Assembly: GCA_903940125.1 (NCBI GenBank) | Contig: CAJAJL010000065.1 | Span: forward strand, 62,001 to 126,000 | From: an uncultured Chlorobiaceae bacterium | Lineage (GTDB): Bacteria > Bacteroidota > Chlorobiia > Chlorobiales > Chlorobiaceae | Length of the DNA stretch: 64,000 nucleotides | Reading direction: 5' to 3' | Shown here: positions 1-64,000 of the stretch, in pieces | Layout: the number at the start of each line of letters is the position of its first letter | Position numbering within the stretch: the stretch's first letter is position 1 | The notes under the pieces: model-generated | Databases searched by the model: none | Seen by the model: only the letters and a program-made list of their open reading frames with translations | What the model was told of the DNA's origin: nothing | Program-made: the position numbers and the translations under genes

Positions 1-1
1 A

Positions 2-1282
2 GTTACAGCATTGCCGCCAGACAAATCGATCTCCCATCGTGCAGCACTTATAGGTGCGTTATCGGAAGGTACAACGGAGATTACGAATTTTTCCGGTGGA
101 TTTGATAATCAGTCAACACTCAGCGTGTTGAAGGATGCCGGCATTACGATTCGGCAGCTTGAGGAGGAGGGAACAGACGGCCGTCGTATTCGGAAGGTAG
201 TTATCGAATCGAAAGGATTATGGAGTTTTCAAGCCCCATCCGATCCGCTGATGTGCAACAATTCAGGCAGTACCATGCGAATGTTTGCCGGTATTCTCGC
301 AGCTCAGCCATTTACAAGTAAGCTGACAGGCGATAGCTCGCTGATGAAGCGGCCAATGAAAAGGGTTGCTGACCCGTTACGCATGATGGGTGCCTCTATT
401 GAGCTTTCAGCATCAGGAACCGCTCCCATCCTGATCAATGGTTCTAAAGATCTCAAACCCATCGAGTATCGTCTTCCTGTCCCTTCAGCGCAAGTGAAAT
501 CACTTGTGGCTTTTGCCGCTCTTCATGCCGATGGTGAAACCAGGATTATTGAAACCGTGCGTTCGCGCGACCATACTGAAGTGATGCTCGGTCTTGAGAC
601 GGTGGAGCAAGAGGGTGAACGAGTCATAGTGGTACCTGGTAGAAGATGTATTGCAGCAAAACCGTTCTATATTCCTGCTGACCCTTCCGCAGCATGTTTT
701 ATCGTTGCGCTTGGTCTGCTTGCCCGCGGTTCGGAAATTTTGATCAGGGATGTCTGTCTTAACCCTACAAGAGCCGCATTTCTTGATATTCTTTTAGACG
801 CCGGAGCTGATATATCAATTGAAAACCAGAGAGTGGTTGGTGGTGAATCTATTGGAGATATTCTTGTTCGAAGCCATGCGGGGCTTGAACCTCTGCTGAT
901 CAGCGACCCTCAACTGGTTGCCTTTATCATTGATGAAATTCCCATGCTTGCCGTGCTCTCTGCCTTTGCATCCGGTCAGTTTGAACTTCATAACGCAGCC
1001 GAGCTGAGAACCAAGGAGAGTGACCGGATTGATGCTATTGTAGTCAATCTGAAGCGTCTTGGTTTTGATTGCGAGCAGTATCCAGATGGCTTCATCGTCA
1101 AGGGTCGCTTGTTAACACCCTTTAGCACTGTTGTGATTGACAGCTTTGATGATCACAGGATTGCCATGAGCTTTGCCATTGCCGGCAAGGCTACAGGGAC
1201 ACCACTTGATATTTCTGATATCAACGTTGTCGGTGTTTCGTTTCCGAATTTTTTTGAAATGATTGAGAGTCTGGAAGTCTGA
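2..1282 (+). CDS. aroA: 3-phosphoshikimate 1-carboxyvinyltransferase (EPSP synthase), 5'-truncated by window edge
   Basis: Sixth step of the shikimate pathway: joins phosphoenolpyruvate to shikimate-3-phosphate in the cytoplasm. The reading frame is open from base 2 and enters directly into the family N-terminal motif ([12 protein letters not shown], usually PGDKSISHR), so only a short piece of the N-terminus lies outside the window; the TTG at 11 is internal. Other landmarks are [13 protein letters not shown] (phosphate and shikimate binding), [11 protein letters not shown] and, near the end, [16 protein letters not shown], which carries the conserved Asp-Asp-His-Arg. About 425 residues are present, close to the full family length. 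It converges with the hydrolase gene across about 30 bases with no clear terminator hairpin. Confidence 0.95.
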
Positions 1283-1312
1283 TGCGTCATGACCGGCAGG
1301 AACAATGCAACG

Positions 1313-2104
1313 TCAGCGCAATCGGACTTGTTCAAGATGGTCAAGCAGTGCGCGGTTGAAATTTTCGGGCTGCTCCATATTTGAGATATGTCCTGCGTCC
1401 GCAATCAGATGCAGCTGTGATCCGGAAATGCGGGAGCTTATGCTTCTGGCCGTTTCAGGGGTAGTGAGCTTGTCCTCAGCTCCGTTAAGGACCAGTACAG
1501 GGCAATGAATTGATGAAAGGATCGAGCTTGCATCGGAACGCATCATGATTGCCCGCATTGCTGCGGTAATAACCCTGGATGGCTGCTGTCTTATGATATT
1601 CTCGGCTTGAGCCACCAGTTCCTGCCTCGTTGTGTAGGTCGTTGCGGTAAAATAATTTGGTATCATGCGCCGTATTGCCTCTTCAGCTCCGCCAGTTTCA
1701 ACGGCATGTATGAATGCCTCTCTTGTACTTCTTGCTTCGGGTGTATCACCTTCTGCCCTGGTATCACAGAGTACCAGTGATGCTGTTTTTTCAGGGTAAA
1801 GTCTGTAAAATTCAAAAGCCTGATATCCACCCATCGAAAGGCCGGCAATAGTCGCTTTTTCTATCTTGAGTGATTCAAGAAGTATTGAAAGTTCGTGGGC
1901 GTATTCAGTAAAGTTCCAGTTTGCTTTTTCGACCGAACCCTCTATGCCATAAGCGTTTGGTGCTATAACAGTAAAGCCGGTCTTGCCAAAGGCTTCAATC
2001 TGCGATTGCCACATTGAGGCAGAGAGAGGAAAAGCGTGCAACAGGAGCAAAGCATGGCTTTCCTTTCCACTTGCTTCTAAGTCAGTGCTTATGTATGTCA
2101 GCAT
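1313..2104 (-). CDS. alpha/beta-hydrolase fold protein
   Basis: A 263-residue single-domain alpha/beta hydrolase. Visible are the oxyanion-side LLLHAFPLSASMW segment, the nucleophile elbow GLSMGGY near residue 90, an acid-strand Asp in VLVLNGAEDKLTTP, and the catalytic His in DAGHISNMEQPENF close to the C-terminus. This is the layout of 3-oxoadipate enol-lactonase and MenH-type hydrolases, but the substrate cannot be read from sequence. There is no signal peptide, so it is probably cytoplasmic. The ATG lies three bases downstream of the YtxH stop codon, so the two genes are almost certainly co-transcribed and translationally coupled. Confidence 0.85.
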   Translation of the reverse strand: MLTYISTDLEASGKESHALLLLHAFPLSASMWQSQIEAFGKTGFTVIAPNAYGIEGSVEKANWNFTEYAHELSILLESLKIEKATIAGLSMGGYQAFEFYRLYPEKTASLVLCDTRAEGDTPEARSTREAFIHAVETGGAEEAIRRMIPNYFTATTYTTRQELVAQAENIIRQQPSRVITAAMRAIMMRSDASSILSSIHCPVLVLNGAEDKLTTPETARSISSRISGSQLHLIADAGHISNMEQPENFNRALLDHLEQVRLR

Positions 2105-2107
2105 ATA

Positions 2108-2431
2108 TCAGTTTTCCTGGGTTTTGGGATATCCCTTGATGTCCCTGATAATGCTGTTGGCTTCGTTCAGAATTTTTTTTGCTTCGTCACGAGCCGTGTC
2201 GATTATTTCCTGAGAACGTTTTTTTGCATCATTATTGTAAGCGCTATCGTTCTCATTGCTTTCGTATAATTCGTTAGCTTTGTCGATTGCAAGCTTTACT
2301 TTGCCTGAAATAATCTGCTGGGTTTCAATCCCTTTATGCGGAGCGAACAGTAATCCCATAATTGTTCCTACAGCTGCGCCAAGCGCTGCTCCAAAAAAAA
2401 GCCCCTTATAAAATTTATCCTGTTGTTCCAT
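2108..2431 (-). CDS. YtxH-like small membrane protein
   Basis: A 107-residue protein with one Gly/Ala-rich hydrophobic segment at about residues 9-30 (GAALGAAVGTIMGLLFAPHKG). This is the hallmark of the YtxH/gas-vesicle-GvpP-like family, which has an N-terminal membrane anchor followed by a charged helical tail. The rest (residues 35-100) is Lys/Glu/Asp-rich and probably a helix or coiled coil. The family is linked to stress responses but has no defined biochemical activity. It is the first gene of a two-gene unit with the downstream hydrolase. Confidence 0.75.
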   Translation of the reverse strand: MEQQDKFYKGLFFGAALGAAVGTIMGLLFAPHKGIETQQIISGKVKLAIDKANELYESNENDSAYNNDAKKRSQEIIDTARDEAKKILNEANSIIRDIKGYPKTQEN

Positions 2432-2466
2432 AGTGCAATGAGGTTTTATTTTAAATAATATAAGAT

Positions 2467-3900
2467 TTACCTCTTTAACATACTCATAATCTCTTCGCGG
2501 GACTCAACAATCCGCTCTACCAGATCCCTCCGGCAAAGCACTCTGAATTTCTTGGTATAGCGTTCAAAAGCAAGAATAAAATCTGAGCGGAAAACCGATT
2601 CGTTTAAATCGTCAAATCGTATGTATTCGGACTTAAGCTGCAGGTTGTAGTGGATGTGTTCGGAACGAGTAGGATAGACCCTGAGCTCTTTTAAGTCTGC
2701 ATAATCAAAAATATCTTTTTTCGAGGGCGGATCAATCAGCACCTCATGACCATGCAGGCCGATACCGTAACGTTTGTTGAGAAAATTGCAAATCTCCACT
2801 TCCATCACCCTGCGCATTTTGCTGTCAGTATTATAGATAAACCACCGGTCGTCCGCCAGAGCTGAATCTTCGAGGTAGGGTTGCACAGTTATTGCCCTCT
2901 TGTAGACTCTGCGCATGAGGATATCTTCAAGAAAGTCTCTGAGAGGATTATTCTTTTCCGGTATAAAGGTTTTCAGTTCATGCAGCACCCGGTCATCGGC
3001 ATTGCCATAAAAAAGTGTACGCATGCCTTCAGGTGTAAGTAATCCTTCGCTGACGATATCCTGTAGAAGTCTGCGAAGCATAGCCGAAAGAGCCCGGCTG
3101 GTGTGATGCCAGTAGACGTTGCGCATCATCATATATTTTGCAAAAAGCAGGCTTTCAAGCGGCGCTATCCCTTTTTCAGTTATGGCAAACCGTTCATGCT
3201 GCGGATCAGGCACAAAAGACTCAATGAGTCGTTCGATATCGATGTTTCCATAGGGAATATTGCAGTGATGAGCATCGCGCATGAGATAGTCCATTTTGTC
3301 GGGGTCGAGCGTACCACTGATGAGTTTGGCAAACTGGTTTCCTGAACTGCCTGTAATGAGGTTTATGACTGATTCAGGTGATACTTTCCACTCTTCCTGA
3401 AGAATTTCAGCTATTGTGGGAACCCCTGGATTTTCTTGATAAATAAAGTGTCTGCAAAGCTCTTCATGATGCAAAAAGACAGGTTTATTCCCGCACAAGG
3501 GAATCTGTTCCTCAATAATATGGGCATGGGGGAAGTGACCGATATCGTGCAGCAGGCATGACGATAGCAGTAACCTGCAGTTATGGTCATCAAATTGAAA
3601 GTGCTCATCCTGAAGGCTCAGGGCCAGAGGGTTTGTCAGCATCCTCTGCAGAATCAGCTTCATAAGATGATAAACACCTATCGAGTGCTCAAACCGTGTA
3701 TGAGTAGCACCAGGGTAAACCTGCTGTGAGAAGGAGAGCTGACGTATCCCTTTTAGACGCAGAAATGATGGGTGAGAAAGAATCTTTTTCAGCGCTCCGC
3801 TCAGCGGGATGTGTCCCCATATGGGTATGCGGATAAATCCACCGTCAGATTGAAAAAGCAAGTGTTCGGCTATCATAGTCTCCCTGGATTTGATAAACAT
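2467..3900 (-). CDS. HD-domain phosphohydrolase (dNTPase/SAMHD1-like)
   Basis: A 477-residue metal-dependent phosphohydrolase. The HD-superfamily metal ligands are readable: an early His in GATHTRFEHSIGVYHLM (about residue 70), the His-Asp pair in CLLHDIGHFPHAHIIEE (about residue 118), and a later Asp in LDPDKMDYLMRDAHH. The order matches the SAMHD1/YdhJ group of deoxynucleotide triphosphohydrolases and related proteins, so nucleotide hydrolysis is the likely activity; the exact substrate is inference. A second in-frame ATG at 3876 (MIAEHLLF) is a possible alternative start. The gene stands alone, upstream of the YtxH/hydrolase pair with a 35-base gap. Confidence 0.85.
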   Translation of the reverse strand: MFIKSRETMIAEHLLFQSDGGFIRIPIWGHIPLSGALKKILSHPSFLRLKGIRQLSFSQQVYPGATHTRFEHSIGVYHLMKLILQRMLTNPLALSLQDEHFQFDDHNCRLLLSSCLLHDIGHFPHAHIIEEQIPLCGNKPVFLHHEELCRHFIYQENPGVPTIAEILQEEWKVSPESVINLITGSSGNQFAKLISGTLDPDKMDYLMRDAHHCNIPYGNIDIERLIESFVPDPQHERFAITEKGIAPLESLLFAKYMMMRNVYWHHTSRALSAMLRRLLQDIVSEGLLTPEGMRTLFYGNADDRVLHELKTFIPEKNNPLRDFLEDILMRRVYKRAITVQPYLEDSALADDRWFIYNTDSKMRRVMEVEICNFLNKRYGIGLHGHEVLIDPPSKKDIFDYADLKELRVYPTRSEHIHYNLQLKSEYIRFDDLNESVFRSDFILAFERYTKKFRVLCRRDLVERIVESREEIMSMLKR

Positions 3901-4125
3901 ATGGCTGCTTCATGAAGATACGCAACGAACCACCGCCAGCAAACCGTGACACAATAGTTGGAGCTGGTGATCTGCCTGATAATAAATAATCACAATCAAC
4001 ATAATATTGTCGGATGTCATTAGGACAAGAACTACTAAATGCGTAATATTGATGTATAATATAGTGCATTAATTTTGTGTTTGTTTGTCTTTTTGATAAA
4101 CGTAAAAATTTTCAGAGGAGTTGAT

Positions 4126-4824
4126 ATGCAGAAGATTATTGTTACCGATCTCATGGGCTTCTCAAGTCAGCAGGTTAGTACGGCAGGAGTTGATTTGACG
4201 ACCGGTCAATGCGTTCGACTTATACCGTACCTAACGACTTCAGAAGCCAAGAAATTAAACATTCTTCCCGGTGCGATTCTAACCGGAGAATTTACTCCGG
4301 TTCAGAATCCTGAAGCTCCATATCAAGAAGATATGTTTTACAAAAAGCTCACCTATGTGGGCACCTGTAGTTCTTCGGATTTTAAACTTGCGTTACACAC
4401 TGGATTATTTGATACCGTAGAAAAGGGATTTCAGATTAAATTGGGGCAAAATCAAAAGTACATTCCTGTTGGTCATTCATTTGACAGATCAATAATTACA
4501 ATAAAAGCACAACCGGACAAGGTTGAAGTTGTTGAGAGTGCTTACAATCCGGGTAAGATAAAGTTAAATTTTGTAGATAATTCCGGTTGTGCGTTTAATT
4601 ATATGTCCTTAAATGACTTAGGCCTCAATGGTGTTGCAGATAGTTGCCATAACATGAAAGAGCTGAAAAAATTGAATGAATTTATTTGTTCGCAGGTTGA
4701 AGTCTACCTGCGCATAGGTTTGAGCAGCCCTTGGAACAATGGTAAAACAGATGGGTATTGGATGCAGGTTAACGGATTATATACATTTCCGGACTACCAT
4801 CATGACATCAGATCCTTCCATTGA
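4126..4824 (+). CDS. dual-OB-domain-like protein of unknown function
   Basis: A 232-residue soluble protein with no catalytic motif that I recognise. It is beta-rich, starts with an internal-repeat-like N-terminus (residues 1-60: VTDLMGFSSQQVSTAGVDL, then RLIPY) and ends with VYLRIGLSSPWNN...GYWMQVNGLYTFPDY. I associate this pattern with proteins labelled dual OB domain. The ATG at 4126 follows a GAGGAG ribosome site six bases upstream; an upstream in-frame ATG at 4075 lacks one. A TATAAT at 4055-4060 could be its -10. It is AT-richer than neighbouring genes. A DUF488 gene follows 41 bases downstream, suggesting a two-gene cassette. Function unknown. Confidence 0.65.
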   Translation: MQKIIVTDLMGFSSQQVSTAGVDLTTGQCVRLIPYLTTSEAKKLNILPGAILTGEFTPVQNPEAPYQEDMFYKKLTYVGTCSSSDFKLALHTGLFDTVEKGFQIKLGQNQKYIPVGHSFDRSIITIKAQPDKVEVVESAYNPGKIKLNFVDNSGCAFNYMSLNDLGLNGVADSCHNMKELKKLNEFICSQVEVYLRIGLSSPWNNGKTDGYWMQVNGLYTFPDYHHDIRSFH

Positions 4825-4865
4825 TTATTTTATCTCTATGAGTCATTAAGCCTGCTGCTATAGCG

Positions 4866-5450
4866 ATGAATGAAATTTATACGATAGGTCATTCAAACAA
4901 TGACATATCTGAGTTTATCGAATTGTTTCGTCAGCATTATATCACGGCTCTCTGTGATGTTCGCTCTTACCCCTTCAGCCGTTATTCGCAGCAATACTCT
5001 CAGGAACCATTCAAAAATGTATTGACAGCAAATGGTATAGCATATATGTTTCTTGGAAAAGAGCTTGGTGCACGGAGTGACAATCCGGCATGCTGCAAAC
5101 AAGGTAAAGTTCAGTATTCGCGACTGGCAAATGAACCAACATTTCTTGAAGGAATTGATCGTCTCAAGCAGGGGATAAAGAGATATTGCATTTCACTCAT
5201 GTGTGTTGAGAAAGATCCTATCGAATGTCATACAGCGCTTTTTGTGGCTCGACATCTCTATGTGTCAGGCATCCAGATAAATCATATTCTGGCAGACAGT
5301 TCATTGGAATGCCATGAAGAGATGGAGTCCCGTCTTCTTGCTGTATATAACCTCCCTGAAGGAGATATGTTTACTACCAGAAGGCATTTTGTTAATGAGG
5401 CATATTTTTTGCAAGGCGAACGGGTAGCATATCAAAATGATGCGATGTGA
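4866..5450 (+). CDS. DUF488 family protein
   Basis: A 194-residue DUF488 protein. Diagnostic segments are the N-terminal YTIGHSNNDISEFIELF, then LCDVRSYPFSRY, LGKELGAR and the Cys-Glu...Cys-His box CVEKDPIECH near residue 122. The usual CHR is CHT here. No biochemical role is firmly established for the family. It lies just after the dual-OB-like gene on the same strand and ends two bases before the convergent radical SAM gene. The pairing suggests the two proteins act together, possibly on nucleic acid (inference only). Confidence 0.75.
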   Translation: MNEIYTIGHSNNDISEFIELFRQHYITALCDVRSYPFSRYSQQYSQEPFKNVLTANGIAYMFLGKELGARSDNPACCKQGKVQYSRLANEPTFLEGIDRLKQGIKRYCISLMCVEKDPIECHTALFVARHLYVSGIQINHILADSSLECHEEMESRLLAVYNLPEGDMFTTRRHFVNEAYFLQGERVAYQNDAM

Positions 5451-5452
5451 GG

Positions 5453-6955
5453 TTATCCCGTCGCCTTTCTTGCCTCTTTGAGGTGCAGCCGGCAGACTTT
5501 GCGGAAATGGTGTCCATAGATTGCCAGGGTAACAGCATGCGGCAGTGCTTTCTGACGGTTAAAAAAGGTCCATATCAGCATTTTCCAGTACTGAAAACGT
5601 TCGCGGCCTACAACTCCGAGAAGCACTGTTGAACGAGCAAAGGCAATGATGTTGCTGAAGCGGAAGCTCCCTTTCAATTCAGGTGTCCTGTACTCACGGA
5701 GGAGTGTTCGGATCCTTGTATAGTACTGTTTCGGTGCGTAGAGCTGCGTCATCATGTCGGTATACCCTTTACGCAGAATTTCCAGATCCATTTTTGGAAT
5801 AATGTTCGTGTTGCTATCAGCATTATCTCCGCTTGAGTTGTGCAGCAATCTGCCCTCTTTTTGCATGCGCTCATATAACTTTGTGCCGGGAAGTGCCTGC
5901 AGGATGCCGACCATTGCGGTGACAATACCGCTCTTTTGGATAAATTCGACTTGCTTCTGGAAAATCGATGGAGTGTCGCTGTCAAAACCAACAATAAAGC
6001 CTCCCTGAACTTCCATACCAGCCTGCTGGATTTTTTTGATATTGCCGAGCATGTCTCTTGAGGTATTGTGCTCCTTTCCACAGGCCTCAAGTGCTGTATT
6101 GTCAGGAGTTTCTATGCCGATAAAAACCTGGTAGAAACCTGCTTGTACCATCAGTGACATAAGTTCCGGATCATCAGCCAGGTTGATAGAACATTCGGTA
6201 AAAAATTTCGTGGTTGATTTGTTGCTTTTTTGCCATTCGATCAGTTGAGGAAGAAGCTCTTTTTTCAGGTAACTTTTATGGGCAATAAAGTTATCGTCAA
6301 CAAAAAAGATACTGTCCCGCCATCCCAATCGTTTTATCCCGTTAAGTTCTTCAATAATCTGGGTGCTTTTTTTTGTGCGGATTTTATGGCCAAAAAGAGA
6401 TGTTACATTGCAGAAATCGCAACGGTAAGGACAGCCCCTTGAAAACTGTACTGCCATGGCAACATATTTGTTAATGTCGAGCAGATGCCACTGCGGGGCA
6501 GGAGTATGGGTAATATCTGGAAACAGTTCAGATGTGTAGATTTTTTCAGGAGTTCCATTGTGCAGATCTTCAAGAAACGGCAGAAGGGTAAGCTCGGCTT
6601 CGTTCAAAACAAAATGATCGACAGTAGGGAATGCTTCAGGCTCAGAAGTAAAGAGCGGGCCACCGGCAACTATCTTCAGACCAGCCTTGTTGCAGAGGTC
6701 AATGATTTTTCTTGCTGATTCCTGTTGCACAGCCATGGCACTTATGAAAGCCATGTCAGCCCATGCAATGTCCTTTGCGGTTAGAGTAGATACATTGAGG
6801 TCAATGAGTTTCCGTTCCCAGCTTTCTGGAAGCATCGACGCTACGGTTAACAGGCCAAGCGGAGGAAGCGATGCTTTCTTGTTAACAAACTTAAGGGCGT
6901 GCTTGAAACTCCAGAAGGTATCGGGGAATTCGGGGTAGATCAGAAGAATATTCAT
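5453..6955 (-). CDS. B12-binding-type radical SAM protein (DUF4070 group, BchQ/BchR/HpnP-like)
   Basis: A 500-residue radical SAM enzyme. Residues 1-130 form the cobalamin-binding-type Rossmann domain (LLIYPEFPDTFWSF, PPLGLLTVASMLP), without the DxHxxG cobalamin-ligand motif. The CxxxCxxC cluster is C175, C179 and C182 (GCPYRCDFCNV). The C-terminal 130 residues look like the DUF4070 extension. In green sulfur bacteria this family includes the BchQ and BchR methylases that add the C-8 and C-12 alkyl groups of chlorosome bacteriochlorophylls; hopanoid C-2 methylase HpnP is also related. I cannot tell which paralogue this is. The chlorosome gene 1.3 kb away makes a pigment role tempting but unproven. 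Confidence 0.8.
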   Translation of the reverse strand: MNILLIYPEFPDTFWSFKHALKFVNKKASLPPLGLLTVASMLPESWERKLIDLNVSTLTAKDIAWADMAFISAMAVQQESARKIIDLCNKAGLKIVAGGPLFTSEPEAFPTVDHFVLNEAELTLLPFLEDLHNGTPEKIYTSELFPDITHTPAPQWHLLDINKYVAMAVQFSRGCPYRCDFCNVTSLFGHKIRTKKSTQIIEELNGIKRLGWRDSIFFVDDNFIAHKSYLKKELLPQLIEWQKSNKSTTKFFTECSINLADDPELMSLMVQAGFYQVFIGIETPDNTALEACGKEHNTSRDMLGNIKKIQQAGMEVQGGFIVGFDSDTPSIFQKQVEFIQKSGIVTAMVGILQALPGTKLYERMQKEGRLLHNSSGDNADSNTNIIPKMDLEILRKGYTDMMTQLYAPKQYYTRIRTLLREYRTPELKGSFRFSNIIAFARSTVLLGVVGRERFQYWKMLIWTFFNRQKALPHAVTLAIYGHHFRKVCRLHLKEARKATG

Positions 6956-7090
6956 TGTTGCATTGACTCCGGCAATTCAGTTCGATGTGTTTTTATAAAG
7001 CATTAGGCAAACGCACTGTTGAGCATTGTTGATATATAAAACACTGAAAGGTTGGTATAAAGTTTCATATATAAAATATATAAACTTGGC

Positions 7091-7837
7091 CTAATATCTG
7101 TCAAGAGTAAATTTTTCGCCGAGATACATTTTTCTAACCTCGGGGTTCGAAGCTATTTCTTCAGGACTGCCATGCATAAAGATGCTGCCATCGAAAAGCA
7201 GGTAAGCATGATTAGTGATGGAGAGGGTTTCATGGACGTTATGGTCTGTTATCAGCACCCCTATGTCGCGTTTGGCGAGTCCTTCAACGATCTGCTGAAT
7301 ATCTTCAACGGCAATGGGGTCTACTCCGGCAAACGGCTCATCAAGCAGAATGAATTTTGGGTTAAGGGACAAAGCTCTTGCTATTTCGGTGCGCCGACGT
7401 TCACCACCGGACAGGGCATATCCCATGCTTTTGCGTATTCCTGCGATGTTCAGGTCTTCCAGCATCATATCGGTTTTTTCTTTTCTTGCCGCTTTTGACA
7501 GGGAGGTGAATTCAAGCACACTCAGGATGTTTTCCTCAACGGTCAAGTTTCGGAACACTGAAGCTTCCTGGGGGAGATAACCAATACCGAGACGTGCCCG
7601 CTTGTACATGGGAAAGCGGGTGATGTTAGTTGAATCAAGAAATACATCGCCTCCGTTAGGTCGAACCAGGCCGACAATCATATAGAATGTTGTGGTTTTT
7701 CCAGCACCGTTCGGTCCGAGAAGCCCGACTATTTCACCCTGCTTCACCTCGATGGATGAGCTTTTAACAACTTCCCGTTTATTGTAGACCTTTTTTAATT
7801 TACTGCAGCTCAGAGTAGCTTTCATGCTGTTGCTCAA
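7091..7837 (-). CDS. lptB: LPS export ABC transporter ATP-binding protein LptB
   Basis: ATPase of the LptB2FG complex, which extracts lipopolysaccharide from the inner membrane. The 248 residues contain Walker A ([14 protein letters not shown]), the Q-loop ([18 protein letters not shown]), the ABC signature [15 protein letters not shown], Walker B ([13 protein letters not shown]) and the H-loop His in [10 protein letters not shown]. The GGERRR form of the signature and [11 protein letters not shown] are typical of LptB rather than of other short ABC ATPases. The N-terminus (MSNSMKAT) offers a second start at 7825. It is encoded alone; lptF/lptG are not in the window. Confidence 0.9.
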
Positions 7838-7965
7838 AATGTATTGTTTCGTCTACTGTTGCAGAAGTTCGACCAGTTTTAGAAAGTACAATATATTGAA
7901 AACATTGCATGGCTGAAGATGGAGTGTTTGCGGGGTCGTGAGTAATAATAATAATGAGGGATAAA

Positions 7966-7990
7966 AAAACGAGGCATAAAGCCTCGTTTT
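7966..7990 (-). terminator. Rho-independent terminator of the chlorosome gene
   Basis: A perfect 10-bp stem (AAAACGAGGC paired with GCCTCGTTTT) around a 5-base loop. On the minus strand it is followed directly by a run of T residues. It lies 28 bases past the csmE-like stop codon and would end that transcript before lptB. The strength of the stem suits a highly expressed single-gene unit. Confidence 0.85.
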
Positions 7991-8017
7991 AAAAAGAAGA
8001 TGAAACGATCGTGAATC

Positions 8018-8272
8018 TTAATCTTTAAAACGTTTTTCAATGTCTTTACAAGGTTTGGCATAACCGGATACTTCAGGAGAAGAACCTCTTAACCCTGTTG
8101 ATGATGAGCCTCCGTAAATGAAAGGATATGCATTAACGAGTAAACGTTTCGTTGTTTTTCCAACGTTCTCCAAAGCATCACCTACTACCCACCAGTGCCC
8201 ATCAATGAAAACTTCCAAAAATTTTCCGTAGGCTTCTGCCCCTCCGGTAAAAACTCCCGATAATTTGCTCAT
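8018..8272 (-). CDS. csmE: chlorosome envelope protein, CsmA/CsmE family
   Basis: A short protein (84 residues from the ATG at 8272; an in-frame GTG lies at 8278). It matches the CsmA/CsmE chlorosome baseplate family: GVFTGGAEAYGKFLEVF, the conserved GHW whose His binds bacteriochlorophyll a in CsmA, GDALENVGKTTKR, NAYPFIYGG, and the C-terminal LRGSSPEVSGYAKP. In CsmA a C-terminal stretch starting near this point is removed in maturation; the same processing here is inference. Divergence from canonical CsmA points to the CsmE paralogue. It is monocistronic, with its own terminator and an AT-rich upstream region. Confidence 0.8.
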   Translation of the reverse strand: MSKLSGVFTGGAEAYGKFLEVFIDGHWWVVGDALENVGKTTKRLLVNAYPFIYGGSSSTGLRGSSPEVSGYAKPCKDIEKRFKD

Positions 8273-8327
8273 GGCCACATGATTTAGGGTTAATTACATT
8301 CTTGTGATCAATTTAAAGAATCCTGTC

Positions 8328-8333
8328 ATTATA
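8328..8333 (-). promoter_or_regulatory. possible -10 element of the chlorosome gene
   Basis: Read on the minus strand, a TATAAT hexamer lies about 56 bases upstream of the csmE-like ATG in a very AT-rich stretch (8320-8360). No convincing -35 hexamer sits at the right distance, so this is tentative. Confidence 0.3.
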
Positions 8334-8440
8334 AAAAAATATTTTTATGTTTCTGTGATGGCGATTTCCGGCCTATGACTTTTAGAGCCGTGAGATGCCT
8401 GTTCAATTTACGTTTTAAACCTTATAGAGTAGTTTATCGT

Positions 8441-8974
8441 ATGGGAAAAGTGATGCCTTACAAGGGAGTATGGCCGCAGCTGCATGAAACGGTTTTTATG
8501 ACTGACGGCACTTATGTTATTGGTGATGTGCACATTGGCGCGTATTCGAGTATATGGTTCAATGCGGTTGTCCGGGGCGATGTTTGTCCTATCCGTATCG
8601 GGGAGAAAACCAGCGTTCAGGATAATGCAACGCTGCATGTAACGCACGATACCGGCCCGCTGAATATCGGAAACTGTGTTACAATCGGCCATGGTGCAGT
8701 GCTGCATGCCTGCACGGTGAAGGATCATGTATTGATCGGCATGGGGGCTGTGCTGCTTGATGACTGTGTTGTTGAATCATATTCGATTGTTGCCGCCGGG
8801 TCATTGGTAAGGCAGGGATTTACGGTGCCTTCAGGTATGCTGGTTGCCGGAGTTCCCGCCAAGGTCATGAGGCCGATTACCGAGGAGGAACGTCGCAATA
8901 TTGAGGAATCACCTGAAAACTATGTGCGTTATTCGCAGAACTATCTGGAAGATGAAAAAGCCAGTCAGAAATAA
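8441..8974 (+). CDS. gamma-carbonic-anhydrase-like hexapeptide-repeat protein
   Basis: A left-handed beta-helix protein of the gamma-carbonic anhydrase/YrdA family, about 177 residues from the ATG at 8441. In-frame sequence upstream lacks family character, and an ATG at 8453 (MPYKG) is also possible. The helix carries WFNAVVRGDVCPIRIGEKTSVQDNATLHVTHD and TIGHGAVLHACTVKDHVLIGMGAVLLDD, including the three His positions expected to hold the metal (HVTH, IGHGAVLHAC). Its neighbours do not define a pathway. Carbonic anhydrase activity is family inference, since many members lack measurable activity. Confidence 0.85.
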   Translation: MGKVMPYKGVWPQLHETVFMTDGTYVIGDVHIGAYSSIWFNAVVRGDVCPIRIGEKTSVQDNATLHVTHDTGPLNIGNCVTIGHGAVLHACTVKDHVLIGMGAVLLDDCVVESYSIVAAGSLVRQGFTVPSGMLVAGVPAKVMRPITEEERRNIEESPENYVRYSQNYLEDEKASQK

Positions 8975-9234
8975 GATGACGAATTGGTATGGCGGTTGTT
9001 GTGGCAGGGTTTTTGGTTGATGTAGTTCTTGATGTTTCTTATGTCTCTGAATTCTCTTGTTTTGCCGTTGATTTTCAATCTCCGAATGTTGTTAATTTTT
9101 TTCAGATGGGTTCTTGCCTGATTTCGCTAAATTGCACCAGAAGTTTTTGATGTTGCCTGGTTGAGAGGGCTTTTTTCTTGTGGCTTGGCAGGTCTTGTTT
9201 TTTTGAACGTATTAATGAAAATCCTTTTCATGTT

Positions 9235-10428
9235 ATGATGCAAAACGATGTTGTTGTTGTCGGCGGTGGTATTAGCGGCCTCAGCCTTGCTTTTTATTGT
9301 GTGCAGGCTGGCATGAAAACTACAATACTTGAAAAAAACGATACTATCGGCGGCTCCTTTGCATCTCCTCCCTACAGTGCAAACGGAAAAAAGTTCTGGC
9401 TGGAAATGGGAGCGCATACCTGTTACAGTTCATATCAGAATCTCCTGGAGATTGTAGAGACATGCGGTATTAAAGATACAATCATTCCTCGTGCCAAGGT
9501 GCCTTTTACCCTCTTTATGAATGGTAAGATCAAATCCATTGTTTCCGAGCTCAATATCCTTGAACTGCTTGTCTCTATACCGAATCTTTTCAAGCTGAAG
9601 AAAGACGGACTGAGCGTGAAGTCTTACTACTCGAAAATTGTCGGGGAACGTAACTATCATAACGTTCTCAGTCATTTTTTTAATGCAGTTCCTTCACAGA
9701 AGACAGATGATTTTCCTGCTGATATGATGTTTAAAAGCAGGGAGAAAAGAAAGGATGTGCTGAAGAACTATACGTTCAAAAATGGCTTGCAGAGCGTTGC
9801 ACGGGCGATTTCCGCAAGGAGCGGTTTGAACGTCTTTACGAACCAGAATGTGAATTCTGTGCGCTATGTCGATGGTCTCTATGAAATAAGAACTGCAGAT
9901 GGCGGAGAGTATTCTGCCAAAACTCTTGTTTTAGCAACACCATCGATGGTCTCGTCAAAGCTTTTAAAAGAAATCAATTCCGGTTTATCAACCCATTTCG
10001 GTCTTCTTAAGGCAGCGGACGTTGATTCTCTCGGTGTCATTGTCCGCAAGGAGAATATTTCCATGAAACCTGTTGCGGCTCTTATTTCCCCAAACGATGT
10101 GTTTTTTTCAGTTGTGTCGCGTGATACGGTGCCCGATGACAACTATCGCGGTTTTGCCTTCCACTTCAAACCGGGTCTTGATGACAAGACTAAGCGAAGC
10201 CGTATAACCGAGGTTCTCGGTGTCAGCATGTCGAAGATAGAGCATACCTTTTCGAAGCTCAATACGGTGCCATCGCTGCGACTGGGTCATCACGAGTGGC
10301 TGGAAAAAACCAATGCTTTGCTGAAAAATGAAAAAAATCTGCTTTTGACCGGCAATTATTTTGGCGGTATGGCTATTGAGGATTGCGTTAGTCGCTCCCG
10401 CAGTGAATTTGATCGCCTGAAAGGATAG
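9235..10428 (+). CDS. FAD-dependent protoporphyrinogen-oxidase-like flavoprotein
   Basis: About 397 residues from paired ATG codons at 9235/9238. It begins with a dinucleotide-binding fold (VVVVGGGISGLSLAFYCVQAGM) followed by the Glu of TTILEKNDTIGG, so FAD binding is clear. The C-terminal LTGNYFGGMAIEDCVSRS resembles the second FAD contact of HemY-type proto/coproporphyrinogen oxidases and related amine-oxidase-superfamily enzymes (usually GNYxxGVAxxxCV). A role in tetrapyrrole synthesis is likely in a phototroph, but other porphyrin or carotenoid oxidoreductases share this fold. The 260 bases upstream are T-rich and hold no gene I can support. Confidence 0.7.
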   Translation: MMQNDVVVVGGGISGLSLAFYCVQAGMKTTILEKNDTIGGSFASPPYSANGKKFWLEMGAHTCYSSYQNLLEIVETCGIKDTIIPRAKVPFTLFMNGKIKSIVSELNILELLVSIPNLFKLKKDGLSVKSYYSKIVGERNYHNVLSHFFNAVPSQKTDDFPADMMFKSREKRKDVLKNYTFKNGLQSVARAISARSGLNVFTNQNVNSVRYVDGLYEIRTADGGEYSAKTLVLATPSMVSSKLLKEINSGLSTHFGLLKAADVDSLGVIVRKENISMKPVAALISPNDVFFSVVSRDTVPDDNYRGFAFHFKPGLDDKTKRSRITEVLGVSMSKIEHTFSKLNTVPSLRLGHHEWLEKTNALLKNEKNLLLTGNYFGGMAIEDCVSRSRSEFDRLKG

Positions 10429-10484
10429 GAAATCAGAGGCCCTGTGCAATTCTGTCCGGGGTTCAGCTTATTGTAAGTTTGCGT

Positions 10485-11561
10485 ATGGAGACGATCGTAA
10501 CTTTCTGGAGCTACCTTCAGGGTCCTTACCTGATACCTGTGGTAATTGTTGTCACTACCATTCTTTTTTATTTTGGGGCAAATTCGCTGTTCAAGCTAGT
10601 CATAAAGGTAATTCGCTCAAGGATCAAGGTGCACAGTGTCTCCTATGAGCTGATGGTCTGGCCATTCAGAATACTTATTTCCCTCATTGCTCTACCCCTG
10701 CTGTTTCATTATATACAGCTTGCTCCGGACGCCAGGGAGTTTCTTAAACATACCCTCCTCATCGGATCAATTATCGGGGTTGTATGGTTCATCATGCGGT
10801 TGTTCCGGTTGTTTGAGCAGGTTATTCTCCAGCACTATTCGGGTAAAGTCAGAGAAAATGAGGAGGCAAGGAAAATTGCCACGCATGTCAGTCTTGCCCG
10901 TAAAATCTTGAATGTGATTCTTGTGCTCGTGGCTGTTTCCGGAGTACTGATGAGCTTTGATACTGTCCGCCAGGTCGGGTTGAGTATTCTTGCCTCTGCA
11001 GGTATAGCGGGCGTGATACTGGCTTTTGCCGCTCAGAAAAGTCTTACAACCCTGATATCGGGTATCCAGATTGCTATCACGCAGCCAATCAGTATCGGAG
11101 ATGTGGTGGTGGTCGAACAAGAATGGGGACGGATAGAGGACATTTCGCTGACCTATGTTGTTGTTCAGCTCTGGGATCAGCGTCGCCTGATTGTGCCCAT
11201 TACCTGGTTTATTGAACGTCCTTTTCAAAATTGGACACGTACCTCTTCAGAACTTCTCGGTACGGTATTTCTCTACATGGATTATACAATACAGCCCGAT
11301 ATACTTCGCCAGGAGCTTGAACGGATTGTTTCTGCAACACCTCTCTGGGACAAGCGGGTTGCAAAAATGCATGTCAGCAACACCACCGAAAAATCGGTTG
11401 AAATACGGGCACTCGTCAGTGCGGCAAACTCCTCGGAACTTTTTGAATTACGTTGCCTTGTGCGTGAACAGCTGATTGCGTTCATAAGGAACAATTATCC
11501 CGGATGGATGCCCAAAGTTACCATGGAAATGGAACAGGTTAGATTGCCCGATAAAGGATAA
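10485..11561 (+). CDS. MscS-family mechanosensitive ion channel
   Basis: A 358-residue membrane protein starting at the ATG at 10485 (a TTG two codons upstream is less likely). Four hydrophobic segments lie at about residues 8-30, 55-75, 90-110 and 135-160. The pore-lining helix follows (QVGLSILASAGIAGVILAFA, with the Gly/Ala packing pattern of MscS TM3) and then the beta domain (ISIGDVVVVEQEWGRIEDISL, IVPITWFIERPFQNWTR). MscS proteins release solutes under hypo-osmotic shock. The protein is longer than E. coli MscS because of extra N-terminal helices. Confidence 0.88.
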   Translation: METIVTFWSYLQGPYLIPVVIVVTTILFYFGANSLFKLVIKVIRSRIKVHSVSYELMVWPFRILISLIALPLLFHYIQLAPDAREFLKHTLLIGSIIGVVWFIMRLFRLFEQVILQHYSGKVRENEEARKIATHVSLARKILNVILVLVAVSGVLMSFDTVRQVGLSILASAGIAGVILAFAAQKSLTTLISGIQIAITQPISIGDVVVVEQEWGRIEDISLTYVVVQLWDQRRLIVPITWFIERPFQNWTRTSSELLGTVFLYMDYTIQPDILRQELERIVSATPLWDKRVAKMHVSNTTEKSVEIRALVSAANSSELFELRCLVREQLIAFIRNNYPGWMPKVTMEMEQVRLPDKG

Positions 11562-11698
11562 AAAAATGTGTTTTTTATTGTTTTTTCCATAGCTTCGCTG
11601 CTTATTCTGATCGTTTTCGGGTTCTGTCGATGGAGGAAATCGGTAGGGATCAGGGTGTTTGCAGGTAAATGTTTCGATCAGAAAAAAAGGAGGAAAGC

Positions 11699-12127
11699 AT
11701 GGCTCAAGCCAAACAAGGAGATACAGTAAAGGTTCATTATACCGGAACGCTTGATGATGGTACGGTATTCGATTCATCGGCTGACCGTGAACCATTGGAG
11801 TTTACAATAGGGGGCGGGCAGGTTATTCCGGGATTTGATGTTGCCGTTCTTGATATGAACCTTGGAGAAGTTAAGGTTTCCGTTATTCCCGCTGAAGAGG
11901 CTTATGGCATTCATAGTGCAGAGCTTGTAACCGATGTGGACAGAGAGCGGTTTCCTGCTGATATGGAACTTGAAATCGGTCAACAGCTGCAGGTTGGTCT
12001 TGAAGACAACCAGCAGGCGATTGTAATGGTGGTAGATATAAGCGATACAGCGGTTACGCTTGATGCCAATCATCCGCTTGCCGGTCAGGATCTTACGTTT
12101 GAGATCGAACTTGTCGAGATTCTTTGA
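11699..12127 (+). CDS. FKBP-type peptidyl-prolyl cis-trans isomerase (SlyD-like)
   Basis: A 142-residue proline isomerase. The ATG at 11699 has an AAGGAGG ribosome site just upstream, which decides the start over the in-frame ATG at 11669. The split FKBP domain is visible ([37 protein letters not shown], then the C-terminal [16 protein letters not shown]), with an insert-in-flap region between ([20 protein letters not shown]). This is the SlyD/FkpB arrangement, which combines isomerase and chaperone activity. There is no His-rich metal-binding tail as in E. coli SlyD. It lies next to the hydrogenase genes; E. coli SlyD assists nickel insertion into hydrogenase, so a functional link is possible but unproven. 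Confidence 0.9.
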
Positions 12128-12130
12128 GTT

Positions 12131-12168
12131 CAGAAAGCAGGAAAGCTTTCCCCCTTTCCTGCTTTCTG
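12131..12168. terminator. bidirectional terminator hairpin between FKBP gene and hydA
   Basis: A perfect 15-bp inverted repeat (CAGAAAGCAGGAAAG ... CTTTCCTGCTTTCTG) with an 8-base loop sits between the convergent FKBP and hydrogenase large-subunit genes. T-tracts on both flanks are weak, so its use as an intrinsic terminator is likely rather than certain. Confidence 0.7.
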
Positions 12169-12185
12169 CTTGTATTCCGATCCGC

Positions 12186-13460
12186 TCAATGCACCGAGCA
12201 TGAAATGCACGGGTCGTAGGAACGCACCACCATTTCACAGAGCTTTTCTATCTCCCTGTCGTTTTTTCCATCCTTTAAGGCTTGCTTCGTAATGGCCTTC
12301 AGATCGTTATGAATATTGGCATTATTCTGCGTTGTCGGGATGATACAGTCCGCTTGAACCACTTTACCTTCTTCATTGGTTTCCAGATGGTGATACAGAA
12401 TCCCGCGTGGAGCTTCGACAGCTCCGGTTGCTGAACCGGCTTTCGGTACGTATGGGGTTTTAATTTCATGCAGTTCCATGTTGAGCAGAACGTTGATCAG
12501 CTCTTCGGCGTCCTCAAGAATATGAACGCATTCGATAAGCTGTGCGATGTTATTCATGAACGGGTTGTGGCAGACTGGCTGGAGGGCGAAGCTTTCGGCG
12601 ACCTCTTTGGCTTTGGGATGAAGCAGATTGCAGTTGTTATTGAATCGTGCCAATGCACCGGCGGCTGACGATTCCCGGCTGAGCCTGGTGAATTTAGAAG
12701 TGGAAAAATCATGGGTGTATTCGTTGGTCATCAATAGGTAGTCATTCTCATTACGTTTTACGCCATCTGTGGAGATAAGATCTCCTCCGATAGACGGATA
12801 GCTTGATCCATTACAAAGAGAGATAAATTCAGTTTCGCGTTGGAAATCCGGAATGGCAAGGGTATGGAAAAAAGAGCATGCGGTCTCCAGTGCCGGCTTT
12901 CTTTCCTCGATCATAGTGCGAAGTTGTAAAAGCTGCTGTTTTTCGGGAGCTTTGCTCAGACCGCCGACCACAAGACTGACTGGGTGGGTGCATCGACCTG
13001 CTGATACTGTGCTGATCTCGTTGCCGAGTTCCTTGAGCAGCAGTCCCGCCTTGATAAGATCGGGGTGGGAGTGAATCAGAGGCAGAATACTTGCTGTCCC
13101 TGTAAAATCAGGAACAACAAGAAAAAAGAGGTGCAGTGCATGACTTTGAAGGGTTTCACCGTGCATGGCAAGCAGCCTTATTTTTTCAGCAGCATTCGGA
13201 GGCGCGATCTTCATTGCCCGTTCAAGTGCTCTGATACTGGCAAGGGCGTGACTGATTGAGCAGATCCCGCAGATTCTCGATGTGAGAAAGGGGACTCTCT
13301 CTGCGCTCAAGCCTTTCACCATCACTTCAAAAAACCTCGGTGTTTCAACAACCGCCCATCGTGCATCGACAAGCTCTCCGTTCTTAACAGATATTGAAAT
13401 GTTTGCGTGACCTTCCACCCTTGTCAGATGCCGGATATCGAGAGTATAGTCACGCTTCAT
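12186..13460 (-). CDS. hydA: NiFe hydrogenase large (alpha) subunit, sulfhydrogenase/group 3b type
   Basis: Catalytic subunit holding the Ni-Fe(CN)2CO centre of a soluble HydBGDA-type hydrogenase (H2 oxidation or evolution coupled to NAD(P)H and sometimes sulfur reduction). It has 424 residues from the ATG at 13460, which overlaps the hydD stop. N-terminal nickel ligands are C64 and C67 (RICGICS); the C-terminal pair is C418 and C421 in DPCISCSVH. The protein ends exactly at that His, with no C-terminal extension for a maturation protease. TRVEGH at the N-terminus is also typical. An upstream in-frame start at 13496 would lie inside hydD. Confidence 0.92.
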
Positions 13461-14190
13461 GGCTGCAGAATTCTCCAAATGCATTATAAAAAGCAATCTT
13501 TTCCTGCAGGTCGTCGAGACTGAGTTTTCTTTCCCTGATCAGTTCCACGAATGCGGGCATGTTGATCTCTTCTGACGGGCCGCGGCACCCGAGACAGGGA
13601 GTTTTTCCTGTTGTGCATACCGCATTGCATCCGGCACGGGTTATAGGCCCGAGACAGATTTCGCCAAGCTCAAAAAGACATGTGTTGAGTCTTGCCTTGC
13701 ATTCAACACAGACAGGGTGTTTCGGTAGTGTCACCAGAGATCCGGTTGCCAGGCATACCATGATTCGCTCTACCTCCTCTTTGTTTACAGGGCATCCTGG
13801 AATGGAGAAGTCAACCTTGACTACTTCGCTGATCTTTCTCACAAGCAAGGTTTCTACCGGCATTTCCGGATAAACTTCTGCTAATGTTTCATTGAGAGGG
13901 AATTTGTTTTTCAAGCTGTTGACTCCTCCAAAACAGGCACAGGTGCCGAATGCGACAAGAGTTTTTGCCTGCTGTCGAATTGCCTGAAGTCGTTCAATCT
14001 CATCCTGACGGCTGATACTTCCTTCTATAAGGGCGATGTCGTAATCGTTGTATTGTTCGCTGGAAAGCTCCCTGAAATTTCTGATATCAAGCAGCTCAAG
14101 AAAGTCAGTAAGCGTCGATTCCCCGTTCGCAAGCTGCAGCTGACACCCTTCGCAGCAGGTAAAGTCGAAAGACGCAATTTTCAGTTTCAT
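13450..14190 (-). CDS. hydD: NiFe hydrogenase small (delta) subunit
   Basis: Electron-transfer subunit that carries Fe-S clusters from the NiFe site to the diaphorase half. It has 246 residues, and the proximal-cluster motif CxxC is at C13-C16 ([10 protein letters not shown]). More Cys ligands lie in [18 protein letters not shown] and the Cys-rich C-terminal third ([33 protein letters not shown]), enough for three clusters. It overlaps hydA by 11 bases. Its 5' side faces a divergent toxin-antitoxin promoter rather than hydG, so it needs its own promoter within 14191-14260 (AT-rich, with TATATT-like sequences on the minus strand) or read-through from hydG. Confidence 0.9.
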
Positions 14191-14257
14191 GGTTCTCTGG
14201 GACTTTATTTAACTACTAATAATATACTCAAGACAGGAGAGAAATCCAGTTATGAAT

Positions 14258-14286
14258 TTGATGAATGGTGGTATGTGATTTATATT
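14258..14286 (+). promoter_or_regulatory. sigma70-type promoter of the first toxin-antitoxin pair
   Basis: TTGATG and TATATT separated by exactly 17 bases, about 115 bases upstream of the antitoxin ATG and pointing away from hydD. The downstream extension ACGTTT is shared with the promoter-like site at 17058. Confidence 0.5.
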
Positions 14287-14401
14287 ACGTTTATTATTCT
14301 TGTATAGGTTGGGTGAAGTCGATCCAGAATTTTTGGGTAATTGGTTTAACATTGCTTTTTTTAACATTTTTTGATAGCGTCAAGAATTCGCAGAGGTAAC
14401 C

Positions 14402-14626
14402 ATGAGTTTAAATACTGTTTCTGTATTTGATCTGACACCGCCAGAAAAGCTTCAACTGGTAGAAGATCTGTGGGACGATCTGGCAGCTATACCGGAAGAA
14501 ATTCCAGTATACGAATGGCAAAAAGAGGAGCTAGCTCGTCGAAAGGCTAATCTTAAGAGCAATCCTGCTTCAGGGCTTTCGTGGGCCGAAGTAAAACTCA
14601 AGGTGCGAAGCCGATATGCAGGCTAA
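14402..14626 (+). CDS. antitoxin of addiction module (PF09720-like)
   Basis: A 74-residue acidic protein of the putative addiction-module antitoxin family: LTPPEKLQLVEDLWDDLA at the N-terminus, a central WQKEELARRKANL helix, and SGLSWAEVKLKVRSRYAG at the end. A GAGGTAACC ribosome site precedes the ATG. It overlaps the toxin start by 11 bases, the usual antitoxin-toxin coupling. The antitoxin is expected to bind and neutralise the downstream ParE/RelE-type protein and to repress its own promoter. The pair sits between hydG and hydD on the opposite strand. Confidence 0.8.
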   Translation: MSLNTVSVFDLTPPEKLQLVEDLWDDLAAIPEEIPVYEWQKEELARRKANLKSNPASGLSWAEVKLKVRSRYAG

Positions 14627-14915
14627 TCTGATAATCGTACCTGAAGCACAAACGGATGTAGATAAGGCTTATGTTTGGTACGAAGATCGTCGGTTTGGCT
14701 TGGGGGAAGAGTTCCTGGGTTGTGTTGATGCTTGTATTCAGACAATTTGTCGCATGCCTGATATCTACCCGATAATTCATGAGCAGTATCGTCGGGCATT
14801 AGTAAGAAGGTTTCCGTATTCTGTTTTTTACGAGTACACTTTACAAAGTGTCATTGTGTACAGTATTTTTCATACATCTCAGAAGCCTGAGAAGTGGTTC
14901 AGGCGTTTGATGTGA
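14616..14915 (+). CDS. RelE/ParE-family toxin
   Basis: A 99-residue protein with the compact RelE/ParE fold: an N-terminal strand (LIIVPEAQTDVDKAYVWYE), two helices (GLGEEFLGCVDACIQTI), then the core strands YRRALVRRFPYSVFYEY and SVIVYSIFHTSQKPEKW. The conserved Arg and Phe in RRFPYSVFYE and the terminal His are family-typical. The target (ribosome-bound mRNA for RelE, gyrase for ParE) cannot be decided from sequence; the association with a PF09720-type antitoxin fits the ParE/RelE-like set. It ends 29 bases before the convergent hydG stop. Confidence 0.85.
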   Translation: MQANLIIVPEAQTDVDKAYVWYEDRRFGLGEEFLGCVDACIQTICRMPDIYPIIHEQYRRALVRRFPYSVFYEYTLQSVIVYSIFHTSQKPEKWFRRLM

Positions 14916-14944
14916 CAGTATGTCCGCATTTTTTCAATCTACCC

Positions 14945-15862
14945 CTAAATAGCTTCTTTGAGATTCATGACCGACCAGTAGTCGAAGACCGGTCCGTCAA
15001 CACAGGTAAAGGTTGATCCGACCATGCATCGGCAGCATTTGCCCATGCCGCAGTGCATCCTTCGCTCCAGAGAGACGAACATGCGGTTCATGGGAATACC
15101 GAGCCTGTCAAGATAGCTGCAGACAAACTTGAACATGACCGGAGGTCCGCAGACAACAGCATAAGTATGTTCAGGATTTATGGCAATATCGGAGAAAAGA
15201 TCCGTAATCATTCCTTTTTTCCCTTTCCATCCAGCATCAGCGTGTTCAACAATGGTATGCAGCGTAATATGGTTTATCTTTTCCCATTCGTTGAATTGAT
15301 AGGTGAAGAGAAGCTGCGACGGCTCTTTTGCACCGTACAGTACATGAACATGAAGAAACCTCTCCCGATGCTCGTTAATCCAGTAAAGCGGGGCGCGCAG
15401 TGGCGCAATACCGAGCCCTCCGGCAATAAGCAGAACATGGTGTCCGGTCATTTCATCCATTGGAAATGCCGATCCGAAAGGCCCCCTTATGGCAACATGT
15501 GCTCCTTCGCCAATAGTGAAAAGCGCGGAAGTGACATGGCCAGCCTTACGGATACAAAGCTCAATAAATTCATGATTACTGTTCGAACTTGAAATCGAGA
15601 TTGGTACATCGCCGTAGCCGGGCAGTTCAAGCATGAGAAACTGGCCGGGCTTGAACCTGAAAATTTCCCTTTCCCGAGTGTCGATAATGCGGAGCTTAAA
15701 AAGTTTTTCCTGATCAGTGAGTCGTACAATATTGGTGATGATGCATTTATATCCCATATCGTTTTTCATGATCTCAGAGCGGCGATTGAAATCAGGAATT
15801 GACGAAGAAAAATCTTCCCGGTTTATATCCTGTCGGGGGATGATGAAATGTTTGTCAGGCAT
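14945..15862 (-). CDS. hydG: hydrogenase gamma subunit, FAD/NAD(P)-binding oxidoreductase
   Basis: Diaphorase subunit of the HydBGDA complex, passing electrons between Fe-S clusters and NAD(P). It has 305 residues from the ATG at 15862, chosen because a GGAG/AAAGAG site precedes it; the frame stays open to 15934. The ferredoxin-reductase FAD motif is [20 protein letters not shown], the NAD(P)-binding stretch is [18 protein letters not shown], and [13 protein letters not shown] lies near the C-terminus. A terminal 2Fe-2S Cys cluster is seen in [12 protein letters not shown] followed by TFTCVDG. It overlaps hydB by about 40 bases. Confidence 0.88.
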
Positions 15863-16902
15863 GACTCTTTCTCCATTCTGAGGTCGTTGATGACATCTTT
15901 CGGATTTATTCCGGCAAGACATGCTCTCCCGCAACGGTTGCAGCCTACACAGATCTGCTGGTTGGCATTTTCGGCAAATCCACGGTGCTGATGGTAATAG
16001 CGATATTTGAGCCGGTCGCCGTTTTTTGGACGAAAATTGTGGCCACCAGCAACTTCAGCAAAGTCAACAAGGTTGCATGAGTAAAGTTTTTTATGGCGGG
16101 TTGCGCCTTTCAGATTAGTATTAAACGACTCCTCGACTGAATAGCAGTAACATGTCGGGCATACCATGGCACAGGTACCGCAATTCAGGCATTTGTTTCC
16201 CCATTTTTCCCAGACCGGGGAATCAAACTCAATATCGAGAATGCTCGGAAGCGCAGTAACGTCAACTTCTGAGAGAAAACCGTTTGAGATGAGTTTACGC
16301 CTTTCAACGAGGCGGCAGTTGTCATTGTCAAGAGGATCTCGGGTATCAAACTCCTTAAGAAAATTAAAGGCTTTTGATGAGTTGATAGAGAGGTAGTAAT
16401 CTTTTCCTATATCAGAACAGAATACATTGAAGCCGGTCGAAATGGTATGATGGTTCATTGATTTGCAGAAACAGTCAGGAAGTGGCAGATGATCCATGCC
16501 GATGACAAAGGTGTTTTTGCGTTTTGCGAGATAATAAGGAGAAGGGAAGTGTCCGTTGAGCAGAACATCGTCAAGAATATTCAAAGCACTTATATCACAC
16601 GCTCTGAGACCGATAAGAACAATTGGATTTGCCTCGTAATGTATGTGCTGATCCCACTCTTGATCACGAAACACAAAGCGCGACAACTCCTCCCGGAATG
16701 GCATAAAAAAGTGTTTCGCTGATGATGCTGTTGCGGTATAGTCAAAAGCAACATCGTCAGATGAAGTTACCGGTAAGAACTGGTATATAGCTTTTCCCCG
16801 GCTGTCAGTGTCAACCTGCCTTGGCCCGAAAGAGGCATTATCCCGGAGCAGGGCGTCAGTAAACCGTTTGAACTCAGATTTTGCTATGACTTTGTATATC
16901 AT
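15823..16902 (-). CDS. hydB: hydrogenase beta subunit, 4Fe-4S ferredoxin-like
   Basis: A 359-residue Fe-S subunit, first gene of the hydrogenase operon. Two 4Fe-4S binding motifs lie in the C-terminal half: [17 protein letters not shown] and [17 protein letters not shown]. These match the sulfhydrogenase beta subunit, also related to anaerobic sulfite reductase subunit A, which is proposed to take part in polysulfide reduction. The ATG follows an AAAGGAG ribosome site with 9-base spacing. Its promoter should lie within 16903-17040. Together with hydG it is physically separated from hydD/hydA by the inserted toxin-antitoxin genes. Confidence 0.88.
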
Positions 16903-17012
16903 CGAGCCCTACTCCTTTCCCTTTGATTCTTAAGAAAAAGTCCGTTTATACACGGAAAGATGCTCTTCTACTAAAGGTACAAAAAAGCTTTATGGAAGAA
17001 TAATAATCACAA

Positions 17013-17042
17013 GCACCGTTAGAAGCTTCAACGGGACGGTGC
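17013..17042. repeat. inverted repeat upstream of hydB
   Basis: A 7-bp perfect inverted repeat (GCACCGT ... ACGGTGC) with a 16-base spacer lies about 110 bases upstream of hydB and just before the divergent promoter at 17058. It could be an operator or a minor terminator hairpin; there is no T-tract. Confidence 0.35.
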
Positions 17043-17057
17043 ATTCAAGCAGTGAGT

Positions 17058-17086
17058 TTGAATTGCGGTTTGGTGGTGGTTATATT
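17058..17086 (+). promoter_or_regulatory. sigma70-type promoter upstream of the small conserved gene
   Basis: TTGAAT and TATATT with a 17-base spacer, about 45 bases upstream of the ATG at 17132. The sequence TTATATTACGTTT around the -10 is identical to that of the toxin-antitoxin promoter at 14258. Confidence 0.5.
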
Positions 17087-17131
17087 ACGTTTTTTTGCAG
17101 ATCAGAAATAAGAAAAAATGAGCTATGTCGG

Positions 17132-17329
17132 ATGATTAATGATCCAATTGTTGAAGAGGTTCGTCGTTATCGAAGAGAGCATGCTGCACGGTATGGTAAT
17201 GATCTTAATCGCATTGTAGAAGCACTCAGAAAAAAAGAGCGAGAGTCACATCGTATTCTATTAAATCCAGGGCCTAAACTGATTAATAAAGAAAAAAGTG
17301 TTTCCACGCTTAAAGTCTCAGAATCCTGA
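17132..17329 (+). CDS. small conserved protein of unknown function
   Basis: A 65-residue protein whose first 40 residues (MINDPIVEEVRRYRREHAAR, then YGNDLNRIVEALRKKE) match a widespread short family of the type MxDPIVxEVRxxRxxHAAxF. I know of no assigned function. Members are often scattered in accessory DNA near toxin-antitoxin genes. The frame is open to 17039, but the family start is at 17132 and the promoter-like site at 17058 supports it. It ends 22 bases before the convergent U32 gene. Confidence 0.6.
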   Translation: MINDPIVEEVRRYRREHAARYGNDLNRIVEALRKKERESHRILLNPGPKLINKEKSVSTLKVSES

Positions 17330-17350
17330 ACCAGTGCAGCCGTTTTCTTT

Positions 17351-18598
17351 TCAGACTCTTTTTTCAAGAACGTAAACCTTGTCATTTTTTCTGACCTTTG
17401 AACACTTGATGGTTACGCTATCACCTTTACCCGCAGCTGTGGCCGCCAGGTCGTTTGTATAAAAAGAATCAGCCATCAACGTTACCACTCCTGTTTTTGG
17501 CCCAAGAATTGAAAGCTTTTCGCCATTTTTAAGGCCACGGGCACACAAGATGATTTCTGCCACCTCTGCTTTAGGGTAATATTTCTTTACATCTCCGATA
17601 AAGGTTTTCTTTTCTTCTGCCATTGAACCGTACTCCCTTGTCCATGCCTCAATGGGTTGTCCAAAATAAAACCCTTCAGAAAATCCGCGGTTATAGACAA
17701 GGGCAAGCTCTTTTTTTAATGTATGAGTCAGGTTGCTGTACTGAGTTCTGAATTCCGGATCGTTTCGATGTTCTATACAGTAGTCGATTGCTTTGCGATA
17801 GGCTGTTGTGACGGTATTGACATATTCAGGGCTGCGGCTTCTTCCTTCAATTTTCAATCCACTGATTCCTGCATCGATAAGGACATCTATAAATTCGATA
17901 GCGCAAAGGTCTTTGGGGCTCATGACATAATCGCTACCGATTTCAAGCTCCTCGTTTTCCTCCGGATCGGTAATAATATACTGTCGGCGACAAGGCTGGA
18001 CGCACTGTCCGCGGTTTGCCGAACGGCCAAAAACCTCCTGTGACATAAAACATCGCCCCGAAACAGCAACGCACATTGCCCCGTGAACAAAGCATTCTAT
18101 GCGCACATCAAGCCCGTCAGCTTTTATTTTCCCGGTAATATGCCGAACCTGTTCAAGCGTGAGCTCCCTGGCCAGAACGATCATTTTTGCACCCAGTCCG
18201 GCATAAAACTTTACCGCGCTGTAGTTGCTGACCGAAGCCTGTGTTGAAATATGAAATGGCATATCTGCGTTACGGCAGGCTTCGACGACCGCCATGTCAG
18301 AACAGATCACGGCATCGAATCCTGCTTTCCTGGCTGCTGCAACGGTCTGTGACATTTTCTTCAGTTCAGCATCATAGACTATGGTATTCAGCGCCAGATA
18401 GCCTTTGGCGTTGAACTCAGTGCAGAGCGCTTTCAGGGCGGGAAAGTCCGAAATGTTGAAGTTGCTGCTTCCGGCGCGCATGTTATAGCCTTCAGCTCCA
18501 AAATAGACTGCATCCGCCCCGGCATTCAGGGCTGTTTGCAATGCGGTCATGTCCCCGGCAGGTGCAATCAGTTCAACGAAGTTTTCCGGCATGTCCAT
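17351..18598 (-). CDS. U32 family peptidase-like protein
   Basis: A 415-residue member of the U32 family. The signature is clear: [19 protein letters not shown] followed by [15 protein letters not shown], giving the family's conserved Cys residues. The TIM-barrel-like N-terminus starts [19 protein letters not shown]. In E. coli, relatives such as YegQ/TrhP act in tRNA uridine hydroxylation and UbiU/UbiV in oxygen-independent ubiquinone hydroxylation, so an RNA-modification or anaerobic hydroxylation role is more likely than simple proteolysis. The length fits the TrhP/YegQ subgroup. M3 is an alternative start. Confidence 0.87.
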
Positions 18599-18694
18599 TA
18601 ATTAGCATTTCCTTAAACAATAACAATCTGTCAGATATTCTCGTCACTCAACCGTTGCGCTGCCTGGTTCGGGTGTTGGAGTGCGCAAAAGGTC

Positions 18695-18729
18695 TTGAAT
18701 ATAAGCTATAATTGTATTATAATGTATTA
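18695..18729 (+). promoter_or_regulatory. promoter and probable autoregulatory operator of the RHH/RelE module
   Basis: TTGAAT (18695-18700) and TATAAT (18718-18723) are 17 bases apart. Two direct copies of TGTATTA, at 18713-18719 and 18723-18729, are spaced 10 bases (one helical turn) and overlap the -10. Ribbon-helix-helix antitoxins commonly bind short direct or inverted half-sites one turn apart, so this is a good operator candidate. Confidence 0.55.
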
Positions 18730-18784
18730 CAAATGATGATGTTGTGATACGATTTTACATTATTTTATTTTTATAAGGGGGACC

Positions 18785-19003
18785 ATGAGTATTCCAATAT
18801 CGGTGAGGTTGCCCAAAGAGCTGGCACAAAGACTGGATGGAATAGCGAAGGAAACCGAGAGACCTCGCTCATTCATCATTCAGAAGGCTTTGGAATCATA
18901 TATAGAAGATATTGCTGATCTTCAGATAGCGCTTGATCGCCTCCATGATACGAGTGATCCTTTTCTTTCAGCTAAAGAGATGAGGGACTCTCTTGGCTTA
19001 TAG
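18785..19003 (+). CDS. ribbon-helix-helix antitoxin
   Basis: A 72-residue CopG/RHH-type DNA-binding antitoxin. The N-terminal strand ISVRLPKELAQRLDGIAKET is followed by RPRSFIIQKALESYI, the standard RHH core. The C-terminal segment (LHDTSDPFLSAKEMRDSLGL) would wrap the toxin. A strong AAGGGGG ribosome site precedes the ATG at 18785. It overlaps the toxin gene by 11 bases. Expected to repress its own promoter at 18695-18729. Confidence 0.85.
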   Translation: MSIPISVRLPKELAQRLDGIAKETERPRSFIIQKALESYIEDIADLQIALDRLHDTSDPFLSAKEMRDSLGL

Positions 19004-19253
19004 TCTTGGTTACAAGAAATCTGTCCAGCGAGATCTCAAGCAAATATCAAAGTTGGAGGCAATACGTATTCTTGATCATATTGAGCAAAAACTTGTCAAC
19101 GATCCTGAATCGAATCCTCTCCTCAAATGCCGGTTTGCAGGTCTAAGGAGATATCGGGTTGGTGACTACAGGGTAATTTATTTTCTTCGGGAAACTGAGA
19201 TTTGCATCTTGAGAATAGGCCACCGTAGAGATGTTTATAAACAGGAAATATAG
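18993..19253 (+). CDS. RelE-family toxin
   Basis: An 86-residue RelE-type endoribonuclease toxin with a TTG start at 18993 inside the end of the antitoxin gene. Core features: YKKSVQRDLKQISKLEAIRI, then LLKCRFAGLRRYRVGDYRVIYFL and CILRIGHRRDVYK, the classical RelE ending with its basic catalytic residues (Arg in RYRVGDYRVIY, GHRRDVY). RelE toxins cleave mRNA in the ribosomal A site. Nothing suggests inactivation. Confidence 0.87.
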   Translation: MAYSLGYKKSVQRDLKQISKLEAIRILDHIEQKLVNDPESNPLLKCRFAGLRRYRVGDYRVIYFLRETEICILRIGHRRDVYKQEI

Positions 19254-19291
19254 CAAGTCTCTCCACCAGATACAGTACTCTAATCAACCAT

Positions 19292-19346
19292 TATTATTCA
19301 GTTTTTGCATTAAGATGGCACATTTATGTGCGATAATTGAATAATA
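19292..19346. repeat. nested inverted repeats downstream of the RelE toxin
   Basis: Outer arms TATTATTCA (19292-19300) and TGAATAATA (19338-19346) are perfect 9-bp complements. Between them GCACATTTATGTGC (19318-19331) forms a second 6-bp hairpin. The structure lies in the gap between the toxin and the next gene. It may be a terminator-like or processed RNA structure; it lacks a clear T-tract. Confidence 0.4.
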
Positions 19347-19439
19347 GTGGCAGATTATAAGGGGTTATTAAAAAACCAGCCGATCAGAAAGATTGAGAGA
19401 ATGTTTAATAGACATTAATTTTGACCGAAATCCGAATTT

Positions 19440-20243
19440 ATGAATGAACGTTTTTTTCTGAAAATTCTGCTGGTGCTTTTTGTCGGCCTCATCGCAACAG
19501 AAGTGCTGGTCGTTTCACTTTTTGGTCTCAAACTTGAGCTGATTCTTCTCAGTTTTATTGTTGTCGCTGCTTTGACAGGCATTGCTTTTGTTTTAAGGCT
19601 TCTCCTTACGGAGCGCAATGATATTGACTCAGTTTCGATGCGGCGCGCAAAAGAGAAGGGTACCGATATTATGCAGGATCGCCTTAAAGAGTATAGTGTT
19701 GATAAGGAGTTTCTTGGAGGAAAAGATGTGCATCGTGATAAATGGAATGCTCAAAAGCCCTCTTTAGCGCACTCTGCCGGCAGAGAAGAAGCTGTATTGC
19801 CGGTCAGGGAATCGATTGAAGAGGCCATAAGGGCTCATGCCGAAATGTATGGTGGGCTCGGGGAGCTGCTGAAGATGATGGAAAAAATTGATGATGCTTC
19901 TTTCGATCGGCTTGTGAAAAAAGTTGGTTTTGGTGAGGTTTCCCGAGAGGAGGTGATTGTTAAAATCACGCTCATGGCCAATGCTGACTCACAAGCAGTT
20001 GAAAGCGTCAGGGAACAGCAATGCATCCTTGAGGGGCATTCAATGGATAGGGAGAGTTTCGATGAGTATATCCGCCGCTGTATGAATGTCGCAGATGAGG
20101 AGTCGGAGAGTGCTGACAATGGCTTTTCCGTTGAGCTTGACAGTGCTGCGCTTTCTAAAGGAACCGGTGCTATGCCCACCGATTTTTCTCACAATCCGAA
20201 AGCGGTGTTTTCAAAGCTCAATAAACCTGGAGCTCGTTCATGA
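19440..20243 (+). CDS. membrane-anchored protein of unknown function
   Basis: A 267-residue protein with two N-terminal membrane helices (about residues 6-26 and 30-52: LKILLVLFVGLIATEVLVV, LILLSFIVVAALTGIAFVL). A long soluble, mostly acidic helical part follows. I recognise no domain. It overlaps the following methyltransferase gene by four bases (ATGA), so the two are translationally coupled. The soluble part should lie on the cytoplasmic side if both helices span the membrane. Confidence 0.65.
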   Translation: MNERFFLKILLVLFVGLIATEVLVVSLFGLKLELILLSFIVVAALTGIAFVLRLLLTERNDIDSVSMRRAKEKGTDIMQDRLKEYSVDKEFLGGKDVHRDKWNAQKPSLAHSAGREEAVLPVRESIEEAIRAHAEMYGGLGELLKMMEKIDDASFDRLVKKVGFGEVSREEVIVKITLMANADSQAVESVREQQCILEGHSMDRESFDEYIRRCMNVADEESESADNGFSVELDSAALSKGTGAMPTDFSHNPKAVFSKLNKPGARS

Positions 20244-21049
20244 CGCCGTTTGAAATACCAGCTTTAAGCAAGGCAAAGCTCAAGCAGTATGTAAAACTGC
20301 ATCAGAAAAAGTTCAGGGACTCTGATGGGCTTTTTCTTGCCGAAGGTCTCCGCACAGTCAGGGAACTCTGCCAGAACCTTCCCAATGAGGATATGCTTGT
20401 GGTGCTGCTTTTCAGGGAGGGAGAGCCGGAAAGTGAACGTTTTTTCCAAACTCATAAAAGGAAAGTATTTTCCATAAGTGACAGGGAGTGTTCTCAGCTT
20501 TCCGATACTTCGACCCCGCAGGGGATTTTTGGCGTTTTCCGCCAGCAGTCCCGAACTGAGCATGCCGCTGAAGCTGTTAGCGGAAAGTCAACGAAATCAC
20601 TTATTGTTGCGCTTGATGACGTTCAGGATCCAGGTAATGTTGGAACGATACTCAGAACTGCTGTATGGTTCGGTGCCGAGTCAATGATCTGCAGCGCCGG
20701 AACAGCCGACAGGTATAATCCAAAAGCAGTTCGCTCCTGTGCAGGGAGCATGTATGGTATTGAGCATTACGGTGTTGAACACCTTGACCAGGAACTTCTG
20801 AGGTTTCAGAAAATCGGCTATTCCATTGTCTCTGCGTCGCTTGATGGAAAGGATTTCAGGGATTTCAGTGCATGGCCGGAAAGGCAGGTGCTGGTTATCG
20901 GCAACGAAGCTAACGGCGTCAGTAAATCAGTTGGAGCGCTTTCCGACCTTCGTGTAAGAATACCGCATGTCGGGAAAAAAGTCAGCGTTGAATCATTGAA
21001 CGCCTCCGTATCAGCCGCCATTCTTATGGAACGTCTGGTATTGTCCTGA
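20240..21049 (+). CDS. SpoU/TrmH-family RNA 2'-O-methyltransferase
   Basis: A 269-residue SPOUT-class methyltransferase that uses S-adenosylmethionine to methylate a ribose in rRNA or tRNA. The N-terminal 100 residues form the RNA-binding SpoU_sub_bind-type domain (KKFRDSDGLFLAEGLRTVRE). The three SpoU motifs follow: DDVQDPGNVGTILRTAVWFG, VLVIGNEANGVS and VSVESLNASVSAAILMER, which make the trefoil knot. It resembles RlmB/TsnR-type proteins; the target nucleotide is unknown. Confidence 0.9.
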   Translation: MTPFEIPALSKAKLKQYVKLHQKKFRDSDGLFLAEGLRTVRELCQNLPNEDMLVVLLFREGEPESERFFQTHKRKVFSISDRECSQLSDTSTPQGIFGVFRQQSRTEHAAEAVSGKSTKSLIVALDDVQDPGNVGTILRTAVWFGAESMICSAGTADRYNPKAVRSCAGSMYGIEHYGVEHLDQELLRFQKIGYSIVSASLDGKDFRDFSAWPERQVLVIGNEANGVSKSVGALSDLRVRIPHVGKKVSVESLNASVSAAILMERLVLS

Positions 21050-21158
21050 AATGATCATGTTATCCCGACCGAAGGGAGGTATCTCCATCTGATTAAGACA
21101 AGATTTCTTATTGCTGTCAGCATGATTCTGTTGCTCAACAGCGAATAATGAGAAAGAT

Positions 21159-22001
21159 CTACACCAGCAGCACAGGATAGTCCAACTCGTTGATCAGTTC
21201 ATGCACGGTTTCCCTGGAAATCTTCATACGGTCGCTCAGGACAAGAAGTCCCGAATCAATCATGCGTATGAACCGCATCAACGTTTTCCCGTCTTTCAGA
21301 GGGAGATGATGGTATGCAATAATGCTGCCCGGGAGCGTTATTGTATCTCTAAGCTTGCTCTCCAACTTTTCAGCATCTTCATGGGTTTCTCCAAAAATCA
21401 GAATGTTGAGTGTCATGCCGTGATGTGTCAGATCGAGAGCAGCACTGAGGGCATGTTTCGATCCTTCTGAACCATCATAGAGCACCAATACCGGCCACTC
21501 TTTTGCAGAAAAACCTGGACGAATGAGCAGTACGGGTTTTTTCCCTTCTGCAAGAGCTTTTCTTGCTGTTGAACCCAGCCCTTTACGGCAGGTCGGGGAT
21601 CTGCCACTGCGACCGAGAACAAGCAGATCAGCCTGAACAGCTGCTGAAATAACCGCTTCAGGAACCATTCCACGGTATACTTTGAACGCATACTTTACCA
21701 TAAACTCTCTGGCAATGCGCTGCAGGGCAGCCTCAGCTGTTCTTGCCTGTAATTTGAGAGATCGCTCAAATTGTGAAGAGTCAATATGTTCCGGTTCAGA
21801 TGTATACATACGGATTTCATGGCAGAAAGGAAGTTCAGCCATCCTGAAAAGATTGATGTCTTCCACAAAAATACCGGTCAGGTCAGCGTGCATACTCCGT
21901 GCAAGTTCTGCCGCGATCGTCAGTGAAGCTATGCTGTGTGGCGAACAGTCGAGAGCAACAGCAATATGGCGGATAAGAGTGGTGTTTTGTCGTTCTGGCA
22001 T
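21159..22001 (-). CDS. universal stress protein, two Usp domains in tandem
   Basis: A 280-residue UspA-family protein. The first domain (about residues 8-148) starts IRHIAVALDCSPHSIASLTI and ends with the ATP-binding-type glycine loop LLVLGRSGRS...GSTARK. A second, shorter half starts at VLVLYDGSEGSKHALSAALDL and ends LVLSDRMKISRETVHELI; there the glycine loop is not conserved, so it may be structural only. The upstream Lon-like protease gene ends 33 bases before this gene, so the two may be co-transcribed. Confidence 0.85.
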   Translation of the reverse strand: MPERQNTTLIRHIAVALDCSPHSIASLTIAAELARSMHADLTGIFVEDINLFRMAELPFCHEIRMYTSEPEHIDSSQFERSLKLQARTAEAALQRIAREFMVKYAFKVYRGMVPEAVISAAVQADLLVLGRSGRSPTCRKGLGSTARKALAEGKKPVLLIRPGFSAKEWPVLVLYDGSEGSKHALSAALDLTHHGMTLNILIFGETHEDAEKLESKLRDTITLPGSIIAYHHLPLKDGKTLMRFIRMIDSGLLVLSDRMKISRETVHELINELDYPVLLV

Positions 22002-22034
22002 TATACAGGCTATAAAAAGTTTCTGACACCGGCA

Positions 22035-24452
22035 TTAGTTATCGTCAGACGATGCCGTGAATTTTTTCAGTTTTTCAGCCATCGCGTTCAGTCGCGCAAC
22101 GGCCATACCGTTGATAGTGTCAAAAGGGTATTTTCCAGTTTTATCCAATTCTCCAGCCGGTATTCCGGTCAGAATCTCAATCCCTTCATCAACATTGGAT
22201 ACAGGGAAGATGGAGAAAAGGCCTTGTCTGACAGCTTCAACAACGTCGTTGCGGAGCATGAGATTTTCAACGTTCGATGCAGGAATCAATACACCATGTT
22301 TTCCAGTCAATCCTCTTGCCTTGCAAAGATCGAAAAAGCCTTCGATTTTTTCGTTTACTCCTCCTATTGCCTGCACCTCTCCAAACTGGTTTACTGAACC
22401 GGTGACGGCAAAGCATTGATTGATAGGTGCGTCAGCAATAGCCGAAAGCAGCGCATATAATTCAGCGGATGAAGCGCTGTCTCCTTCTACACCGCTGTAT
22501 GATTGTTCGAAGACGAGCGAGGCCGAGAGTGAAAGTGGCTGATCGACGGCAAACCGGGCACCGAGAAATCCTGAGAGAATCATGACACCTTTTGAGTGGA
22601 TAGGACCACCCATTTCAACTTCGCGTTCAATGTCAATCACTTCTCCCTTTCCGAGTCTCACTGTTGCAGTTATCCTGCCGGGATGTCCAAAACTCTGTCC
22701 GCCAGGGGAGTAGATTGCAAGGCCATTGATCTGACCGGTTTTTTTCGATTCCGTCTCAATGAGGATGGAGTTTTTCAGGGTGGCTTCCCTGATTTTTTCC
22801 CGGATTCTTGATGAACGGAAGATTTTAGCATCAATGGCGTGCTGTACATCCTCTGCCTGTACAAGTGATCTCTTTGCTGCAGTAGCATAGTAATCGGACT
22901 CATGAACGAGATCGCAGATACTTTGAATGTGTGCACTCAGTTTTGATGCATCTTCTGCAAGTCGGCTTCCGTGTTCAACAATTCTTGCTACCGCAGTTCT
23001 GTCAAAATGATGCAGGTTGTCTTTTTGAGCGATTGAACTGATAATATGTGCGTACGCAAGCTTTCCTTCAATGTCGTTAGGCAGTTCGTCTTCAAAATCT
23101 GCAGCGACCTTGAAGAGCTGGCTGAAGTCAGGGTCATAGACACTAAGGAGGTAGTAGAGGCTGCGTTCTCCGAGCAGAATAACCTTTATGTCAAGCGGAA
23201 TCGGTTCGGGTTCAAGCGATACTGTACTGACCAGACTATAGAGTTGTGCAAGTGATTCAATGCGGATTTGCCGCGTTCTCAGCGCTTTTTTCAGTGCTTC
23301 GTAGGCAAAAGGCTCGAAGAGCAGCCTTCTTGCATCAATGAGCAGATATCCGCCATTTGCTCTGTGCAGAGCACCCTGTTTTATCAGCGTGAAGTCAGTG
23401 ACAAGTGTGCCCATCTGGGAGATGTGTTCAATGTCACCTACAAGATTCTGGCATGCGGGTTTATCTTCATAGACGACGGGAGCACCCTCAGTAGTACTAT
23501 TATCGACAATGACGTTGATCTGGTAACGGTTAAACGATGTCCTTTTCTGTGAGAATTTTCCGGGATAGACTCCCAGAATCAACTCTCTTGGATCAGCTTC
23601 TTTTTCAAGGAACTGGTCAAAGTTTTCTATAATGTCGGCTTCTGTTGTTTCAAGATATTCGGTGACCTCTTCAAGAGCTGCATAGCTGTTTCTTATGTCG
23701 GCAATCAAGGGTTTTACAGCAAAGCTGGCAATGTTACGATTCAGTTCCTTGATTTTTTCCTGAGTTTCTCTTTGCCATTTGGGTATCTGGGCCATAATAG
23801 ATTGCATCGCTGTTTTAAGAGCAATGATTTTCCCTTCAATAGAGTCCCGTTCTTCTTTTTTCAGTAACACAAACTCTTCCGGCTTGAGTACCTCACCCTC
23901 TTTTTCCGGAGCAAACGCAAATCCGGCAGGTGTTCTTATGAGCACAATGTGCTCTTCAGCACCTTTTCGTTCCAGTTCACCTATTGCATCGGCTTGTTGT
24001 TCCTGAAATTTTTCATGGATATTCTTTTCCTGAGCCTGGTACTCTTCACTGCTGAAGGCTGCAGGGATGATGGTAAAAAGTGCTTCAACAAGGTGTTCCA
24101 TATCACGTGCGAGCGAACCTGCTTTTCCGGCAGGAAGCTTTAACGCTTTTGGGTGACGCGGCTTTTGAAAGTTATTGACATAGCACCAGTCGGAAGGGAC
24201 TTGAGCCTCCGGGGCTGTCGTGCTGAGATAGTGCATGATGGCGGTCTGTTTCCCCGTGCCGTTCGGTCCGAGGGCAAAAAGGTTGAACCCATCATGTTTT
24301 ATTCCCATGCTGAAGGTTATTGCATCGAACGCCCTGTTCTGGCCCGTTGCCTTGCTGGGGCCGTCAATGTCTGCTGTGGTGTTGAATCCGAACTCCAGTG
24401 GGTTACAGGTTCTGTAGAGTTCTTCAGGGGTAAGCTTTGATGGCAGTGTCAT
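22035..24452 (-). CDS. Lon-like ATP-dependent protease (AAA_32/LonB-type)
   Basis: An 805-residue protease of the Lon family without the classical N-terminal LON domain. A Walker A-like sequence lies near residue 60 ([19 protein letters not shown]), a long helical region at 100-300, and a C-terminal Lon serine-lysine protease domain. The catalytic Ser is in GDSASSAEL (about residue 657) and the catalytic Lys in [14 protein letters not shown] (about 702). This matches the bacterial group often labelled ATP-dependent protease La-like (AAA_32), whose substrates are poorly known. The ATG at 24452 is preferred over a TTG at 24458. Confidence 0.88.
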
Positions 24453-24521
24453 AACCAAACGTTCCTAATAAAAGGTGATCTTTTCAGTCTATGGACAATA
24501 CACCGATCGTGTTGCCGCAGT

Positions 24522-25277
24522 TCAGACGTTATCTTCGTCAACAGGCAGAGTGTTATGAAGATGCACCGGGTTAACTGTTTTTGCACGGAGACGGATATTC
24601 AGCATTTCAACACAAACGGAAAATGCCATGGCAAAATAGATGTACCCCCTTGGGATTTCATAGCCAGCGCTTTCAGCAAGTAGGGTGACACCGACAAGAA
24701 TAAGAAAACTCAATGCAAGCATTTTAATAGTCGGGTGCTCATCAACAAAATCACTGATGGATTTGGACGCAAGCATCATAATACCGATTGCAATCATAAT
24801 GGCGATGATCATGACTTCAACTTTTTTTGCAAGTCCGACAGCCGTAATGACTGAATCAAGAGAAAAAACAATATCGAGCACAGCAATCTGCAGCATAGTA
24901 AAAGCAAAATTACCGGCTGAACCGCTTTTCATTGTTTGTTCTGTACCTTCAAGACTTTGGTGGATTTCCTGTGTGCTTTTTGCAATCAAAAAAAGTCCTC
25001 CTGAAATCAGGATCAGATCGCGGCCGGAAATAGGATGACTGAATATGGTGAATAAAGTGGCTGTAAGTCCCATAACCCAGGTAATCGACAGCAGAAGAGC
25101 GATTCTTGTCATCATGGCGAGTCCTAAGCCAATAATCCTGCCTTTGTGCTGCTGCTTTTTTGGCAGCCGTCCTACAATAATCGAAAGAAAGATAATGTTG
25201 TCGATCCCGAGAACAATTTCAAGCGCCGTTAACGTTGCGAGTGCGATCCAGGTTTCCGGCAGCAAGATCCATTCCAT
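24522..25277 (-). CDS. TerC-family integral membrane protein
   Basis: A 251-residue membrane protein from the ATG at 25277; upstream in-frame sequence is polar and not family-like. About seven hydrophobic helices are present. The TerC motif LEIVLGIDNIIFLSIIVGRLP comes near the start, and its internal repeat partner is LDIVFSLDSVITAVGLA; the acidic residues in membrane helices (GIDN, SLDS) are typical. Family members export or handle metal ions such as manganese, or respond to tellurite; the substrate here is unknown. Divergent from the aldehyde dehydrogenase gene. Confidence 0.87.
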   Translation of the reverse strand: MEWILLPETWIALATLTALEIVLGIDNIIFLSIIVGRLPKKQQHKGRIIGLGLAMMTRIALLLSITWVMGLTATLFTIFSHPISGRDLILISGGLFLIAKSTQEIHQSLEGTEQTMKSGSAGNFAFTMLQIAVLDIVFSLDSVITAVGLAKKVEVMIIAIMIAIGIMMLASKSISDFVDEHPTIKMLALSFLILVGVTLLAESAGYEIPRGYIYFAMAFSVCVEMLNIRLRAKTVNPVHLHNTLPVDEDNV

Positions 25278-25440
25278 TGTTATGGGGATAAGGTTTATAA
25301 AGGTTTTACTATAGGTGTAATGTACTGAACGGATCGTGTCTGCCAAAAAGGAGGCACTGAAAGACCGATTGTTCCGCTGCACAAGGTTTTTCGTTACATT
25401 GCAGGAGATATTCATTCCGGACATTTCATCAAATCCTCTG

Positions 25441-26829
25441 ATGCAGACAGATCAGGACTTTCCTGAGTTAAGGAGCTTACGGGAGACGTTTGAGCGAGGC
25501 ATAACCCGCGATTTTTTTTGGAGACGTTCGCAACTGCTTGCACTTGAAGCATTTCTCATCGAGCGAGAGCAGGATATTGCAGTTGCGGTGTATGAAGATT
25601 TCAGGAAATCTCCGGAAGAGACTTTTTTAACTGAAACAGGATATCTTCGTGGAGAGATCCGTTTTGTCCTGAAACATCTTAAATCATGGATGAAGCCCAA
25701 CAGGGTTTCCATTCCGCTGATCTACCAGCCAGGAAAAGGCTCTTTCAGTTCTGAACCTTATGGTGTTGTGCTCATCATAGGTGCGTGGAACTACCCCCTG
25801 AACCTCTGTCTTGCACCCCTTATCAGCGCTATCGCTGCAGGTAACTGTGCGGTAGTCAAGCCTTCGGAACTTGCATCACATACTGCAAACGTCATTGCCG
25901 AAGGGTTGCATCGATATCTTGACCGAAGCGCAGTAAGTGTGTTTGAGGGAGGTGTGGAAGAAACAAAGGCACTGCTTGAAGAGCGTTTTGACTATCTTTT
26001 TTTTACCGGAAGCCAGTCAGTCGGTCGTGAGGTCATGCATGCCGCAGCAAAGCATCTGACACCATTGACACTCGAACTGGGAGGAAAATGTCCTTGTATT
26101 GTTGAAAAAAATGTTGATCTAAGAGTGGCGGCACGTCGGATTGTATGGGCCAAGTTTTTAAATGCTGGTCAGACCTGCATAGCGCCCGATTATGTTCTGG
26201 TACACGAGAACGTTGAGAAGGAACTGCTTCGTTATATGCAGGATGCTATCACCGATTTTTACGGTGACAATCCAAGGTTGAGTCCGGATTATCCCCGCAT
26301 CGGCAATAAAAATAATTTTCACAGGCTTGAAAAACTTCTTTCCCGTTTTTCACCCTCGGGAGACTGTTTAACCGGCCCGCATGACTATTATGTTGCGCCG
26401 ACAATTCTCCCAGGTGTGACTCTCGACGCAGAAGTTATGCATGCAGAAATTTTTGGCCCCTTGCTGCCGGTTATTTCCTATAGAAATATAGATGAAGCGC
26501 TTGAGAGTATCGGTAAAGGCATGAATCCGCTTGCGCTCTATCTGTTTTCTTCTGATCCGAAAGTTCAGGAAAGGGTCGTGCGTCAATCTCGTTCAGGCGG
26601 AGTGTGTATCAACGACCTGCTTTTCCAGGCCTCTATTCACAGGCTACCTTTTGGTGGAATCGGGAGCAGTGGATTTGGCGCATATCATGGCAGGGCTGGT
26701 TTTGATACGTTTTCCTTCAAGAGGAGCATTTTGAAAAGGTCGCTTTATCCCGATCCTGCTCTGCGTTATCCACCTTACGGCGGCAGAACGTTTGGCATTC
26801 TCAAGCGCCTCGTCACCATCTTCCATTAA
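25441..26829 (+). CDS. aldehyde dehydrogenase (class 3-like)
   Basis: A 462-residue NAD(P)-dependent aldehyde dehydrogenase from the ATG at 25441; the frame is open to 25336 without family similarity. Seen are GVVLIIGAWNYPLNLCLAPL (cofactor fold), FTGSQSVGREV, the general-base Glu in PLTLELGGKCPCIV (about residue 211), and the catalytic Cys in NAGQTCIAPDYVLV (about 246). The short length and the C-terminal RLPFGGIGSSGFGAYHG point to the ALDH3 group acting on long-chain or aromatic aldehydes. A patatin gene follows after 16 bases, so fatty-aldehyde and lipid turnover is a reasonable inference. Confidence 0.92.
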   Translation: MQTDQDFPELRSLRETFERGITRDFFWRRSQLLALEAFLIEREQDIAVAVYEDFRKSPEETFLTETGYLRGEIRFVLKHLKSWMKPNRVSIPLIYQPGKGSFSSEPYGVVLIIGAWNYPLNLCLAPLISAIAAGNCAVVKPSELASHTANVIAEGLHRYLDRSAVSVFEGGVEETKALLEERFDYLFFTGSQSVGREVMHAAAKHLTPLTLELGGKCPCIVEKNVDLRVAARRIVWAKFLNAGQTCIAPDYVLVHENVEKELLRYMQDAITDFYGDNPRLSPDYPRIGNKNNFHRLEKLLSRFSPSGDCLTGPHDYYVAPTILPGVTLDAEVMHAEIFGPLLPVISYRNIDEALESIGKGMNPLALYLFSSDPKVQERVVRQSRSGGVCINDLLFQASIHRLPFGGIGSSGFGAYHGRAGFDTFSFKRSILKRSLYPDPALRYPPYGGRTFGILKRLVTIFH

Positions 26830-26845
26830 TGATTGAACTATTCTT

Positions 26846-27607
26846 ATGAAAAAAACCGGTCTTGCGTTAGGGGGAGGAGCTGTGCTTGGTGCGGCCCATG
26901 TTGGAGTGCTCAGGGCAATGAATGAATTGGATATTCCTGTGTCAATGGTCAGTGGTACCAGCATAGGAGCTTTTATTGCCGCACTTTACGCTTTTGGTAA
27001 AAACTGGCAGGAGATACGGGATATCGCCTTCGATCTCGACTGGTTGGATTTGTCAGGTCTTGTGCTTTCACAGTATGGCCTTGTAACCAATAAGAAATTT
27101 GGTCGTATTGTTACCGAACTGCTGGGGCATAAAAATATCGAAGACGCCTTGATACCGCTTTCGATGGTTGCTACGGATATCGGGACGGGGAAAAAAGTGG
27201 TTTTTACCAAAGGGGATGTTGCCGTAGCTGTAATGGCAAGTAGCTGTATTCCCGGAATTTTCAAGCCTGTGAATTACTATGGGGCAATGCTTGTGGATGG
27301 GATGCTTATGGAAAATGTTCCTGTATCCCCGTTAGTCGAGAGTGGTGCTGAATCGGTAATTTGCGTTGATCTCCTTTCTCACCATGCATTCAAAAAACCT
27401 GAAAATATTATCGGACTTTTGTTGAACGCATTTTACTGTTCGATCACGAATACGACAGCTATCCAGATAGAATCGGTGGATTTGTGTATTTCGCCTGATC
27501 TCTCTCAATTCAATCTGATTGATTGCGATCAGATACCGGATATTCTGGATGAAGGGTATCGGACAGCTCTGCGAGTGCTGAAAGAATGGATGGAAAGGGA
27601 AGGATAG
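26846..27607 (+). CDS. patatin-like phospholipase
   Basis: A 253-residue patatin-fold acyl hydrolase, related to RssA/YchK. The oxyanion-hole motif [17 protein letters not shown] is at residues 9-25, the nucleophile GTSIGAF with Ser near 38, and the catalytic dyad Asp in [14 protein letters not shown] (about residue 151). No signal peptide, so it is cytoplasmic or peripheral. It probably forms an operon with the preceding aldehyde dehydrogenase. Confidence 0.9.
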
Positions 27608-27754
27608 ATATTTAACAGGAAAGACATTGTCTATTGGTTTCGGAATTTGTAATTTAACGTATTAAAGAGAAGGTTTTATCGTGAGTTTCTGATAGCGGCA
27701 CACAGTGATATCCGACATTTTGTAATAAAATGGTTTAAATCAAGGGAGGTTGCT

Positions 27755-28225
27755 ATGCCTATTCGTCGATTAAGGGAGTTTCTTGACAGCCATGCAGTCA
27801 GGTATTTCATAGTCAGTCATTCTGCTGCCTATACAGCACAGGAAATAGCTGCAGCTGCCCATGTTCCCGGAAAAGAGCTTGCCAAAACGGTTATGGTCAA
27901 TATTGCCGGAAAAATGGCAATGGTTATTTTGCCTGCTTCTCGTCAACTTGATTTTGAGCTTTTACGCGAATTGACAAAAACCAGAGACGTAGAACTTGCC
28001 GGGGAGAAAGAATTTGCGGGATTGTTTCCTGAATGTGAGATTGGTGCCATGCCGCCATTTGGTAATCTTTTTGGTATGGATGTCTATGTATCGGAAGAAC
28101 TTGAAGCTGACGATGAAATAGCATTCAATGCCGGATCGCATAATGAACTGTTGCGCCTATCCTACGAGGATTATAAAAAACTGGTTCATCCAAAAGTTGC
28201 AAAGCTCTCATTGCGATTGAAGTGA
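27755..28225 (+). CDS. YbaK/EbsC-type aminoacyl-tRNA deacylase-like protein
   Basis: A 156-residue trans-editing-domain protein that probably hydrolyses mischarged aminoacyl-tRNA. The conserved Lys lies in VPGKELAKTVMVNI (about residues 33-46), and the GAMPPFGNLFGMDVYV and FNAGSHNELLRLSYEDY segments are diagnostic of the YbaK/ProX superfamily. The ATG has an AGGGAGG ribosome site. The length fits free-standing deacylases rather than a ProRS fusion. The specific amino acid cannot be read from sequence. Confidence 0.87.
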   Translation: MPIRRLREFLDSHAVRYFIVSHSAAYTAQEIAAAAHVPGKELAKTVMVNIAGKMAMVILPASRQLDFELLRELTKTRDVELAGEKEFAGLFPECEIGAMPPFGNLFGMDVYVSEELEADDEIAFNAGSHNELLRLSYEDYKKLVHPKVAKLSLRLK

Positions 28226-28271
28226 TTTTGGCAGTCATGATGGATTTTTAAGAGGAAATGGTACCTTTGAC

Positions 28272-28320
28272 TCATGAATGCTGATGGTTAATTAGGATGG
28301 TTGATTAGATGCATTCATGA
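28272..28320. repeat. inverted repeat enclosing a 13-bp tandem duplication
   Basis: TCATGAATGC (28272-28281) and GCATTCATGA (28311-28320) are perfect 10-bp inverted arms. The 29-base spacer holds two adjacent 13-bp copies, GATGGTTAATTAG (28283-28295) and GATGGTTGATTAG (28296-28308), which differ at one base. It sits about 50 bases upstream of the glycosyltransferase start. Confidence 0.6.
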
Positions 28321-28371
28321 CATCGATACTATAGATACTCAATTGATTATTTGGATATTGTTCCTCTTTTT

Positions 28372-29511
28372 ATGAAGATTGCCTTATACACGGGGACTTA
28401 TGTCAAAGACAAGGATGGCGCGGTAAAATCTATCACACAGCTTGTTTCTTCATTCAGGAATAACGGTCATCAGGTTACGGTATGGTCTCCTGATGTTTCA
28501 TCGAAGGACAATCACGACGGTTTAACGGTTCATACCATGCCTGCGGTGCCGATACCGCAGTATCCAGACTATAAACTCGGTTTTTTCAGGCCGGAAACAA
28601 AACGGCAGATTGATGCTTTTGCCCCCGATATTGTGCATATTTCAACACCCGATATTGTTGGAAAAGCATTTCTTCACTATGCGAAAAAAAAGTCACTCCC
28701 ACTGGCTTCCGCTTTTCACACGGATTTCCCCTCCTATCTTCAGTATTACCGGATCAAGTTTGTTGAGAAACCGTTGTGGAAATATCTGACCTGGTTTTAT
28801 AACTGCTGCGATATTGTTTTTGCCCCGAATGAGAGTGTTCGTTTGAAACTTGAAGAACAAAACATAAGAAACGTTGAGATCTGGTCGAGAGGGGTGGACA
28901 AGGAGCTTTTTGATCCATTCCGGCGCTCTCAACAACTTCGTACAGCCTGGAATGCTGATGGCAGGACAGTTTTTATCTATGCTGGGCGGTTTGTGCTCTA
29001 CAAGGATATTGAGGTTGTCATGAAGGTTTACGAGCGCTTTCAGGAGGCTGGCTATGCCCACAGCGTACGATTTGTTATGATCGGTTCCGGACCCAAAGAG
29101 TCGGAAATGAAACGCAGAATGCCGGAGGCGATATTTCCAGGCTACCTTACAGGAGTTGAATTGTCAGCAGCTTATGCGAGTGGAGATATTTTTCTTTTTC
29201 CATCAATAACAGAGGCATTTTGCAATGTGGCGTTAGAAGCACTTGCCTCGGGTCTTCCGGTTGTGGTTTCTGATGAAGGAGGTTGTCGGGATATTGTTGA
29301 GAGATCGGGAGGTGGACTTGTTGCCCGGTCAGGCGATGTTGAAGATTTTTTTGGTAAATGCCTTGGATTGTTGGAAAATTCTGTCTGGTGCCGGGAACTT
29401 AAAGCTCATGGGCTTGCTTTTGCAGAAACGAAGTCTTGGTCGGCTATTAACCGTGTCGTCATTGATCGATACCAGAATATGGTTGATATTGCGAGTGGTT
29501 GTGTTGCATGA
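28372..29511 (+). CDS. GT4-family glycosyltransferase (SQD2/mannosyltransferase-like)
   Basis: A 379-residue GT-B glycosyltransferase from the ATG at 28372 (an upstream TTG at 28351 is possible). The N-terminal half starts KIALYTGTYVKDKDGAVKSI and includes APDIVHISTPDIVGK and FHTDFPSYLQYY. The C-terminal half has FIYAGRFVLYKDIE and the E-x7-E donor-binding motif EAFCNVALEALASGLPVVVSD near residue 280. The pattern resembles the SqdX/SQD2 (sulfoquinovosyl) and GDP-mannose-dependent alpha-mannosyltransferase groups. A membrane glycolipid product is likely; donor and acceptor are unknown. Its repeat-rich upstream region is notable. Confidence 0.88.
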   Translation: MKIALYTGTYVKDKDGAVKSITQLVSSFRNNGHQVTVWSPDVSSKDNHDGLTVHTMPAVPIPQYPDYKLGFFRPETKRQIDAFAPDIVHISTPDIVGKAFLHYAKKKSLPLASAFHTDFPSYLQYYRIKFVEKPLWKYLTWFYNCCDIVFAPNESVRLKLEEQNIRNVEIWSRGVDKELFDPFRRSQQLRTAWNADGRTVFIYAGRFVLYKDIEVVMKVYERFQEAGYAHSVRFVMIGSGPKESEMKRRMPEAIFPGYLTGVELSAAYASGDIFLFPSITEAFCNVALEALASGLPVVVSDEGGCRDIVERSGGGLVARSGDVEDFFGKCLGLLENSVWCRELKAHGLAFAETKSWSAINRVVIDRYQNMVDIASGCVA

Positions 29512-29565
29512 AGGAGAAAAGGAGATGATGACCGTTTTTTGTCAATAATGCAGATAGGTAATATT

Positions 29566-30465
29566 ATGCAGATAGGGTTTGTAGGTCTCGGGAAAATGGG
29601 GTTCAATATGGCTCAGCATCTTCTTGACTGCGGTCATGAGCTGGTTGTCTTCGATCTGTCTGAAAATGCAGTTGCTTCTCTTGCTGAAAAAGGGGGTGTT
29701 GCTTCAGGCTCTCTTCAGGAACTTGCCGGCACCCTACCATCTCCTCGGCTTATATGGCTTATGGTACCTGCAGGTGCTCCGGTTGACACAACCCTGGATA
29801 CACTCATACCCTTGCTGCAGAAAGGGGATATCATAGTTGATGGGGGAAATTCGCACTATACTGATTCAGAAAAAAGGGCGTCACGCCTCTGTGACAAGGG
29901 AATTTATTTTCTTGATGCAGGCACAAGCGGAGGGCTTGAAGGAGCCAGGTATGGCGCTTGTATAATGGTTGGCGGTGATAAGTGTGCTTATGACGTTGTG
30001 GAACCTTTGCTGAAAGATCTGTGTGTGGAAAACGGGTATGGTTATATGGGAAGGTCAGGTTCCGGACACTTTGCCAAAATGGTTCATAATGGAGTTGAAT
30101 ACGGTATGATGCAGGCAATCGGCGAGGGATTTGATCTGCTTGCTTCCAGTGATCATAAGTTCAACCTTGAAGAGGTTTCACGGGTTTGGGCAAATGGTTC
30201 AGTTATTCGTGGCTGGTTGATGGACCTTGTTGTTCGTGCATTTCATAAAGATCCAAAGCTTGAGTATCTCAGCGGTCGTATTGCCGATTCAGGTGAAGGC
30301 CGATGGACAGTTGAGGCAGCCCTTGAACAGGAGGTATCAATTCCTGTGATTGCAGCCTCTCTTTTCAGCCGATATCGTTCACGTTCCGAGGAGAATTTGT
30401 CCGACAGGGTTGTCGCGGCCTTGCGTTATGAATTTGGGGGACACCCCTTCTCCGAAAAACAATAA
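29566..30465 (+). CDS. gnd: 6-phosphogluconate dehydrogenase, decarboxylating (short GndA/YqeC-type)
   Basis: Oxidises 6-phosphogluconate to ribulose-5-phosphate with release of CO2 and NAD(P)H. About 299 residues from the ATG at 29566; a second in-frame ATG at 29548 is also possible because both carry the same ATGCAGATAGG sequence. Seen are the Rossmann motif FVGLGKMGFNMAQHLL, IIVDGGNSHYTDSEKR and LDAGTSGGLEGARYG (substrate binding), and KMVHNGVEYGMMQAIGEG with the catalytic Lys and Glu. The length is that of the short form common in bacteria, not the 470-residue E. coli type. zwf begins 13 bases downstream. Confidence 0.92.
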   Translation: MQIGFVGLGKMGFNMAQHLLDCGHELVVFDLSENAVASLAEKGGVASGSLQELAGTLPSPRLIWLMVPAGAPVDTTLDTLIPLLQKGDIIVDGGNSHYTDSEKRASRLCDKGIYFLDAGTSGGLEGARYGACIMVGGDKCAYDVVEPLLKDLCVENGYGYMGRSGSGHFAKMVHNGVEYGMMQAIGEGFDLLASSDHKFNLEEVSRVWANGSVIRGWLMDLVVRAFHKDPKLEYLSGRIADSGEGRWTVEAALEQEVSIPVIAASLFSRYRSRSEENLSDRVVAALRYEFGGHPFSEKQ

Positions 30466-30477
30466 TCGCACACCATA

Positions 30478-31914
30478 ATGCAGGAAAAACCGGCTAATTT
30501 TACCATCGTCATTTTTGGCGCAAACAGCGATCTTGCTGCTCGGAAACTGTATCCCTCACTTTATGAGCTTGCCCAATGGGGACATTTGCCGGATCAATAT
30601 CGGATTATCGGTGTTGGTCGCGCTCTTCTTGCTCATGAGGAGTTCCGAGCTCAGGTGCATAAAAAACTCTTGACACTCTCTCCGGATACCATTTTCGATG
30701 AAGCACGTTTTACAGAGTTTTGTTCAAGACTTTTTTATGTGAGCCTTGATCTTCATGAGTGTGAGGGTTATAAGGAACTTTACAAAGAACTTATGGATGC
30801 CTCGCCTGAGACGGGCCTTTGCGATCATCTTCTTTTTTACCTTGCAACCCCCCCGGATCTTGCTCCGGTTATTATCAGGAACCTTGATCAAGCCGGGCTT
30901 GGAGGGAAACAAATGTCCTGCGGAGGATGGAGGAAAATCATTGTTGAAAAACCCTACGGCAGAAACCTGCAGACAGCGCGTGAACTCAATGCAGTTATCG
31001 GAAAGGTTTTCAATGAAGATCAGATTTTTCGTATCGATCACTATCTCGGCAAGGAGCCGGTACAGAATATTATGGTTTTCCGTTTTTCCAACGGGATATT
31101 TGAACCGTTATGGACTCGGAATTATATAGCCAATGTGGAGATTACCATAGCTGAAGATTTCGGTATCCGTGACCGCGGTGCGTTCTATGAAGAGGCCGGT
31201 CTTCTTCGCGATATTATGCAGAATCATGCACTTCAACTGCTTGCTGCCGTTGCTATGGAGCCACCGGTAGATCTCACGGCAGATTCAGTGCGAGATGAAA
31301 AGGCAAAGGTACTTCGCTCTATCCGTCCTTTTTTTCCTGATAATGCCGGAGAGTCAGTTGTTCTTGGCCAGTACGAAGGATATCGTTCCGAAAAAAACGT
31401 TGCTCCGGACTCAACCGTCGAAACCTATGCTGCAGTAAAATTTTATATAGACAACTGGAGATGGAAGGACGTTCCCTTTTTTGTTAAGGCTGGTAAAAAT
31501 CTTTCCGTAACTGAAACCAGGATAGTCATAACCTTCAAGTGTCCTCCTCAGAACTATTTCGGGCCTGCCGAAAGCTGCAGCTACATTGCCAATCAGGTCA
31601 TTCTCTGCATCCAGCCGGAAGAGACCATAGCATTGAGGTTCGGAGCGAAACGTCCGGGTGAAGCGGTGATTACCGATCCTGTTTATATGAAATTCGATTA
31701 CAAAACATCATTTACCGAAGCAGGTATGACCCCTTATCATCGCCTGCTGCTGGATGCCATTGCAGGGGAGCAGATGAACTTTATTCGTCAGGATAGTGTC
31801 GAACATGCATGGGCGATTGTAGACTCAATAAGGGATGCCGTTCATGGGATTCCTCCTGAACTCTATCCAATTCATTCACGTGGCCCGGAGAGCGCTGTCA
31901 GGATTTATAGTTGA
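30478..31914 (+). CDS. zwf: glucose-6-phosphate 1-dehydrogenase
   Basis: First enzyme of the oxidative pentose phosphate branch. 478 residues, family length. The N-terminal dinucleotide-binding loop is [20 protein letters not shown] (Gly-x-Asn-Ser-Asp-Leu form). Next come [17 protein letters not shown] and the active-site signature [13 protein letters not shown] with catalytic His and Asp near residue 185. It lies 13 bases after gnd, so the two are co-transcribed. The stop codon runs 10 bases into the convergent pgl 3' end. Confidence 0.95.
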
Positions 31915-32681
31915 ACGGTAAACCAGAAAGTTTTTCCGTTCACAGGCAAAACGCGGCTTGCCGGCACTCTGTTCTCATCGGCTGCAAATATTCTTTTTGC
32001 AAGACCGGCTTTCTCTTTGCTGGTAGTAAAAAAGAGGATATTCCGTGCATGGTTGATGACTGGCAGGGTTAGAGTCAAGCGCTTTCCTGGAGGTTTTGCA
32101 AGAGGCTCGCTGACTGCAATGACCCATCGCTTTGTTTCCTGAAGCGATGCAGTATTATCCGGAAAGAGTGAAGCAGTATGGCCGTCATCACCGAGTCCGA
32201 GGATGATTAGGTCAAAAATCGGAAAATTCTGCTGCGACAGAGAACCACTTGCGATAAAATAAGTGCGGATCGTTTCTTCATACTCACTTGCGGCTTTGTT
32301 TCCATCTTCCTGTTCTGCCGGCATTCTAAAAACATGGTTTTCAGAAATAGGGATTTTTGAAAGCAGTGTCTCTCGGGCCATCTGATAGTTACTCTCTTGA
32401 TGGTCGGCAGGGACGCTTCGTTCATCTCCCCAGAACAGCCATGTTTTTTTCCAGGGCATGAAGGTTTGTTCCTCCTTGCTTTCTGCTCCCTCGTTATTTG
32501 CAACTCCCTTTGCCAGTTGTCGATAAAGCGATCGTGGCGAGTTTCCGCCTGCAAGCACAAGAGAGAACCGGCCATGATCTGAAATGGCACGGTATGCTTC
32601 GGCAATAATGAGCGCAGCGGCTTGTTCCGTTATTTCAGTTTCAGTGCCTGTGTAGAAAAATTTATCAGTGGCAGTGTTCAT
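31905..32681 (-). CDS. pgl: 6-phosphogluconolactonase (DevB-type)
   Basis: Hydrolyses 6-phosphoglucono-lactone, the step between Zwf and Gnd. About 258 residues from the ATG at 32681, which has an AAGGGAGAAA ribosome site; the frame is open to 32723. Family segments: [55 protein letters not shown] and [18 protein letters not shown]. It is on the opposite strand from zwf with a 10-base tail-to-tail overlap, so pathway members are clustered but separately transcribed. Confidence 0.93.
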
Positions 32682-32879
32682 CAGCTTGTTTTCTCCCTTA
32701 CTGGTTGGGGAAAAAATAAACAATTATTTCATGATCTGGATAATCCTGAACACTGGTTGATGATCGGGCCGGAGTTCTCAATTATAGTGTATAAAATCAT
32801 GACAGGCTTTATGGGAGAGTTATGTAACTTGAATCTGTATTAATTGTTAACCCCTTTATAATGTAACAAGGTATATGTT

Positions 32880-33575
32880 ATGCCTCTCTATGACGGATAC
32901 GGCGTTCTCGTTGGTACTTTGCTGAAGTATCACTGTGATCATGCCTTCAGTGAGCAGACATACTACCACTGTAATCTGAAGGTTCGCGCCGGAAGAAGAA
33001 TTTTTCGATGTCCGGTCGATCTGGACCACAAACAAGATGCTCATGGGGTTCAATGGCGTGTTGTTGATCTTGCTCCAAAAGCTTTGCATCGGATTCTTCT
33101 TTTTCAGGAGGGGTGGCACCCGCTCGATTCCCAACCCGATTCTGGTGCCATTGATTACTATCGAAGTCCGGAGTTTCAACCAGCATGTGACTGCCGTCAT
33201 GCAGTTTCAGATGCAGATCATAGCGAAGCCGCAGGAGACGGCACCTTACCTGTATCATGGAAATATGGAACTGGACCGGCTGCATTCAGGGATCTACAGC
33301 CTCTTCTGACTCATTCCCGAAAGCTTTTTATTTTCGGAGAAGCTTTCAGAACAGGATACGGTGTGCATAATATTCATCAGAATCAGGGAGATCCGCCCGA
33401 CAGCCAGTGGTACCCTGAAAATGGAATCTGGCAGGATGGAGCTGTTGTTGTCCTGCGTAATGATCGCACTTTAGCGGCATTTTTATGCAAATTCAATACC
33501 CAGCGTTTTTTTGCCAACAGTTTATGTGTATTTTCCCCTGACGGGAAAGAAACGGAAAATGATTCTTATCATTGA
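32880..33575 (+). CDS. DUF2278 (YukJ-like) family protein
   Basis: A 231-residue protein with the DUF2278 layout: an N-terminal LYDGYGVLVGTLLKYHCD, a central region, then GEAFRTGYGVHNIHQNQGDPP and NGIWQDGAVVVLRND near the end (the GVHNIHxNQG box is diagnostic). The molecular function is unknown. Single gene, facing away from pgl. Confidence 0.75.
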   Translation: MPLYDGYGVLVGTLLKYHCDHAFSEQTYYHCNLKVRAGRRIFRCPVDLDHKQDAHGVQWRVVDLAPKALHRILLFQEGWHPLDSQPDSGAIDYYRSPEFQPACDCRHAVSDADHSEAAGDGTLPVSWKYGTGPAAFRDLQPLLTHSRKLFIFGEAFRTGYGVHNIHQNQGDPPDSQWYPENGIWQDGAVVVLRNDRTLAAFLCKFNTQRFFANSLCVFSPDGKETENDSYH

Positions 33576-33748
33576 GTGTTCTTGTATTATGGTTGCTGCT
33601 TATACATCTCTTCTGTAACTTGTCAGTATAATATCAGAAAGTCATAAAATTATTTGTTAGTCAATCGTGTTTGAATTACAGATTTGTGCCATTTTTTCTG
33701 TGGACTCTCTTTGTCTGCGGTTAATCGTAAATAAAAAGGAGAAGAGTT

Positions 33749-34405
33749 ATGGCCGCTTTTGATTTTGGTGCTAAAATCGATCCGCAACTGTTCGATAAAC
33801 AGCTCAATGCATCAGTCACAATCCATATTCAAGACTATATCAGGCAGGGTTGGGAGATGTTCAAAGAGCACGTCGGTGAGTTTGTCGGGTTTACGCTTAT
33901 TATTTTCGTTATTTCTGCCGTAAGCTCTAAATTTTCTTTTGCCGGATCGTTTATTTTTTCCGCTGTTGCCGCTCCGCTCTCTGCTGGATTCGCTATAGTT
34001 GTTTTCAAGCTATTAAACGGAAAGCCGTTTCAGTTCGGGGATTTTTTCAATGGGTTCAACTATTTTCTGCCTCTGTTTCTTGTAAGTCTTGCAGGCGGAT
34101 TTCTGGTAAGCATCGGTATGGTGCTGCTGCTCATTCCGGGTATTTACCTTGCTGTCGGATATATGTTTACCACGTTCCTTATCATTGATTATCGTATGGA
34201 GTTCTGGCAGGCAATGGAGACCAGTCGTCAGATCATTACAAAAAACTGGTTTGCTTTTTTTGGATTTGCTTTCGCTCTGTTTGCTCTCAACGTTCTTGGA
34301 GCGCTTGCTTTTGGTGTAGGTCTTCTGGTCAGCATTCCCGTTTCTGCTTGTGCAGCAGCCATTGCATATAAAGAAATAATGGGCTTGTACTCGGCTGACT
34401 GGTAA
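33749..34405 (+). CDS. multi-pass membrane protein
   Basis: A 218-residue integral membrane protein. After a polar N-terminus with an amphipathic stretch (HIQDYIRQGWEMFKEHVGEF), about five to six hydrophobic segments follow (GFTLIIFVISAVS, GSFIFSAVAAPLSAGFAIVV, FLVSLAGGFLVSIGMVLLL, YMFTTFLIIDY, FFGFAFALFALNVLGALAF, VSACAAAIAYKEIMG). It resembles DUF975/glycerophosphoryl-diester-type membrane domains, but no function can be assigned. AAAAGGAGAAG precedes the ATG. The next gene starts 37 bases later. Confidence 0.7.
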   Translation: MAAFDFGAKIDPQLFDKQLNASVTIHIQDYIRQGWEMFKEHVGEFVGFTLIIFVISAVSSKFSFAGSFIFSAVAAPLSAGFAIVVFKLLNGKPFQFGDFFNGFNYFLPLFLVSLAGGFLVSIGMVLLLIPGIYLAVGYMFTTFLIIDYRMEFWQAMETSRQIITKNWFAFFGFAFALFALNVLGALAFGVGLLVSIPVSACAAAIAYKEIMGLYSADW

Positions 34406-34442
34406 CCATTGTTCATAAGGAAATAGAAGAAAAGGATGTTCA

Positions 34443-35165
34443 ATGAGAAAGATATTCTTTGTTGTTCCTCTCTGGCTGATGGTTGTGTGCAGTGCTCTCT
34501 CTCCTGCCATGCATGCCGAGGAGAGTCAGGTTGTGGTATCGGCGACAGGCAGGGTTTCCATAAAGCCCGATATGGCAAAGTTTGGTGTTGTGGCAAAATC
34601 GGATGCCAAAACTGCTGATAAAGCTGCAGCAGAAGCAGCCGAGAAGTACCGTGCTGTGCAGAATGCTCTCAGAACTGCAGGAATTACTCTTGAGGATGCT
34701 CCTACGGAAAGTTACAACGTTGCTCCCCGGTGGGAGTGGGAGCCCGCTCAGGGGAAAAGCGTTCTGAAAGGTTACACTGCCCGTCACACTATAATGGTCA
34801 GGGTTCGTAAACTGGAAAACATCGGACGTGCCATTGATGCAGTGGTGCAAGTCGGGGCTGATGAAGTACAAAGTATCAGTTTTTCATCGAGTCACTATGA
34901 CGCACTTCGTCAGGAAGCGTTAGCACTCGCAGTGGAAAATGCCAGAAAAGATGCCGGTATCATGGCGAAAGCCGCAGGGGGACGTGTCGGTCAGTTGATT
35001 GAGGTGAGTGTTAGCCAGCCATTATATAGAGATCATCCCCAAATCGAGGCCATGGCCATGAGGGCTGCGCCGTCACCCGTTCCGACCGAAATAGCACCGG
35101 CAGATCAGGATGTTGTTGTTACCATCAATTCAAAATGGCGTTTTATTCCCTCTGGTTCCAGATGA
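34443..35165 (+). CDS. periplasmic SIMPL-domain protein (YggE-like)
   Basis: A 240-residue exported protein. Residues 1-25 are a signal peptide (basic start, hydrophobic core, AMHA-E cleavage site). The SIMPL/DUF541 domain runs from VVVSATGRVSIKPDMAKFGV to VVTINSKWRF, with the internal YTARHTIMVRVRKLENIGRA typical of the family. Relatives are periplasmic or outer-membrane proteins, some tied to oxidative stress; no enzymatic role is known. Confidence 0.85.
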   Translation: MRKIFFVVPLWLMVVCSALSPAMHAEESQVVVSATGRVSIKPDMAKFGVVAKSDAKTADKAAAEAAEKYRAVQNALRTAGITLEDAPTESYNVAPRWEWEPAQGKSVLKGYTARHTIMVRVRKLENIGRAIDAVVQVGADEVQSISFSSSHYDALRQEALALAVENARKDAGIMAKAAGGRVGQLIEVSVSQPLYRDHPQIEAMAMRAAPSPVPTEIAPADQDVVVTINSKWRFIPSGSR

Positions 35166-35284
35166 GACAAGGAGGTTTTCATGGCCTGTTACGAGCGGGC
35201 TTCTGAGGCACTCCGAAGATTTGTCCTGACAAAAAAAAATCATATCTTTACAAGATTTTTTTCCTTTCTTGCGTTACTGGATTT

Positions 35285-35344
35285 CTGGTGTAAGAAAGCC
35301 TTTTTCCCATTGGGAAAACGTGTATAGTTGTTGGTGTACACCAG
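35285..35344. promoter_or_regulatory. palindrome-rich control region before the L,D-transpeptidase genes
   Basis: The 315-base gap 35166-35480 holds no gene but has dense symmetry. TTTTCCCA-T-TGGGAAAA (35302-35318) has perfect 8-bp arms around one base, TGGTGTACACCA (35332-35343) is a perfect 12-bp palindrome, and CTGGTGT (35285-35291) pairs with ACACCAG (35338-35344), spanning both. These are good candidates for one or more repressor or activator sites controlling the downstream cell-wall genes. Confidence 0.45.
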
Positions 35345-35480
35345 AAGATTGTTCCAGATCTCACAGTTTTTCTCCAAGGGGAGGATGGTTGTTATTGTGT
35401 AACCCCCAGTAGTTCAGGTTTTTAAGCTTGGCCTGGTTCATTTATTTATGTATTTGCCGGCTTTGGTTTAACACTATAAG

Positions 35481-36215
35481 ATGTTTTTTATGAAGAGATT
35501 GCTCCCAATGTTTTTTATGATGATGATGTTGGTGTTTCCCTCAGTCGGGCATTCACTGAGTTTTGATAACAATGCTTTTCGAAATAATTTTGCAGCACTT
35601 TCCGAGTCTGTCGAACTCAGGAAGAAGATAGACCCGATGGTGCTCAGTATGGCGCTCTCCGGTTATTACTCACTTAAAGATCAGGGTAAAGTGAGTCGTG
35701 ATGGTATACTGACAGTGATTGATTTTAACCGCTCGTCAGTTGATGAACGGATTTTTGTCATTGATGTTAACCGGGCCCAATTGCTTTATTCGGGGCTCGT
35801 CGCACATGGTAAAGGCAGTGGCGATAATTATGCGGAGCATTTTTCAAACGCTTCAGGTTCACATCAGAGCAGCCTTGGGTTTTATACAACTGGTGAGACC
35901 TATGATGGTAAAAACGGTTACTCTCTCAAACTTATTGGAATGGAGCGGGGGATTAACGACAATGCTGAATCCAGAAGCATCGTGATTCATGGCGCCAACT
36001 ATGTTTCCTACGATTATATCAGAAAAAATGGGCGTCTTGGCAGAAGTCAGGGTTGTCCTGCACTTTCTTTTGATAGTTTTCAGCAGGTTATTAATCTTAT
36101 CAAAGGAGGAAGCTGTCTGTTTATCTACCATGGCGGTAGAGGTTATGCAATCAAATCCACTCTGCTGAATCATGATCTTGCCAGGCTTGAGCCAGTCACA
36201 GAACCGTTTTCTTAA
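35481..36215 (+). CDS. exported murein L,D-transpeptidase catalytic domain protein
   Basis: A 244-residue secreted protein. The N-terminal signal peptide is very hydrophobic (LLPMFFMMMMLVFPSVGHS, cleavage near residue 25), with a possible second start at 35490. The C-terminal half is the YkuD-like domain: conserved His in SIVIHGANYVSYDYI (about residue 170) and the catalytic box GRSQGCPALS with Cys near 190. Such enzymes make 3-3 crosslinks in peptidoglycan or attach proteins to it. The next gene encodes a second L,D-transpeptidase 15 bases downstream. Confidence 0.85.
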   Translation: MFFMKRLLPMFFMMMMLVFPSVGHSLSFDNNAFRNNFAALSESVELRKKIDPMVLSMALSGYYSLKDQGKVSRDGILTVIDFNRSSVDERIFVIDVNRAQLLYSGLVAHGKGSGDNYAEHFSNASGSHQSSLGFYTTGETYDGKNGYSLKLIGMERGINDNAESRSIVIHGANYVSYDYIRKNGRLGRSQGCPALSFDSFQQVINLIKGGSCLFIYHGGRGYAIKSTLLNHDLARLEPVTEPFS

Positions 36216-36230
36216 CGTAGACTATAACGT

Positions 36231-37913
36231 ATGATCGGCATTTTACTTGTCTGGCTTGCTTTTAGTCCAGTTCAGCCTGTTCCGGAAAGGCTGGAAGTTA
36301 CAAGCCAGGAACAGTTTCAGCGCCAGAAAGAGATTCCTGTCCGCAATCAGAAAAGTGTTGTCAGCAATAGTATATCAGAAAATATTCGGCGCTATTTCGA
36401 CCGGCAATTTCAGCAGAATGGTCATAAAGGTATTGCAGAATCGGGGGCAACCAGCAAACCTCTTGCTCGCTTCTATGCAGCAAGAAGGTTCCAGCCTGTA
36501 TGGACAAAGCCTGTAATGGTTTCAGAACTTATCAGTGCAATTGATGCCGCAGTCGACGAGGGTCTTGAGCCGTCCGATTACCATATCAGCGAAATCAGGG
36601 AGTTTCACAGTCAGCCGCCGGTAACTCCTGAGCTCCAGGCTCGTTATGATCTTCTTCTCAGCGATGCTTTTTTTACCCTTGCAAGTCATCTGCGGTTCGG
36701 AAAGGTTGATCCAAGGCGTCTTGACCCCGATTGGAATATTAATAATACTGTCAGTCGCAGTGCTCTGGAGTACATGCTTGAAAATGCAATTGCTGCTGAA
36801 CGGATAGCACTTGCTTTTAAAGAGCTTCGACCAAAATACTCCAAATACGACCAGCTCCGAACAGAGCTTTCGCGGTACCGGACAATTGCCCGCGAAGGAG
36901 GTTGGCCGACTATTGCGGAAGGTCCGAATCTGAAAGAGGGTGTCAGAGACAGCCGGGTACCCCTGCTGCGTCAACGGCTTGAAGTGTCGGAAGATATCGC
37001 AGAACTGAAAACCGGTGCTCACAGGGTCTATACCAGAGAACTTGCAGACGCGGTCAGACGCTTCCAGAAACGGAACGGTATGGAGTCCAACGGAGTGCTT
37101 GGCGCATCCACAGTCAGACTTCTGAATATTCCTGTTGAGCGTCGTATTGACCAGATTCGCATCAATCTTGAACGGTACCGGTGGTTTTTAAGCGAACTTG
37201 AACCCACCTATGTGATGGTGAATATTCCGGATTTCAGTCTTCACTATGTTGAAAACGGGCACTTGAATTGGGTATCACGGGTCATTGTCGGACAACCCGC
37301 CCGAAAAACTCCCATTTTCAAAGCTGATATGCAGTATATCATCTTTAATCCCCAATGGGTTATTCCTCCTACCATTCTTGCAAAAGATGCACTTCCCGGC
37401 ATTCGCAAAAACACATCTTATCTCAGCCATAAAAGGTTGAGCGTTATTGATCGGAACGGCGATATTGTTGATCCGGAAACAGTTAATTGGTCACAATACA
37501 CAAGCACAAACTTTCCTTACCGCCTGCAACAGTCATCCGGAGACCAGGGGTCACTGGGGCGGGTCAAGTTCATGCTCCCGAACAAGCATATTGTTTACCT
37601 GCATGATACTCCGCACAAGGAGCTGTTTAAAAAAAGCACCAGAGCGTTCAGTTCGGGATGTATCAGGGTGCAGAATCCTTTGGAGCTTGCCGGTCTTGTG
37701 CTTCAGGATAGTGTTAAATGGAGCAGGGAGCGGATCAATGCCGTGGTTGGCAGCAACAAAACAAAGACGGTATTTCTGCCAAAACGTATTCCAGTCTTTA
37801 TTCTCTATTTGACAGCTTATCCTGAAGGCGAAGATATTTTGTTTCGTGACGATGTTTATAATCGGGATAATGATGTGTTGAATGCTCTTAACAGGCCATC
37901 ACCAAAATTTTAA
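36231..37913 (+). CDS. L,D-transpeptidase, YcbB/LdtD-like
   Basis: A 560-residue periplasmic enzyme. A signal-anchor-like N-terminus (residues 1-18) is followed by the YcbB-type scaffold, with IDAAVDEGLEPSDYHISEI near residue 100. A peptidoglycan-binding domain lies at about 275-305 (LADAVRRFQKRNGMESNGVL) and the YkuD catalytic domain at about 325-500. Catalytic motifs are YLHDTPHKELF with the active His, and RAFSSGCIRVQNP with the catalytic Cys near 475. It builds meso-DAP to meso-DAP crosslinks. Same operon as the smaller L,D-transpeptidase upstream. Confidence 0.9.
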   Translation: MIGILLVWLAFSPVQPVPERLEVTSQEQFQRQKEIPVRNQKSVVSNSISENIRRYFDRQFQQNGHKGIAESGATSKPLARFYAARRFQPVWTKPVMVSELISAIDAAVDEGLEPSDYHISEIREFHSQPPVTPELQARYDLLLSDAFFTLASHLRFGKVDPRRLDPDWNINNTVSRSALEYMLENAIAAERIALAFKELRPKYSKYDQLRTELSRYRTIAREGGWPTIAEGPNLKEGVRDSRVPLLRQRLEVSEDIAELKTGAHRVYTRELADAVRRFQKRNGMESNGVLGASTVRLLNIPVERRIDQIRINLERYRWFLSELEPTYVMVNIPDFSLHYVENGHLNWVSRVIVGQPARKTPIFKADMQYIIFNPQWVIPPTILAKDALPGIRKNTSYLSHKRLSVIDRNGDIVDPETVNWSQYTSTNFPYRLQQSSGDQGSLGRVKFMLPNKHIVYLHDTPHKELFKKSTRAFSSGCIRVQNPLELAGLVLQDSVKWSRERINAVVGSNKTKTVFLPKRIPVFILYLTAYPEGEDILFRDDVYNRDNDVLNALNRPSPKF

Positions 37914-37936
37914 AAGGAAGTTCAGGCTTATACACC

Positions 37937-38407
37937 ATGTCATTTTCTGTAACAATCAACATCAAGAGGGAGTTTGAAACTTCCTGTACCCCCGACAAAG
38001 TTTTTGAACTTCTTGCCGATGTACCCCGTTCTGCCTCCCATTTTCCGAAAGTCGATCAATTGGTCGATCTTGGCGACAATACCTTTCGCTGGGAGATGGA
38101 AAAAATAGGTATCGGCGGCTACACGCTCCAGCAAACCATCTATGCTTCCCGCTACACCGCTGATGTTGCTACCCGCAAGGTATCCTGGACTCCTGTTCAA
38201 AGTGTCGGCAACGCCATTGTTTCAGGTGAGTGGACAATAACCCCGAAAGGGCGAGGAACAATGGTCGCGCTTAACACAAAAGGCGATCTTACGGTCGATT
38301 TTCCCTCATTTCTGGAGTTCATCATCTCCCCGCTTGTCGTCATGGAATTCACCGGCATGATAGAACGCTACCTCGTCAACCTTAAGGAGAGTTTCAGCAC
38401 ACTGTGA
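37937..38407 (+). CDS. SRPBCC-fold protein
   Basis: A 156-residue START/Bet v1-like protein. The family start FETSCTPDKVFELLADVPRS (the lid helix after the first strand) and the long C-terminal helix FIISPLVVMEFTGMIERYLVNLKE are clear. Such proteins bind hydrophobic ligands, but no ligand is suggested. It begins 23 bases after the L,D-transpeptidase, so it is the last gene of the envelope cluster before the defence-like block. Confidence 0.75.
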   Translation: MSFSVTINIKREFETSCTPDKVFELLADVPRSASHFPKVDQLVDLGDNTFRWEMEKIGIGGYTLQQTIYASRYTADVATRKVSWTPVQSVGNAIVSGEWTITPKGRGTMVALNTKGDLTVDFPSFLEFIISPLVVMEFTGMIERYLVNLKESFSTL

Positions 38408-38519
38408 TTGGAGCTACGTGTTGTATTCTATATCATCTCGTTGATTTGAGGATCTTTACAGTATCACACGAAAGGTATATTATCATAACAGCGACAAAGA
38501 ATTTACACGGAGTCAATCA

Positions 38520-41500
38520 TTGAGTGGCAACCATACAGATCTTACCTTTTTTACAAACGACGGGAACCAGACGCTTCTCGACAGGTTTAAAGTCACTCTT
38601 GCAGATACCCGTTTTTTTGATGTGCTTGTTGGTTATTTTCGTTCGAGTGGTTTTTATCAGCTTTACGACGCTATTGAACCTCTTGAAAAAACAAGAATAC
38701 TCGTTGGTCTTGGTCTGGATGGCGAGTCGTATGATGCCGTCAGTGCGTCACAGAATCAGGGTATTCTGGATTTCGATTCCCACAGTAACACGAAAAAGCA
38801 TTTTCAATCAACTCTGATTGGAGAAGTTGAAGAGTCAACAGAAACTGATCAGCACCTTGAAACAGGGTTGAGAAAGTTTATCGAATTTCTAAAGGCCGAT
38901 TGCTGTGACTCAGACAATGACCAAAAAAACGGTGGTAACGGTCGGAAGCTTGAAATCCGGGCCTTCCCATCAAAAAATATCCATGCCAAAGTATACATCG
39001 GCAGGTTTAAGCCCGACGATCGTGATTTCGGGTTTGTTATCACCGGGTCAAGTAACTTCTCATACTCCGGTCTGGTAGCAAACAGGGAGTTCAATGTTGA
39101 ACTGCGTCAGCGCGGTGATGTGGAATTTGCGCTCCAGCAGTTTGAAACGCTCTGGAAAGAATCCGTCGATATTTCAGAAGAGTTTGTTGATACGGTAGAA
39201 AACAAAACCTGGCTGAATGACAAGATCACTCCCTATGAGCTTTACCTGAAGCTCATCTATGAATACATGCAGGAGGACATCAACCTCCCGAACGATATTC
39301 AGTTGTTTCTGCCGGACGGTTTCATGCCGCTGCAATACCAGCAACAGGCGGTTATACAGGCGCTGAAAAAGCTTAACGAGTATAATGGCGTCTTTTTATC
39401 TGATGTGGTTGGTCTGGGGAAAACCTTTATTGCTGCTCAATTATTACAGCAGGTCAGGGGTCGAATTCTGGTGATTTGTCCGCCTACGCTGAAAGCTTAC
39501 TGGGAAGAGAGCCTGCATGACTTCAGGGTTCCAGCAAGAGTTGAGTCTTTGGGGAAACTTGATCACATTGTTCGATTCGGCATTGATCGCTTTGATTATG
39601 TCGTCGTTGATGAGGCTCACCGTTTCAGAAATGAAAATACCAGTTCATACGCTGATTTGCTTGATATCTGCCGGGGAAAGAAGGTCATTCTCGTCACTGC
39701 TACTCCGATGAATAACACCATCAATGATATTTTTGCCCAGCTCAAACTCTTTCAGGCGCCTAAAAATTCGACAATTCCAGGTATTCCGAACCTTGAAAAA
39801 TATTTCCAGACTCTTAGAAAACGATTTGATGGAATTGACCGCACTGATCCTGAATACAAAGAGCGAATCAAAGAGGTTTCCCGAGAGATTCGAGAACGTA
39901 TTCTGAAACATGTTATGGTACGCAGAACAAGAAAAGATGTTCTGACTTATTTTAAAGAGGACATGCAGCGCCAGAACCTTGGTTTTCCAAAAATGCAAAC
40001 GCCAAGAAAGATCGTTTATCGCTTTGAGGGTGAACTGGAACAAACCTTTAACACCACCATCAACCTGCTGCAATCGTTCCGCTACACCCGCTATATTCCG
40101 CTGCTTTATTATACCGGCAGCAAGCAGCTATCCGAATTTGAAAAGCAGCAGCAGCGAAATGTGGGTGGCTTCATGAAAGGCATTCTGATCAAACGCCTTG
40201 AAAGCAGCTTTTATGCATTCCGGAATAGTTTGCGACGCTTTGTCGAGTCATACGAACGTTTCATCACTATGTTCCAGTCAGGCACGGTATATATCAGCAA
40301 AAATATCGACGTCTACGATCTTCTTGAAAATGACGATATCGAAAAACTTGAAGCATTTGTTGAAGCTGAACAAGCCAGTAAATACAGGTTGGAAGACTTT
40401 AAAGAGGATTTCCATGCTGATCTTCTGCACGATCTTGAAATTCTCAAGCAACTTGAAGCTCTCTGGCTCAGTGTTGAAGATGATCCGAAGCTTGATGTTT
40501 TTATTCAATGCCTTCGCACTGACAAAGAGCTGAAAAAAAGCAAACTGGTGATCTTTACAGAGTCACGCGAAACAGGAGAGTATCTCTTTGATCGTTTGAA
40601 TAATGAATTTCCTGGTAAGGCACTGTTTTTCAGTAGTAAAGGCTGCCTTTCCAGCACATCAGGAGTCACAGCCAACCGTTCGAATGGACGTGAACTGATC
40701 CAGGCAGCTTTTGATCCCAATCATAAAGCGCCTACTGATGATGTGAGGATTCTTATTGCCACCGATGTGCTGGCAGAAGGAATGAACCTCCATCGGGCAA
40801 ATATTCTGATCAATTACGATCTACCCTGGAACCCCACAAGAGTGCTCCAACGTGCAGGGCGTATCAACCGCCTCGGAACAGCACATGCTGATATTTTCAT
40901 CTATAACTTTTTTCCGACCAGCCAGTCAGACATCCATCTGGGACTTGAAGTCAACATCACCAACAAAATCCAGATGTTCCACGCTATTCTTGGTGAAGAT
41001 GCAAAATATCTTTCTGAAGGGGAAGAAATCGGCAGTCAGGAACTCTTCGATACGTTGAACAACATCCGATCATATACAGGCGAAGATGAAGATGGCGATT
41101 CTGAGTTGATGTATCTTGATATGATTCGAAAACTTCGCGACGAAAACCCGCAGCTTTTCGAAAAAATAAAACGGCTTCCAAAAAAAGCACGTTCCGGCAG
41201 GCTCGTTGATACTGCTGAGGTGAACCAACTGCTCACTTTCTTTAGGATCGGGAAACTGAAAAAGTTTTATAGCAATAAACTTGAACAGCCTGCTGAAATC
41301 ACCTTTTTTGAGGCAGCGCGGTTGCTTGAATGTCTCCCTGATACTCCTCGTCAACCGATGCCCGGAGATTACTACCATCTCCTTGAACTGAACAAGCAGC
41401 AGTTTCAGCTCGATCAGCGCCTTGAAACAGATCCCATAAACAGTTTGAGCGGTGGGCGCTCCAATACCAGCTATATCGAACATCGCCTCAAGGATAAAGC

Positions 41501-41765
41501 TATCAAACACTGCCAGAAGTTTACCGATAGCGACGAAGAGTTCATCGATGCGCTCAGCAAGATGCTTTCGAGGGGAACAATTGCAAAAAAAGTAGCGCAA
41601 AGCGTTCGTAAAGAGCTTGAGAAAACGCTTGATCCGCTGGAGGTTATTACTATCCTGCGCAAACATATCCGTGTTGTAGACGCACCAGAAATAGCATCCG
41701 ACACTACCACATCAACAAAACGGGAAGTCATTCTCTCCGGTTACCAGATTGCACAACAGCCATAA
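38520..41765 (+). CDS. PLD-family nuclease fused to SNF2-type helicase
   Basis: A 1081-residue defence-type enzyme. Residues 1-215: PLD-like domain with IHAKVYIG (155-161) and ITGSSNFSYSGLVANREF (174-191); the Asp of the canonical HxKx4D is not conserved. Residues 270-900: superfamily 2 SNF2 helicase with Walker A DVVGLGKTF (295-303), DEAH box VVDEAHRFR (362-370), VTATPMNN (392-399), and motif VI QRAGRINRLG near 775. The start is TTG at 38520 with CGGAG nine bases upstream; there is no in-frame ATG. Known restriction systems such as R.CglI/NgoAVII pair a PLD nuclease subunit with an SNF2-like ATPase; here they are fused. The methylase gene starts six bases after its stop. Confidence 0.88.
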   Translation: MSGNHTDLTFFTNDGNQTLLDRFKVTLADTRFFDVLVGYFRSSGFYQLYDAIEPLEKTRILVGLGLDGESYDAVSASQNQGILDFDSHSNTKKHFQSTLIGEVEESTETDQHLETGLRKFIEFLKADCCDSDNDQKNGGNGRKLEIRAFPSKNIHAKVYIGRFKPDDRDFGFVITGSSNFSYSGLVANREFNVELRQRGDVEFALQQFETLWKESVDISEEFVDTVENKTWLNDKITPYELYLKLIYEYMQEDINLPNDIQLFLPDGFMPLQYQQQAVIQALKKLNEYNGVFLSDVVGLGKTFIAAQLLQQVRGRILVICPPTLKAYWEESLHDFRVPARVESLGKLDHIVRFGIDRFDYVVVDEAHRFRNENTSSYADLLDICRGKKVILVTATPMNNTINDIFAQLKLFQAPKNSTIPGIPNLEKYFQTLRKRFDGIDRTDPEYKERIKEVSREIRERILKHVMVRRTRKDVLTYFKEDMQRQNLGFPKMQTPRKIVYRFEGELEQTFNTTINLLQSFRYTRYIPLLYYTGSKQLSEFEKQQQRNVGGFMKGILIKRLESSFYAFRNSLRRFVESYERFITMFQSGTVYISKNIDVYDLLENDDIEKLEAFVEAEQASKYRLEDFKEDFHADLLHDLEILKQLEALWLSVEDDPKLDVFIQCLRTDKELKKSKLVIFTESRETGEYLFDRLNNEFPGKALFFSSKGCLSSTSGVTANRSNGRELIQAAFDPNHKAPTDDVRILIATDVLAEGMNLHRANILINYDLPWNPTRVLQRAGRINRLGTAHADIFIYNFFPTSQSDIHLGLEVNITNKIQMFHAILGEDAKYLSEGEEIGSQELFDTLNNIRSYTGEDEDGDSELMYLDMIRKLRDENPQLFEKIKRLPKKARSGRLVDTAEVNQLLTFFRIGKLKKFYSNKLEQPAEITFFEAARLLECLPDTPRQPMPGDYYHLLELNKQQFQLDQRLETDPINSLSGGRSNTSYIEHRLKDKAIKHCQKFTDSDEEFIDALSKMLSRGTIAKKVAQSVRKELEKTLDPLEVITILRKHIRVVDAPEIASDTTTSTKREVILSGYQIAQQP

Positions 41766-41771
41766 TCCACC

Positions 41772-44700
41772 ATGGACAAATCACAGGCAAAAAAACTCGT
41801 AGAGGATATTTTTCAGAACTCTTTTGACAGGGAGAACTACCAGCTTTTTCTTCGGAACCTGCTCAATGACTTTGTGGTTAGAGACCAGCACTATTCAGGA
41901 AGTCGAATTCCTTCGGCGTATTCAGAGCATGTTCGACAATATTGGCGAATTGGAAAGTATGTGGACTTTGACGGTATTGAAATGGATCTCCTCGTGGTAG
42001 AGTTGAAAAGTCTCTCCAAACTCGATCATGCACGTTCGATGTTGCGTAATTTTTCACTCAGAACTCTTAAAACGTTTGGAAAGGAATGTGCTTTAATTGC
42101 TTTTTATGCGCACGAAGACAATGGTGCGGAGTGGCGATTTTCATTTGTCAAAATTGAACATCAGGCTTTCAGGGACGACAAGGGGAGAGTTCGCATCAAG
42201 GATGAGTTTACCCCTGCTAGGCGTTGCTCATATTTGGTCGGCAAACATGAAAACAGCCATACAGCTGAGCAGCAGCTCCTGCCCTTACTTGAAAGAGACT
42301 ACACCAATCCCCGGATTGAAGAGATCGAAGCTGCGTTCAGTATCGAAAAGGTAACTGATGAATTTTTTGAGCAATATAAGGGGCTCTATCTCAAGCTTTC
42401 TGAACAACTGAAACGACAACCAATGTTCTTGAATGCTTCAGGAGATGAGACGAGCAACAGCGTTGCCCGGTTTGCAAAAAAGCTTCTCGGTCAGATTGTC
42501 TTTCTCTACTTTTTGCAGAAAAAAAGGTGGCTTGGTGTGGCGAAAGATGACAAATGGGACAGTGGATCAAGACGATTTATGCGTGATCACTTCGAGCTTA
42601 TTGCTGAAGGAGAAAAAAACTACTATCGCGATTTTTTGCAATTTCTGTTTTATGAAGCGCTAGCAAAAGAGCGCAAAGATCAGGATGATCCCGACTACTA
42701 CCAGCGTTTTGACTGCAAAATCCCGTTCCTGAACGGCGGCCTTTTTGAACGTGATGACATGCAAATAGAAACCATCGATTTGCCGAACTCGCTCTTCCAC
42801 AACAAAGAAAAGGGCAAGTCTGGTGATGAGGGTACTGGTATTCTTGATATTTTTGACCGATATAATTTTACCATAAAAGAGGATGAACCGCTTGAGAAAG
42901 AGGTTGCGGTTGATCCTGAAATGCTTGGTAAGGTTTTCGAAAACATGCTTGAGGGGACAGAGCGTAAAAGCATGGGCGCATTTTACACTCCCCGCGAAAT
43001 AGTTCACTACATGTGTCAGGAAAGCCTGATTCATTACCTCGATAACGTTTTGAACAATGCTCCCCCGGTTTTTAACGAAATCGGCCACAGTCAGACCAGC
43101 TTTTTCGGAAATGAGGTTCGAACTGGTCAACTTCAGCTCACTGAAGAAACAGAGGAGGTCAGGGTTCCGAAAGAAGATATCGAAACACTGATCAGGAAGG
43201 GACATCTCTTCATAGATACCCTGAAGCTTCCAGAATCAGTTAGACAACATGCACAACTCATTGATAACTATCTGTCTGGCATAAAAGCTTGCGATCCTGC
43301 TATCGGGTCCGGCGCGTTTCCTGTTGGTTTACTGCACGAAATTGTTACTGCCCGTATGGCCTTGGCACAGCATCTCGAACATCCACAAACCATCTACGCA
43401 CTCAAACGCCACACAATTCGTGAAAGCCTTTACGGTGTTGATATAGATCAGAGTGCCATCGATATTGCTCGTCTGCGACTCTGGCTCTCGCTTATTGTTG
43501 ACGAGGAGGACTATAACACCATAGAGGCACTACCGAACCTTGACTACAAAATTGTTCATGGGAACTCCCTGATCGGCCTGCCCAGCAATGTCCTCAAGGA
43601 CGACGTTGCGTCCCAGCTGATTGAGATAATGAAATTTGATTTTTACGAGGAAACCGAAGAGTTAAAAAGAAAGGAAAAGCGCAAAGCAATCGACTCTCGA
43701 CTCCATGAATTCCTAACAACGGCAAGGCAGTATACCGGTTACACGGTTGATTTCGATTTTGAACTTTTCTTTTCTGAAGTATGGCATCAAAAAGGGGGGT
43801 TCGATGTCGTTATCGGAAACCCGCCCTATGTGCAGATACAGAATTTCAGCGGGAAAGAGATTCAGAAAACATGGGAAAAACAGAACTACGAAACCTTCGC
43901 GAAAACAGGTGACATCTACTGTCTTTTTTACGAAAAAGGCTTTCGTCTGTTGCGGAAAAACGGGGTACTTGCATTCATTACCTCGAACAAGTGGATGAGA
44001 GCCAAATACGGAGAGAAGCTTCGGAAGTTTTTTTTAAACCAAACGAAGCTCCTTCAGCTCATCGATTTTGGTGATTCACAGATATTCTCTGAAGCGACCA
44101 CTTATACAAATATTTTGCTTTTCGCTAAAACAAAAACTCTTGTTGAGAATGTGAAAGCGTTTGATTTATCTAAAGCATATCGTTCAGACGTATCACTTTA
44201 TCAAATGCTACATGATAATCAATTTGGTGAAGCTATTTGCAATCAGAGTGGGTATATGATTATGGATTCGAAATTAATGGATATAAAAAAACGTATAGAA
44301 ACAGTAGGGACTATACTAAAGAATTGGGACGTTTTAATATGTCGAGGAATGTTAACAGGATTTAATGAAGCTTTTATTATCGAAGGAAAAATAAAAGATG
44401 AATTGATTGCTCTTGATAAAAATAACTCAAAGATTATAAAGCCAATTTTGCGTGGAAGAGATATAAAAAGTTATAGCATAGATTATTCAGATCGTTGGAT
44501 AATTAATACACACAATGGATATAAAGATGTTTTACCAGTGAATGTTGATGAGTATCCCGTAATAAAACAATATCTCAACCAATTTTTAGAAGAATTGCAA
44601 AATCGTCAGGATAAAGGAATAAGCCCATATAACCTTAGAAGCTGCGCTTACCTACCGGAATTCAAGAAAGAGAAAATTGTTTGGTTAGAGATGTCTCCAA

Positions 44701-45245
44701 AACCAAATTTCGCTCTTTCAAATGAGGAAATGTATGTTCTAAATACTTCATATATCCTTACTGGAAAATATCTTAAATGGATTTTGGCAATTTTAAATTC
44801 AAGTGTTCTGGATTGTTATTTCTCTTTTATTACAACCGATGTGAGGGGCAATACACGGCGATATATAAAACAATACGTTGAAATGCTTCCTATAGTTTGT
44901 TATCAAACTGATTATGCAAAATTTATTGAAATATTTGTTGACTATTTGCTATGGCTTGATAAAAAAGGCGGTAAACTTCTTTCCGCCTTCTTCAAACAAA
45001 TTATCGATGCTCTTATCTATGAGCTTTATTTTTCTGAAGAGCTGATAAGAGCAGGAAAAGAGATTCAGAAACATCTCGGCGATGTGAAACCCGTTTCAGA
45101 GCACATGACCGATACTGAAAAACTCGCTATCATCCAGAGCGAGTTTGATCGGCTCTACGACCCGAACCACCCTGTCCGTAACAACATTGAAACCCTCGAT
45201 AGTGTCGATGAAGTTCGCATCATAAGGGAGGCTTTGAAGAGATGA
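41772..45245 (+). CDS. Eco57I-type adenine-specific DNA methyltransferase with nuclease-like N-terminus
   Basis: A 1157-residue protein. Residues 60-100 hold a PD-(D/E)XK-like motif (D67 or D72, then E77-L-K79 in VVELKS), suggesting a type IIG-style nuclease. A helical linker spans 180-400. The N6-adenine methyltransferase follows, with motif I ACDPAIGSGAFPVGLL near 506 and motif IV IGNPPYVQIQ near 682. The C-terminal third is the target-recognition region, where base composition drops to markedly AT-rich (about 44080-44960). This may be a complete modification-restriction enzyme or the modifier for the helicase partner. It overlaps the next gene by four bases. Confidence 0.88.
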   Translation: MDKSQAKKLVEDIFQNSFDRENYQLFLRNLLNDFVVRDQHYSGSRIPSAYSEHVRQYWRIGKYVDFDGIEMDLLVVELKSLSKLDHARSMLRNFSLRTLKTFGKECALIAFYAHEDNGAEWRFSFVKIEHQAFRDDKGRVRIKDEFTPARRCSYLVGKHENSHTAEQQLLPLLERDYTNPRIEEIEAAFSIEKVTDEFFEQYKGLYLKLSEQLKRQPMFLNASGDETSNSVARFAKKLLGQIVFLYFLQKKRWLGVAKDDKWDSGSRRFMRDHFELIAEGEKNYYRDFLQFLFYEALAKERKDQDDPDYYQRFDCKIPFLNGGLFERDDMQIETIDLPNSLFHNKEKGKSGDEGTGILDIFDRYNFTIKEDEPLEKEVAVDPEMLGKVFENMLEGTERKSMGAFYTPREIVHYMCQESLIHYLDNVLNNAPPVFNEIGHSQTSFFGNEVRTGQLQLTEETEEVRVPKEDIETLIRKGHLFIDTLKLPESVRQHAQLIDNYLSGIKACDPAIGSGAFPVGLLHEIVTARMALAQHLEHPQTIYALKRHTIRESLYGVDIDQSAIDIARLRLWLSLIVDEEDYNTIEALPNLDYKIVHGNSLIGLPSNVLKDDVASQLIEIMKFDFYEETEELKRKEKRKAIDSRLHEFLTTARQYTGYTVDFDFELFFSEVWHQKGGFDVVIGNPPYVQIQNFSGKEIQKTWEKQNYETFAKTGDIYCLFYEKGFRLLRKNGVLAFITSNKWMRAKYGEKLRKFFLNQTKLLQLIDFGDSQIFSEATTYTNILLFAKTKTLVENVKAFDLSKAYRSDVSLYQMLHDNQFGEAICNQSGYMIMDSKLMDIKKRIETVGTILKNWDVLICRGMLTGFNEAFIIEGKIKDELIALDKNNSKIIKPILRGRDIKSYSIDYSDRWIINTHNGYKDVLPVNVDEYPVIKQYLNQFLEELQNRQDKGISPYNLRSCAYLPEFKKEKIVWLEMSPKPNFALSNEEMYVLNTSYILTGKYLKWILAILNSSVLDCYFSFITTDVRGNTRRYIKQYVEMLPIVCYQTDYAKFIEIFVDYLLWLDKKGGKLLSAFFKQIIDALIYELYFSEELIRAGKEIQKHLGDVKPVSEHMTDTEKLAIIQSEFDRLYDPNHPVRNNIETLDSVDEVRIIREALKR

Positions 45246-46705
45246 AAATTCAGTCTATTGAAATCACCAACTACAAAGCTTTTCTTGGCACATACCCAAT
45301 CAAGGTTGACGGTAAAAACCTCTTCATCTATGGTGAAAACGGCAGCGGTAAAAGCTCTCTCTACTATGCCCTGAAAGATTTTTTTCAGTCGTCCATCGAA
45401 AACATTGATCTGCATGAGCTTGAAAATATTTTTGTCTCCGAAGAGAAAAAAGGCTCGACCGCAATCAATGTTAAATTTTCGTCCGATCAAGAAGGAAAAG
45501 GAAAAACTCGAAACTATGAGTTTTCCTCATCAAGAAATGATACCAGAGAAGCCGCCGACACCACTATCCGCGATGCAAACAAGCTGAAAAGCTTTCTCAC
45601 CTATAAGCATCTGCTGGATATTCACCATCTGAAAAAGCATAACTCCATCAATCTCTTTGATCTTTTGGTAAAAGGGGTCTTGAAACACTTCCGATACTCC
45701 CTGACCAATGGCCGCGAGCTTGGTGAGCTATGGGAAGACGTGGAGTCGATGATTGAAAAAAAGACAGGTCGTGAATACCCCATTAACAAAAAGAAAACCG
45801 AGGTCAATTCTGCAATCAAGGCTTTCAATGAAGCTTTTGGTGAACTGTTTAAGCCCGACAGTCCTGAGTACATTCTCAAACACGCAAAACCAATTCTTGA
45901 CCAGTTCAATCACAATATCCAAGTAACTCTTCGCTATGCTCAGGTTCGTCCGAGCAGTGATTATTCCGCGTTAGACAATGCTCGTGTCACTGTTGATCTT
46001 CTTTACGCTGGAAAAAAGATTGCATATCCACATTTGTTTCTCAACGAAGCCCGACTGTCAGCAATAGCCATTTCCATCTACCTTGGAATGATCAAACGGC
46101 ATGTGCAGGGGATCCCCTGCAAAATCTTGTTTCTCGACGACATATTTATCGGACTTGATATCGCCAACCGCTTGCCTTTGCTACAAATACTGGAATATGA
46201 GTTTCCCGAATATCAGGTATTCATCACCACCTATGACAAACCCTGGTTCGAATATGCCAAAGGTTTTCTTGAAAACAATAAAGTCTGGAAGACAATGGAG
46301 TTCTATGCCCAGGAAACAATAGAGGGCTTTGAAATCCCCTGCATCTTCGATAATCAAGACTTTCTTGAAAAGGCAGCATACCACCTGCAGCACTCCGATT
46401 ACAAAGCAGCCGCAGTCTACACCCGTTCAGCCTTTGAAAAAATTATCCGCACTTACTGCGAAAAAAAGAAAAAGAAACTGGTGTTCAAATCCAGACTGAA
46501 AGACTATTCATCAGAAGATTTCTGGAAGGAAGTAAAACCTGATCTGCACCCCAAAACTATAACAGATATTGAACAATATCGCAATCTTGTTCTTAACGCT
46601 TTCAGCCACTACAACACCGAAAAACATGAAATCCGAACTGAACTGATCTCAGCTATTCAAGTAGTGAAGGCTCTTAATATTGAACTGAAGAGTATGCAAT
46701 CTTGA
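45242..46705 (+). CDS. compact RecF/SMC-like ATPase of the defence block
   Basis: A 487-residue ABC-class ATPase. N-terminal KIQSIEITNYKAFLG is followed by Walker A IYGENGSGKSSLYYAL (31-40), a signature-like LNEARLSAIAISIYLG, and Walker B ILFLDDIFIGLD near 297. The middle (60-250) is only moderately helical, without the long coiled coil of SMC or Rad50. The last 130 residues form a separate helical domain ending YRNLVLNAFSHYNTEKHEI, a pattern I associate with C-termini of defence ATPases and loosely with HEPN-like domains (motif spacing differs, so not claimed). It is coupled to the methylase gene by an ATGA overlap. Confidence 0.8.
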   Translation: MKIQSIEITNYKAFLGTYPIKVDGKNLFIYGENGSGKSSLYYALKDFFQSSIENIDLHELENIFVSEEKKGSTAINVKFSSDQEGKGKTRNYEFSSSRNDTREAADTTIRDANKLKSFLTYKHLLDIHHLKKHNSINLFDLLVKGVLKHFRYSLTNGRELGELWEDVESMIEKKTGREYPINKKKTEVNSAIKAFNEAFGELFKPDSPEYILKHAKPILDQFNHNIQVTLRYAQVRPSSDYSALDNARVTVDLLYAGKKIAYPHLFLNEARLSAIAISIYLGMIKRHVQGIPCKILFLDDIFIGLDIANRLPLLQILEYEFPEYQVFITTYDKPWFEYAKGFLENNKVWKTMEFYAQETIEGFEIPCIFDNQDFLEKAAYHLQHSDYKAAAVYTRSAFEKIIRTYCEKKKKKLVFKSRLKDYSSEDFWKEVKPDLHPKTITDIEQYRNLVLNAFSHYNTEKHEIRTELISAIQVVKALNIELKSMQS

Positions 46706-46877
46706 TGCTTTTCAAGTGGTGCTTGATATAGCCAAGATGATCCCAACTGGATTAAATATTTGCTGCCCTTTTGTTATTTTTCCTGCCAGCAGATCCTTGT
46801 GTTCATTGCAAAAAAACTTTTTCCCGCGATGTTCGATTTGTGCGGTGGATGTTGTGAATGTATAGCCAATAAGTTGA

Positions 46878-49800
46878 ATGAAAATTCTTGAATATACCGG
46901 CCTTGATGTCTCAAGTGTCAAGGCAGGCTATCGTAAGGTAACCGATGCCCTTGCCCGCAATGATTTCCGCGCGGCACAGGTTAAAAAACTTGTCAACCTC
47001 ACTCATGGCAAGTTCTATCGCGCAAAGCTCGATGATGCTGACCGGCTTCTCTTTACGCTTGTTCGCCATGGCGATGAAGTGTGTGCTTTGATGCTTGAGG
47101 TTATTGCCAGCCATAATTACGACAAGTCGCGTTTTTTGCGGGGTGCACTCATTGACGAATCTAAAATTCCCGATGTCGACCTCGGTGAAGCTGTAAAAGA
47201 TGCTGAGCATTTACGCTATCTGCATCCTGAGCATATTGCGATTCACCTGCTCGACAAGCCTATCTCTTTTGATGATACTCAGGAGATGATCTACCGTCAG
47301 CAGCCTCCCCTGATTATTGTCGGAAGTGCCGGCAGCGGCAAGACAGCCTTGACTCTCGAGAAGCTGAAACATGCTGAAGGGGAGGTGCTCTATGTTACTC
47401 ACTCGGTCTATCTGGCTCAGAATGCGCGAAACCTCTACTACGCTCATGGTTTTGAGCACACCGGGCAGGAAGCCCACTTTCTCTCCTACCGTGAGTTTGT
47501 TGAATCGATTCGTGTGCCTGCTGGTCGTGAAGCCACCTGGCGTGATTTTTCAGGGTGGTTTGCCCGCATGCAGAACTCGTTTAAAGGTATCGATGCGCAT
47601 CAGGCATTTGAGGAGATACGCGGCGTGATTACTGCCGGCGACGCAGGGATTCTCAGTCGCGAAGAGTACGCATCGCTTGGTATTCGTCAATCAATCTTCG
47701 GCGAAAATCAGCGAGAGAAACTCTATGAGCTCTTCGGAAAATATCGTCAGTGGCTTGCTGAAGAGGGATTGTTCGACTTGAACATTGTTGTGCACGACTG
47801 TGAAGCAACACCCCGATACGATTTTGTTGTTATTGACGAGGTGCAGGATCTCACCATCGCGCAGCTCTCCCTGGTGCTTAAGACGCTTAAAAAGAAGGGA
47901 AACTTTCTGCTCTGCGGTGATTCAAACCAGATTGTTCATCCTAATTTCTTTTCATGGAGTCAGGTGAAAACTCTTTTCTGGAATGACCCAAAACTTGCCG
48001 GTCAGCAGCAGATGAGTGTGCTCACCGCTAATTTCCGTAATGGAACGGAAGCTACCCGTATTGCCAATCAACTGCTTAAAATAAAGCAGCGGCGCTTTGG
48101 CTCCATCGACAAGGAAAGCAATTTTCTCGTGCAGGCTGTTGGAGGAGAAGCAGGGACTGTGGCTCTGATGGCTGATAATGAGTCTGTAAAGCGTGAACTC
48201 GATAAAAAAACAAAACAATCAACCCGCTTTGCCGTGCTGGTCATGCGCGATGAAGACAAGCAGGAGGCACGTAAATATTTTTCAACACCCTTGTTATTCT
48301 CGATACATGAAGCCAAGGGGCTGGAATATGAAAATATTGTGCTTTACCGGTTTGTTTCCGGCCACCGAAGCGAGTTTAACGAAATCGTCGACGGTGTTGG
48401 CAAAAATGATCTCGCAGTTGAAAATCTTGATTATCGTCGAGCAAAAGACAAGAGCGACAAATCCCTTGAAGTCTACAAGTTTTTTGTCAATGCGATCTAT
48501 GTTGCATTGACCAGAGCGATAAAAAATCTTTATATCATCGAATCCGACACCGGTCACCGGCTTTTCAGCCTGCTTGAGCTTGATGTCGATGGCAAAGTGA
48601 AGGTCGAAGCAGCCCAATCATCACTTGAGGAGTGGCAGAAAGAGGCCAGAAAGCTTGAACTCCAGGGTAAACAGGAGCAGGCAGAGGCTATTCGCCAGAC
48701 TATTCTCAAACAATCTCCGCCACCCTGGCCGGTTTTTGATGAAGCTCATGTACGGGAGGCGCTCCTTAAAGTATTCCGTGACAAGGTGCCTGGCAATAAG
48801 CAGAAACACCAGCTTTACGAATATGCCACCTATCATGATGAACCTTTTCTGGCTGAACGACTCATTAAGGATGCTCAATTTGAGTCGAAAAAAAGTTTCA
48901 ATGAACAGCTTGAAACACTTGGACGGAAAAGTTATCTGCCCTATTTCACCCAGCAGACCAGAAACATTCTGAAGCAGTGTGATCAGTATGGTACTGACCA
49001 CCGGCTTCCCATGAACCAGACACCGCTGATGGCAGCAGCAGCTTCCGGCAATATTCCTTTAACCGAAGCACTGCTCGAACGGGGTGCAGACACGGAGAAG
49101 ACCGACCAGTATGGATTCAATGCCCTGCATTGGGCAATGCGTATAGCATTCCGCAATCGCGAATATGCCCGAAGAAACTTTGCTGTGCTCTATGAACTGC
49201 TTGCACCACCATGCGTTGACGTCAACAACGGTGATCGTCTTGTACGCCTTGACCGACATCTCTCTGAATACTTCCTTTTTCAGACGCTCTGGGTACTCTT
49301 TAAATCCCGTTTCACCCACCGTCTGCGGAACTCTTACGGAGCTTTTGATACAAAGGTCATTCTTGAGGCATGGACAAATATGCCGGTCAATGTTGTTTAC
49401 CCTGAACGCAATCGACGGCAGTATCTCTCAGGAGTACTTGCCCGCAACGAAGTTGAGCGCGACTATGCATACAATCGGGGGTTGTTTGTCCGTATTATTC
49501 AAGGCTGGTATCAATTCAATCCGAAACTTTCAGTACGATCCATTGACCCCGACAACAAGCAGGGATGGACTGCCGTGTATCAGGCATTGAACCTTCCACT
49601 GATTTACGAGTTCTCGGATGAACAGATCTTACTGCAGGTTGAAAAATACTTTACGATGGCCGGCATTCCGAAACCTGCCTCTCCGGTTTCCGCTGGACCG
49701 GCCCTTGCACGCATGGAAGAATATAAAATGAGGCGTTCTCCTCACTGGCAAATACTGAAAAAGATAGGTAGTGAACTTAATAAACAGTCATTCAAGGAGC

Positions 49801-49934
49801 TTCAAGAGAGCAAGCGTCTACAAGTTGAAAAGCGTAAGCGGCTTGAAGAAGAAATACGTTTTCGGAAAGAGGAAATACAGAGGATCAGAGAGAAGCAGGA
49901 AAGCGAAAGAGATCAGTTATCATTAAACCTTTAA
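46878..49934 (+). CDS. UvrD-type helicase with RelE-like N-terminus, ankyrin repeats and coiled coil
   Basis: A 1018-residue multidomain protein. Residues 1-90 read like a RelE/ParE fold (KLVNLTHGKFYRAKLDDADR, then LLFTLVRHGD, LEVIASHNYDKSRF). Residues 140-570 are a superfamily 1 helicase: Walker A VGSAGSGKTALTLEKL (148-163), VVIDEVQDLTIAQLSLVL near 318, LLCGDSNQIVHPNFF, IHEAKGLEYENIVLYRF, and YVALTRAIKNLYI near 545. Ankyrin-like repeats follow near 710-750 (TPLMAAAASGNIPLTEALLE, NALHWAMRIAF). The C-terminus (955-1018) is a charged coiled coil. It is separated from the ATPase gene by 172 bases, so it may have its own promoter. Confidence 0.82.
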   Translation: MKILEYTGLDVSSVKAGYRKVTDALARNDFRAAQVKKLVNLTHGKFYRAKLDDADRLLFTLVRHGDEVCALMLEVIASHNYDKSRFLRGALIDESKIPDVDLGEAVKDAEHLRYLHPEHIAIHLLDKPISFDDTQEMIYRQQPPLIIVGSAGSGKTALTLEKLKHAEGEVLYVTHSVYLAQNARNLYYAHGFEHTGQEAHFLSYREFVESIRVPAGREATWRDFSGWFARMQNSFKGIDAHQAFEEIRGVITAGDAGILSREEYASLGIRQSIFGENQREKLYELFGKYRQWLAEEGLFDLNIVVHDCEATPRYDFVVIDEVQDLTIAQLSLVLKTLKKKGNFLLCGDSNQIVHPNFFSWSQVKTLFWNDPKLAGQQQMSVLTANFRNGTEATRIANQLLKIKQRRFGSIDKESNFLVQAVGGEAGTVALMADNESVKRELDKKTKQSTRFAVLVMRDEDKQEARKYFSTPLLFSIHEAKGLEYENIVLYRFVSGHRSEFNEIVDGVGKNDLAVENLDYRRAKDKSDKSLEVYKFFVNAIYVALTRAIKNLYIIESDTGHRLFSLLELDVDGKVKVEAAQSSLEEWQKEARKLELQGKQEQAEAIRQTILKQSPPPWPVFDEAHVREALLKVFRDKVPGNKQKHQLYEYATYHDEPFLAERLIKDAQFESKKSFNEQLETLGRKSYLPYFTQQTRNILKQCDQYGTDHRLPMNQTPLMAAAASGNIPLTEALLERGADTEKTDQYGFNALHWAMRIAFRNREYARRNFAVLYELLAPPCVDVNNGDRLVRLDRHLSEYFLFQTLWVLFKSRFTHRLRNSYGAFDTKVILEAWTNMPVNVVYPERNRRQYLSGVLARNEVERDYAYNRGLFVRIIQGWYQFNPKLSVRSIDPDNKQGWTAVYQALNLPLIYEFSDEQILLQVEKYFTMAGIPKPASPVSAGPALARMEEYKMRRSPHWQILKKIGSELNKQSFKELQESKRLQVEKRKRLEEEIRFRKEEIQRIREKQESERDQLSLNL

Positions 49935-49950
49935 CGTAATCACTTTTCTT

Positions 49951-50244
49951 ATGAAACAATTTCTACACAGAAACCCTGATATCGGAGTAAAAAAAACAGT
50001 TGTTTCCGAACGACTCAAAGCTGACATTTTTCATTCTACTCCCGTCGTTGCATATGGCGCCATGGCTCTCGGTGCCCTGGCAATTGGAGCATGTGCGATA
50101 GGTACACTGGCCATTGGAAAACTTGTCCTCGGCAAACTTTGCATCGGCCACGCCCGCATCAAAAAGCTCGAAATAGAAGAACTGACCATCGGGCATGAAG
50201 GCTTCAGAAAGGAGGCTAAGCCGGCATGTTGTCAAGGAGCATAA
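49951..50244 (+). CDS. small hydrophobic pentapeptide-repeat-like protein
   Basis: A 97-residue protein. Residues 30-72 follow a five-residue period (GALAI GACAI GTLAI, then GKLVL, GKLCI, GHARI, KKLEI, EELTI), an A/L-I-G variant of pentapeptide repeats that could fold as a small right-handed beta-helix. The same stretch is hydrophobic enough to enter a membrane. The ends are polar; the C-terminus has two Cys (KPACCQGA). It begins 16 bases after the UvrD-fusion stop, so it is probably co-transcribed. Function unknown. Confidence 0.6.
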   Translation: MKQFLHRNPDIGVKKTVVSERLKADIFHSTPVVAYGAMALGALAIGACAIGTLAIGKLVLGKLCIGHARIKKLEIEELTIGHEGFRKEAKPACCQGA

Positions 50245-50347
50245 GAAGTTAAATTAATATCTATATTGCTTTCACACATTAAGGTTGAAAATCACGAATA
50301 AGAGGTGTCTCTGTTTTTAGAGAAGAAAGCAATTGAAGCCATACGAT

Positions 50348-50896
50348 ATGAATGTCGACCTGAATGTTATCCCCAATTCGGTTCTGCTTGATGAGTTGTT
50401 TGCACCTTACCGGCAAATGCTGGGTTCTGATTACGATGCCTATAGAAATCACGGTTTGCGTGTTTTCAACTTTTGTTGCGCGCTTGCGGGAGAACGTGCA
50501 GATGCCGATAAAATAGCAGTTGCAGCTTTTTTTCATGATATCGGGATTTGGACCGATAACACCTTTGATTACATTCGTCCATCTCAATTGCTTGCCCGTC
50601 GTTATCTTGAAAAAGCAAACAAAGTGGCATGGTGTGATGAAATAGAGGCAATGATCGGTGAGCATCACAAGGTGTCAAAATATAAACTGAATCCCTCATG
50701 GCTTGTTGAACCGTTCAGAAAAGCTGACTGGATAGATCTTTCTGCAGGATTGCTTCGGTGCCGTTTACCGGATGATTTTGTTACAAATGTTATTCTTGCA
50801 TTTCCCAACGCCGGATTCCATAAAAAGCTTCTTGCACTGGCTGTAGAGCGACTGAAAAGCCATCCCTTCAACCCGTTGCCAATGATGAAACTTTAG
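50348..50896 (+). CDS. HD-domain phosphohydrolase
   Basis: A 182-residue HD-superfamily protein from the ATG at 50348 (a TTG start at 50333 is possible). Metal-binding residues: an early His in YDAYRNHGLRVFNFC, the His-Asp pair in VAAFFHDIGIWTDNT (about residue 60), and a later His pair in IGEHHKVSKY. It resembles small metal-dependent phosphohydrolases acting on nucleotides; the substrate is unknown. It converges with metH across a hairpin terminator. Confidence 0.82.
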   Translation: MNVDLNVIPNSVLLDELFAPYRQMLGSDYDAYRNHGLRVFNFCCALAGERADADKIAVAAFFHDIGIWTDNTFDYIRPSQLLARRYLEKANKVAWCDEIEAMIGEHHKVSKYKLNPSWLVEPFRKADWIDLSAGLLRCRLPDDFVTNVILAFPNAGFHKKLLALAVERLKSHPFNPLPMMKL

Positions 50897-50923
50897 TTCT
50901 GAAACATGAGCGGAGTTCAGAGA

Positions 50924-50957
50924 AACAACCTTGCTTCAATGTCAAAGCAAGGTTGTT
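50924..50957. terminator. hairpin between HD gene and metH
   Basis: A perfect 13-bp inverted repeat (AACAACCTTGCTT ... AAGCAAGGTTGTT) with an 8-base loop sits between the convergent HD and metH genes. On the minus strand it is followed by TTTCTC, a weak T-tract, so it serves metH better than the HD gene. Confidence 0.7.
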
Positions 50958-50975
50958 CTGGATATGCGGGCCCTG

Positions 50976-53900
50976 CTATTCGGGATCGTAGTTCAATACG
51001 GGGGCAAGCCATTTTTCTGCTTCCTTGATTTCCATCCCTTTGCGCAGGGCGTAATCTTCAACCTGATCCTTGCTGATTTTGCCGAGTACGAAGTACTTTG
51101 CCGCCGGATGAGCGAAATAGAGACCACTGACCGAAGAGGCAGGGTTCATGGCAAAGGTTTCTGTGAGCGTGATGCCTGTGTTTGTTTCTGCGTTCAAAAG
51201 AGTAAAGAGTTCTGCTTTCTCTGTGTGTTCAGGGCAGGATGGATAGCCGGATGCAGGGCGAATTCCCTGGTACTTTTCTGCAAGCAGCTCTTCGCTCTTG
51301 AGGGTTTCAGCAGGCGCATAACCCCAGACTTCATGCCGCACGTGTTCATGGAGCATTTCGGCAAACGCTTCAGCCAGGCGGTCAGCAAGTGCCTGCGCCA
51401 TGATGCGGTGGTAGTCGTCCTGCTCGTCGCTGAACTCTTTGAGCAGTTTATCAATACCATGTCCCGCAGTAACGGCAAAGCCACCGATATAGTCTTTGAG
51501 GCCACTCTCCTTGGAAGCAATAAAATCAGAAAGAGCCAGATTCGGTTCACCCGCTTCTTTTTCCTGCTGCTGGCGAAGGGTGTGCAGAGTTATGAGCGTG
51601 GTTGTACGCTCCTCGTCGGTATAGACATCAATATCGTCACCTGTGCTGTTGGCAGGGAAGATACCCGCCACGCCTTTAAGACCAAGCAAGCTTTCCTTTT
51701 CAATTCTGTCGAGCAGAAGGTTTGCGTCATCGAAAAGTTTTTTTGCCTCTACGCCATACTCTGCATGGTTCAAAATTTGCGGGTATCGTCCTCCGTGCAG
51801 CTCCCATGCCATGAAAAAGGGTGTCCAGTCAATATAGGAGCGCAGTGTGCCGACAGTAACATTCTCAAACAGCGTAATTCCAGGTTTGAGTGGCTTGTAA
51901 ACAGTTGTATCGTCCCATTGCAGCAAAGGACGGTTCCGGCGTGCATGGGACAGTGACAGGTACTTTTTAGTGGTTGTGCGTGATGCATGATTCTCTCTCA
52001 GTCCAGCCTGTTCTTTTTTAAGCTGAGTGATGTACTCAGGGCTGAGCGTGGGATTAAGGAGACTGTTGACGACCGGTACACTTCGGGATGCATCAAGGAC
52101 CTGCACGACTGCACCTGAATAGACCGGGGCAATCTTTACTGCGGTATGTATTCTTGATGTCGTTGCACCTCCTATCAGGAGCGGGATGGTCATGCCGAGT
52201 CGTTCCATTTCGCTGGCCACATAGACCATTTCGTCAAGCGACGGCGTAATGAGTCCGCTGAGTCCAATCAGGTCAGCTTTTTCACGGACAGCCGCTTCAA
52301 GAATCTTTTCGCAGGGCATCATGACGCCGATATCAACGACATCATAGTTGTTGCAGGCCAGCACCACAGCGACAATATTTTTGCCGATATCGTGAACGTC
52401 ACCTTTAACTGTTGCAAGCAGTACTTTTGCGGCAGCACGGGTATCCTTGTTCAGCGCCTTTTCTGCTTCGATGAAAGGAAGAAGATAGGCAACAGAGCGT
52501 TTCATGACACGGGCGCTTTTAACAACCTGAGGCAGGAACATTTTCCCTTCAGCAAAGAGGTCGCCGATTGCGTTCATGCCGTTCATCAGTGGTCCTTCAA
52601 TAACCTGGAGCGGACTCGGGTAAAGCCTGCGGGCCTCTTCGGTATCCTCCTCAATATATTCAGCAAGACCTTTGATCAATGCGTGGCGCAGCCGTTCCTC
52701 AACGGGAGCACTCCGCCATTCAGCCGCTTTTGCTTCTGTTTTCTCGCCGCCATCGGTTAACGTTTCTGCAAAGCTGACCAGTCGTTCGGTCGCATCGGTA
52801 CGGCGGTTAAGCAGTACATCTTCAACCCGGACAAGCAGTTCAGGATCAATATCTTCGTAAATAGCCAGCTGCCCGGCATTTACAATGCCCATGTCAAGTC
52901 CGGCACGAATGGCGTGGTAAAGAAATGCAGCATGCATGGCTTCCCTTACCGGTTCGTTGCCACGGAAAGAAAAAGAGACATTGCTTATCCCGCCGGAAAT
53001 TTTTGCATAGGGAAGGTTTTCCTTGATCCATCGCACGGTCTGAATAAAATCAACGGCATAGTTGTTGTGTTCATCAATGCCTGTTGCAACGGTAAGAACG
53101 TTTGGATCGAAAATAATATCTTCGGGAGGAAAGCCTACCTGAAGAGTAAGAATATCGTAGGCGCGTTTGCAGATGGCAATGCGTCGTTCATAACTGTCGG
53201 CCTGCCCTTCTTCGTCGAACGCCATGACAACGGAGGCCGCACCGTATTGCAGGACTTTGTGTGCCCGTTCTCTGAAAAGCTCTTCACCCTCCTTAAGACT
53301 GATGGAATTGACAATGCTTTTTCCCTGAACGCACTGCAGGCCGTTTTCAATAACCGACCATTTCGAGCTGTCGATCATAAGCGGGACACGGGAGATATCC
53401 GGCTCTGAACCAATCAGGTTGAGAAAATCTTTCATCACCTTTTCGGAGTCGAGCATGCCCTCATCGACATTGATATCAATCACCTGGGCACCACTTTCAA
53501 CCTGCTGACGTGCAATGGAGAGCGCTTCATCATAGTTGCCCTGTTTGATGAGGCGGGCAAATTTTTTCGATCCGGTAACATTGGTTCGCTCACCGATATT
53601 GATAAAGCCTGTCGTGCTGTTGACACGCAGGGGTTCAAGACCAGAGAGCAGCAGCTCATGGTGTTGTTCAGGGCGCAGGCGAGGTTTCAGCGTTTTTACC
53701 GCTTCGGCAATGGCTTTGATATGCTGTGGAGTTGTCCCGCAGCAACCCCCGACAATATTGACAAAACCTGAGGTTGCAAAGTCTGCGATCTGTCCGGCCA
53801 TATACTCCGGTGAGTCGTCATACTCTCCGAATTCGTTTGGCAGACCGGCATTTGGATAGACGCTCACATAGCTTTCAGCAATTCCAGCAAGTGCTGCAAT

Positions 53901-54665
53901 GAAAGGCCGCATCTGTTTCGATCCAAGTGCGCAGTTCAGACCTACCGAGAGCAGATCCGGCATGTGGGCTATGGAGATCCAGAATGCTTCGGTAGTCTGG
54001 CCAGAGAGAGTTCGTCCGCTGGCATCGACAACGGTTCCCGACACCATGACAGGGATACGAATCCCCGTGCGGTTGAAAAACTCTTCAATGGAAAAAAGCG
54101 CTGCCTTGCAGTTGAGTGTATCAAAGACGGTTTCAACAAGCAGAAGATCAACTCCACCCTCCATCAGTCCTTCAAGCTGTTGGGTGTAGTTATCGACAAC
54201 CTCCTTGAAGCTGACAGCTCGGAAACCGGGATTATTGACATCGGGAGAGAGCGACAGGGTTTTGTTGGTCGGACCTATAGAACCTGCCACAAAACGCGGT
54301 TTATCAGGTGTTAGTGCTGTATAGTCGTCGGCAGCCTTTCTTGCCAGTCGGGCAGCTTCAACGTTCAGCTCTTTAACGAGATTTGAGGCATTGTAGTCTG
54401 CCTGTGAAATCGGGTTGGCATTGAAGGTGTTGGTTTCGATGATATCAGACCCTGCTTCAAGAAAGTCGCAGTGGAGTCCATAAATGATGTCAGGGCGTGT
54501 CAGTACAAGGATATCATTGTTCCCCATCAGTGGATGTGAATGATCGGCAAATCGTGTACCCCGGTAGTCTTTTTCCTGTAATTTATGGCGCTGGATCATG
54601 GTGCCCATTGCACCGTCCAGTACAAGAATGCGCTGTTCGAGCAGATTTAATAGTGAGTCCTTCAT
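50976..54665 (-). CDS. metH: cobalamin-dependent methionine synthase
   Basis: Transfers the methyl group of 5-methyltetrahydrofolate to homocysteine through methylcobalamin. All four modules are present in 1229 residues. The homocysteine/zinc domain carries [14 protein letters not shown] and [14 protein letters not shown] (zinc Cys near 305). The folate TIM barrel starts at [17 protein letters not shown]. The cobalamin domain carries the base-off His motif [15 protein letters not shown] near residue 755. The AdoMet activation domain is C-terminal ([20 protein letters not shown]). It lies 59 bases after the esterase gene and is the last gene of a four-gene minus-strand run. I see no cobalamin riboswitch in the short upstream gap. 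Confidence 0.96.
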
Positions 54666-54724
54666 TCGTTATGCGGCGACTGCGGTTAAAAAAAAAGAAT
54701 AAGAATATACGATTAAGTCAGTAA

Positions 54725-55393
54725 TTACTTCTGTTCAGGCATTTTCTCTTTAAGCCATGAACGGATCAGTTCAATACCGCTGTCGGATATCTGGTGTGCT
54801 ACAGGGTATTCACGATAGGTCAGATCATCCACGTTTTGCTTCAGCCATTCATCTGCCGATCGTCCCTTTGCAATCGGCAGGACATCATCATAGAGCCCGT
54901 GCATCACAAGAAAAGGGAGTTTTCTCAGTAAAGCTTGTGCAGGAACAATCGGCAGTGATTTTTCAGGAAGCTGTCCGCTTAACGCAATCACGCCATGAAG
55001 CAGTTCAGGTGCGTTAAACGCCGTCAGATAGCTCATGACAGCTCCCTGGCTGAAGCCCATGAGAAAAACTTTATTTCCTGCAGGACGGTATTCACGGATA
55101 AGCTCACTAGTATAATAAATAAAATGCTGAAGGGCATGTTGTGCAGCTTTGTAATCGACAGTGATTCCGCCTGGGGTAAATTCAAGGGGAAACCATCCGT
55201 ACATACCGAAATCCATTGTCAATGGTGCTCTTGGACTGATGTAGCGAAATTCGGGCGGTAGTGCGTGCGCAATTTGAATAAGGTCTTTTTCGTTACTGCC
55301 GTATCCGTGGAGCATTATCAGGAGCGGTGCATTCTCAGGGTTAGCTGGTACAAGTTCCAGACTGGTCAGGGAAAAATTATTACGTCGCTGCAT
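54725..55393 (-). CDS. phospholipase/carboxylesterase (alpha/beta hydrolase)
   Basis: A 222-residue serine hydrolase of the carboxylesterase 2/YpfH-acyl-protein-thioesterase group. Landmarks: LIMLHGYGSNEKDLIQIAHA, the nucleophile GFSQGAVMSYLTAF (Ser near 118), the Asp in MHGLYDDVLP and the His in EYPVAHQISDSGIELI. Cytoplasmic. It follows mnmA with a 13-base gap; no common pathway is evident with mnmA or metH. Confidence 0.87.
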   Translation of the reverse strand: MQRRNNFSLTSLELVPANPENAPLLIMLHGYGSNEKDLIQIAHALPPEFRYISPRAPLTMDFGMYGWFPLEFTPGGITVDYKAAQHALQHFIYYTSELIREYRPAGNKVFLMGFSQGAVMSYLTAFNAPELLHGVIALSGQLPEKSLPIVPAQALLRKLPFLVMHGLYDDVLPIAKGRSADEWLKQNVDDLTYREYPVAHQISDSGIELIRSWLKEKMPEQK

Positions 55394-55406
55394 ACATTAA
55401 AATAGG

Positions 55407-56492
55407 TTACGGTTTGGGTGTGTTTATAATCCGGGTAATGAAGCCGCCGCCGAGTACTTCACTGTCTCGGTAAAAGACTGCTGCCTGTCCGGTAGATACT
55501 GCATTTTTTGGAAAATCAAACAATACTGTTGCTGAGTTTTCATCGAGAGGTTCAAGTGTGCAGGGAGTTTCCTTGTCACGATAGCGGATCTTTCCCCAGG
55601 CCTCTGTTGAGGCTTTCAGGCTTTCCAGCCCAATCAGGTTTAGTCCGGAAGCAATAAGTTTTCTGCATTCCAGGGAAGACTTTTTTCCGACCTGGATCCG
55701 GTTATGCTCAGTGTCGATACTCGTCACATAAAGAGGCTCTTTGGCTGCAATGCCGAGCCCGCGGCGTTGGCCGATGGTATAGAAGGGATACCCTCGGTGT
55801 TTGCCGATAACCTTGCCAGTGTCGTCTACAATATCCCCATTCGCAACTTTTTCAGCAAGACCGGGAATAGCTCCGGCGAGGTAACTGCAGTAATCATCCT
55901 GCGGAACAAAGCATATCTCCTGACTTTCTTTTTTTTCAGCGGCCCTGACTCCGAAAGAGTGAGCCAGCTTACGAACTTCCGGTTTTGTGAGCTGCCCGAG
56001 AGGAAAGAGGGTTTTTGCCAGGTCACTTTGCGACAGCATCCACAGAAAATAGCTCTGGTCTTTTTCCGGATCAGCCCCTTTAAAGAGCCGGTACCTTCCG
56101 TTGCTGAAAGCAGTGGCTGCAAAATGGCCGGTTGCGACAAACTCTGCATCAAGCAGCTTCAACCCCTCAAAAAGCCCGAACCATTTGATTTTTTTGTTGC
56201 AGACCATGCAGGGGTTTGGCGTTCGTCCAGCGAGATAGTCATCATTAAAATAGTGAATCACATCATCCCTGAATTTACTGCTGAGGTTCAGGGTAAACAC
56301 CGGAATCTGAAAATCCGGATGGTCGCTGATAACAAACGGTGATTGATTAAGTGAAGGTCTTTCGTCCAGAGAGTCGAGTACTCTGATGTTCAGACCTGTC
56401 ACTGCATAGCCCTGTTCAACAAGAAGACATGCAGAAACGGCAGAATCAACTCCACCTGAAATACCGACCACAACTTTCTTTTTCGTATTCAT
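55407..56492 (-). CDS. mnmA: tRNA 2-thiouridylase MnmA
   Basis: Thiolates C2 of the wobble uridine in Lys, Glu and Gln tRNAs. 361 residues. The PP-loop ATP motif is VVGISGGVDSAVSACLL at the N-terminus, the first catalytic Cys is in PNPCMVCNKKIKW (about residue 95), and the persulfide Cys is in ESQEICFVPQDDYCSYL. IGQRRGLGI is the tRNA-binding segment. The gene begins three bases after the stop of the upstream ETF-QO-like gene, indicating co-transcription. Confidence 0.94.
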   Translation of the reverse strand: MNTKKKVVVGISGGVDSAVSACLLVEQGYAVTGLNIRVLDSLDERPSLNQSPFVISDHPDFQIPVFTLNLSSKFRDDVIHYFNDDYLAGRTPNPCMVCNKKIKWFGLFEGLKLLDAEFVATGHFAATAFSNGRYRLFKGADPEKDQSYFLWMLSQSDLAKTLFPLGQLTKPEVRKLAHSFGVRAAEKKESQEICFVPQDDYCSYLAGAIPGLAEKVANGDIVDDTGKVIGKHRGYPFYTIGQRRGLGIAAKEPLYVTSIDTEHNRIQVGKKSSLECRKLIASGLNLIGLESLKASTEAWGKIRYRDKETPCTLEPLDENSATVLFDFPKNAVSTGQAAVFYRDSEVLGGGFITRIINTPKP

Positions 56493-56495
56493 AAG

Positions 56496-58163
56496 TTAAC
56501 TGAGTTTATAGCCTGGGCCGCCACCGCCTTCAGGGGGTGTCCATGTAATTATTCCGTAGGGATCAATGGTTTCGCATGTTTTACAGTGCAGGCAGTTCGA
56601 TGCGTTAAGTTTAAGTGCAGATGGTGGGTCGCCGGTTATTTCGTAGACCTCCGCCGGGCAGAAGTGAATACAAGGATTAGCAAATTCAACGGTGCATTTT
56701 TGCAGGCATATTTTCTCAATATCTTCAGGTTTTATAAGTAGGTGGCATGGCTGGTTCTCTTCGTGCATGGTTCCTGACCGGTAGAGGCTCTCTTTTTTGC
56801 TGAAGGTGAGGCTGTTGTCCGGAGTGAAAGCTTCTTGTGGTGTGGTTGACCTCTTCTTCTTGCGGCGATCCCCAAAACCCTCAGCAATGGAGAGACCAGG
56901 AAATTTAAGCTGAAGTCCTGCCTGAACCAAACCGGAGTAGAGTCCTTGATCGAAAGCTTTCCGATAGTTTCTGGCAGCATACAGTTCATCGTAAGCCCAT
57001 GAATTTCTGAACCGTTCGCTGTAGGTTTTCAGTTTGCCGGTTGAAAAATCATTATGCAGAATCGATTCAAAGAGGGTTTCAGCGGCAAGGATTCCGGATT
57101 TCATCGCCAGGTGGAGCCCTTTGTGGCGCTGCATGTTTACCATTCCTGCCGATTCACCAGTGACAAGATATCCCGGTCCATAAAGGGGGGGCATGGCATC
57201 AACTCCTGCAGAGGTTATTGTTCTTGCTCCTGATTCAATCATGTTTCCTCCTTCAAGGAGTTCGGCAAGCAGCGGGTGCTGTTTAAAGCGCTGAAGGTTA
57301 CGATGCGGATCACAAAAAGGCGACCCTGGTTCCAGTGAAGTGATAAACCCTATAGAGAGCAGCGTCGAAGATAAGGCATAGAGCCAGCCTCCGCCATAGA
57401 TATCTGATGAAAGAGGATAGCCGAACATCTGGTGAACTTCTCCGGGGTTGATACGGCCTGCCGGTATCCGCCATGTCTCTTTTACTCCGGTTTCGTAGCG
57501 TTGTGGTGCAGTTTTTGTGCTCTTTGAAAAATGTTCGCTGACTTGCCTGAAGAAAGAGCCGTCAGAACCTTCCCCGATGACGACAGCTTTTGTTTTAAGT
57601 AAAAGCCCGGCTTCAAAGTTAATTTTTTTCTGACCGTCTTTGTCGAGCCCCTTATCGTCTGTCAGAATGCCGGCAAGCCTTTCGTTTTCGATATAGGGAA
57701 GAATGGCTGCAGTATTATCGAAGAGCTGAATACCCTCTTTTTCTGCCTCATTGGCCATCCATGACCCGATGCGGGATAGCGAAACGAGCATATTTCCCTT
57801 ATTGCTGAATGCGTCAGGTATAAATGGGAACGGAAACTTCCTTTTCGCAGTCAGATACCATAAACACTCTTTCGAAACCATTGCTTCAAAAGGAAATCCC
57901 CTGTCCCGATAATCAGGGAAACACTCATCCAGAGTTTTCGTGTCAATAATTGCCCCTGACAGAAGGTGGGCGCCGGCATACCGCCCTTTATCAATCATTG
58001 CTATTGAGGGTTCAAGAGTATTTGCCGATAGAGAGTTATGACGTTTCAGGAGGTGCTGCAGGTGTAATGCCGATGCAAGGTTTGCAGGTCCAGCGCCGAT
58101 AAACACAATATCGAATTCCAGTGATTCACGTTCATGGATCATTGTACATTGTGGATGCTGCAT
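56496..58163 (-). CDS. electron-transfer-flavoprotein:quinone oxidoreductase-like protein
   Basis: A flavo-iron-sulfur protein of about 555 residues. The FAD motif is FDIVFIGAGPANLASALHL, then the ETF-QO-specific GAHLLSGAIIDTKTLDECFPD and GPGYLVTGESAGMVNMQRH. The C-terminal domain has a ferredoxin-like 4Fe-4S Cys set (NPCIHFCPAEVYEI, NCLHCKTCETIDPYGII). In other bacteria it passes electrons from ETF to the quinone pool. No etfA/etfB is present in this window, so its donor here is open. The ATG at 58163 is preferred over a TTG at 58172. Leads a run with mnmA, the esterase and metH. Confidence 0.85.
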   Translation of the reverse strand: MQHPQCTMIHERESLEFDIVFIGAGPANLASALHLQHLLKRHNSLSANTLEPSIAMIDKGRYAGAHLLSGAIIDTKTLDECFPDYRDRGFPFEAMVSKECLWYLTAKRKFPFPFIPDAFSNKGNMLVSLSRIGSWMANEAEKEGIQLFDNTAAILPYIENERLAGILTDDKGLDKDGQKKINFEAGLLLKTKAVVIGEGSDGSFFRQVSEHFSKSTKTAPQRYETGVKETWRIPAGRINPGEVHQMFGYPLSSDIYGGGWLYALSSTLLSIGFITSLEPGSPFCDPHRNLQRFKQHPLLAELLEGGNMIESGARTITSAGVDAMPPLYGPGYLVTGESAGMVNMQRHKGLHLAMKSGILAAETLFESILHNDFSTGKLKTYSERFRNSWAYDELYAARNYRKAFDQGLYSGLVQAGLQLKFPGLSIAEGFGDRRKKKRSTTPQEAFTPDNSLTFSKKESLYRSGTMHEENQPCHLLIKPEDIEKICLQKCTVEFANPCIHFCPAEVYEITGDPPSALKLNASNCLHCKTCETIDPYGIITWTPPEGGGGPGYKLS

Positions 58164-58247
58164 GGTAATCAAAAAAACTGAAAAGACTAAAAAACGAAAT
58201 ATGATGACTAAGGATACAATCTACAGACTTTTTTTCTTGCTTATGCT

Positions 58248-58835
58248 TTACGTACGAAATTTCGAGACATGGGGATTGTTGATAATGAATTTTCGCCACA
58301 GAAGTTCCCTGCTTTTTGAAATACCAACACGAGCGCTGGTACCTATCATGCGGTCCGGCAGCGGGGGAGTATTTTCAACAAAAAACTCTTCACTGAAAAG
58401 ATTTTTTCCGTTGCACTCACGGTTGATGGCAAGTGCTCTGGTCAGCTTACCTGGCCCACTCATAAGATCTGTTATGAGTTTACTCCCTCTCTGTTCCTGC
58501 ATGAACAGCTCTCCTTCAACTGGTTCCATCGCTCTGATCAGTACCGCTCCCGGAGTGTTTTCAGGTTCGCTGACAATATTAAGCATGTAGTGGTTTCCAT
58601 AGGTAAAGTAAACATAAAGGGTTCCGGGAGTTTGGAACATAATCCTGTTTCTTTCAGTTTTGCCGCGCCATGCATGGCAGGCTTCGTCATGTCTGCTGAA
58701 ATAAGCCTCTGTTTCAACAATTCTGCCTTTCAGTTGTATATTTCCTGGCAGCACACGAACAAAAATTTTCCCAAGCAGTTTTTCAGTAAGTTCGAGTGTG
58801 GGGAGGTCATAGAATTGTCGTTCCAGCCTTTCCAT
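58248..58835 (-). CDS. 3-methyladenine DNA glycosylase (AAG/Mpg family)
   Basis: A 195-residue alkyl-purine DNA glycosylase that starts base-excision repair of methylated adenines. Seen are the catalytic Glu region [22 protein letters not shown], the [19 protein letters not shown] segment with the intercalating Tyr and active-site His, and GVLIRAMEP-like [11 protein letters not shown]. It lies 84 bases upstream of the ETF-QO start on the same strand. Divergent from parA. Confidence 0.9.
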
Positions 58836-58854
58836 GAAGCGAGATTAAAAAAAT

Positions 58855-58882
58855 TTGTAATGGTTCATGTAAGTATTATAAT
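58855..58882 (+). promoter_or_regulatory. probable promoter of parA-parB
   Basis: TTGTAA (58855-58860) and a perfect TATAAT (58877-58882) are 16 bases apart, ending about 51 bases before the parA start, in the short gap between the divergent glycosylase and parA genes. Confidence 0.5.
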
Positions 58883-58933
58883 GTACCAAGTCATGACAGA
58901 ACTTCAACTGCTATAAATTTCCCTGGTTAGTAC

Positions 58934-59728
58934 ATGGGCAGAGTAATTGCGATTGCAAACCAGAAGGGTGGGGTTGGAAAAACAACCACTGCTGTCAATA
59001 TAGCGGCCTCGATTGCTATTTCTGAGTTTAAGACATTGCTTATCGATATCGACCCCCAGGCCAATGCCACATCTGGATTCGGGCTTGAAATAGGCGACGA
59101 AATCGATAACACTTTTTATCAGGTTATGGTAAAAGGCGGCAACATTCAGGACGCTGTCAAGTCTTCCAGTCTTGAGTATCTTGATGTTCTTCCTTCCAAT
59201 GTCAATCTCGTCGGGATGGAGGTCGAACTGGTGAATATGCGAGAACGCGAGTATGTAATGCAGAAAGCGCTCAAAGGTATTCGCTCCCAGTATGAATATA
59301 TCATTATTGATTGTCCGCCATCTTTAGGGCTGATCACACTCAATTCTCTTACAGCAGCAGATTCCGTACTTATACCGGTTCAGGCAGAATATTATGCTTT
59401 GGAGGGTTTGGGAAAGCTGCTTAATACCATCAGTATTGTCCGCAAGCACCTTAATCCGAAACTGGAAATAGAAGGTGTATTGGTGACCATGTATGATTCG
59501 AGACTTCGTCTTGCATCTCAGGTTGCCGAAGAGGTCAAGAAGTTTTTCAAAGACAAGGTTTACAAAACCTATATTCGCAGAAATGTTCGACTTTCTGAAG
59601 CGCCAAGTCATGGTAAACCAGCCCTGCTTTATGACGCTCAAAGTATCGGATCGAAAGATTACCTCGATCTGGCACAGGAGATTTTCGAAAGAGACGGTAA
59701 TATTAAAAAATTTAAAGTCCGGCAGTAG
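58934..59728 (+). CDS. parA: chromosome partitioning ATPase ParA/Soj
   Basis: A 264-residue P-loop ATPase that moves the replication origin together with ParB. The deviant Walker A is [17 protein letters not shown] (residues 8-24), Walker A' [13 protein letters not shown], and Walker [12 protein letters not shown]. The length and lack of an N-terminal DNA-binding extension mark the chromosomal Soj type rather than large plasmid ParA. parB follows after 27 bases. Confidence 0.95.
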
Positions 59729-59755
59729 CAGCTGACCGGTAAGCTGGTGGAGGAT

Positions 59756-60643
59756 ATGTCAAAAAAAGCACTGGGGAGAGGTTTAAAAGCACTGATTCCG
59801 GATGAAGGATTTGATTCTGGTTCCAAAGAGGAGGAACAGGAACAAGCCCAGGACGGAAGTATTGGCAGTCTGCCAGTCGAAAAAATACGTACAAATCCAT
59901 TTCAGCCACGCAAGGAATTTGATGAAAGTGCTCTTGAAGAGCTTAAAAACTCCATTATTGAAAATGGAGTGATTCAGCCGGTAACGGTGTGCAGGGATGG
60001 GGACGGTTATCAGCTCATCAGTGGAGAACGCAGGCTCAGGGCAGTGCTGCAGGCAGGTTTCAAGTATATTCCTGCTTATGTTATTGAGGCTCATGATGAT
60101 TCAAGTAAACTTGAACTTGCTCTTATTGAGAACATTCAACGTGAGGATCTTAATGCTATAGAGGTTGCACTTGCATTGAAAAGCCTGACAACCAAGTGCA
60201 GTCTCACACAGGACGAGATAGCACAGAAAGTTGGCAAGAACCGTTCAACCGTCAGTAATTTTCTCAGGCTTCTCAAGCTCCCTTTACAGATTCAGGATAG
60301 TATCAGAAACAGGGAGATATCGTCCGGACATGCGCGGGCGCTGATTAACCTTCCAGGTGAGCAGCAGCAGCTGAAGGTCTGGAAACAGATTCTCAGTCGT
60401 CAGCTTTCAGTCCGACAGACTGAAGCACTGGTTAACCGCATGTTCAAGGAACAATCAAAACCGTTACAGACAGATGCCCTGGAACGCTCTTCACATGTTA
60501 CCCAGCTTGAGTCCCGACTTAGAGATAAACTTGCTACAAAAGTACGCATTGTTGAAAAAAAAGGTGGCAAGGGTGAAATTCATATTCAGTATTTTTCGAA
60601 TGACGATCTCGACAGGCTTCTTGATATTATGAATCAGGAGTGA
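59756..60643 (+). CDS. parB: chromosome partitioning protein ParB/Spo0J
   Basis: A 295-residue DNA-binding CTPase-type protein that loads at parS. The start is ATG at 59756, directly after GTGGAGGAT; the GTG at 59747 also reads in frame. Characteristic blocks: LGRGLKALIP at the N-terminus, VEKIRTNPFQPRKEFDE, the ParB nuclease-like box ISGERRLRAVLQAGF with LIENIQREDLNAIEVA, and the HTH LTQDEIAQKVGKNRSTVSNF. No parS palindrome was noticed in this window. Confidence 0.95.
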   Translation: MSKKALGRGLKALIPDEGFDSGSKEEEQEQAQDGSIGSLPVEKIRTNPFQPRKEFDESALEELKNSIIENGVIQPVTVCRDGDGYQLISGERRLRAVLQAGFKYIPAYVIEAHDDSSKLELALIENIQREDLNAIEVALALKSLTTKCSLTQDEIAQKVGKNRSTVSNFLRLLKLPLQIQDSIRNREISSGHARALINLPGEQQQLKVWKQILSRQLSVRQTEALVNRMFKEQSKPLQTDALERSSHVTQLESRLRDKLATKVRIVEKKGGKGEIHIQYFSNDDLDRLLDIMNQE

Positions 60644-60699
60644 ACTGGTCCGCAGAAAATGCAGCTTTTTCACTGTAAACGTTAATTGTAATCATAAGT

Positions 60700-61446
60700 A
60701 TGAGGTTTACTCTTGTAGGAAATGGCAGGATGGGTCGTCAGGTGGCTCAGGTGATCGGTCAGTCGGGCTGTCATGGAACTTCTGCAGTTCTCGATGTAGA
60801 TACCCCGGTTGTCCCTGAAGTTTTTCAAGGCAGCGATGCCATTATCGATTTCACCGTTCGGGAGGCATTTCTCAGCAATCTGCCAGCCATGCTTTCGTCC
60901 GGTGTTCCCATTATTGTTGGTACAACAGGGTGGGATGATGTCTGCGATGAGGTCAAAAAAAAGGTCGCTGATGCAGGAGCATCACTTCTCTATTCGGCAA
61001 ATTTTTCGCTTGGAGTCAACATATTCCTCAGAAGTGTGCGCGAAGCAGCACGGCTTATTGCTCCGTTTGACCAGTTTGATATTGCCTTTGCCGAACAGCA
61101 TCACACAGGAAAGGCTGATTTTCCCAGCGGAACTGCTCTCAGAGCAGCCGATATGATTCTATCAGCCAATAACCGGAAAAAAACTGTTGTCCGGCAGCTC
61201 TCGGACGATCGAAAGCTTGCTCCTGAAGAACTGCAGGTAGCAGCACTGAGGCTCGGAGGTGTATTTGGAAAGCACACCGCGTTTATCGATTCGGATGCAG
61301 ATGAAATTGTTATTTCACATACGGCAAAAAACCGCTCTGGTTTTGCATCAGGAGCTGTTGAAGCTGCCGTCTGGCTCGCTCATCGACATAAACAAAACCC
61401 TGGATTTTATACTATGGATGATTTTTTAAATGAACGGCTTGCGTGA
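60700..61446 (+). CDS. dapB: 4-hydroxy-tetrahydrodipicolinate reductase
   Basis: NAD(P)H-dependent reductase of the lysine/meso-DAP pathway, supplying DAP for peptidoglycan. 248 residues. The Rossmann loop [12 protein letters not shown] is at the start, the IDFTVREAF and GTTGWDD loops follow, and the catalytic/substrate motif is [20 protein letters not shown] near residue 130 (His-His and Lys). The DUF4199 gene begins six bases downstream. Confidence 0.95.
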
Positions 61447-61452
61447 AGATAT

Positions 61453-61998
61453 ATGGCTAATGAACGTGTGAATCAATCTACTTTGCCATTTAAAGGAAAG
61501 CTTTTTTCTGTTCTGCTGGGTGCTGCAATCATTATTCTGACGACAACCATCCCCTATCTGACACTGCTCAATGTTTTTCTCTTTGCCGGTATTTTTCTTG
61601 CAGGAACAGTTGCGCTCCATCAGACTATCATGCGCTTTCAGGTGCGTTTGACCTACAATCAGGCTTTTGCTTACGGGTGTCTGGCCGGTTTGGTTGGAGG
61701 TGTGGTTTCCGAAGGCATAACCTTTGCTCTTATGGAGCTGCTCAATTACAGACCCGGAACGGAAAGTCTTGCTCTTGTGATTGACTGGGCGCTTGAAATG
61801 GCAAAAGGAAGGCCCGAGGTTCAGCAGCAGGTGCAGGCACTTGTTGCTGCTGAAAAACTTGCTCTTGTTCCAGTGAAATTAAGCTTTGTCGAAATTCTGA
61901 TGAATATGGCTTTTTCCGGTGCTTTTTATGCACCGATAGCTGGTCTCGGGGGAGCATTTGCTGTTCTCAGGCTAAAACGTAAAGCTGCAAGAGAGTGA
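61453..61998 (+). CDS. DUF4199-type membrane protein
   Basis: A 181-residue integral membrane protein. Four hydrophobic segments: LFSVLLGAAIIILTTTIPYL, LLNVFLFAGIFLAGTVALH, AYGCLAGLVGGVVSEGITFAL and a C-terminal AFSGAFYAPIAGLGGAFAV. The architecture and the conserved Gly-rich third helix match DUF4199. Function unknown. Probably co-transcribed with dapB. Confidence 0.7.
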   Translation: MANERVNQSTLPFKGKLFSVLLGAAIIILTTTIPYLTLLNVFLFAGIFLAGTVALHQTIMRFQVRLTYNQAFAYGCLAGLVGGVVSEGITFALMELLNYRPGTESLALVIDWALEMAKGRPEVQQQVQALVAAEKLALVPVKLSFVEILMNMAFSGAFYAPIAGLGGAFAVLRLKRKAARE

Positions 61999-62003
61999 TT
62001 GTG

Positions 62004-63080
62004 TTACATCGACCAGAGTGAAATCAGCTTGAGATCGCTCTTATTGACGATCAATCCTTCACGGTAAAGTTTGTATGTATCAAGAAGTCCGTTTTCAGCT
62101 CTGAAAGGGGTTTCAAGCAAGTCGTGTTTCAGGTAACGGTAGGTGTCCAGCCCGCATGCAGCGGGCTCAGAAGAAGCTGAAGCTGCAAGCCATGTGTAAA
62201 AGCTCAGACTGATGCCGCTCTCAAAAGCTGAGCTGAAAACCGTGAGGAGATTATTTTTTTTTGCGTACTGGGCCAATTCCAGCGCAACTGAAATTCCGCC
62301 CAACTGGTTTGGTTTCAGGATCAGTGCAGCAAGCGCTTTCTGTGGGATTTTTTCCAGCAGTTCCGGCTTTTGCCAGAGAGTTTCGTCCAGTGCAGCAGGA
62401 ATACCTGTCTTTGCGAAAAACTCACCGAGATCTTCAGCGTTCTTCAGAGGTTCCTCAATATAGGCAATACTTGCCAGTGGAATGTGTCCTGCAAATTCGA
62501 GTGCATCATCAAGTGAGAATGACTGATTGGCATCCAGTCGAATGTCGATAGTGTTTCCGAAGATACGGTGCAGAGTTTCAATGCTGCGGATGGCGATGTC
62601 ACTATTCCCGGATGAGATCTTGAGCTTGAATGTGCGGTATCCAAGATTGAAATACTCAACGGCCCTTTGTTCGACTTGCTGTGTATCACCGAAGAGCAGT
62701 GCATTGACTGGAACATGTTTGGCGGGATGAGCCGATGCATTGGAAAACGTTGGAGACTCTCCTGAAGCGGTGGCATCAAGGTTGATCATCGCCATTTCCA
62801 GCCCTGTGCGCACTGAAGGGAAGAGCTGGTCATGAAAAATGGTGTGATTGACAAACTCGTGTTTTGAAAGCACTTCCACAAGCTGCGCTTCGGCAGATGC
62901 AAGGGTTTCCTTGTGTAAACCTGGAAGTGGAGCAATTTCACCGTAGGCCGTGTGCCCATCTTCCTTGGTTTTCAGCGCAAGGATAATGCCCTCCCTGTGT
63001 AAAAGCTTAAGCCCATTAACGGTTATTGCTTCTGTAAAAGGAATGGCATATCGGTAGAGAAGTGCATGGGCTGCTTTCAA
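62004..63080 (-). CDS. menC: o-succinylbenzoate synthase
   Basis: Enolase-superfamily dehydratase making o-succinylbenzoate for menaquinone. 358 residues. Metal and catalytic residues are visible: [13 protein letters not shown] (catalytic Lys), [16 protein letters not shown] (Asp ligand), [14 protein letters not shown] (Glu ligand), AALDETLWQ (Asp ligand) and [16 protein letters not shown] (second Lys). The start overlaps the menB stop by four bases, so MenB and MenC are made from one message. It converges with DUF4199 five bases away. Confidence 0.92.
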
Positions 63081-63898
63081 GGTCTTTTTGGAAATTTACT
63101 GAAATCCGGTTTCCGTTTTTCGACAAAGGCATTTTTACCTTCCTGTGCTTCCTCACACATGTAATAGAGCATAGTGGCATTACCGGCAAGTTCCTGCAAT
63201 CCGGACTGGCCGTCACAATCTGCATTAAGTGCCGATTTCAGACATCTGATAGCGAGCGACGAGTTGGCAAGAATTTCACGACACCACTGCACAGTCTCCT
63301 TCTCAAGCTGTTCAAGAGGTACAACTGTGTTTACCAATCCCATCGAAAAAGCTTCTGCAGCATTGTACTGACGGCAAAGGAACCATATTTCACGGGCTTT
63401 TTTCTGGCCGACAAGGCGGGCCATATAGCTTGCTCCCCATCCACCATCAAATGAACCTACTTTAGGGCCGGTCTGGCCGAAGATAGCATTATCTGCTGCA
63501 ATGGTAAGATCACACAGCATATGCAGCACATGGCCGCCGCCGATTGCATAACCTGCAACCATGGCAATTACCGGTTTCGGGCAGGTGCGAATATCACGCT
63601 GGAAGTCAAGGACATTCAGTCTGTTGACCCCTTTTTCATCAGCATAACCGGCATATCCGCGGATCTTCTGATCACCTCCCGAGCAGAACGCCTTCTCTCC
63701 GGCACCGGTAAGAATAACCACACCGATCGACTCATCGTTTCGTGCCTCGGCAAGGGCTGTAATCATCTCCACCACAGTCTGGGGACGAAATGCGTTTCGT
63801 ACTTCAGGGCGATTGATGGTGATTTTTGCAATACCTTCAGCTTTATGGTAGAGGATATCGTTAAAATCCCCTGTTTGTATCCAGTTTACTTCGCTCAT
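63077..63898 (-). CDS. menB: 1,4-dihydroxy-2-naphthoyl-CoA synthase
   Basis: Crotonase-fold enzyme that closes the second ring of the naphthoquinone head group. 273 residues. The MenB-specific segments are [60 protein letters not shown] and [20 protein letters not shown]; the last two distinguish MenB from ordinary enoyl-CoA hydratases. Overlaps menC at its 3' end and the menH-like gene at its 5' end by four bases each. Confidence 0.95.
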
Positions 63899-64000
63899 AA
63901 GTGCTTTTCTTCTTGCTGGTTGAAAAATAATCTTAAACGATCCAGAAACAATTCCTTGTTTTCAATCTGAAGGGTATGACCGCAAAGAGGAAATATTTCA
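63895..64000 (-). CDS. menH: C-terminal fragment of MenH-like alpha/beta hydrolase, cut by window edge
   Basis: The minus strand is open from the window edge to a TGA at 63895-63897 that overlaps the menB ATG. The 34 residues seen include [19 protein letters not shown], the His-containing end of an alpha/beta hydrolase (pattern GHxxxxENxxxF). Next to menB and menC this is best read as the 2-succinyl-6-hydroxy-2,4-cyclohexadiene-1-carboxylate synthase MenH; most of the gene lies beyond the window. Confidence 0.6.

Follow-up and report, generated by a model that had tools for sequence, protein, structure and literature searches.

A toxin–antitoxin cassette between hydG and hydD in a group 3b-type hydrogenase locus of the Chlorobiaceae, and a conserved element upstream of hydD

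Group 3b hydrogenases are encoded by the hydBGDA/shyBCDA operon, in which a contiguous gene order is usual but not strictly defining. The role of these enzymes in the Chlorobia is unsettled (PMC8125076). Intercistronic toxin–antitoxin (TA) pairs and operon splitting are both already known: ccd lies between folA and apaH and parDE between relA and mazG, each a small TA module between two genes at a plastic site where it can decay (review PMC7167474), and passages of PMC10138114, citing Price et al. 2006, discuss operon splitting with the gain of new regulatory signals, where the downstream half loses its original signals and needs new ones. The locus described here, for which a literature search found no report of the hydG–hydD operon split, is a natural case of operon disassembly and not a new kind of system. 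Unlike the ccd and parDE cases, the insertion interrupts the operon of a single enzyme and has cost the downstream gene its start. The case departs from operon splitting as treated in those passages in that the replacement element has its match before another, neighboring gene of this locus, and in that a single genus offers split, scattered and rejoined states for comparison.

The window, which is the whole 64-kb stretch of DNA analyzed, lies on contig C65 of genome G000, whose genus appears from its relatives to be Chlorobium. It contains the same four subunit genes in the same order as the group 3b operon, and the hydB/hydG and hydD/hydA overlaps are common to both; re-reading of the coordinates gave 40 nt and 11 nt, respectively, in agreement with the preliminary description. 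Unlike the group 3b operon, the hydG–hydD junction is broken in G000 and in ten other genomes of the genus Chlorobium. The features of the locus are as follows.

12186–13460, minus strand: hydA, NiFe catalytic (alpha) subunit
13450–14190, minus strand: hydD, small (delta) subunit
14188–14190, minus strand: derived hydD start codon, ATG
14191–14944: insert between hydG and hydD, 754 nt
14221–14247, minus strand: 27-bp conserved element GGATTTCTCTCCTGTCTTGAGTATATT, candidate hydD promoter/operator
14402–14626, plus strand: antitoxin gene, PF09720/TIGR02574, 11-nt overlap with the toxin gene
14616–14915, plus strand: ParE/RelE-fold toxin gene, PF05016, convergent with hydG
14945–15862, minus strand: hydG, FAD/NAD(P)-binding (gamma) subunit, stop codon adjoining the insert
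15823–16902, minus strand: hydB, Fe-S (beta) subunit of the group 3b-type hydrogenase, with Pfam and NCBIfam matches
16973–16986, minus strand: hydB upstream motif TTTTTTGTACCTTT, conserved as TTTTGYGTACMTTT before hydB in many relatives
17351–18598, minus strand: U32/TrhP-like gene, upstream of hydB

The products of hydA, hydD, hydG and hydB matched the Pfam families NiFeSe_Hases, Oxidored_q6, FAD/NAD-binding and Fer4, and the NCBIfam sulfhydrogenase (Shy/Hyd) models were top or near-top for all four, in every case under the equivalog cut-offs. The alpha, beta, gamma and delta subunits are thus homologous to those of the Hyd/Shy sulfhydrogenase, which is the four-subunit composition of group 3b, and the gene order departs from contiguity at the 754-nt insert. 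The hydG–TA–hydD arrangement is not an assembly artefact: its contig is 182 kb long, and an independent MAG (G031, locus L012) has the genes in the same order. In the split genomes, every one of the four hyd genes that was found is intact, indicating that the enzyme is probably still made. Genome G084 has, besides its split hydDA, a second, divergent hydD homologue (L202, G084:C11:84810-85544; 58% identity). Upstream of hydB, the gap to the U32 gene (16903–17350) is 448 nt in the window compared to about 80–160 nt in many relatives, and holds a 96-aa antisense ORF (17039–17329, plus strand) without a Pfam match, possibly a second small insertion.

The insert had been described as a 754-base gap carrying an opposite-strand antitoxin/toxin pair, and Pfam matches bear this out. 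The antitoxin matched PF09720 (Unstab_antitox, E 3e-19) and TIGR02574 (E 3e-16), the toxin matched PF05016 (ParE_toxin, E 4e-7), and the nearest solved structure to the toxin by sequence was the ParE2 toxin (8c26, E 0.003). The two genes belong to known type II families, both above the Pfam cut-offs, and are adjacent, overlapping by 11 nt with the antitoxin first; judged by its sequence, the pair has nothing unusual compared to known pairs of PF09720/TIGR02574 antitoxins and ParE/RelE-fold toxins. No paper was found in a literature search on PF09720. The pair is the sole gene content of the insert, in which no recombinase gene was found, and no clean target duplication was seen when the insert ends were compared with contiguous relatives. 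G000 contains six PF09720 genes in total, and related TA pairs are found away from hyd in G060, G028, G070, G074, and G073, where hyd is contiguous, indicating that TA pairs of this type are mobile within the genus. A second TA pair, of a RelB-like antitoxin (RHH) and a ParE_toxin/RelE-family toxin, is present in the window at 18785–19253, divergent from and upstream of the U32 gene and ~4 kb from the first pair. Genes of another kind were seen at three further loci: a PD-(D/E)XK transposase-like gene (PF12784) fills the hydG–hydD gap of L017 (2925–3815), and such genes lie downstream of hydG, near contig ends, in L184 and L186.

The distribution of the split was examined by searching for HydD and HydG in 86 Chlorobiaceae genomes, 74 of which have hydD. 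In agreement with the claim that the usual order is contiguous, hydG lies directly upstream of hydD on the same contig in 62/74, while 11/74 are split (G000, G031, G023, G068, G063, G084, G085, G082, G083, G065, and G032) and one (G072) is undecidable at a contig end; 80 loci of the genome collection gave the same picture. No hydG was found in G068, in which hydD is on a 3.6-kb contig, and this genome was classed as split on the basis of its TA pair and new hydD start codon. G031 has hydG, toxin, antitoxin, and hydD in the order and orientation of G000, with TA proteins at 79–80% amino-acid identity, a homologous pair lies directly upstream of hydD in G023 and G068, and G063, G084, and G085 have a more distant antitoxin (57–59% identity). 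The same pair therefore does stand at this junction in relatives, whereas the contiguous order is ancestral overall. As read from the assemblies of the MAGs G065 and G023, hydBG is on one contig and hydDA on another, and ordinary chromosomal genes extend for several kb around each half.

The split junctions share a distinct anatomy. In contiguous genomes, the native hydD ATG lies about 10–15 nt past the hydG stop codon, the HydD N-terminus reads MKxxGFxFEKLKIAS or similar, and the distance from the final hydG codon to the codon that aligns with the new hydD start is about 10–48 nt. In all 11 split loci, hydD lacks its native first ~9 codons (MKxxGFxFE in clade A) and starts at the same new ATG directly before KLKIAS, with a 5′ end of ATG-AA(A/G)-CTG or a near variant (ATG-ACG-CTG in G085). 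Two contiguous genomes, G074 (MNIA) and G080 (MVE), also have a short HydD N-terminus, so its loss is tolerated; G074 clusters with the split genomes in trees, and its operon may have been rejoined. In G000, a possible vestige of the native start of hydD, located between the toxin gene and hydG, was rejected as not significant (p = 0.016 against G037 alone, 0.12 corrected).

Upstream of the new start, the antitoxin–hydD spacer is alignable among G000, G031, G023, and G068, and the sequence GGATTTCTCTN4TCTTGAGTACATT or a near variant precedes hydD in these four and in G082, within diverged flanks. Element columns were invariant at 22/32 positions versus 13/95 around them (Fisher p = 1e-8, a value that depends on the alignment). 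The 27-bp element matched once in the window and in none of 100 shuffles, and a search of nine genomes gave nine matches, only before hydD (5) or the U32 gene (4), with none for the reversed control. The U32 matches lie 66–122 nt before the gene in G023, G068, G060, and G062; the element is absent before U32 in clade-A genomes, G000 included, and is not carried by the non-hyd TA copies of G060, G028, G070, G074, and G073. In most contiguous relatives, the U32 gene is directly upstream of hydB. The element core resembles the hydB motif TTTTGYGTACMTTT in G082, G023, and G031 (shuffle p = 0.002–0.014), while the likeness is not significant alone in G000 (p = 0.10) and has p = 0.09 in G068; we regard both as probable promoter regions, of the kind typical of Bacteroidota/Chlorobi. 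A second group of split loci (G063, G084, G085, G083, G065, and less clearly G032) has a different hydD upstream sequence that lacks the element and is conserved too. Not every split locus thus uses the 27-bp element, and hydDA, the orphaned half, may have acquired a promoter on more than one occasion.

The TA pair had also been credited with a promoter-like site of its own. This site proved weak, as four E. coli-type matches were obtained versus 2.0 ± 1.6 in shuffles, and sigma-70 promoters of the E. coli type were rejected for showing no excess over shuffles. The 27-bp element, on the strand opposite the TA pair and before hydD, is a far stronger promoter candidate. As for the proposed antisense transcription, the toxin and hydG stop codons are 29 nt apart, and a TA transcript running against hydG could, from this arrangement, overlap it.

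The explanation that we consider likely overall is that the cassette cuts hydBGDA into two transcription units, that hydDA has regained a promoter, and that the TA pair is a passenger, probably acquired laterally. A type II TA cassette would have taken the place of the coupled hydG–hydD junction, removing the native hydD start and first codons, so that hydD now begins at the new ATG before KLKIAS. A promoter of its own, most probably the element at 14221–14247, would then serve hydDA, and hydBG would retain the original hydB promoter, with the whole enzyme presumably still selected for, given four intact genes. The TA pair would persist in some lineages and decay in others, and the lineage of the window would probably have gained the cassette by exchange at the locus.

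The history of the cassette was traced with SecA as the species tree marker, as a search of G000 for rpoB gave nothing. In the SecA tree, G000 has G037 as its neighbor, within a clade whose other members are contiguous, and the HydA, HydD, HydG, and HydB trees agree in placing it among contiguous genomes, which suggests that G000 probably gained its cassette laterally, at this same site. A single insertion in an ancestor shared by G031 and clades A and B, with most contiguous genomes later restored by allele replacement, seems unlikely by comparison, though distant lineages have homologous cassette spacers and TA divergence scales with host divergence, as for a vertically inherited pair. Replacement does occur: loci L035–L041 are chimeric in the trees, with hydA from the split clade (clade B) and hydB, hydG, and hydD from another lineage, a mixed ancestry indicating an operon rejoined by replacement. 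A single insertion would, however, need about four or five independent restorations in clade A alone, and the hydD 5′ end of most contiguous clade-A members is of the clade-specific GGATTTACTTTT type, as expected from vertical descent. With modest confidence, we therefore prefer lateral acquisition in the lineage of G000 to four or five separate restorations. The low TA synonymous divergence, which is about 0.63–0.75 of that of the hyd genes between lineages, was rejected as evidence of recent transfer, because the same ratio holds between the sisters G023 and G068; it does not favor either history. No recombination tract was seen in G000 hydG or hydD past the first few hydD codons.

The claim that the insertion uncouples expression of the two halves is plausible and likely, though unproven, given the new hydD start codon, the conserved promoter-like element, and the halves on different contigs in G065 and G023. 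The competing account, in which hydBG transcripts read through the 754 nt so that a single hydBGDA message persists and the TA pair is carried along as an antisense passenger, is consistent with the intact hyd genes and with the failure to see a convincing terminator between hydG and the toxin or across hydG–hydD. We regard it as quite improbable, since hydD has lost its native start beside hydG and gained a conserved upstream element, and since the separate contigs of G065 and G023, with other genes around each half, indicate that hydDA can be expressed alone in relatives. Separate messages, with hydDA transcribed from the element, would thus be the better account of G000. That the TA pair is maintained because addiction stabilizes the hydrogenase locus, as previously suggested, is not supported and seems very improbable: G000, G031, and G023 do have an intact pair on which purifying selection acts (pairwise dN/dS about 0.1–0.3 for most pairs), but beside intact hyd genes the toxin is frameshifted in G063 and G084 and missing in G085, which has the antitoxin only, the antitoxin has a late stop in G068 and is a relic in G065 and G083, G082 has no pair, and 62 genomes keep the operon without one.

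These observations show that a TA pair within a metabolic operon need not mean addiction. Two aspects are worth following, the element common to the hydD and U32 upstream regions and the range of states within one genus. It is possible, and we put it forward tentatively, that the element is a specific regulatory site common to the U32/TrhP-like gene and, after the break, to hydDA, so that the halves are co-regulated again from separate promoters; if this is true, the orphaned hydDA captured a control element from a neighbor gene of its old locus. Within one genus, one operon is found contiguous, split by a TA pair, split with a decayed cassette, divided between two contigs, and rejoined by replacement with hydBGD of a different lineage; this natural series makes it possible to ask how a multi-subunit enzyme copes with a cut operon and how the downstream half regains expression.

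What the first reader, a model, noticed from the sequence alone, without database searches (positions are those of the whole stretch)
46878..49934. UvrD-type helicase carrying a RelE-like toxin domain plus ankyrin repeats and coiled coil
Residues 1-90 have the strand pattern and Arg/His positions of RelE/ParE toxins; they are followed by complete SF1 helicase motifs, ankyrin-like repeats and a C-terminal coiled coil. A toxin-like RNase or RNA-binding domain fused to a DNA helicase beside a methylase-ATPase cassette would make a plausible sensor-effector for abortive infection. Domain assignment at the N-terminus is by eye only.
Basis: partly seen in the sequence, partly recalled or inferred. 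Interest (0 to 1): 0.6.

Follow-up and report, generated by a model that had tools for sequence, protein, structure and literature searches.

The report
Stand-alone RelE–helicase–ankyrin fusion protein
A single bacterial gene fuses a toxin-like RNA-cutting fold (RelE/YoeB type) to a UvrD-type DNA helicase and ankyrin repeats; it travels on its own between bacteria, and its closest studied relative is part of an antiphage system, so it is probably a one-gene guard against foreign nucleic acid.

Summary
Residues 1-92 take the RelE/YoeB fold (AlphaFold2 pLDDT 89, pTM 0.83; best VIA-align Z 8.3; all 50 listed PDB rows are RelE-superfamily or RelE-domain proteins). Lys37, Arg56 and His79 are invariant in 28 of 28 aligned N-termini, and the domain is as constrained as the helicase. 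A complete SF1 helicase, one to two ankyrin repeats, a conserved orphan C-terminal domain and a poorly conserved coil follow.

The proposed link to the neighbouring methylase-ATPase cassette fails. In 86 Chlorobiaceae genomes the gene occurs in 28, next to the cassette or its remnant in only 3; empty sites exist, and the cassette sits elsewhere in others. No conserved antitoxin gene was found. Relatives occur in Pseudomonadota, Deinococcus and 139 plasmid records (101 of them Shigella); sister forms with TPR-like tails occur in cyanobacteria and Fusobacteriota.

RelE-UvrD fusions are already published as ArmD of ARMADA Type II (antiphage, described as non-abortive). This is a stand-alone ankyrin variant of that kind: new variant, not a new category. 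RNase activity and a defence role are inferred.

The parts
46878..49934 (+). whole gene, 1018 aa, RelE-UvrD-ankyrin fusion
   Evidence: co-linear orthologues; dN/dS well below 1
46878..47153 (+). residues 1-92: RelE/YoeB-fold domain (b1 2-5, a 12-26, b2 46-50, b3 56-64, b4 67-76)
46986..46988 (+). Lys37, invariant in 28 of 28 aligned N-termini
47043..47045 (+). Arg56, invariant 28 of 28; aligned with Arg65 of E. coli YoeB
47112..47114 (+). His79, invariant 28 of 28; lies just after the last strand, like His83 of YoeB (equivalence inferred)
   Evidence: sequence of E. coli YoeB
47268..48587 (+). residues 131-570: SF1A (UvrD/GajB-like) helicase
47322..47345 (+). Walker A GSAGSGKT (149-156)
47835..47849 (+). 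motif II DEVQD (320-324)
48990..49142 (+). ankyrin repeats (705-755)
49188..49613 (+). conserved C-terminal domain of unknown fold (771-912)
   Evidence: no family or PDB-sequence match
49665..49931 (+). variable coiled-coil tail (930-1018)
38520..46705 (+). neighbouring PLD-SNF2 helicase / type IIG-PglX-like methylase / SMC-like AAA-DUF4145 cassette: an independent insertion at the same site, not a partner
50333..50896 (+). HD-domain gene that marks the downstream edge of the variable site; found in 73 of 86 Chlorobiaceae with or without the fusion gene

Best explanation
It is a stand-alone, horizontally moving guard protein of the RelE-UvrD (ArmD-like) kind. Shown here: the N-terminus has the RelE/YoeB fold with three invariant polar residues; the helicase motifs are intact; RelE and helicase domains are under equally strong purifying selection; no conserved antitoxin gene accompanies it; it comes and goes at a variable site and on plasmids. 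Inferred: the SF1 motor loads on foreign or abnormal nucleic acid (single strands, ends or transcription-linked loops), the ankyrin and C-terminal domains recognise a partner or hold the protein off, and ATP-driven movement frees or places the RelE domain to cut RNA, most likely mRNA as YoeB-type toxins do. Restraint in cis by the rest of the protein would replace the antitoxin.
For: Fold: model of residues 1-120, pLDDT 89.3, pTM 0.83; Foldseek best hit YoeB/ParE toxin 6n90 E 1.4e-3, prob 1.00; VIA-align Z 8.3, rmsd 2.4-2.8 over 76-77 residues to YoeB-type toxins, and all 50 listed rows are RelE-superfamily or RelE-domain proteins, incl. the CARF-RelE protein Cami1. Sequence bridge: the family profile matches cyanobacterial-type RelE-UvrD N-termini (score 39.0 against a maximum of 15.3 in 60 column shuffles); the joint set matches YoeB (score 26.0, P 4e-4; 0 of 60 shuffles reach it); N-termini of relatives hit Pfam YoeB (E 0.0023) and HigB-like (0.0033), below cut-off. 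Lys37, Arg56, His79 invariant in 28 of 28, position 50 Lys or Arg in 28 of 28. dN/dS 0.06-0.11 for RelE and 0.05-0.07 for the helicase. Mobility: 28 of 86 Chlorobiaceae, 139 plasmid records, empty sites; the Proteobacteria-labelled MAG L016 (71%) is closer than same-family G009/G013 (65-66%). Precedent: ArmD is essential for ARMADA Type II defence (PMC12458937, section 6).
Against: No activity is shown. The window's own N-terminus has no Pfam hit, and against PDB sequences the N-terminal profile gives no RelE hit. The profile of this family alone is only marginally above shuffles for YoeB (20.1 against shuffle maxima 19.7 and 18.1), and no match to HigB- or ParE-toxin profiles was seen (rough alignments). 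Of ten neighbours scanned outside Chlorobiaceae most are housekeeping or unassigned genes. Known members of Gabija and ARMADA need partner genes; this one has none. The family is absent from 50,697 phage records, which neither helps nor hurts.
Confidence: 0.45

Rival explanations
1. The RelE-fold domain no longer cuts: it is a binding module (RNA, ribosome or the helicase itself), and the protein is an accessory nucleic-acid helicase acting on R-loops or stalled transcription/replication.
For: One YoeB catalytic residue (Glu46, recalled) has no counterpart in the aligned stretch, where the family has lysines; position 48 changes from Arg to Glu between branches; no killing phenotype is known; orthologues sit among ordinary genes.
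Against: Lys37, Arg56 and His79 are invariant in 28 of 28 sequences; RelE itself uses Lys/Arg residues without a Glu (recalled); patchy, mobile distribution is unlike a repair gene.
Confidence: 0.28
2. A plasmid or mobile-element maintenance device: a self-restrained toxin that punishes loss of the element or rival elements.
For: 139 plasmid records hold it; two cyanobacterial sister genes sit beside parA or parA/parB-type genes.
Against: Many copies are chromosomal at a fixed site with housekeeping flanks; broken copies exist (G066 with stops, G082 split, G057 only residues 1-81), so loss is tolerated; no conserved antitoxin ORF was found.
Confidence: 0.15
3. It is the fourth gene of an ARMADA-like system formed by the SNF2 helicase, methylase and AAA genes just upstream.
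For: Order SNF2 - PglX-like methylase - third gene - RelE-UvrD parallels ArmA-ArmB-ArmC-ArmD; five of six genomes with a close SNF2 homologue also carry the fusion (hypergeometric P 0.013, not corrected for kinship).
Against: No YprA-like helicase; adjacency in 3 of 28 carriers only, with the AAA gene broken or a remnant in two of them; cassette on other contigs in G061, G079, G084 and present without the fusion in G049.
Confidence: 0.07

Closest known systems
ArmD of ARMADA Type II (Bell et al., PMC12458937, preprint 2025)
   Same: N-terminal RelE-like domain fused to a GajB-like UvrD helicase; reported essential for antiphage activity (sections 5 and 6 read)
   Different: ArmD works in a four-gene operon with ArmA, ArmB and the YprA-Vsr protein ArmC; Walker A Lys to Walker B Asp spacing is 188 (K266, D454), as in the cyanobacterial forms found here (K211, D399), against 165 in the window protein. 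The paper's main text has 0 hits for 'ankyrin' and 'Chlorob'.
YoeB / RelE toxins (type II toxin-antitoxin)
   Same: fold, and an Arg aligned with YoeB Arg65
   Different: fused to a helicase; no antitoxin gene found; sequence similarity below Pfam cut-offs
GajB (Gabija)
   Same: UvrD-like helicase; PADLOC GajB models match at E 2.8e-10 to 6e-5
   Different: has an extra RelE domain and ankyrin part; no GajA partner
Cami1 (CARF-RelE; PDB 8phj)
   Same: a RelE domain built into a larger protein; among the structural matches
   Different: partner is a CARF sensor, not a helicase; tied to type III CRISPR (recalled)
Multidomain BECR-fold toxins surveyed by Gerdes (PMC11980606)
   Same: RelE/ParE-fold domains fused to other domains
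   Different: main text has 0 occurrences of helicase, UvrD or ankyrin, and states that multidomain proteins without an antitoxin were left out

Membership tests
RelE/ParE superfamily (BECR fold) | b-a-b-b-b RelE fold | tested here: met
RelE/ParE superfamily (BECR fold) | sequence-profile match above a curated cut-off | tested here: not met
   0 Pfam families for residues 1-120; distant relatives hit YoeB/HigB-like/Gp49 below cut-off; weak profile match to YoeB. Fold membership rests on structure, not on this
RelE-type mRNA interferase | catalytic residues and RNA cleavage | tested here: inconclusive
   conserved Lys37, Arg56, His79, but no residue-level structural superposition and no assay
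Type II toxin-antitoxin module | adjacent cognate antitoxin gene | tested here: not met
   no small ORF conserved beyond a few close relatives within 450 bp either side, 28 loci, 211 ORFs
SF1A (UvrD/Rep) helicase | motifs I, II, III, V, VI and UvrD_C | tested here: met
ARMADA Type II | RelE-UvrD protein (ArmD-like) | tested here: met
   domain order; definition. ArmD itself not compared
ARMADA Type II | YprA-like helicase ArmC in the operon | tested here: not met
   the genes from 36231 to 49934 are transpeptidase, cyclase, PLD-SNF2, methylase, AAA and the fusion; none is YprA-like by Pfam/NCBIfam/PADLOC
[quoted passage not shown]
   3 of 28 Chlorobiaceae carriers
Gabija | GajA (ATPase-TOPRIM) next to GajB | tested here: not met
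   neighbouring AAA protein matches SMC_N/AAA_15 and DUF4145, best PADLOC AriA/mad3, and its GajA hits cover only the first ~100 residues; absent from most carriers

The most novel reading that the evidence does not exclude
A one-gene immune device in which an antitoxin-less YoeB-like RNase is held in check, and aimed, by its own UvrD motor and ankyrin module: the helicase plays sensor and antitoxin at once. Members would act alone on chromosomes of green sulfur bacteria and on large plasmids, including those of Shigella, where a full-length relative sits in plain view annotated only as 'UvrD-helicase domain-containing protein'.
Probability: 0.3. Interest if true: 0.75.

Novelty: new variant of a known kind. 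Interest (0 to 1): 0.5.

Why it matters
If right, it separates the RelE-UvrD unit from the ARMADA operon and shows it can stand alone, so the role of the RelE domain, for which section 6 of the ARMADA paper names no mutant, could be tested in a single protein. It would also give a testable function to a conserved gene annotated only as a helicase or ankyrin protein on Shigella plasmids, and an example of a RelE-fold domain controlled in cis rather than by an antitoxin.

Tried and rejected
Link to the cassette: rejected by synteny. HD-domain gene as partner: it follows the fusion gene within 1.8 kb in 17 of 28 carriers, but is present in 73 of 86 genomes anyway, so it marks the site. Antitoxin search: nothing conserved. 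HigB_toxin and ParE profiles: no match, with the caveat that ORFs were picked by position and 7 of 24 (HigB) and 2 of 24 (ParE) were on the wrong strand, so those two comparisons are rough. C-terminal domain as a winged helix: a guess by eye, no profile support. Full-length structure model: mean pLDDT 64.6, pTM 0.38, too poor for fold searches. Viral contigs and phages: none beyond generic helicase motifs. Defence enrichment of neighbours: 163 PADLOC families matched among 74 neighbour proteins, none by more than 2 of 74, no control set run, so no claim; ten of those 74 scanned singly gave three with partial hits. Literature: ten searches found RelE-UvrD only in PMC12458937 (sections 5, 6 and passages read); PMC11980606 (abstract and passages), PMC3710099, PMC5512222 and PMC3543421 (passages only) do not describe it in what I saw. 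Genome Biol 2003 4:R81 is not held.

Full report
WHAT IS THERE. The ORF at 46878-49934 (+) encodes 1018 aa. Pfam sees the helicase (AAA_19, UvrD_C, UvrD-helicase, all above cut-off) and ankyrin repeats at 705-755; PADLOC and NCBIfam see only generic UvrD/GajB-type and ankyrin similarity. Nothing in Pfam matches residues 1-120. Thirty loci from the genome collection encode relatives, mostly Chlorobiaceae at 75-94% identity plus MAGs labelled Proteobacteria, a Massilia and others at 58-71%. The alignment of 20 shows invariant motifs throughout the helicase and a run of invariant residues in 1-90.

THE N-TERMINUS IS A RELE FOLD. Predicted from an alignment of 17 sequences, residues 1-120 give pLDDT 89.3 and pTM 0.83 with order b-a-b-b-b. 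Foldseek against the PDB ranks YoeB/ParE, YoeB, RelE-type, YafQ and other toxins of this superfamily first (best E 1.4e-3, probability 1.00; none reaches E 0.001). VIA-align gives Z 8.3 to three YoeB-type chains, and all 50 rows shown are RelE-superfamily or RelE-domain proteins. Z near 8 alone could be a common arrangement, so the uniformity of the list matters more than the number. At sequence level the window's family matches the N-termini of three other RelE-UvrD proteins (Euhalothece, Crinalium, G327) with score 39.0 against a maximum of 15.3 in 60 column shuffles, and the joint set matches YoeB at 26.0 (0 of 60 shuffles reach it). The window's family alone is marginal (20.1; shuffle maxima 19.7 and 18.1). 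Crinalium and Euhalothece N-termini hit Pfam HigB-like (0.0033) and YoeB (0.0023) below cut-off. Against PDB sequences the N-terminal profile hit no RelE protein.

CONSERVED RESIDUES. In 28 aligned N-termini (20 from A1, three plasmid orthologues, G275, G327, Euhalothece, Crinalium, Cetobacterium) Lys37, Arg56 and His79 are identical in 28 of 28 and position 50 is Lys or Arg in 28 of 28; position 48 is Arg in 24 and Glu in 4. Arg56 aligns with YoeB Arg65; that Arg65 and His83 are catalytic in YoeB is recalled, and the His79-His83 equivalence is inferred from position. dN/dS against L002, L003, L005 and L006 is 0.06-0.11 for RelE and 0.05-0.07 for the helicase, and higher for the coil where it could be computed.

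IT MOVES ALONE. In 86 Chlorobiaceae genomes 30 match at E<=0.001, of which two (G064, G008) are weak helicase-only matches, leaving 28. The site lies between a cyclase gene and an HD-domain gene next to metH. The fusion gene lies there in eight genomes (G000, G035, G037, G038, G052, G061, G073, G076); in G033, G034, G055, G070, G071 and G072 the two flanking genes stand within 1.4 kb with no fusion gene between. Other cargo at the site includes an Abi_2 gene with AAA remnants (G038), a split AAA_15 ATPase (G058) and an aminotransferase plus hybrid kinase (scanned in G028; like-looking genes in G024 and G042). The SNF2-methylase-AAA cassette adjoins the fusion gene only in G000, in G037 (AAA gene broken) and as an AAA remnant in G038; close SNF2 homologues are on other contigs in G061, G079 and G084 and occur without the fusion in G049. 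Some copies are decaying: G066 has stops, G082 is split, and G057 keeps only residues 1-81. The Proteobacteria-labelled MAG L016 is nearer to the window protein (71%) than same-family G009 and G013 (65-66%), as expected of transfer across phyla, though a MAG label can be wrong.

PLASMIDS. tblastn finds the protein in 139 of 72,556 plasmid records, 125 of them over at least 80% of the query: Shigella 101, Escherichia 13, Piscirickettsia 10, Methylosinus 2 and others. Residues 1-106 alone are found in 133 records, 128 over at least 80% of the query, so the RelE part is kept there. None of 50,697 phage records matches. Plasmid copies in Methylosinus, Deinococcus and Polymorphobacter have unrelated neighbours; the cyanobacterial sisters lie near a ParA-type gene (Crinalium) or an AAA ATPase and ParB pair (Euhalothece).

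ARCHITECTURE IS A CLASS. Sister proteins keep RelE plus UvrD but carry TPR-like tails: Crinalium TPR_2 E 1.6e-5, Cetobacterium TPR_2 E 1e-3, G327 with Clathrin/TPR-like repeats, all below Pfam cut-off. Walker A to motif II spacing is 188-189 in Crinalium, Euhalothece and Cetobacterium, and 165-172 in the window protein and its plasmid orthologues.

WHAT IS KNOWN. Bell et al. (PMC12458937; [quoted passage not shown] Deleting any of the four genes abolished protection, the ArmD Walker A mutant was inactive and the Walker B mutant partly active, and infected cells stayed intact. Section 6 names no RelE-site mutant. Gerdes (PMC11980606, abstract and passages) left out multidomain toxins without antitoxins. 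No paper found in ten searches (listed under Tried and rejected) describes a stand-alone or ankyrin-bearing RelE-UvrD protein; the library lacks most subscription journals and I read no supplements.

VERDICT. The gene is a stand-alone ankyrin branch of a published kind of fusion. RNase activity, cis restraint and a defence role are inferences from fold, conservation, mobility and the ArmD precedent.

Noticed in passing
plasmid records of Shigella (101) and Escherichia (13), listings only: A relative (about 42% identity over residues 1-902, RelE part included) is present on these plasmids and is annotated only as UvrD-helicase, ankyrin or hypothetical protein.
   Followed up: partly
38520-46705: Mobile cassette of PLD-SNF2 helicase, type IIG/PglX-like methylase and an SMC-like AAA protein with a C-terminal DUF4145 (HEPN-like) stretch; found whole or in part at other places in related genomes.
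   Followed up: partly
19011-19238: A ParE_toxin (PF05016) match, E 6e-11, lies elsewhere in the window; its genome has 11 such matches.
   Followed up: no
49951-50244: Small 97-aa gene with Ala-Ile-Gly repeats after the fusion gene in some close relatives, and present at several sites that lack the fusion gene.
   Followed up: no
L073:582-932: In G057 the fusion gene is reduced to its RelE part (residues 1-80) in a 116-aa ORF; probably a deletion remnant, possibly a free toxin-like ORF.
   Followed up: no
L074:5582-6094: An Abi_2 gene (E 6.8e-20) with AAA remnants sits at the same variable site in G038.
   Followed up: no
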